Below are positions 1 to 23,615 of a DNA stretch of 23,615 bases, one piece after another. This DNA is from a virus, in IMG/VR virus record IMGVR_UViG_3300030117_000123, positions 1 through 23,615 of that record; one strand, given 5' to 3'. The position numbers were made by a program, and so were the translations under genes. The notes below the pieces were generated by a model, which worked only from the letters and a program-made list of their open reading frames with translations, was not told the DNA's origin and did not search any database. Positions within the stretch are counted from its first letter, which is position 1. Each line of letters opens with the position of its first letter.

Positions 1-542
1 CTAAAGTACGCACCCATAATAACGTACCGCTTCGTCTTGAACTTAGTGTCTATATCTAAAGCTCTACATTTGAGTAGATTGTTAAGTTGTCTATTAATCG
101 CTGTCGAATTAACGTCAGGATTATTAGCTCTAAGAAAAGCCAATAATGGCTTCTTCTTCAATGTGTTATCCTTTACGGTTTTAAGGATAATCTGTTGAAG
201 CTCTTTACGATTGTCACGCTTTGGTTGTTCCTTGTAGTCATACGGCAAGTCAGACAGCTTATACTTTTCGCATAATGCTTTCCACTTGTCGTCTTGTCTA
301 TACAAGAAAGCCATAACTCCGCTTTCCCAGTCAAGATAGCGTCTTCGTATCTCTCTAAACTTTTCAAAGTCAGACTTGCTGACACCTGCGGCGGTGTAAT
401 TACATTCGCCTAAGTGCCAGTGTCCGTCTAGCTTCTTTGATATAGTCTTATCAAAGTGTAGTTCAGAGTCAGATAAAAAACGCCGTCTAGTCGAAGGCTC
501 TTGCCAGAGTTGATAGCGTGTTTGGTGGTCGTTGCTACTCAT
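1..542 (-). CDS. Hypothetical early protein, C-terminus cut by window edge
   Basis: The reading frame opens with ATG at 542 and stays open to base 1, giving 180 codons with no stop, so the gene continues beyond the left edge. It begins MSSNDHQTRYQLWQEPS, is rich in Lys, Arg and Asp, and has no membrane segment. The C-terminal half visible here (about residues 110-180; KELQQIILKTV, then VNSTAINRQLNNLLK and KTKRYVIMGAYF) has the helix-helix-strand look of a winged-helix DNA-binding domain; this is inference from pattern only. Its ATG overlaps the stop of the 43-aa membrane peptide upstream (TAATG), so the two are probably translationally coupled, and both lie downstream of the phage promoter at 711-729. 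A 70-codon frame inside it (173-385) is a shadow. I do not recognise the family. Confidence 0.8.
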   Translation of the reverse strand, partial: MSSNDHQTRYQLWQEPSTRRRFLSDSELHFDKTISKKLDGHWHLGECNYTAAGVSKSDFEKFREIRRRYLDWESGVMAFLYRQDDKWKALCEKYKLSDLPYDYKEQPKRDNRKELQQIILKTVKDNTLKKKPLLAFLRANNPDVNSTAINRQLNNLLKCRALDIDTKFKTKRYVIMGAYF

Positions 543-673
543 TAAAGTTGACCTGTGTAGCTATACCAACATTGGTCAGACATTGCACAAGCTACCCAAA
601 TCATAGCCCAAAGGCTAAATAAGAAAACACCTGTGCCAATAACTGCTCCAATGAACTTTATTACATCTAACAT
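542..673 (-). CDS. 43-aa single-pass membrane peptide, early gene
   Basis: Short ORF beginning MLDVIKFIGAVIGTGVFLFS and ending YSYTGQL. A strong Shine-Dalgarno (AAGGAG) lies 8 bases before the ATG, and the stop overlaps the next ATG (TAATG). Residues 5-28 form one hydrophobic transmembrane segment, followed by a short Cys-containing tail (AMSDQCWYSY). The leader from the CAAACAAACAAGGAG block to the ATG is almost identical to the leader of the 86-aa gene at 1315, differing by one base. Small membrane peptides are common in phage early regions and often target host functions, but no specific function can be assigned. Confidence 0.75.
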   Translation of the reverse strand: MLDVIKFIGAVIGTGVFLFSLWAMIWVACAMSDQCWYSYTGQL

Positions 674-710
674 AGTTATTTGCTCCTTGTTTGTTTGTGT
701 TGCCGTCTAG

Positions 711-729
711 TCATTATAATGGGAACTTT
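711..729 (-). promoter_or_regulatory. Phage RNA polymerase promoter (P2), upstream of the 43-aa gene
   Basis: The minus strand reads AAAGTTCCCATTATAATGA. The first 15 bases are identical to the site at 1904-1922, and the pattern CCCATTATA resembles the T7 promoter core CTCACTATAG. Expected start of transcription is near 714, giving a leader of about 40 nt before the ATG at 673. It sits after ribozyme 1, so transcripts from it would lack both hammerheads. Confidence 0.65.
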
Positions 730-817
730 ATTATAAAAAAAGACGCCGTTTAGTACGAGCTCGTGCCGTTGCCACTAGGATTAAAAAACCCTCGAAGAGT
801 GCTCGGCGGCACGTTGT

Positions 818-877
818 GAGCTCATCAGTCTAGGCATAACCTAGAGACAAGGCGGAACGCTCCGCCCTGTTTCGCTC
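818..877 (-). ncRNA. Type II hammerhead ribozyme (HHR-1)
   Basis: Read on the minus strand: stem II 5' strand GAGC (877-874); conserved GAAA (873-870); stem III of 10 pairs including the A15.1-U16.1 pair (A870 with U847), capped by GCGU; cleavage triplet GUC (848-846) with the cut between 846 and 845; stem I UCUAGG/CCUAGA (845-840 with 834-829) with loop UUAUG; conserved CUGAUGA (828-822); stem II 3' strand GCUC (821-818). Stems I and III are closed hairpins and stem II is open, which defines type II. All invariant core bases are present (C3 U4 G5 A6 G8 A9, G12 A13 A14, A15.1-U16.1, H17=C). It begins 5 bases after the stop codon of the 56-aa gene. Stem II is only 4 bp. Activity is inferred. 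Confidence 0.88.
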
Positions 878-881
878 TGTG

Positions 882-1052
882 TTAAATCCAAGCGTTTTTG
901 TGTGCTTCGTGTAGCATATCTAATTTTTTACGCTTGTCTTTTTCTTTTTTGTAAGCCTTGAAAAATTCTTTTTTGTCTTGTTCGTCTTGGAATTTCTCTC
1001 GGCTTTCTTGCTCTTGTAGTCGCTTAATTTTTGGGTGTATAAATCTAGCCAT
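882..1052 (-). CDS. 56-aa charged early protein
   Basis: ORF starting MARFIHPKIKRLQEQESREK and ending EAHKNAWI. It is dominated by Lys, Glu, Asp and Gln, predicted helical and possibly coiled-coil, with no membrane segment. The ATG at 1052 follows the stop of the 86-aa gene by two bases, and no clear Shine-Dalgarno is visible, so translation is probably coupled. The stop codon lies 5 bases before the type II hammerhead, so the ribozyme would define the 3' end of its mRNA. Function unknown. Confidence 0.75.
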   Translation of the reverse strand: MARFIHPKIKRLQEQESREKFQDEQDKKEFFKAYKKEKDKRKKLDMLHEAHKNAWI

Positions 1053-1054
1053 AA

Positions 1055-1315
1055 TTAAGCCGCCTCTGTTTCTTTAACGTGTGACATATCCAAAAAGCCC
1101 TGAGCCAATATAATAGACTCGCCGCCGCTTGAAGCGTGAGGCTCTCGAACAACTTTAAAAGCGTCTTTTTTCGCTTCTTCGTCATAATATAAAGTTGTTG
1201 AAATCTGACCGCTCCAACTTTGAGCGTTGACCTCAAGCCCTGTTGTCTTATGTGCTCTAGCTGTTGGAATAGTCTTCCTAGCTGAGTTGCTTATTACTCC
1301 ATAAAAGTGTGACAT
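1055..1315 (-). CDS. 86-aa conserved-looking early protein behind a hammerhead leader
   Basis: Starts MSHFYGVISNSARKTIPTAR and ends LDMSHVKETEAA. The composition is that of a small beta-rich soluble protein; the GVISNSARKT...HKTTGLEVNAQSW block resembles small conserved hypothetical proteins I associate with marine phages. The ATG at 1315 has a strong AAGGAG 9 bases upstream, and this Shine-Dalgarno is part of stem III of the type III hammerhead at 1328-1393. A 63-codon frame in the same stretch (1045-1236) is a shadow. Function unknown. Confidence 0.85.
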   Translation of the reverse strand: MSHFYGVISNSARKTIPTARAHKTTGLEVNAQSWSGQISTTLYYDEEAKKDAFKVVREPHASSGGESIILAQGFLDMSHVKETEAA

Positions 1316-1324
1316 AGTTATTTA

Positions 1325-1330
1325 CTCCTT
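1325..1330 (-). promoter_or_regulatory. Shine-Dalgarno partly sequestered in ribozyme stem III
   Basis: AAGGAG at 1330-1325 precedes the ATG at 1315. Bases 1330-1328 (AAG) pair with CUU at 1393-1391 in hammerhead stem III, and G1327 could form a further G-U pair with U1394. In the uncut RNA the site would be partly masked. After cleavage at 1381/1380 the masking strand is on a separate molecule. Confidence 0.55.
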
Positions 1331-1393
1331 GTTTGTTTGTTTCGCCGTTCTGCGGCTCGTCAGTCAGGGCGACACCCTGAGACAAACAACAAG
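1328..1393 (-). ncRNA. Type III hammerhead ribozyme (HHR-2) embracing a ribosome binding site
   Basis: Minus strand, 5' to 3': stem III 5' strand CUUGUUGUUUG (1393-1383); U16.1 and C17 (1382, 1381) with the cut between 1381 and 1380; stem I UCAGGG/CCCUGA (1380-1375 with 1369-1364), loop UGUCG; core CUGACGA (1363-1357, N7=C is permitted); stem II GCCG/CGGC (1356-1353 with 1347-1344), loop CAGAA; GAAA (1343-1340); stem III 3' strand CAAACAAACAAG (1339-1328), pairing with the 5' strand with one bulged A. Stems I and II are closed and stem III is open, hence type III. All invariant core bases are present. The last bases of stem III are the first bases of the AAGGAG of the 86-aa gene. Activity is inferred. 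Confidence 0.88.
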
Positions 1394-1494
1394 AGCCAGA
1401 CCTTCTTCACTTTCGTGACCGCCTTCTGGCTGAGTGGGCTTCCCTTCTGGTTCGAAACTATCTAGGCGGTTACTGGTATCTGCCGCAACCACTC
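1394..1494 (-). ncRNA. Structured 5' leader RNA upstream of the type III hammerhead
   Basis: Two stacked elements are visible on the minus strand. Nearest the ribozyme, AGCCAGA (1431-1425) pairs with UCUGGCU (1400-1394), enclosing a purine-rich internal loop and an inner stem UCAC/GUGA (1418-1415 with 1410-1407) capped by a GAAA tetraloop. Upstream, GAGUGG (1494-1489) pairs with CCACUC (1437-1432) and closes a domain containing GCGG/CCGC (1486-1483 with 1469-1466). I do not recognise a named RNA family. It directly abuts hammerhead stem III and may influence its folding. Confidence 0.5.
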
Positions 1495-1555
1495 TCCAGA
1501 GGCACTAAGTTTTTTTTATGTAGAATTAAAACTTGCAAACAATTAATATATATCC

Positions 1556-1584
1556 TTTGTAAACTCTAGTTTTTTTAAAGTCAA
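1556..1584 (-). promoter_or_regulatory. Candidate host sigma-70-type early promoter
   Basis: Minus strand TTGACT (1584-1579), a 17-base AT-rich spacer, then TACAAA (1561-1556). The -35 matches TTGACA in five of six positions and the -10 matches TATAAT in four of six. It lies about 240 bases before the 86-aa gene, downstream of a hairpin terminator, so it would start a transcript carrying the structured leader and the type III hammerhead. AT-rich DNA produces such matches by chance, hence modest confidence. Confidence 0.35.
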
Positions 1585-1623
1585 CATAATAATTAATTAT
1601 TTTTAAAAAGCCTTATTTTACAG

Positions 1624-1654
1624 GGTGTGCCATAACGCCACACCTTAGCCGTTC
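1624..1654 (-). other. Hairpin with a repeated GAACGGCTAA flank
   Basis: GGTGTG (1644-1639) pairs with CACACC (1629-1624) around a 9-base loop, preceded by GAACGGCTAA (1654-1645). The same ten bases precede the terminator loop 49 bases upstream (1703-1694), and the similarity extends to about 14 of 17 bases. No T-run follows directly, so its role (weak terminator, processing site or duplicated remnant) is unclear. Confidence 0.35.
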
Positions 1655-1672
1655 TTGTTTTGTTCTCTTTTG

Positions 1673-1706
1673 AAAAAAACAGGCGGCGGCGTGTTAGCCG
1701 TTCCTG
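1673..1706 (-). terminator. Rho-independent terminator after the 33-aa gene
   Basis: Minus strand CAGG (1706-1703), AA, CGGC (1700-1697), loop TAACAC, GCCG (1690-1687), CCG, CCTG (1683-1680), followed immediately by seven T residues (1679-1673). This gives two 4-bp GC-rich stems with a small internal loop. It lies 20 bases after the stop of the 33-aa membrane peptide and would separate the short promoter-proximal transcript from the 86-aa gene unit, at least for host RNA polymerase. Confidence 0.55.
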
Positions 1707-1726
1707 CTTCTAATATAAAGAATGAA

Positions 1727-1828
1727 TTAAAGAAAGCATATTAAAAGAATTATAATTATAAATTGAATTATTGTTATTGCTCTTGCGTTGTCATCAATAA
1801 AGAAGCCGAGCTTGTCCCAGTGGTTCAT
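1727..1828 (-). CDS. 33-aa membrane peptide, first gene of the early region
   Basis: ORF beginning MNHWDKLGFFIDDNARAITI, ending in a run of Ile, Leu and Phe (about residues 18-33), a C-terminal transmembrane segment. A strong Shine-Dalgarno (AAGGAAGG) lies about 10 bases before the ATG. It is the first gene after the phage promoter at 1904-1922 and is followed by a terminator hairpin. Function unknown. Confidence 0.65.
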   Translation of the reverse strand: MNHWDKLGFFIDDNARAITIIQFIIIILLICFL

Positions 1829-2131
1829 GTGTGTTGCTTCCTTCCTTTATTTAATAAGTTAGTGAGTAAGTCCCTTTTATATATAGCTAGAGTAATAGCC
1901 TTATCTCTATAATGGGAACTTTAACCAACAAAGACCAAGCCGAAAAAAATAGACCCTAGCACACAAACAAACAAAAAGAAAACGCCGCAACGTGTGCAAA
2001 GGATAGATTATCCGCTATATACCAAAAAAAACCGCAGAATATATAGTAAAAAAGCCTTGTTTTTATGGATTTTTGCGGCTGTCAATGGGGTAAATCCGTC
2101 TCGTCATGTACGATATACCCTCTCATATTTT
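1829..2131. other. Intergenic region, probable genome-end junction
   Basis: About 300 bases without a convincing gene separate the lysozyme stop from the first early gene. The region holds the phage promoter at 1904-1922, several T-runs on the minus strand (including T8 after TGCGG near 2032-2026, with a CCGCA match about 40 bases upstream, a poor terminator candidate), and a perfect TTGACA (2085-2080) without a good -10 at the usual distance. In T7-like genomes the end of the late operon and the start of the early region are the physical ends, so a direct terminal repeat may lie here. No repeat copy is visible, as expected if the assembly collapsed it. A 73-codon plus-strand frame (1994-2215) overlaps the lysozyme gene and looks spurious. 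Confidence 0.4.
1904..1922 (-). promoter_or_regulatory. Phage RNA polymerase promoter (P1), at the early/late junction
   Basis: Minus strand AAAGTTCCCATTATAGAGA. The block CCCATTATAG matches the T7 core CTCACTATAG in 8 of 10 positions, and the expected start is the G at 1907. It is the best member of the family also found at 711-729, 3130-3148 and 11427-11445. By position it corresponds to the T7 end promoters (phi-OL/phi-OR), which T7 uses for replication and end processing as well as transcription. Confidence 0.7.
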
Positions 2132-2596
2132 TTAACCAAAATGTTTGGTAGCTATTTCAGCCATTCTTTCAGACATTCGGTTAGCTCTATTAGGCGTTTG
2201 TTTAGCCCAACGTGAGTCTAACATCTCCTTAGACGCAACCACATAGTCTGGCTCTTCTTGATTAAGAGCTGAAAGAAACTTTTTGAACTTAGACACACCA
2301 AATGTTCCCATTTGATACACCATTTCTATCACAATACCAAAAGCCTGTGGTCTTAGGTTCTGACTACTACCTACGAGCTCTGTTGCACCTATTTTAGCTG
2401 TGTTAAAGTCTTTGTTAAAGATAGCTTCCCAACCTTCTCTTGTGGTAGGAGCTACTTCTCCGTCTAACATCTTATGTCCGTAGCCACCTGTTAGGTGTCC
2501 TTCGGTACATTTATAAGTATCTTCTCTGTATCCTTCTTCAGATTTAACGTGTGCTTTAGTTATCTCTTCGTGATATTCTTCCCATTGTGGTTTCAT
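2132..2596 (-). CDS. Endolysin, T4-type lysozyme (GH24 muramidase)
   Basis: A 154-aa protein that would cleave the N-acetylmuramic acid-N-acetylglucosamine bond of peptidoglycan. The active-site region is EGYREDTYKCTEGHLTGGYG: Glu21, then Cys30 in the position of T4 Asp20, then Thr36, i.e. the E-8-C-5-T version of the GH24 triad, which is known among phage lysozymes. The GGYGH after Thr36 matches the family's G-x-GH turn. The C-terminal WAKQTPNRANRMSERM matches the conserved region containing W and TPNRA. There is no signal peptide, so release should depend on a holin. The ATG overlaps the stop of the upstream glucosaminidase (TAATG), so the two lytic enzymes are coupled. It is the last late gene before the genome junction. 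Confidence 0.92.
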   Translation of the reverse strand: MKPQWEEYHEEITKAHVKSEEGYREDTYKCTEGHLTGGYGHKMLDGEVAPTTREGWEAIFNKDFNTAKIGATELVGSSQNLRPQAFGIVIEMVYQMGTFGVSKFKKFLSALNQEEPDYVVASKEMLDSRWAKQTPNRANRMSERMAEIATKHFG

Positions 2597-3114
2597 TATG
2601 TATTCCTCATCATTACAAATCTAATTACTTTAATCAGTAGCTTAGAATATTCTTGGTTTTCACTATATGGTTTTAAAGAATTAGCTAACTGTATATAGTC
2701 TCCACCATTCTTTAATAACTCTCTAAATTCCTTGTAGTGGTGTGAATTAGAAAGTAGAAAAATGTAATCATCTACTGAGTCACATTTTGTTTTATACTTC
2801 TTTACACCCCACCTAACGTCAGGGTTGTCTTTTGGTTTCATGTGTGGAACTGATAAATCAAATGTTCTCATTCCAAACAAAGCGTTACCTTCTGTAGCAA
2901 ATCTACTTCTACCCCAGTTGCTTTCAATTATAGCCTGAGCAACTACTAGGTCTGTAGGTACAATAGCCTCTGAGGGCTTTGTATGGGCGTTTAAACACCC
3001 TTTTATAGAACTAATAAACTCTTCTTGATAATTGTCAGCCTTAGCTGTATTAGCAAAACAACTAGCTAGTAAATATACTATGAAAAACGCTACTATTGCT
3101 CCTTTGTGCTTCAT
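2596..3114 (-). CDS. Exported peptidoglycan hydrolase, glucosaminidase (GH73/Bax-like)
   Basis: A 172-aa protein starting at ATG 3114; a TTG one codon upstream is also open, but AAGGA suits the ATG. Residues 1-26 are an export signal (MKHKG, hydrophobic core AIVAFFIVYLLA) containing LASC at 16-19, which fits a lipoprotein box, while TAKA at 23-26 fits ordinary signal peptidase. Residues 52-70 (VPTDLVVAQAIIESNWGRS) carry the catalytic-Glu motif of glucosaminidases (Glu64), followed by GNALFGMRTF and a YKEFRELL...YIQLANSLKPYSE repeat region typical of Bax/FlgJ-like enzymes. It is transcribed from a promoter overlapping the terL stop and coupled to the lysozyme. Because it carries its own export signal, it may act in the periplasm without a holin. 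Confidence 0.85.
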   Translation of the reverse strand: MKHKGAIVAFFIVYLLASCFANTAKADNYQEEFISSIKGCLNAHTKPSEAIVPTDLVVAQAIIESNWGRSRFATEGNALFGMRTFDLSVPHMKPKDNPDVRWGVKKYKTKCDSVDDYIFLLSNSHHYKEFRELLKNGGDYIQLANSLKPYSENQEYSKLLIKVIRFVMMRNT

Positions 3115-3129
3115 CAAATCCTTTCATGT

Positions 3130-3148
3130 TGTCTACTATGGGGACTAT
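3130..3148 (-). promoter_or_regulatory. Phage RNA polymerase promoter (P4), before the lysis enzymes
   Basis: Minus strand ATAGTCCCCATAGTAGACA, 14 of 19 bases shared with the site at 1904-1922. It overlaps the TAG stop of terL (3147-3145) and lies 16 bases before the glucosaminidase ATG, with a likely start near 3133. This overlap with an upstream stop codon is the same arrangement as at the gp16/tail-fibre boundary, which supports it being real. Confidence 0.5.
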
Positions 3149-4785
3149 ATCCAACTATCCTTTGTAGGTATACGCCCTATTGATGTCTCCATGAAACGCT
3201 CTAACTCTGCGTTCAATTTATCTTCTTTGTGTTGATTATAAGATAAAGTTTGGTCTCTATCCATACGTTCAACCCATGCGTTAGCCGCTATGGCTAATGC
3301 GTCTATTTGGTCATCATGCCGTAATGCACCTTTATCCCTAGTTATCCTAGTCATTTGTCTGAATAACTGGTGGTCAGGTTCTAGCTTAAAATCATCTTTA
3401 ATTAGCTTTTCGTCCACCACAAGCCTATGTGTATTCATAATAGGCTCTAAGGTATCTATAATTCTTTTTTCTTTTTGTATACTATGTCTTACTTCTTCTA
3501 TTTCACATGGGTGTATCTTAGCCATAACAGGTTTTAACAACGCTGTAGCCATACCGTCACCAAAGTTTGACTCTATAGAGACATAATTAACATTGTGTCT
3601 TTTAGCTATATTAGACAATCTAGCCAGTGTATCATCACTGTAACCACCGTCTAACGCACCTATATCTGTTAAATAAAGCACACCATGTAACATTTTAAGA
3701 ACAGCATAAGCTGTTTTATCAGCACCACGACCACTAGGGTCTATAGACATAATAGTGCCTTCAAACGGTGTAAACTCTTTAGACATGTATAATGGTGAAG
3801 TAAAGTAATCACCCTTTAATCCTACGTTAGGTAACTCTGGGTCTAACGCTTTTATCTGGTCTTGTCCTGAAGCCCATTGTATTTTAGCAGGAGCTTCTTT
3901 CCAAGTAGAACAACCAGATACCACAATTAAATCATTGAGCTTTAGTGGGTATCTGTTAGCGTCAGACATAGTAGTGTCTAACATAAACTGTAAGTTAAAC
4001 CCTGAGCGACCATAAGAACTTAATCGTTCCATGAGGTCTATCTCATTAAATCTATCTGGGTCTGTAGGTTTACCTTCTTTATCAGTAACCTTTGATATAA
4101 TATTAGCTAGTTTATTACCATATCCTATAGTTTGTTGTTTGTTAGGATATAAAGCAGTCCATATTTTAGTTCTAAAACCACGTTCTTCTAGGTTATTATA
4201 CAAAGACATTTCTGTCTGTGGTGTACCTAAAAAGATAATACGACCTACATTAGGTTTTATAATAGCGTCAAATTCTTTTACAGTCTCACTAAGCCTATCT
4301 CTCATTAGTTGTGTCTGAGAGTTATTAGCTGACTCTACGTCATCAGCAATAATAATGTCTGCACGAGACCCTGTTAGCTGACCAGTTATACCCATTGACT
4401 TAACACTTGGAGCATGACTGGCAAGAGCAGGTGCAACATCAAAACTAACCTTACTATGACGTTGATTGTCTCTGGGCTGTAAGTGCTGAAGTAAAGGCAT
4501 TTCAGCAATAAGACGTTGTGTAAACGTACTAAAATCGTCTGCTCTGCTTTTACTTGCTGATACAACTAATATATTCCTTTGTGGATTTAAAAGTAATTGG
4601 TGACATACAAAAGCGGAAGTAATCCAAGATTTTCCTACGCCTCTGAACGCCTGTATAACCAGACGCTTCTCGTCTGATTGTAAATAATCTGCAATATCGT
4701 ATTGAACCTTTGTTGGTTCTGGTAAATTTAAGTGTTGCCAACAGAGATACAAAAAGTTTTTAAAATTTTTTAATCGTTTATCCAT
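3145..4785 (-). CDS. terL: Terminase large subunit (DNA packaging ATPase/nuclease)
   Basis: A T7 gp19-like packaging motor of 546 aa. ATPase: RGVGKS P-loop at about residues 48-53, IIADDVE Walker B at about 144-151, and FLGTPQTE coupling motif at about 185-192. Nuclease: MSIDPSGRGADKTA with Asp349, YVSIESNFGDG with Glu405, and RHDDQIDALA with Asp491/492/495, the acidic triad expected of an RNase H-fold nuclease. I chose the ATG at 4785 because it overlaps the small terminase stop by 8 bases (ATGGATAA); an in-frame ATG six codons upstream (4803) is possible but lacks a better ribosome site. The T7-like type predicts concatemer cutting with terminal repeats. Confidence 0.96.
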   Translation of the reverse strand: MDKRLKNFKNFLYLCWQHLNLPEPTKVQYDIADYLQSDEKRLVIQAFRGVGKSWITSAFVCHQLLLNPQRNILVVSASKSRADDFSTFTQRLIAEMPLLQHLQPRDNQRHSKVSFDVAPALASHAPSVKSMGITGQLTGSRADIIIADDVESANNSQTQLMRDRLSETVKEFDAIIKPNVGRIIFLGTPQTEMSLYNNLEERGFRTKIWTALYPNKQQTIGYGNKLANIISKVTDKEGKPTDPDRFNEIDLMERLSSYGRSGFNLQFMLDTTMSDANRYPLKLNDLIVVSGCSTWKEAPAKIQWASGQDQIKALDPELPNVGLKGDYFTSPLYMSKEFTPFEGTIMSIDPSGRGADKTAYAVLKMLHGVLYLTDIGALDGGYSDDTLARLSNIAKRHNVNYVSIESNFGDGMATALLKPVMAKIHPCEIEEVRHSIQKEKRIIDTLEPIMNTHRLVVDEKLIKDDFKLEPDHQLFRQMTRITRDKGALRHDDQIDALAIAANAWVERMDRDQTLSYNQHKEDKLNAELERFMETSIGRIPTKDSWI

Positions 4786-5005
4786 TTGTATCGAATGGTA
4801 CACTATCTAAAATGTTATCAGGTTTTTTGTTAAGTGCGTCTGTACTGTATGCTTTACATACATCTAAACATACTTTCATTTCTGAAGCAGTTAAGTCTTC
4901 ACCTGATTTTAATTTTTTGTATGCTTGTTTAACTAAGAGTTTAGGTAATTCATCTAATATAGTTTCTATATTATCTGCCTTGTCCTCTGTATTTTTTTGC
5001 TCCAC
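4778..5005 (-). CDS. terS: Terminase small subunit (gp18-like)
   Basis: A 75-aa acidic/helical protein (MEQKNTEDKADNIETILDEL...LTASEMKVCLDVCKAY) immediately before terL. Size and position match T7-like small terminases, which recognise concatemer DNA and stimulate the large subunit. The start is GTG at 5005, with AGGAGA 8 bases upstream. It overlaps the end of the 49-aa basic gene by 35 bases and the terL start by 8 bases. The assignment rests mainly on context and the LTASEMKVCLD segment. Confidence 0.75.
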   Translation of the reverse strand: MEQKNTEDKADNIETILDELPKLLVKQAYKKLKSGEDLTASEMKVCLDVCKAYSTDALNKKPDNILDSVPFDTNG

Positions 5006-5120
5006 CTTGTCGTCTCCTGTTTTTATTCATGCTTGATGTGTTTGGTCTACGACCTATGGACGTCCCTTTGTATGTTTTTTCGTAAAGTACAACAGCACCA
5101 TACTTAGGTGCTTTTGCCAT
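4971..5120 (-). CDS. 49-aa basic protein ending KKYRGQGR
   Basis: Begins MAKAPKYGAVVLYEKTYKGT, then SIGRRPNTSSMNKNRRRQGG and AKKYRGQGR. The SIGRRP...SSMNK...KKYRGQGR arrangement is one I recognise from small proteins near terminase genes in marine phages; function unknown. The strongly basic C-terminus suggests nucleic-acid binding. The ATG overlaps the upstream stop (TAATG), and the 3' end overlaps terS by 35 bases in another frame. Confidence 0.75.
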   Translation of the reverse strand: MAKAPKYGAVVLYEKTYKGTSIGRRPNTSSMNKNRRRQGGAKKYRGQGR

Positions 5121-5239
5121 TAGATTGCAATTAAGATTGCTGAGTAAATGATAAATGCAATAACTTTGTATTTGTTTTGTTTCATTTGAAACATCAACTC
5201 ATTTTTCCAGTCACTCGGTGTTTTTCCGTATATAATCAT
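5120..5239 (-). CDS. 39-aa tail-anchored membrane peptide
   Basis: ORF beginning MIIYGKTPSDWKNELMFQMK, then a C-terminal hydrophobic segment (VIAFIIYSAILIAI, about residues 26-39). GAGGAATAAA provides a ribosome site before the ATG, and the stop overlaps the next ATG (TAATG). The position between small exported proteins and terminase suggests a place in the lysis/packaging module; function unknown. Confidence 0.65.
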   Translation of the reverse strand: MIIYGKTPSDWKNELMFQMKQNKYKVIAFIIYSAILIAI

Positions 5240-5240
5240 T

Positions 5241-5465
5241 TTATTCCTCTATTATTTTATTGATGTGTAGTTTACCATGAACTATCTCTAGTTCAGCCAT
5301 AACTTCTTTACAACTCCAACGTATTCTGTCAGGGTTTGTATTTCTCTCAGCTTCACGCTTGAGCTCAAGACAGTTTCCTATCGAGTCAGTAATCATAAAC
5401 TCATACGGCTTATCGCCACTATCTTGTGTAAACATAAGCAATGCAATTACTAACGCTGTCTTCAT
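5241..5465 (-). CDS. 74-aa small exported protein
   Basis: Starts MKTALVIALLMFTQDSGDKP: two residues to a basic Lys, a short hydrophobic core (about 4-12), then a polar mature part with two Cys (GNCLELKREAERN, RWSCKEVMAEL), possibly a disulfide. It looks like a small periplasmic protein. The stop is one base upstream of the 39-aa ATG. A role as an outer-membrane spanin is possible by position but no lipobox is seen. Function unknown. Confidence 0.65.
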   Translation of the reverse strand: MKTALVIALLMFTQDSGDKPYEFMITDSIGNCLELKREAERNTNPDRIRWSCKEVMAELEIVHGKLHINKIIEE

Positions 5466-5468
5466 TTA

Positions 5469-5867
5469 TTATTCTCCTAAATGTGTGCCGTTGTTTCTTA
5501 ATTTATCAATTAAAGTTTCGGCTTTCTTTAATCGGTCTTCTAAAAATTCTACTCTTAATTGAAGAGCATTTACATTTGGTAATTCTTTTTCTACGTTTTC
5601 TTTTAATTTATCTTGATTTTTTGAAACAAATTCTACAAGCATAAATAATTCTTGTATTTGGGGTGACACCATATTTCCTTTAGGTACACCTACAATAAAT
5701 TCATTTGCCGCTTCTAAATCAGACAACATTAGCTTTTGCTCAGTTTCAATTACATTAAGTCTTTCAACTACTGTAAAAGCAAACCACGCACCAACTAAAC
5801 ATGCTGAAACTATGCTAAGTAAATTTTTCATTGGCATAGAGACAGGTGTGTTTTCTGATATTTTCAT
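5469..5867 (-). CDS. Membrane-anchored coiled-coil protein (spanin-like topology)
   Basis: A 132-aa protein. The N-terminus MKISENTPVSMPMKNLLSIV resembles a conserved start seen in many marine phage proteins next to holins. One transmembrane segment lies at about 13-32 (LLSIVSACLVGAWFAFTVVE), followed by a long helical, heptad-rich periplasmic part (LNVIETEQKLMLSDLEAAN, then LQLRVEFLEDRLKKAETLIDKL). This N-in/C-out topology with a coiled coil is that of an inner-membrane spanin, but the family assignment is not established. Its ATG overlaps the holin-like gene's stop. Confidence 0.7.
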   Translation of the reverse strand: MKISENTPVSMPMKNLLSIVSACLVGAWFAFTVVERLNVIETEQKLMLSDLEAANEFIVGVPKGNMVSPQIQELFMLVEFVSKNQDKLKENVEKELPNVNALQLRVEFLEDRLKKAETLIDKLRNNGTHLGE

Positions 5868-6253
5868 TATTTCCTCTTCATTAAGTCAACACCCTTGAGT
5901 CCATAAATCGAGCCCACTACACCTATAAAAAGTCCTTGATACCAAAACGGCATATTGCCGAAGTAGTCAAAGAACACGTCTAGTTTAGCACGAATGTTAG
6001 GGTCGTCAGAGATAACAGAATAACCCAATAGCAAAATAGGAATGGATATAAGAACCAAGACGAACTCGTCTTTCCAACCATTATCGTTACTTGCGATAAC
6101 AGCTTTCTTATATTCAACTTCACCTTTTACCATTCTTTCTACATGATTTCTCTCTGCTAATGCTTCAAGTTGTTTTGTTTCTTTTTTTGTTTGATATATG
6201 TCAGCCGCAGTTTTTACGCCGAAACTGAGCAGTTTAAATATTGGTAGTGCCAT
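5867..6253 (-). CDS. Holin-like protein, GTA 3TM-holin family resemblance
   Basis: A 128-aa protein with a basic, helical N-terminal half (TKKETKQLEALAERNHVERM) and two clear transmembrane segments at about 64-82 and 104-121; the N-terminal LPIFKLLSFGV stretch may be a third, amphipathic helix. The NDNGWKDEFVLVLISIP and MPFWYQGLFIGVVGS blocks match my memory of the 3TM holin family linked to gene-transfer-agent release. It probably forms the membrane lesion that frees the lysozyme. Its ATG lies inside the 3' end of the 73-aa gene (20-base overlap). Confidence 0.75.
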   Translation of the reverse strand: MALPIFKLLSFGVKTAADIYQTKKETKQLEALAERNHVERMVKGEVEYKKAVIASNDNGWKDEFVLVLISIPILLLGYSVISDDPNIRAKLDVFFDYFGNMPFWYQGLFIGVVGSIYGLKGVDLMKRK

Positions 6254-6455
6254 TTTCCCTCACACATTGTAAATAAATTGATATTCTTCTTTGTTTAAAA
6301 TCTTCGTCTATATATTCTGATATTTCAGTAATTGATTGATTACAGGCTTGGATTGTTTCTATAGGTTGTGTCATTGGTAACCAACCTTGCATACATAAAT
6401 TTTGTTCACCTATGCCAACCGAAAGAAAACATACGGTTGCTAGTATTTTAAACAT
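6234..6455 (-). CDS. 73-aa small exported Cys-containing protein
   Basis: Starts MFKILATVCFLSVGIGEQNL, a Lys followed by a hydrophobic segment consistent with a signal peptide, then a polar part with Cys residues (NLCMQG, IQACNQS, YLQCVREN). It overlaps the holin-like gene by 20 bases and the upstream XhlA-like stop by one base (TAATG). Layout and composition resemble the 74-aa exported protein at 5241-5465. Function unknown. Confidence 0.65.
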   Translation of the reverse strand: MFKILATVCFLSVGIGEQNLCMQGWLPMTQPIETIQACNQSITEISEYIDEDFKQRRISIYLQCVRENGTTNI

Positions 6456-6658
6456 TATACTATAAACTCTCTAACAACTAATAATAGCTGTCCAAACACC
6501 ATGATACCTACAGTCCACATTACTTTGTTGAGTGTATTTACCTTAGTTTCTAAATGCCATAAATGATTATTTTTAATTGTATCTAGCGACTGATTAATAA
6601 GTTTAATATCACCTTTAATCTTTTCTATTTCTAAATTTAATTCGTTTGTATCTTTCAT
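6455..6658 (-). CDS. XhlA-like membrane protein (holin-associated)
   Basis: A 67-aa protein with an N-terminal coiled-coil (LEIEKIKGDIKLINQSLDTI), then HLWHLETKVNTLNKVMWTV and a C-terminal transmembrane segment (about 47-65). The LW-LE-KV---LNK--WT pattern followed by one membrane helix resembles the haemolysin XhlA family found in phage lysis cassettes. Both ends are coupled by TAATG-type overlaps. Confidence 0.7.
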   Translation of the reverse strand: MKDTNELNLEIEKIKGDIKLINQSLDTIKNNHLWHLETKVNTLNKVMWTVGIMVFGQLLLVVREFIV

Positions 6659-6747
6659 TATGTTTTGTTAAACAATCTTTTTAATTTACAAAAAAGACAA
6701 TGTTCGACTCCTAATAATTTTCCAAGTTTATTTATAAAATTTTTCAT
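6658..6747 (-). CDS. 29-aa basic peptide with a CxxC motif
   Basis: ORF beginning MKNFINKLGKLLGVEHCLFC and ending KLKRLFNKT. It fills the gap between the adhesin and the XhlA-like gene exactly, with TAATG overlaps at both ends, which is strong support for translation despite its size. It is basic and amphipathic, with Cys17 and Cys20 spaced as CxxC (possible metal or disulfide site). Function unknown. Confidence 0.6.
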   Translation of the reverse strand: MKNFINKLGKLLGVEHCLFCKLKRLFNKT

Positions 6748-8411
6748 TATATTGCATATCTAACAAGAACTACTCCTGTTCCTCCATTTTGTCCTTGACC
6801 ATTAGAAGCACCTCCGCCAGAACCACTATTAACTAATCCTGCTGTTACACCTGAAGTGTTACCAGAGCTGACACCACCAGTTCCACCTCCACCATAGCCA
6901 CCTCTAGGAGAGCCATAAGCTCCACCGCCGCCACCTGCTAAATATAAAGTGTTAGGATTTGAACTTAATCCACTTGTTGGATTACCAGAGCCGTCAGTTC
7001 CTAAATCAGCCGCAAATAATAAAGCCGCAGTTGAAGCGGCGTCACCAACAAAAGTTGAATGACCATTACCACCTACGTTTTCTCCAGACCCGGGGTCGCC
7101 GACACCATTTTGTCCTGCTCCACCTGCTCCACCGCCGCCACCACCGTTACAGCAGTTATATCCATTACCACCTGCGTTACCATAAATAGTTCCACCAGTA
7201 GAATTTCCAGTTATAGCACTTCCACCATTAGCACTTGAAGTGTCACCAGTGTTAGGGTGTCCTGCACCTCCTCCAGAGCCACCATTAGAACCGTCACCAG
7301 AGTTTAAGTTTCCACCTGATTTACCTTGTATTCTACCTCCAGAACCACCGCCTTCAGCAACTACAAGTGAACCGAATGAACTATCAGCACCATTTGTTGT
7401 ATGTCCTGCACCACTAACTGTACCACTACCTGCACCACCAATCGTGACAGCATAAGTTGCATCTGATAAAGTTTTACTTGTACCCCATACAAGAGCACCT
7501 GCACCACCTCCACCGAAACCGCCACCGCCTCCGCCTCCAACTACTAAAACATCAGCAGTTGAAATACTTTCTCGTGTAAATGTGCCGTTACCAGTAAAGA
7601 TGTGCATTTTATATGTTACGCCACCATAACTATAAGTAACAATAGAGTTACCACCAGTTGCAGGGACAATAGAAATAATACTAAAAGACCTATCTGTAGT
7701 TTTACTTCCTGCGGTTGCTCTCATATCGAAATTATAAGTTGATGCACCACCACTTACAGTTCCAGAAATAACTCCTGTACTTGTGTTTAAACTCATGCCA
7801 GTTGGAAAACCACCAGAAACTTTTGAATAAGCTATTGTATCACCGTCTGCGTCTGTTGCTGTTACAGTCTTACTTGCACTTTCACCAACAGTTACATTAC
7901 CTAATGAACCTGCGGCAGTTGACCAAACAGGTGCAGAGTCAACATTAATATGATTATCTAAAGTTGCTTGTAATCCACTAGATGAAACAAATCTAACATC
8001 ATAAGGTTCTTTTGCATTTGTAAAAGAACTTCTTGCTACAACAGCATCATAATTTGAAGAATTTACAAAAGTTGATGTTGTGGCTGTAACTTCAGTTGCG
8101 TCATTAGCAATAAATTTTATTGTTCCACCAGTAGTAAAGTTTGTTCCAGTTACTCTAATAGTAATATTACCACTGACTTGTGTATCTATATCTGTAACGT
8201 CTGTAGAAATAATTGTAGGTGTAGGTTCTAATGTAGAAAATGAACCGTCTGTATTTCTTCCTTCAAAAAATCCTGTAGTTGTATTATATCGCCATTGACC
8301 AGTTGTAGAGCCACGCTGTGCCGTAGTACCAGAAGCAACTTTTGTACCTGCTGTTCCAGTATCGACTATATCTTCGAATTTAAAGTCAGCTATGTCCCTA
8401 GCTTTAGTCAT
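6747..8411 (-). CDS. Polyglycine-rich receptor-binding adhesin
   Basis: A 554-aa protein. Residues 1-60 (MTKARDIADFKFEDIVDTGT, WRYNTTTGFFEGR) form an attachment segment; about 62-155 (PTIISTDVTDIDTQVSGNIT) resembles an IPT/Ig-like domain; about 160-250 (APVWSTAAGSLGNVTVGESA, ATDADGDTIAYS, GMSLNTSTGVISGT) is a cadherin/He_PIG-like Ig domain; from about 280 the sequence is dominated by Gly runs (VVGGGGGGGFGGGGAGALVW, then GYNCCNGGGGGGAGGAG) ending in LVRYAI. Such polyglycine domains form receptor-binding sandwiches in some phage tip adhesins. It probably binds the host surface, downstream of the two fibre proteins. AAGGAG precedes the ATG. Confidence 0.8.
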   Translation of the reverse strand: MTKARDIADFKFEDIVDTGTAGTKVASGTTAQRGSTTGQWRYNTTTGFFEGRNTDGSFSTLEPTPTIISTDVTDIDTQVSGNITIRVTGTNFTTGGTIKFIANDATEVTATTSTFVNSSNYDAVVARSSFTNAKEPYDVRFVSSSGLQATLDNHINVDSAPVWSTAAGSLGNVTVGESASKTVTATDADGDTIAYSKVSGGFPTGMSLNTSTGVISGTVSGGASTYNFDMRATAGSKTTDRSFSIISIVPATGGNSIVTYSYGGVTYKMHIFTGNGTFTRESISTADVLVVGGGGGGGFGGGGAGALVWGTSKTLSDATYAVTIGGAGSGTVSGAGHTTNGADSSFGSLVVAEGGGSGGRIQGKSGGNLNSGDGSNGGSGGGAGHPNTGDTSSANGGSAITGNSTGGTIYGNAGGNGYNCCNGGGGGGAGGAGQNGVGDPGSGENVGGNGHSTFVGDAASTAALLFAADLGTDGSGNPTSGLSSNPNTLYLAGGGGGAYGSPRGGYGGGGTGGVSSGNTSGVTAGLVNSGSGGGASNGQGQNGGTGVVLVRYAI

Positions 8412-8440
8412 ATCGTACTTCTCCTTAATTTATGTAATTA

Positions 8441-8749
8441 TTATTCTGATTTTGGAAAATCGCTTTTCACTTTTGCAATAGCGTCTACCCAAGTTGTTGT
8501 TCCATTTACGGAATCCCAATATTGCATATCCAGTTGTTTTTGAACACTTGGGTATGCTTTTTTTCTTGGATAAATGTGTGCGTCTCTTGTTGTTAGTTCT
8601 GTTATTTTAGCGTCAAGAGTTTCTTTATCTATTTGTTCTTCAGGCTTATTCCATGTAATCATTTCATAAGTTTCTGTTTCCCCTTGTGGCACAGTAATAG
8701 TAACTTGTGCATTAGGGTTTATTTCTAAGATTGCTTTTAAGTATGTCAT
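8441..8749 (-). CDS. Probable tail-fibre assembly/chaperone protein
   Basis: A 102-aa protein (MTYLKAILEINPNAQVTITV ... RKKAYPSVQKQLDMQYWDSV, then NGTTTWVDAIAKVKSDFPKS). The YPS--QLD--Y-D--NGTTTW-DAI--VK---PK segment is a common ending of small proteins encoded among phage fibre genes. It sits between two fibre genes and its ATG overlaps the upstream stop (TAATG). The role in folding or attaching fibres is inferred from position and this motif. Confidence 0.6.
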   Translation of the reverse strand: MTYLKAILEINPNAQVTITVPQGETETYEMITWNKPEEQIDKETLDAKITELTTRDAHIYPRKKAYPSVQKQLDMQYWDSVNGTTTWVDAIAKVKSDFPKSE

Positions 8750-9555
8750 TATGCTTCGTACTCCATTATTATTATTTCACTATGCGTGTTTCTATTTGGT
8801 GCGTCTGTATGGCTTCCACCAGCAGTTCCACTACTATAAGGGTTAAAATTTAATATATGAGTGTGTGTCCTTGTACCGCTTACAGTAGGTGCAAAACAAA
8901 AAGTTTTATTTCCTGTTCCTTGTACTTCAGAAGAACTTGCACCATTCCACCAAACACCAAGGTTTGCTGTATAAGAACCGACAGAACTTTCGTCATGATA
9001 CCAACCAAATTGTCTAGCGTCAAAACCCATATTTCTATAAGAACCTTCTTGTCCTGTAATCCAAGCACAAGAACCATGTACATTTGTAGCACTGTGTCCC
9101 ATTGAAAATTTAATAAGCATTAAAATATGTGAACTAGATTGTTGTTTATTATATGTGCCACTTATTTTTGCACTGTTTGGATAATATGTATTACCACTTA
9201 ATTGTGTTCCACTTTCGCTTGTAAATGATACTGCGGTGTCACTAAAATATACTTTTTCCATTCCAATTAATTTTGAAGCAACTGCACCAAACTCTAAAGC
9301 TGAACCGCCTGAGTTCACTTTAAGTGCTGTACCTGCCGCACCTAGTGAAGTTATACCAGTACCGCCTTGTGCAACTGGTAAAGTACCAGTTACTTTTGTT
9401 GTTAAATCAATACTTCCTGCTAATTGTGCATTAGTTACTGAAGTATTAGGTAAAGTAACACTACCACTAGACAAATCTAAAGTTTGACCTGAGGGCAATG
9501 CAACTGTAGTTGATGTAGAGCCTTCAATTTGGTCTACTTTTATTTTACTAGCCAT
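8749..9555 (-). CDS. Fibre-associated virion protein
   Basis: A 268-aa protein. The N-terminal half (MASKIKVDQIEGSTSTTVAL ... TGTLPVAQGGTGITSLGAA, then ALEFG) is the low-complexity shaft sequence found in many marine phage fibres; residues about 100-268 form a beta-rich C-terminal domain (YFSDTAVSFTSESGTQLSGN ... IIIMEYEA) that may be a trimeric tip. AAGGAG stands just before the ATG, 17 bases after the main fibre stop. Virion location is inferred. Confidence 0.75.
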   Translation of the reverse strand: MASKIKVDQIEGSTSTTVALPSGQTLDLSSGSVTLPNTSVTNAQLAGSIDLTTKVTGTLPVAQGGTGITSLGAAGTALKVNSGGSALEFGAVASKLIGMEKVYFSDTAVSFTSESGTQLSGNTYYPNSAKISGTYNKQQSSSHILMLIKFSMGHSATNVHGSCAWITGQEGSYRNMGFDARQFGWYHDESSVGSYTANLGVWWNGASSSEVQGTGNKTFCFAPTVSGTRTHTHILNFNPYSSGTAGGSHTDAPNRNTHSEIIIMEYEA

Positions 9556-9571
9556 AGTCTTTTTCTCCTTT

Positions 9572-11398
9572 TTATATTATTTCGAGTGTTCCATTACCTG
9601 CAATAGTCCATACTGCATTTCCTGTTACACTAATTAAACCTTTCAAAAACGAATTTTTCGTTGATGAAGTTGTTGTTGTTGTATTAGTTGAAACCGTATT
9701 ATAATTTGAAAATACGTTTCCTACTGTTGTTAATTCAGACGCTTGTATAGTCTGAAATTCTACTGCGTTTCCTGCCGAGTTCATGGCAAGAGCCTGTCCT
9801 GCTGTTCCAAAACTTGCAGGTGTATCTGTTAAATCTTTAATTGATATGTTAGCTAATTGAAATGTGCCGTATGCTACGACCATTAAAATATCATTAACAC
9901 TTGCACCACTAGCAAGTACAACACTTGTACCTGAAGTTGCTGTGTAATCTGCATTTGCAAGTTTTACTCCGTTTAGATAAACGTCAATAAATCCTGCGTC
10001 ATAAGCCATTGTTGAGCCATTTGAGTCAGCACCAGAAAATGTTGTTTGACCTGCTGTTGCTGTATATTCAAATCTGTTTGCTGTTCCGTTTACGGTAGAA
10101 CCTGCCGCCGCCCAACCTGACGTTTTATAAACTTTAAGTTCATTCGCCGAAGTATCAAAGTAGAGGTCTCCGACATCATTTGATGTACTTGGAGCACTAC
10201 TTGCAATTCTGTATCTTTCTGCAAAAGAGTTTACTCCTGATAAATTAGAAGCAACACTGTTTACGTTTGCTATCGAACCACCAACATTATTAACATTAGT
10301 GATTGCTCCTGCTACTGTTGTTACATTAGCTGATATACCTGCTACGCTTGTAACATCACTTGCAATTCCTGCTACTGTCGTAACATTAGCTTTTACATTT
10401 TCTACTGCTGAAACATCTGAAGCAATATTTGCAACATTTGTTACATCACTAGAAATTCCTGATACTGTAGTTATGTTAGCATTGTTTCCTGCTACGGTGT
10501 TAATATTTGTTGCGTTTGAATTAACTGCATTAATATTTGTTGCGTTTGAGTTTACTGCTGAAACTGCTGAAGAAATACCTGCCACTGAAGTAACATCAGC
10601 AGAAATTCCTGCTACGGTTGTTACATTAGCTGATATACCTGCAACTGTATTGACGTTAGCAATATTGTTTCCAACAGTATCAACATTAGTAATTGCATTA
10701 GCAACAGTATCTATCTCTGAAGTTGTTTCTTGTAAATCTGCCGCCGCAGTTTCTATTTCTGAAACGGTTTCGTTTAAATCATTTGCTACTGTAATTACTT
10801 TGGCAATGTCTGTTGCCACTGTATTAACATTTGCTATGTTAGTTGCTACTGTAGCTATGTTAGCATTAGCATTAGCAACAGTGGTTACGTCTGAAGCAAT
10901 ACCTGCAACTGTAGTTACATTTGAGGATATTCCTGCAACCGTATTTATATTAGTTAAATTTGGTGATAAAAATGCTTTTGTTACTACGTCCTGATTATTA
11001 ACAGGGTCAGCTACATTTATAATTCTTTTGTTTGTTGCGTCCCATTGAAAGTTTGTTGCTGATACTTTAATAACATCATTAGCGTCATCAATCGCTTCTT
11101 GCGACATAAAGAACGCTTGGTCTGAGTCTGTATCTAAATCTGACTCTGTTAATACTGAGCCTGACGCATAATCTACAAGTTTAGTGCCTTGAGATGTCTT
11201 ACGTCTAATTTCAATAGCCGCCGCCGAAGCAGGTGGGCTAGTAAACGTAAGAGTTGTTCCTGCGGCGTTAAGTGTAAATGCCGTAGTTGCTGAACCTGCA
11301 ATAGTTACTATAAGGTCTGCTGTACTTCGATACGAAAATGGTATCGAATATGCTGACGTATTGCCGTCACCAGTATACCTTACAAAACTATTTGCCAT
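9572..11398 (-). CDS. Tail fibre protein (gp17-type N-terminus)
   Basis: A 608-aa protein. Residues 1-145 (MANSFVRYTGDGNTSAYSIP ... RRKTSQGTKLVDYASGSVLT ... INVADPVNNQDVVTKAFL) match the T7 gp17 N-terminal domain that plugs the fibre onto the tail tube. Residues 151-392 consist of about two dozen 10-residue repeats of the form [VI]xTVAxxxx[ND], likely a fibrous trimeric shaft. Then come a DVGDLYFDTSANELKVY segment and a FEYTATAGQTTFSGADSNGS module, common in marine phage fibres, and a short C-terminus. It is transcribed from a promoter in the 45-base gap after gp16. Confidence 0.9.
   Translation of the reverse strand: MANSFVRYTGDGNTSAYSIPFSYRSTADLIVTIAGSATTAFTLNAAGTTLTFTSPPASAAAIEIRRKTSQGTKLVDYASGSVLTESDLDTDSDQAFFMSQEAIDDANDVIKVSATNFQWDATNKRIINVADPVNNQDVVTKAFLSPNLTNINTVAGISSNVTTVAGIASDVTTVANANANIATVATNIANVNTVATDIAKVITVANDLNETVSEIETAAADLQETTSEIDTVANAITNVDTVGNNIANVNTVAGISANVTTVAGISADVTSVAGISSAVSAVNSNATNINAVNSNATNINTVAGNNANITTVSGISSDVTNVANIASDVSAVENVKANVTTVAGIASDVTSVAGISANVTTVAGAITNVNNVGGSIANVNSVASNLSGVNSFAERYRIASSAPSTSNDVGDLYFDTSANELKVYKTSGWAAAGSTVNGTANRFEYTATAGQTTFSGADSNGSTMAYDAGFIDVYLNGVKLANADYTATSGTSVVLASGASVNDILMVVAYGTFQLANISIKDLTDTPASFGTAGQALAMNSAGNAVEFQTIQASELTTVGNVFSNYNTVSTNTTTTTSSTKNSFLKGLISVTGNAVWTIAGNGTLEII
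10222..10948 (-). repeat. Degenerate 30-bp repeats encoding fibre decapeptides
   Basis: This part of the fibre gene is a tandem array of about 24 degenerate 30-base units, each encoding ten residues such as VTTVAGIASD or INTVAGNNAN. Units differ at DNA level except for close neighbours (for example the paired AVNSNATNIN units near 10505-10560). Such arrays change length easily by recombination. They also leave a long open plus-strand frame (10299-10994), which is an artefact. Confidence 0.85.
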
Positions 11399-11426
11399 AT
11401 TGTTAAACCTTTTCTTGTGTTTGTTT

Positions 11427-11445
11427 CTTCTAAAAGGGGTACTTT
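11427..11445 (-). promoter_or_regulatory. Phage RNA polymerase promoter (P3), before the tail fibre
   Basis: Minus strand AAAGTACCCCTTTTAGAAG, about 14 of 19 bases in common with the site at 1904-1922, with AAAGT, CCC and TAGA conserved. It overlaps the gp16 stop codon (TAA, 11446-11444) and lies in the only sizeable gap of the tail region, 29 bases before the fibre ATG. Expected start near G11430. Confidence 0.55.
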
Positions 11446-14400
11446 ATTTGTTGATGATAGTCTCTAATATACTATCATAAGAAGAAGCGTTGCCTACGGC
11501 GTCAAATTTCTCCTGTATAAATACTCCTCGCTCTTCTAAAGTTTCTGCTAATATAGGATATTTATTCCACATATCTGCATAAGCTCCTTTTTCTGCCGCA
11601 TGTATTATTCTTAAAATAAAAGACTGTTGGTAATCTTTACCTGCTACCACTCCGTCTGGCATACGATATAATTCACTGTTTTTATCAGCAATAAGAGCTT
11701 CTATATATTGCTGTAATTTATAAGTTTTACCTCTATGTGTGAAAGTTTGATGTTGTTTTCGTTCCAACATATAATCATACGCTGTTTGTCCTTTATCATC
11801 TTTTATTGTTCTTAAATCTAAAGCTGTTCGTCTATCTACTTTTGGTGGAGCTTTATATTCAAAATCTCTACCTTTAAAAAACTCCGCCGTTGCTGTATCT
11901 TTCCATTGTGTCATAGCAAATGGTGAAGACCATAAACCAGTTTTACCACCTAATCCAAACAACCAACCATTTTGTCTATCTATTTTTTGACCAAACATGT
12001 TACGTTTTGGCATAGTTCTATCTTTATCACTAAATGGATTTAGTTGTCTTAGTCTATCACTAAATGTAAATAATTGTCTTTGGTGGTCGTCAGAAATTCT
12101 ACTAGAATATCTTAATCCACCTGACAATGGAGTTACTTTGTAAATAGCTCTAGCTAATACTGAACTACCAATTCTATCAGGAGCTCTGCTTCTCATAAAG
12201 TCATCACTAAATAAAAAGTTTGCTGTTTCTAAAATATTTCTTGTATAGAATTTAGAAGTTAAATTTCTTGTCATACTAGCTACAACACCCATTGCTAATT
12301 CTGTATATTGGTTTTCTACTTCTGTTGGTAAATCTTCATTGTGTTTTAAGAAATCACCAATAGCGTCAACCATGTCAGCCGCTATCATAAATGGCATAAA
12401 GATAGGGTCTAATCTATTTAAAGATATATGTCTACCGTCGTCCATTTTTAATGAGTATTCTTGCCAACCAGTGTTTTTCTTTCGTTCTTCATTTTCTTTC
12501 CAGTCTCTTGAACCACCACCAGTAATTCTACCATTAATAGCCATAAGCATTGCCGCACTCCACAGTAACCAACCTGCTTGTATTCTAGCATTAGCTTCTG
12601 CCGCCGCTTCAGGATTTAGATATTTACCGTCTGCACCTTTAGCTAACATGTGTCTCATTTGAAATTGAAATCTACCTAAGAATGGTAAATGTTGAAAGTT
12701 CCAACGTAATAAGTTTGAAGGAGTATTAATAAAGTGCAATCCAAACACTCTTAACCATTTATGTCTATTAGTAAATGATAGAACTGCACCAGTTACTCCA
12801 CCTTCATAAGTCTTAGTTACAGGATTAAAAGAACGTGCTGATTGTGTGTACGAACCTTCTCTTGCGTATTGTAAAGGACTATTTAAAATATTTTCTATTT
12901 TATCACCAGAGTCTATTGCCGCACCTGTTTCACTAATATAATCTTTTTCTAACTCTCTAAATCTTTTTACATATTGTTGTCTATTACTAAACACACCAAT
13001 GTCAGGTGTTTCTTTATATATTCTTGAATTTATTTCTGCCGCCATTCTTCCTTTAAACATCATCTGTTTTAAGAACTCGTCACCTGCTGACAATACTCTT
13101 AATGGTGCTGTAGTAATTTGAGCTATTGGATTAATAATACCTCGCTGTATTCCAGTGCCAAATATACCTAACGGTTCAGTTAATATTTTACCTGTTTCAT
13201 TTATCCAACGCTGAAGTTGTCCTTGTCTTATATTATTATCATACTTTAAATTTGCACTATCAAGTAATGGTCTTCCCATATAAAAGGCTTTCATTGCTCT
13301 TCGCAGTGCATAACCAGTATAGACATATTGATAAATGTAAGTTTGGAACGCTTCTCTTGCTACAATTTTAGAACGCTGAAAATCTCTAAAAGACAGGTTT
13401 GCCGCTCTCAACAACATTACAAATGGTTTCCATTGTGTTTGTGTAAGACCTGATATAATGTTTAATATGTGTGTATCAGGGGAAGACAATAAGTTATTAT
13501 TAACATACTCTGCCGCTAAATCCCATTTGTTTACTTTTCTTACATTTTGTAATGCAAGAATAGCTTGATTAGGGTCATCTAATAACGCCACTGCTTTTAT
13601 GTAAGCGTCTATGTCTGTCTCCATGAGCTTTTTCATTTCAGGGTCTTCAGGCAACATTTTAAGTTCAGTTGCTCTTTCAGCGTCACCTTTGACTCTACCT
13701 GCTGTTGTAGCTCTTGCGTAGTTTTCTTGTAATTCTTTTTGTACTTTAATTAATTCTAAAGCAACTTGAGCTCTTTTTTTAAATTCTACTCTAATAGATT
13801 GTTTTTCTGCTTCAGTAATTCCTTCTCTAAAAAAGTCGTTAGCTAATTTCATTTGGTCATCACCTTGTTTTAATAACAAGTCTTTATGTGCTATCATTAA
13901 ACCAAATAACTCTTTATCTTCTTTTGCTTTTGATTTTGCTAACTTCATTAACTTCTTAGGGTCAGCACCAAATTTTTCTGCAATAACTTTCATTTCATCA
14001 AAAGTTATAGTTTCTGTTCCTATTTCTTTAGCGTTTTCTCTAGCAATAATTTGAATATATTTTACTGCACCAGTATTACCACGTTCATCTAATTTATCGT
14101 AATTTAATTTTTCTTTAGGTGGTCTGCCTCGTCCTGATACTCTAACTTCGTTTCTTAAATTTTGTATTTTTTCATCTAAATCTTTTCCTTTTAAAATAGA
14201 GTCTTGTTCTATTTTATCTATTTCTTCTTTTTTAAGATTTTTATAATAAAACTTTTTTTCTTTTTTATCTGCTAAATCTGTAAATAATCTTTTACCTGTA
14301 ATGTCATCTCTTCCATAATTATGTAAGTCTTCTAACTGTTTAACAGCTCTGTTTTTCATAGCTCTGTTAGTTAATTTAAAACCACCATAAGCAAATGAAC

Positions 14401-15160
14401 CACCAAACACAGTACCAAATCCAAACCCTGCGGCAGTAGACAATCCTAATTGTTTCAAACTAAAATCTTCTTGTACGCCTGTTTGTATCGCAGTTGTTTG
14501 TAGCATTGTGTCTTGCACACCTGTAACACCTGCACCAATAAAACCTTCATACAATGCACCTTTTTTAATAGCTTGTCCTAGTGCTTCTTGTTGTGCTTGT
14601 TTTTGTGCTTCTTTTAAAACTCTATCATTAATCTCTTTTGCAACTTTACCTTTAAGAGCTTCTTTTAATGTTTGTTTATATGCTTGTTTTGCCGCTTGTC
14701 CACCAACACCAAAACCTATAAGGTTTACTGGGTCAGCTAACATAGCTCCACCGTTGTCTATTAACCAACCACCAAAAGTTCTATTAGGGTCGTTCCAAAA
14801 ACTAGGGAGTGCTTCATACGTTTGTGATATATAAGCAAAATTATTTAATTGGTCTGGGTCATCTGTATTAATTGCCGCATACATATCTTTACCCATAGAG
14901 ATAGTATTGTTGTTTCTCCATGACCTGTCTGTATAAAATTTATCTAATATATCGGCGTGACTATATGATGAATATTCATCTGTACCTTCTCGCCAGTTGT
15001 AGTAAGAAACAGCCGCATTATAAAATTCTTCAGTTTGTATTTGTTCTAAAGCCTCAGCTTCAGACTCAGCTTTTTTTAATTTTATCTTTTGGTTTCTTTT
15101 ATTTCTTTTATCTCTTACTTTTTCTGGCGTGGTTCTAGTATCTAGTTTCCATTCTGCCAT
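11444..15160 (-). CDS. Internal virion protein D (gp16-like, DNA-ejection channel)
   Basis: A 1238-aa protein in the place of T7 gp16, which with gp14 and gp15 extends a channel through the cell envelope at DNA ejection. The N-terminus (MAEWKLDTRTTPEKVRDKRN ... EEFYNAAVSYYNWREGTDEY) goes directly to a helical region and lacks the Glu-containing lysozyme-like (SLT) domain that starts T7 gp16. Glycine-rich hydrophobic segments (GGAMLADPVNLIGFGVGGQA at about 153-172; GLSTAAGFGFGTVFGGSFAYGG at about 239-260) could insert in membrane. Long charged helices follow, and the C-terminal half has YSSRISDDHQRQLFTFSDRL and related segments. The ATG overlaps the gp15 stop (TAATG). Confidence 0.9.
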   Translation of the reverse strand: MAEWKLDTRTTPEKVRDKRNKRNQKIKLKKAESEAEALEQIQTEEFYNAAVSYYNWREGTDEYSSYSHADILDKFYTDRSWRNNNTISMGKDMYAAINTDDPDQLNNFAYISQTYEALPSFWNDPNRTFGGWLIDNGGAMLADPVNLIGFGVGGQAAKQAYKQTLKEALKGKVAKEINDRVLKEAQKQAQQEALGQAIKKGALYEGFIGAGVTGVQDTMLQTTAIQTGVQEDFSLKQLGLSTAAGFGFGTVFGGSFAYGGFKLTNRAMKNRAVKQLEDLHNYGRDDITGKRLFTDLADKKEKKFYYKNLKKEEIDKIEQDSILKGKDLDEKIQNLRNEVRVSGRGRPPKEKLNYDKLDERGNTGAVKYIQIIARENAKEIGTETITFDEMKVIAEKFGADPKKLMKLAKSKAKEDKELFGLMIAHKDLLLKQGDDQMKLANDFFREGITEAEKQSIRVEFKKRAQVALELIKVQKELQENYARATTAGRVKGDAERATELKMLPEDPEMKKLMETDIDAYIKAVALLDDPNQAILALQNVRKVNKWDLAAEYVNNNLLSSPDTHILNIISGLTQTQWKPFVMLLRAANLSFRDFQRSKIVAREAFQTYIYQYVYTGYALRRAMKAFYMGRPLLDSANLKYDNNIRQGQLQRWINETGKILTEPLGIFGTGIQRGIINPIAQITTAPLRVLSAGDEFLKQMMFKGRMAAEINSRIYKETPDIGVFSNRQQYVKRFRELEKDYISETGAAIDSGDKIENILNSPLQYAREGSYTQSARSFNPVTKTYEGGVTGAVLSFTNRHKWLRVFGLHFINTPSNLLRWNFQHLPFLGRFQFQMRHMLAKGADGKYLNPEAAAEANARIQAGWLLWSAAMLMAINGRITGGGSRDWKENEERKKNTGWQEYSLKMDDGRHISLNRLDPIFMPFMIAADMVDAIGDFLKHNEDLPTEVENQYTELAMGVVASMTRNLTSKFYTRNILETANFLFSDDFMRSRAPDRIGSSVLARAIYKVTPLSGGLRYSSRISDDHQRQLFTFSDRLRQLNPFSDKDRTMPKRNMFGQKIDRQNGWLFGLGGKTGLWSSPFAMTQWKDTATAEFFKGRDFEYKAPPKVDRRTALDLRTIKDDKGQTAYDYMLERKQHQTFTHRGKTYKLQQYIEALIADKNSELYRMPDGVVAGKDYQQSFILRIIHAAEKGAYADMWNKYPILAETLEERGVFIQEKFDAVGNASSYDSILETIINK

Positions 15161-17130
15161 TATTGTTGTGCCTCAGCTATTTGTTGTATAGCTAATTTTA
15201 TATCTTGTGCCTCGACATTAAGATACTTAGCTAAGTTGTTAATCATAGTGTTATAATCTTCTTGGGGTAATCTAGTTAAAATTTCACCAAGATTTTCTAC
15301 ATTAAATGAACTTTGTAATGCTTCTGTTAATGCAGGAAGTAATTTCTCTCTTCTAAATATTCCTTTTTCTGCGTCTCTACTTCTAAAGAATGATGTATCT
15401 TCATCTAAATCAAATGTAGGAATTTGTGATACATCAAAAGTTTGTAAGAAGTTAGAAACATTTTCATTTAACGTATTTGTATTCTGCTCTATTATTAAAT
15501 TTTTCTCATCTTCTTCTTGTTGTTTCTTTTGTAAATCTACTTCAATTTCTGTAAATGGTTTTAATCCTTCAGGGTAAGGCGTCTTTTCTGCTTGAAAGAT
15601 TGTTTGAACTGTTTTACCAAGTTTTTCCATAAAATTTAATCTATCTATATCACTTGGTTCTTGACCATTATTTTTTGCTTTAAAATCCATTTCAAATTGA
15701 ACAATAGATTTAATAATATAATTATTAGCGTTCATTACCGCTTCTTCTTGTCCGTCTATAGCTAATCCTGAAGTTCTGTCAGTAAACGCACCTTTAACTG
15801 AAGTTAATATATTGGTTGTCATTTTTGTATATGTTGTATCAGTAAAGTAAATAGGTTTCTTTCCTTGTTCATTATCACTATTCCAATAAGACCAATAAGA
15901 TAAAGCTGTTCCTAATTTATCTGTAGGAATACCTTTATCAAGCATTGCAACAATTAAATCTTTAGGACTTTCATATTGACCTGACAACACTTCTTTAAAG
16001 AAATCGTCCATTGCCGCAGGGTCAGTATTAGTAAATCTATTCTTATTATAGAAATCATTAACAGCTTCAATTAATCTTGGCTCACCAAAGTTACCTTGTT
16101 TAATAGCGTTAATAGCTTTATTTCTATCTTCTAATGTACCATTACTATTAATAAGAGTATTGAAAATTTCTTTTACGTCTTGTTTTTCTTGGTACTCTAT
16201 GTCTGCTCTACCTTGATTAGTTAGCTGTGTTTTTTTATTATTTATACTTTCAACTAATTCTGCTACGTCTTTTCTTTTTGTATTCATTAATGAACCTAAT
16301 GGATTACCACCTTTACCAGTACCTCTGTCAGCATTTAAGATAGACATAGCTTTATCTAATTCTGCTGTGGTTGTTGCTGTGGATAAAATCCAAGAAGCAT
16401 GATTAATAGCTAATTGGTTCATTTCTTCTGTAGTAAAATAATATTGTTTACCAGTTAAACCAGATACATTTGGTAATTGTGTATTTAAAGTTTCTAATTG
16501 AGCCCAATATTGTTCACCAACTTTATTCATAGTCATTAGTTCAGTGTGCATGTAAGTCATACCTGCTTCTTGTTTTTTAGCGTTCCAATAATTACCACGC
16601 ATTTCTGCGTCATTAACAAGAGACTGAGCTCTATATTCACCAAATACAGTAGCAAACCCTGTGTTAAAACCTTTTGATTTGCCTTCTAAGCTAGGAATAA
16701 CAGCATGACCGTTTTCATCTCTTAAACTACTTACCCATTCATTCCATGTTTGTCCGTCACCGTCAAACGGCTTATAAGTATCTTTTAATCTTTCAATTTC
16801 ATTAATAGCTTTAGCCGCCATAAATCTTCCGTTGTGTGTATCTATAGCAGTTTGTGCGTATATGCCTTCTAGTTCAGGGTGTTTACCATTTAATATTTCA
16901 TTACTTAAATTTTCTGGTGTACCACCTGTAGCATAGTAACCTTCTAAATATTTATCTGCGGCGTCTTTTTTACCTTCGACATAATTAGAAGCAAATCTTT
17001 CTAGCTTTCCTGTGTTTCTATTAATAGCGTCTACAATGTCAGTTAAAGGTGTTTCTCTTGTAGTAGCGACACGTCCTGCAAATGTAGAGCCATAATATCT
17101 ATTTCTACTTATTTTACTTCTATATGCCAT
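15160..17130 (-). CDS. Internal virion protein C (gp15-like)
   Basis: A 656-aa largely helical soluble protein (MAYRSKISRNRYYGSTFAGR ... GKLERFASNYVEGKKDAADK) without membrane segments. Size, order after gp14-like and before gp16-like genes, and the N-terminal pattern fit T7 gp15, a core protein ejected into the cell that forms part of the trans-envelope channel. AGGA lies just before the ATG. Assignment is mainly by synteny. Confidence 0.82.
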   Translation of the reverse strand: MAYRSKISRNRYYGSTFAGRVATTRETPLTDIVDAINRNTGKLERFASNYVEGKKDAADKYLEGYYATGGTPENLSNEILNGKHPELEGIYAQTAIDTHNGRFMAAKAINEIERLKDTYKPFDGDGQTWNEWVSSLRDENGHAVIPSLEGKSKGFNTGFATVFGEYRAQSLVNDAEMRGNYWNAKKQEAGMTYMHTELMTMNKVGEQYWAQLETLNTQLPNVSGLTGKQYYFTTEEMNQLAINHASWILSTATTTAELDKAMSILNADRGTGKGGNPLGSLMNTKRKDVAELVESINNKKTQLTNQGRADIEYQEKQDVKEIFNTLINSNGTLEDRNKAINAIKQGNFGEPRLIEAVNDFYNKNRFTNTDPAAMDDFFKEVLSGQYESPKDLIVAMLDKGIPTDKLGTALSYWSYWNSDNEQGKKPIYFTDTTYTKMTTNILTSVKGAFTDRTSGLAIDGQEEAVMNANNYIIKSIVQFEMDFKAKNNGQEPSDIDRLNFMEKLGKTVQTIFQAEKTPYPEGLKPFTEIEVDLQKKQQEEDEKNLIIEQNTNTLNENVSNFLQTFDVSQIPTFDLDEDTSFFRSRDAEKGIFRREKLLPALTEALQSSFNVENLGEILTRLPQEDYNTMINNLAKYLNVEAQDIKLAIQQIAEAQQ

Positions 17131-17133
17131 GTG

Positions 17134-17670
17134 CTATCCTGTTTTTTGATTTCCATAATTTGTAAAGAACCTTCTTTCATCTTTTGGTTTACCCATGTAA
17201 TCTGCTCCTGCACCACCAATATCTAATGCAAGACTCATAAAGCTAGGTTCGTATGTTGGTGTAATACTATTGTATGTTCGTTGTAAGTTAGCGTATGCGT
17301 CACTTCGTTGATTATTAAGAGTAATCATATCACCCATGTAATCAGCCATAATGTTGTTATATTCAGCGTCAGCTTCCGTTCCTATGTTTTGTACTACCCT
17401 AACTGAGTTACCAAAACCTAAATTAAGAGCGTTTGCTTGTGCCGCTTTTCTAGCAAAGTTACTTCTCATTTCAGCAATATATTTTTCTCTAGCCGCCATA
17501 CCTCTTTCAGTTTCTATTTTTGATAAATCATTTAAGTATGCTTGGTCAGCGTTACGCATTGTTCTTTCATCTGCCGCCGCTTTGTTTATTGCTTGTTGTT
17601 TCTTTTCTCGGTGACTAGCGACAGCTCCGACTATTTTAAAAGCCGCCATTGCTTCATTTACACCGCACAT
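17134..17670 (-). CDS. Internal virion protein B (gp14-like)
   Basis: A 178-aa protein beginning MCGVNEAMAAFKIVGAVASH, then a long Ala/Arg/Glu-rich helix (EKKQQAINKAAADERTMRNA ... NFARKAAQANALNLGFGNSV). The short hydrophobic N-terminus followed by a charged helix is typical of T7 gp14, which is ejected first and inserts in the outer membrane. AAGGAG precedes the ATG by 5 bases, and the start overlaps the gp13-like gene by 13 bases. Confidence 0.82.
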   Translation of the reverse strand: MCGVNEAMAAFKIVGAVASHREKKQQAINKAAADERTMRNADQAYLNDLSKIETERGMAAREKYIAEMRSNFARKAAQANALNLGFGNSVRVVQNIGTEADAEYNNIMADYMGDMITLNNQRSDAYANLQRTYNSITPTYEPSFMSLALDIGGAGADYMGKPKDERRFFTNYGNQKTG

Positions 17671-18149
17671 TTTAACTCCTTCATCATTAATAAAAATGGT
17701 ATTTGTTTATGTCCATAAGTAGGGAACTCTTCTTTTACTTCAAACCCAAGTAGCTGTAACCATTTTAAAGCTACCCAGTTTCTTTTATCTACAAAATTAT
17801 ATAAGTGTTTATAACCTTCACCCATTTGAGATACCCAATAAGGACATTCTTTTAAAAATTGCCTAGCGTGATTGTTTGCTAAATTGTTTGCAGACAATAA
17901 CCAAGCGATACCAAAGTCAGGCTCACTGCTTGGGGTTGACCCAAACATACCTATGACACCTTCTTCTTTAGTACCAATAATTGAATATATTTTTGCACCT
18001 TTAATTGTAAAAGGAACAACAAGAGCTTGTAATGGTGACATATTATCTGACGCCAATATTTCAGCTCTGTCTTCTTTACGCATTTTTGGAGCTAACTCCA
18101 ATGCGTCTTTTAAAATTGCAGGTCGTACATACTTTTCTTTTTCTTCCAT
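17658..18149 (-). CDS. Internal virion protein A (gp13-like, GNAT-fold resemblance)
   Basis: A 163-aa protein (MEEKEKYVRPAILKDALELA ... YKHLYNFVDKRNWVALKWLQ). The pattern with RPA--KDA-E-A near the N-terminus and NW-ALKWLQLLGF near the C-terminus is that of a GNAT acetyltransferase fold, as in the T7 gp13 family; whether it has any catalytic role is unknown. In T7 the protein is needed for correct virion assembly. The start is one base after the gp12-like stop. Confidence 0.75.
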   Translation of the reverse strand: MEEKEKYVRPAILKDALELAPKMRKEDRAEILASDNMSPLQALVVPFTIKGAKIYSIIGTKEEGVIGMFGSTPSSEPDFGIAWLLSANNLANNHARQFLKECPYWVSQMGEGYKHLYNFVDKRNWVALKWLQLLGFEVKEEFPTYGHKQIPFLLMMKELKCAV

Positions 18150-18150
18150 A

Positions 18151-20658
18151 TTACATTCTTCTTGAACGTCTATGATAGTAACCTTCTACTTCAGCACTAG
18201 CTAAATACATAGGCAAGTGTGAAGAGCTTTTTATCTCTAATGTAAAATCTGTATTTCTACATTGTATAGGAACTCTTAGTGTACCTGTTGCAAGAGGTAC
18301 TTGGTTTGGAGCTCCTGTAAATCCGATAACGTAACCAGTCATAAATGTTGTGTTAGTGTTTCTATTTTGTGGTGTTACCTCAACTTGAAAATAACCAGAA
18401 TTTTCATAATCAAAAGATATATTTCTAATTTGGTATCTTCCTGAAGTAACTGCAACTAACCCTCTACCAGTATCTTCTCGTATGTATTGTGGACTTAAAA
18501 CATACTTTGACTCATACGGAACACCAATAGTAACATTTGTGTGATTACCTACTAATGTGTATGTTGAACCTGTAGTATTTGTAAGTGTATAGTTTGTGCC
18601 GTTTGTATTATCTATAGCAGTCAAACCAGTTTTTGCTCCATACGGAGAAGTTAAAGTTGTTAAGTCTGTAGCACTATCATAAGTTCCTGTAACAGTTTTT
18701 TTCAAGTCTACATACATGCCAAACCCTAATGTAGGGTCTTTTAAATTTCTTAAATCTATTCTAAATAATTTTGTATCTGTATTTTCTACAGCTAATAAAT
18801 AAATATAACTGTCTACAGATAAACCACCTATTATTTTAGCACCATTAAATATCCATTTAGACCAAGCTGTTTGTACTTTTTCTCCTCTATCAAAGAAATA
18901 TTTGTATATAAACATTGTATCTGCATTAGTCGGATTTGCGGCTGTTCCTGTAGTATAAGGTGCAGTTTGTGTGTCGTTTGTGTCTGCATGTAAAAATACT
19001 AATGTATCTTCAATCGTGTTACTAATAATTTGATATGGATTAGTAGGTAATAAATTTTGTACTGCTACTGTTATATCTAAACCGTCATTTGTTAATGTAT
19101 CATCATCAGCATAATATTCTCTAACTGCTGTGTTGTTATTTCTTTTTTGACAGAAGTAAGCAAAACGTCCTGCCGCTACAGGTGTAACAGAGTCATCATG
19201 CTCAAAACTAGATACTTCATTAAGTATAGCTGTAGTTGGACTTATTGTATCACCTGCGTGGTCTAACTTGTATTGTGCTGTATCAGAAAATAACAATAAT
19301 GTTTCATTAAATGATACAGAATTTTTCAATGTATTAACTTGTGTACCAGACGCCGCTATATCAATAGGGTCTGTGTCTAATACTTGTGTAACTGTTGTTG
19401 CAAAAAAGTTAAAGAACCCTGCGTTTTCAGATAAAATTAAATTTTCACCTGACAGTATTCCTAATCTATTTTTATAAAATGTTAAATTTTGTATAGTCTT
19501 ACCAATAAAACTAGGGTCAGCATTTGTATCACTATCTCCACATGTTCTATCACCATAATCTAATTCTTTAAATGTAAATGTTCCGTTATTGTTATTAACT
19601 AACGCATGAGGCATTGTGCTATTAGTAACACCTACACTTGTTGCAGGTGCAATAGTTTCTGACCACACACCATTACCTGTAAATTTTACAAAGTAATCAG
19701 ATAGTGTATCTCCTTCTTCACCAGTTATTTTAATAATAACTCCTGTTTTACCATAATAAGGTAATTTACTAAAATCTTGTATTGTATCTCTTATGTGATA
19801 CATAGCTGTACTACCTGCACCGTCTGACGTACTTACAGTATAATCAGCTAACGTATTAGGTGACGACACTGTGCCTGTAGGTTTTCCATATATTACGTTG
19901 TCATAACTTTCAAAAGTAAAATGAGACGTAATACCTGAATAGTTTGCTAAACCTTGTGATGTAGACAAAGTAGCGTTAGTATCTGTTCTAACTGTTTTAA
20001 ATCCTATTTGTGACGCTGAACCATTCCAGTGTTGACTAGATGTACCGTACAATAAAATATCTTTAATTTTATCTGAGTCTCTAAATTCACTATCAGTTGT
20101 TGCGTCATTACCTGACGGCATTTGAAAGATAACTTTATGACCATAAGGCATATTAGGGTGTGTTAAAGTTACTGTGTATTCTCTACCGTAGTTAGTAGCT
20201 TTTACATATATTAAAAATTCTTCTTGTTTTGCCGCAGATTGATTTGTGTCCGCAGTAGGTTTTATTGATTTGTTAGCAATAAAAGTAAAGTCAGCTATAT
20301 TAACTAATTTAAAATCGTCTCTTGGATTTGTACTTGTTAAATAACTAGCACCACTTTGTATTGTTACAGTTTTTTCATTACCTGCTAAATCATAAACTTT
20401 TATACCACCATTATATAAAGCTACAATGTACTGGTTTTGTTCATCTCTTTGTATACTCCACACTTTAGTTGTGTTGGGATATACATTTGTACTATCTACA
20501 GTAGCGATATACTCAAACGGTGGTCTTTTACTAAGACCGTCCACTATATTGTTTTGTAAATTTACTTGGTCAGAACCTTGATTAATACCTCTTTGCGTTG
20601 GGGTTTGCTGACTAATTCCATTTATAAAATTAGGAATACTCTGCGAAACTACAGCCAT
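18151..20658 (-). CDS. Tail tubular protein B (gp12-like, tail nozzle)
   Basis: An 835-aa beta-rich protein forming the tail nozzle. The opening MAVVSQSIPNFINGISQQTP ... GSDQVNLQNNIVDGLSKRPP is diagnostic for T7 gp12 homologues, as is FFNFFATTVTQVLDTDPIDI (about 415-440) and ASSGTQVNTLKN-like context for the nozzle channel. The C-terminus (STNTTFMTGYVIGF-like region, then YLASAEVEGYYHRRSRRM) also matches. The ATG overlaps the gp11-like stop (TAATG). Confidence 0.95.
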   Translation of the reverse strand: MAVVSQSIPNFINGISQQTPTQRGINQGSDQVNLQNNIVDGLSKRPPFEYIATVDSTNVYPNTTKVWSIQRDEQNQYIVALYNGGIKVYDLAGNEKTVTIQSGASYLTSTNPRDDFKLVNIADFTFIANKSIKPTADTNQSAAKQEEFLIYVKATNYGREYTVTLTHPNMPYGHKVIFQMPSGNDATTDSEFRDSDKIKDILLYGTSSQHWNGSASQIGFKTVRTDTNATLSTSQGLANYSGITSHFTFESYDNVIYGKPTGTVSSPNTLADYTVSTSDGAGSTAMYHIRDTIQDFSKLPYYGKTGVIIKITGEEGDTLSDYFVKFTGNGVWSETIAPATSVGVTNSTMPHALVNNNNGTFTFKELDYGDRTCGDSDTNADPSFIGKTIQNLTFYKNRLGILSGENLILSENAGFFNFFATTVTQVLDTDPIDIAASGTQVNTLKNSVSFNETLLLFSDTAQYKLDHAGDTISPTTAILNEVSSFEHDDSVTPVAAGRFAYFCQKRNNNTAVREYYADDDTLTNDGLDITVAVQNLLPTNPYQIISNTIEDTLVFLHADTNDTQTAPYTTGTAANPTNADTMFIYKYFFDRGEKVQTAWSKWIFNGAKIIGGLSVDSYIYLLAVENTDTKLFRIDLRNLKDPTLGFGMYVDLKKTVTGTYDSATDLTTLTSPYGAKTGLTAIDNTNGTNYTLTNTTGSTYTLVGNHTNVTIGVPYESKYVLSPQYIREDTGRGLVAVTSGRYQIRNISFDYENSGYFQVEVTPQNRNTNTTFMTGYVIGFTGAPNQVPLATGTLRVPIQCRNTDFTLEIKSSSHLPMYLASAEVEGYYHRRSRRM

Positions 20659-21254
20659 TAGTATGTCCTTCTAGTTGGTCTATTTATTATTGAATAAGTG
20701 TTTGAGTCACCTTCTAATATGTTTAAATCTGACTCCCTTGTATCTGCTTGTTCAAAACTAACTAACGCTTCTTGTTCATCTTGTCCTATTAATTGTGTAA
20801 TTTTTTGGTCACCAATAAACCTAGAAGCAAAACGTCTAGCGGCTTTCATTGTAATATATCGTCTTGCGTATTCTGGGATATGTTCAAATTGTTGAATTAA
20901 AACTACATCTAGCTTAGGAGCTGACGTAAAGACATCAGTATGGTTTTCTATGTCATATAGAAATCCGTCTCTGATTGTGTAGTTGTATGACCGAGAATGG
21001 TCGTCTGCTTGAACGCAGTTTGTTGGAAGGGGAATTTTGTTATTTGTATCTAAAGACACTGTATAATTTATATGACGATTAAAGTTATGTCCTGCACCTT
21101 GTATTGACATAGATGTTTCGTCTAATATATTTTTAGCGACTGATACATCAACACTGTTAGTACCTGTTATACTGTTTACAGGAGCTTCGCCAATTACGGA
21201 AAGCATTATATTAACAGCTTGAAGTTCTGTTGTTGGTGTAATTTGTGTTGTCAT
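20658..21254 (-). CDS. Tail tubular protein A (gp11-like, head-tail adaptor)
   Basis: A 198-aa protein (MTTQITPTTELQAVNIMLSV, then IGEAPVNSITG) with the N-terminus characteristic of T7 gp11, which joins the portal to the nozzle. Later segments (AARRFASRFIGDQ, EQEALVSFEQADTRESDLNI) also match the family. AAGGAAAAGC provides a ribosome site before the ATG. It is the first gene after the capsid terminator. Confidence 0.93.
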   Translation of the reverse strand: MTTQITPTTELQAVNIMLSVIGEAPVNSITGTNSVDVSVAKNILDETSMSIQGAGHNFNRHINYTVSLDTNNKIPLPTNCVQADDHSRSYNYTIRDGFLYDIENHTDVFTSAPKLDVVLIQQFEHIPEYARRYITMKAARRFASRFIGDQKITQLIGQDEQEALVSFEQADTRESDLNILEGDSNTYSIINRPTRRTY

Positions 21255-21267
21255 GCTTTTCCTTTTT

Positions 21268-21309
21268 CTAAATTTAAACTAGGGGAGTCAGTCTCCCTCG
21301 TCCCCTAGT
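21268..21309 (-). terminator. Terminator after the major capsid gene (T-phi-like)
   Basis: Minus strand ACTAGGGGA (21309-21301) pairs perfectly with TCCCCTAGT (21286-21278), a 9-bp stem with a 14-base loop; an alternative inner stem GAGGGAG/CTCCC is also possible. A T-rich but interrupted tract (TTTAAATTTAG) follows. The position between capsid and tail tubular A is that of the T7 T-phi terminator, which partly stops phage polymerase so that capsid mRNA is made in excess. Confidence 0.75.
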
Positions 21310-21336
21310 CCTTATAAGTATAAAGTAACGTAAAGA

Positions 21337-22326
21337 TTACGCTTCTTTAATTCCTACAGCCGCTTCAGGTCTTAGAACTCCATGACCCATAGCGTATTTT
21401 GCTACCATTAGCGTACCTTGACGTCTAATGTCATATTCCATTTCAGAAGATAAGTCCATTAACTTAACAGTACCTACTGCTGAAGGGTGTGATACTAGAC
21501 ATACATAGTTAGCTAAGTTTACTTGTTGTGGGTTAGAGCCACCTGCTGTAGCTGAACCACCTGCAACACCAGTTGCAGACGAGTTGTCTACCGCAATGTC
21601 ACCAAAGTGAGCCACAGGAACAATATCTATTCCTGCAATTCTTAGAACTTTACCTTCGGCGATTGAACCCTTACCACTAAAGTCAACATTAACTGCATTA
21701 GTAGCATTAGCTAGTTTGTAATATTCCTCTAACTTCATAAAGGCTTTTCTGCCTTCTTTAGGAACATAGTTAGCGTCAAGCTGTTTAGCCGCATTGAACA
21801 ACTCATCAATCATTGCATTAGCCGCAGTTGCCGCCGTTGCTGAAGCGATTGAAGTGTTTGTTAATACAGTACCAGAAGCATATCCACTGTCGGATACGTT
21901 TGCTGAAGCCTGAGCCGCTTGACCAATAGTTTGTAAAACGTGCTTATCTTTTTGGAAAGCCAAAGCTCTACCAATTTCACCAGAGTATGCACTTCTTACG
22001 TCCCAATGGTTTTTTGCCTCTTCAATATTCGATAAGAATACAGAAGATAATAGAAGGTCATTAATTGTAATGACTTTCTCGTTGTGATTTACGTCTGAGC
22101 CAGTAATCTCGTTACCTGCTGTGTGGTAAGCCGCCGCAACTCTACCCATTACTGGGAATGTTGCACTTTTTCCGTTGCTGATAGTTCTCACCATTTCAGC
22201 ACCTTCTGTAACTGAAGCTCTATCAAAAGAAGTTAATACTTCTCCTGCAAAAACTTTCAGAAACAGAGCGTCTTCACTACCACCTGCATTTACTCTACCG
22301 ACTGAGACAGGACTTGCGTTTGCCAT
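21337..22326 (-). CDS. Major capsid protein (gp10-like)
   Basis: A 329-aa HK97-fold capsid subunit of the T7 gp10 type. Recognisable segments are ALFLKVFAGEVLTSFDRASV (about 20-39), ISNGKSATFPVMGRVAAAYH (about 49-68), ITINDLLLSSVFLSNIEEAK (about 86-105) and YDIRRQGTLMVAKYAMGHGV near the end. AAAGGAG precedes the ATG. It stands alone between a candidate promoter and a strong terminator, fitting very high expression. Confidence 0.96.
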   Translation of the reverse strand: MANASPVSVGRVNAGGSEDALFLKVFAGEVLTSFDRASVTEGAEMVRTISNGKSATFPVMGRVAAAYHTAGNEITGSDVNHNEKVITINDLLLSSVFLSNIEEAKNHWDVRSAYSGEIGRALAFQKDKHVLQTIGQAAQASANVSDSGYASGTVLTNTSIASATAATAANAMIDELFNAAKQLDANYVPKEGRKAFMKLEEYYKLANATNAVNVDFSGKGSIAEGKVLRIAGIDIVPVAHFGDIAVDNSSATGVAGGSATAGGSNPQQVNLANYVCLVSHPSAVGTVKLMDLSSEMEYDIRRQGTLMVAKYAMGHGVLRPEAAVGIKEA

Positions 22327-22448
22327 GTTTAGTCTCCTTTTTAGGTTGTTTACGCTTGTTAATAAAAGCCCTTACACTTTCAGTCACACTTACAAGATTG
22401 TCTACCGCAGTAGGTCAAGCTATGTTTCCTATGTGATTAGGCAGTTGC

Positions 22449-22467
22449 CCTCTATAAAGAGTGCACA
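22449..22467 (-). promoter_or_regulatory. Possible phage promoter (P5) in the capsid leader
   Basis: Minus strand TGTGCACTCTTTATAGAGG shares TTATAGAG and the position of one C with the promoter at 1904-1922 (about 11 of 19), but not the AAAGT-CCC part. It lies in the 147-base gap before the capsid gene, where T7-like phages carry their strongest promoter, and would give a leader of about 125 nt with a CTAC/GTAG hairpin. It is also a partial inverted repeat, so the call is tentative. Confidence 0.4.
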
Positions 22468-22473
22468 ACTATA

Positions 22474-22713
22474 TTAGCAATTCCATTTTCGTAAAGCTAA
22501 AGCCTTTCTTGTAGGTCTACCTTTACTATCTTTCATTGCTCCCTTAACTCCGCTCATACGAGCACAGAAACTCTTTTTTCTCCCTGCGGCTTTAGAACCT
22601 TTTTTAGGTGTACCTGTTACAGGTGCTTTTAGGTTCATGCCCTGAGAGTTATAATACCTTCTTCCTGCGGCATTTAAGCCGCCTGAAGGGTTTTGGTATT
22701 TTTTAGCTACCAT
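22474..22713 (-). CDS. 79-aa basic conserved protein (KSFCARMSG)
   Basis: MVAKKYQNPSGGLNAAGRRY ... RKKSFCARMSGVKGAMKDSK and GRPTRKALALRKWNC. The KSFCARMSG...RPTRKALALRKWxC arrangement is familiar from small basic proteins of marine phages and of viruses more widely; function unknown. Very rich in Lys/Arg, with two conserved-looking Cys, so a nucleic-acid-binding or virion-DNA role is plausible. It precedes the capsid gene. Confidence 0.8.
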   Translation of the reverse strand: MVAKKYQNPSGGLNAAGRRYYNSQGMNLKAPVTGTPKKGSKAAGRKKSFCARMSGVKGAMKDSKGRPTRKALALRKWNC

Positions 22714-22719
22714 AAAAGT

Positions 22720-22869
22720 TTATCTTTTTTTAGCTGTCTTTGCCGCTCTTCTAAAATTAGCGGCTGTTGGTGCACCTTTAGCACCTTTCTTTCTCATTTT
22801 TTCGCCACTACCTGCCGCAATTCTTTTTCTTTTAGCATGTATGTTAGCGTATAATCCTTTTTTAGCCAT
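22720..22869 (-). CDS. 49-aa basic protein (MAKKGLYANIHAKRK family)
   Basis: Starts MAKKGLYANIHAKRKRIAAG, then SGEKMRKKGAKGAPTAANF and a Lys/Arg-rich end. I recognise the MAKKGLYANIHAKRKRIAAGSGEKMRK opening from short proteins of many marine phages; no function is established. It starts two bases after the stop of the 41-aa basic gene. Confidence 0.8.
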   Translation of the reverse strand: MAKKGLYANIHAKRKRIAAGSGEKMRKKGAKGAPTAANFRRAAKTAKKR

Positions 22870-22871
22870 AA

Positions 22872-22997
22872 CTATTTCTTCTTCTTTGCTTTCATTATTT
22901 TCTTTTGTAAAGACATAGGTAGTTTTTTCTGACCACCTTTTAACGCTTTACTTGGTCTACCTTTTTTTGAACCATAAGTTCCTTTTCCCATTGGCAT
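22872..22997 (-). CDS. 41-aa very basic protein
   Basis: MPMGKGTYGSKKGRPSKALK followed by GGQKKLPMSLQKKIMKAKKK and a final Lys. More than a third of the residues are Lys or Arg. An AAAGGAG ribosome site lies before the ATG, within the end of the 75-aa gene. GTYGSKKGRPSK recalls AT-hook-like and phage basic peptides. Function unknown. Confidence 0.75.
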   Translation of the reverse strand: MPMGKGTYGSKKGRPSKALKGGQKKLPMSLQKKIMKAKKKK

Positions 22998-22999
22998 AT

Positions 23000-23227
23000 T
23001 TATTTCTCCTTTTTCTTTTCTTCTGGTTTAGTTGACTGCTTAATAATATTATCTAGCTCATCAATAGCGTGTTTTGCATGAACAAGTTTATCAAAGTTTG
23101 TTTTTAAAGTTTTGACAAAATTATCATGGTCTGCAACACCGACACTTTTTTGTAGAAAAGTATCAATAACTGCTGTAGCTTCAGATTGTTCAGCTTCATA
23201 TAATTTTCTTAATACTGTTAGCCACAT
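23000..23227 (-). CDS. 75-aa helical protein between scaffold and capsid
   Basis: MWLTVLRKLYEAEQSEATAV ... NFVKTLKTNFDKLVHAKHAI, ending STKPEEKKKEK. It is predicted all-helical with an acidic/basic tail and no membrane segment. It begins one base after the scaffold stop. Not recognised; position suggests an assembly role. Confidence 0.7.
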   Translation of the reverse strand: MWLTVLRKLYEAEQSEATAVIDTFLQKSVGVADHDNFVKTLKTNFDKLVHAKHAIDELDNIIKQSTKPEEKKKEK

Positions 23228-23228
23228 A

Positions 23229-23615
23229 TTATATATCCGAATTTGCTAGTTTAGCTTTAACTGCATTTTGATATGCAACATCTTTAGCATATCTAGGGTC
23301 AGCCATAGCTTCTGTTACTTGAGCCCAAGACTCATAACTACCTTCATTTGTAGGAGTAGCTTTACCTTGAACTAAATTTGGTTCATTACCATTAGCCATG
23401 TCATATTTAGCTTTTAATCCTGCGACTGCAAGTTTAATAGACTCTACATCTCTACCATTAACAGTATCATTGTAGGCTTTCTTTTCACCTTCAGTCATGT
23501 TTTCTGCCGCCCACGCCGCAATTTTATTATAAGACTCTTCACCACCAACAACTGCTTTAACTTCTGCACCTTGTTGTTTAGCTAATGCCGCTTGTCCATT
23601 AATAAAAGCGTCAAC
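23229..23615 (-). CDS. Capsid scaffold protein, C-terminal part (gp9-like)
   Basis: The frame is open to the right edge: 128 residues are visible, starting VDAFINGQAALAKQQGAEVK and ending YQNAVKAKLANSDI; the true start lies outside. The ending SYESWAQVTEAMADPRYAKD followed by AYQNAVKAKL matches the conserved C-terminus of T7-like scaffolds, which guides capsid assembly by binding the coat protein. Gene order (scaffold before capsid) agrees. The internal ATG at 23498 is not the start. Confidence 0.88.
   Translation of the reverse strand, partial: VDAFINGQAALAKQQGAEVKAVVGGEESYNKIAAWAAENMTEGEKKAYNDTVNGRDVESIKLAVAGLKAKYDMANGNEPNLVQGKATPTNEGSYESWAQVTEAMADPRYAKDVAYQNAVKAKLANSDI

Follow-up and report, generated by a model that had tools for sequence, protein, structure and literature searches.

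The analysed stretch of DNA, here called the window, is a viral record of 23,615 bases. Its TerL shares 90.7% identity with the TerL of Pelagibacter phage HTVC109P (Autographiviridae, Pelagivirus), the capsid, tail and terminase families are recognised, and the capsid, tail and lysis genes lie on the minus strand in T7-like order. The T7-type gene order and the terminase point to a Pelagivirus-like (Autographiviridae) phage of SAR11, the commonest bacteria in the ocean, as the source of the window. A type III hammerhead ribozyme site is located 3' of the lysis genes and ahead of the early ones (Table 1). The preliminary description had placed it in the early-gene leader of a T7-like phage, and this placement is supported, with the term 'early' resting on homology: the RNA polymerase gene is outside the window, and on the L104 contig, which carries a 100% identical 86-aa ORF (L012), the distance from the type III hammerhead to the downstream polymerase gene is 2.7 kb.

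Table 1. Features of the early region of the window, in the order of the minus strand.
Feature	Position	Strand	Remarks
Phage-promoter-like motif AAAGTTCCCATTATA	1908..1922	-	~530 nt upstream of first cut; motif only
Conserved structured leader RNA	1390..1512	-	directly 5' of type III hammerhead
Type III hammerhead ribozyme	1333..1389	-	stems I 7 bp (one G-U), II 4 bp, III 8 bp
Predicted cleavage site GUC^U	1380..1381	-	C17 = 1381; sequence and descriptor scan
Shine-Dalgarno AAGGAG	1325..1330	-	directly 3' of hammerhead stem III
86-aa early ORF	1055..1315	-	first gene after type III hammerhead; ATG at 1315
56-aa ORF	882..1052	-	second gene; stop codon 4 nt before type II hammerhead
Type II hammerhead	818..877	-	stems I 7 bp, II 4 bp, III 10 bp; descriptor scan
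Promoter-like motif, second copy	715..729	-	downstream of type II hammerhead; motif only
43-aa ORF	542..673	-	after type II hammerhead
ORF of at least 180 aa	3..542	-	runs off the low end of the window

Read on the minus strand from 1389 to 1333, the type III element has the sequence ttgtttgUCucagggugucgcccugaCUGACGAgccgcagaacggcGAAAcaaacaa and the layout UUGUUUGUC^UCAGGGUGUCGCCCUGA-CUGACGA-GCCGCAGAACGGC-GAAA-CAAACAA. Its core is complete, with CUGACGA, GAAA and the A15.1-U16.1 pair, and is surrounded by three helices, of which stems I and II are loop-closed and stem III is open; the loops UGUCG and CAGAA are present. The NUH triplet is GUC (1383-1381). A covariance search with the Rfam type III model, as proposed in the preliminary description, gave a significant match to RF00008 (Hammerhead_3) at 1388-1334 (-) over the full model length, with 43.4 bits and an E value of 1.4e-6 for the whole 23.6 kb window and all 4227 families, although the score stays under the gathering score of 48.5. 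Against its own model R1 the element reaches 75.1 bits, the sequence itself being part of the R1 training set. The three-way junction is present in the minimum free energy (MFE) fold of 1310-1410, the energy of which is ordinary (z -1.39). The descriptor scan, which covers all three circular permutations and demands the core CUGANGA, GAAA and UH, three stems and a total score of at least 12, found zero hammerheads in 10 dinucleotide shuffles of the window. With its core, GUC triplet and three stems, the element at 1389-1333 is confirmed at the sequence level as a genuine type III hammerhead with predicted cleavage. The preliminary description had thus identified it rightly, gave a correct range (1328-1393) and predicted a cut at 1381/1380 that agrees with the placement of GUC^U.

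It had overlooked a second hammerhead at 877-818 and, with it, an array of several ribozymes of mixed types. The second element is of type II, with the layout GAGC-GAAA-CAGGGCGGAGCGUUCCGCCUUGUC^UCUAGGUUAUGCCUAGA-CUGAUGA-GCUC and a predicted cut at 846^845. It scores 80.1 bits against its own model R2 (the sequence itself is in the R2 training set) and is not reported by Rfam at E values up to 1; shuffles searched with the strict descriptor gave no match. The two hammerheads of the window are on the same strand (-) and flank two ORFs. No database family explains the protein of the 86-aa ORF, and a link of the ribozyme to this ORF itself was ruled out, as its distant homologues (L013-L021) are without a hammerhead. 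Hence, the association is one of position and phage group, not of that gene. A candidate group I intron at 12306-12431 (+) was also rejected (E 0.76, 18.9 bits at a cut-off of 50).

A strict whole-genome scan found 20 hammerheads in eight cultured Pelagivirus genomes: four each in HTVC109P (one spanning the record junction) and HTVC031P, three each in HTVC168P and Eistla, two each in HTVC142P and HTVC019P, and one each in HTVC201P and HTVC022P. All 20 have the sense orientation and occupy the stretch that separates the lysis genes from the RNA polymerase gene. A relaxed scan yielded zero hammerheads in HTVC134P, HTVC119P, HTVC200P, HTVC025P and HTVC011P, in Roseobacter phage CRP-114, pelagiphage HTVC027P (first 50 kb) and cyanophage P-SSP7, and in the first 7 kb of T7; its one weak antisense match, in HTVC142P, looks like noise. 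To these we added 113 IMG/VR loci, which overlap in relatedness and were picked by their RNA polymerase gene, independently of any ribozyme. They contain 137 strict hammerheads, every one on the sense strand and upstream of the polymerase, with up to five per locus and types I, II and III mixed. In the same loci none was found antisense and none in the 862 kb from the polymerase start onward, and one shuffle of all 113 gave no strict hammerheads. Chance matching was rejected on these grounds, as shuffles give practically none and antisense or downstream hammerheads are lacking.

For a comparison of clades, only loci with at least 2.4 kb upstream were used, and polymerase identity was measured to HTVC168P. 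At an identity of at least 81%, all 20 loci have at least one hammerhead (mean 3.3, maximum 5), and at 60-76% identity 10 of 12 do. At 77-80% only five of nine loci carry one, and never more than one; the trait thus differs between clades. The non-redundant set, window and cultured phages included, comprises 58 type I, 23 type II and 27 type III sequences. Two degenerate ribozyme patterns run across all IMG/VR matched 50 and 41 stretches; 55 of the 57 newly fetched pattern-match loci encode Pelagivirus proteins, and the remaining two are at most 1.8 kb long. Bacterial genome contigs scanned with the HTVC022P polymerase gave no confirmed prophage. The closest relative has a tRNA gene (58.1 bits; L012 2438-2508 (+)) in its early region, placed between hammerheads.

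A conserved core in related phages, on which the preliminary description had made the identification depend, was found: cultured pelagiphages and relatives have the same element ahead of their first early gene, and its stems covary. The core is invariant in the 27 distinct type III sequences, which were themselves selected by core. In the type III alignment 98.9% of the pair cells are standard pairs and 12 of 18 pairs are changed on both sides, with compensatory changes across relatives in all three helices; in the type II alignment the values are 100% and 13 of 18. Slid-alignment controls are 27-47% paired. As the aligned sequences were chosen by a pairing descriptor, the pair counts lean towards structure. 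A separate count of the bare core CUGANGA, with no stem requirement, gave per 10 kb a density of 7.0 on the sense strand of the early region, 0.22 on its antisense strand and 2.6 downstream. Among core/GAAA pairs, stem II reaches 4 bp or more in 77 of 117 early cases, compared with 8 of 103 downstream. The sense-strand bias, the invariant catalytic core and the compensatory changes in all stems argue for selection on RNA and against an action at the DNA level, as packaging or replication sites or as repeats, as well as against decayed, inactive ribozymes. That the first hammerhead lies near the ends of linear pelagiphage records, and that a few relatives hold decayed remnants, would fit such a reading; further copies 0.3-2.5 kb into the early region speak against it, and we consider this reading as a whole very improbable.

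The predicted cuts fall between genes. In the eight cultured genomes, 17 of 19 lie outside annotated genes in a region that is 61% coding (P ~8e-6), the junction copy of HTVC109P being left out of the 19. The two exceptions are HTVC109P genes with annotated starts inside a hammerhead. In this genome (L022) the annotated starts of gp01 (at 1), gp03 (at 589) and gp05 (at 1121) are within hammerhead sequence, and all three are probably mis-called. An ORF start with a Shine-Dalgarno-like site follows within 160 nt of 117 of 119 distinct hammerheads, and the cut precedes the start by a median of 42 to 64.5 nt, depending on the type. At some type I hammerheads (L023 488-551, L024 663-726, L026 8787-8845 and 10041-10104) the first stem strand includes the stop codon (gTAAca) of the preceding gene, so that a terminating ribosome would overlap the ribozyme.

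We consider it likely that the conserved array of one to five mixed-type hammerheads self-cleaves the early polycistronic RNA between genes, dividing it into mRNAs. Each hammerhead would fold during transcription and cut in the gap behind one gene's stop codon and ahead of the next ribosome-binding site, turning the early polycistronic RNA into mRNAs of one to a few genes. In the window, cutting at 1381^1380 and 846^845 would release a two-gene mRNA of ~535 nt, and the former cut would trim off a long structured leader, of ~530 nt if the promoter-like motif at 1922-1908, a motif match only, is the start. The pieces upstream of a cut would carry a terminal 2',3'-cyclic phosphate and, judging from the topology, for types I and II also end in the stem III hairpin, and the downstream pieces would start with a 5'-OH and, for types II and III, also with the stem I hairpin. 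Such RNA ends are expected to alter decay and translation, slowing decay. It is from the observed sequences, structure, covariation and exclusive position of the array that we infer self-cleavage, transcript processing and stabilisation.

In T7, RNase III cuts the early mRNA between cistrons, at hairpins. The pelagiphage arrangement resembles this in the intercistronic cutting, here predicted to be by ribozymes, of an Autographiviridae early transcript, but the cutting is catalysed by a protein in T7 and by a predicted ribozyme, with no protein, in the pelagiphages. More tentatively, and with somewhat less than even confidence, we suggest that a row of RNA enzymes of mixed architecture replaced RNase III-type intercistronic cutting in an abundant group of marine T7-like phages, with the structured leader, hitherto undescribed, at the head of the row, where it may be released or control the first cut.

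Directly 5' of the type III hammerhead, this leader RNA is about 110-150 nt long in relatives and recurs in HTVC168P (L023, 39590-39713), HTVC019P (L028, 828-971), Eistla (L026, 8036-8165) and HTVC022P (L029, 359-473). Its outer stem exchanges sequence among relatives (CCUUCGGC/GCCGAAGG, CCACACAC/GUGUGUGG, CCAUACAC/GUGUAUGG); 94% of 117 pair cells are paired, compared with 25-56% in slid alignments, and two of five shuffle measures were not exceeded. The leader has no Rfam match and no tRNA was found in it, and sigma-70 promoters are not in excess over shuffles. A covarying structured RNA of this kind, adjoining the hammerhead on its 5' side in diverse relatives and matching no Rfam family, could suggest that the main task of the type III hammerhead is to form the 3' end of a noncoding leader RNA, with 1512-1390 as the released product. 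The leader also persists where the first hammerhead is lost (Eistla, L124-L126, L143), which speaks for an RNA of its own and at the same time means that release is not obligatory. As leader release would, in addition, leave the type I and II hammerheads between downstream coding genes unexplained, we regard it as an unlikely main function. The leader is kept at L124 7218-7344, L125/L126 6700-6823 and L143 6731-6886, and in L124-L126 and Eistla (L026, 8161-8200) a stem III-like strand remains without the CUGANGA core; judged by sequence, the first hammerhead has apparently decayed in these relatives. Hence, no single hammerhead appears to be indispensable, a point against the processing reading.

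A further possibility is a translation switch, in which the Shine-Dalgarno region would be held in an extended stem III until cleavage releases it. In the MFE fold of 1310-1410 stem III indeed extends into CAAGGAG, and for type III the mean predicted accessibility of the Shine-Dalgarno region rises from 0.48 uncut to 0.61 cut, with 8 of 28 cases up by more than 0.2 and one down. Yet the gain is absent in type II, inconsistent in type I and missing in many type III cases, and for the window itself it is small (0.52 to 0.61). A switch is therefore improbable, somewhat more so than leader release. Unmasking of the ribosome site was rejected as a general function, as the accessibility predictions are only partly consistent, and on these models release of the ribosome-binding site would at most be a partial extra for type III.

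The array is of a known kind, namely the phage hammerhead clusters described in 2011. In prophages of Agrobacterium, Azorhizobium and Clostridium scindens, hammerheads of several types flank single genes or short blocks (PMC3088659). Perreault et al. (2011) proposed transcript processing for them and observed cleavage in vitro, with the Agrobacterium hammerheads also cutting in E. coli. Under their conditions 4 of 18 consensus hammerheads were inactive (PMC3088659), which is a caution for the cleavage predicted here. The window shares with these clusters at least two hammerheads of mixed type on one strand flanking genes. The Pelagivirus array differs from them in being conserved across a phage group, restricted to the T7-like early region, present in cultured isolates and made up of as many as five copies. 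The HF1/HF2 hammerhead (HHphage) is located 13 nt before an early helicase gene, and a mapped 5' end lies within 3 nt of its cut (PMC3088659). It is similar in that an early polycistronic transcript has the hammerhead close before its first ORF, but HHphage, from a high-salt archaeal virus, has a variant core and is the one copy described before that transcript, whereas the pelagiphages have standard cores and several ribozymes that would partition the region. The preliminary description knew of no copy fused to the ribosome-binding site of a T7-like early gene; for a hammerhead just before a phage early gene, HF1/HF2 are a precedent (PMC3088659). What is new is the conservation across a T7-like SAR11 phage group, the strict confinement to the early region and the copy number. 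A literature search, which covered few subscription papers and is weak evidence, found no paper joining hammerheads with pelagiphages or Autographiviridae.

The pelagiphage elements have the same core and fold as RF00008 (Hammerhead_3) and RF02276 (Hammerhead_II) and align to them at full length. Rfam models independently match several copies (types II and III, together with RAGATH-1 and HH9, which are type-I-like), none of them reaching the cut-offs; RF00008 scores in relatives are 45.5 bits for L012 and 40.1 bits for HTVC168P, and no hammerhead match in the cultured and IMG/VR loci searched reached a curated cut-off. Standard annotation consequently misses these hammerheads, and many phage ribozymes stay hidden below the Rfam cut-offs. 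Most known phage hammerheads are scattered prophage copies, which is part of what makes it hard to say why phages carry them. Here, a conserved, multi-copy and position-restricted array is found in cultured SAR11 phages, and infection RNA-seq is public for HTVC022P (PRJNA1253180), which makes the transcript-processing hypothesis checkable at named nucleotides; the predicted cut in HTVC022P follows position 2353, and the predicted C17^1.1 sites in HTVC168P are 545, 1259 and 39724.

Two further repeated motifs occur in these genomes. The promoter-like motif is possibly, judging by its sequence, a promoter of the phage RNA polymerase; as TAAAGTTCCCATTATAGA it is repeated identically in HTVC109P (L022) at 40649 and 1199, and a variant, TAAAGTGCCCTTTTTAGA, precedes late genes in other isolates. 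The second motif, GACTAGACGGCG, is a sense-strand repeat of 12 nt, counted with up to one mismatch; it is absent from the control genomes tested and occurs in the early regions of L022, L023 and L026-L029 and in the window near 492 (-).
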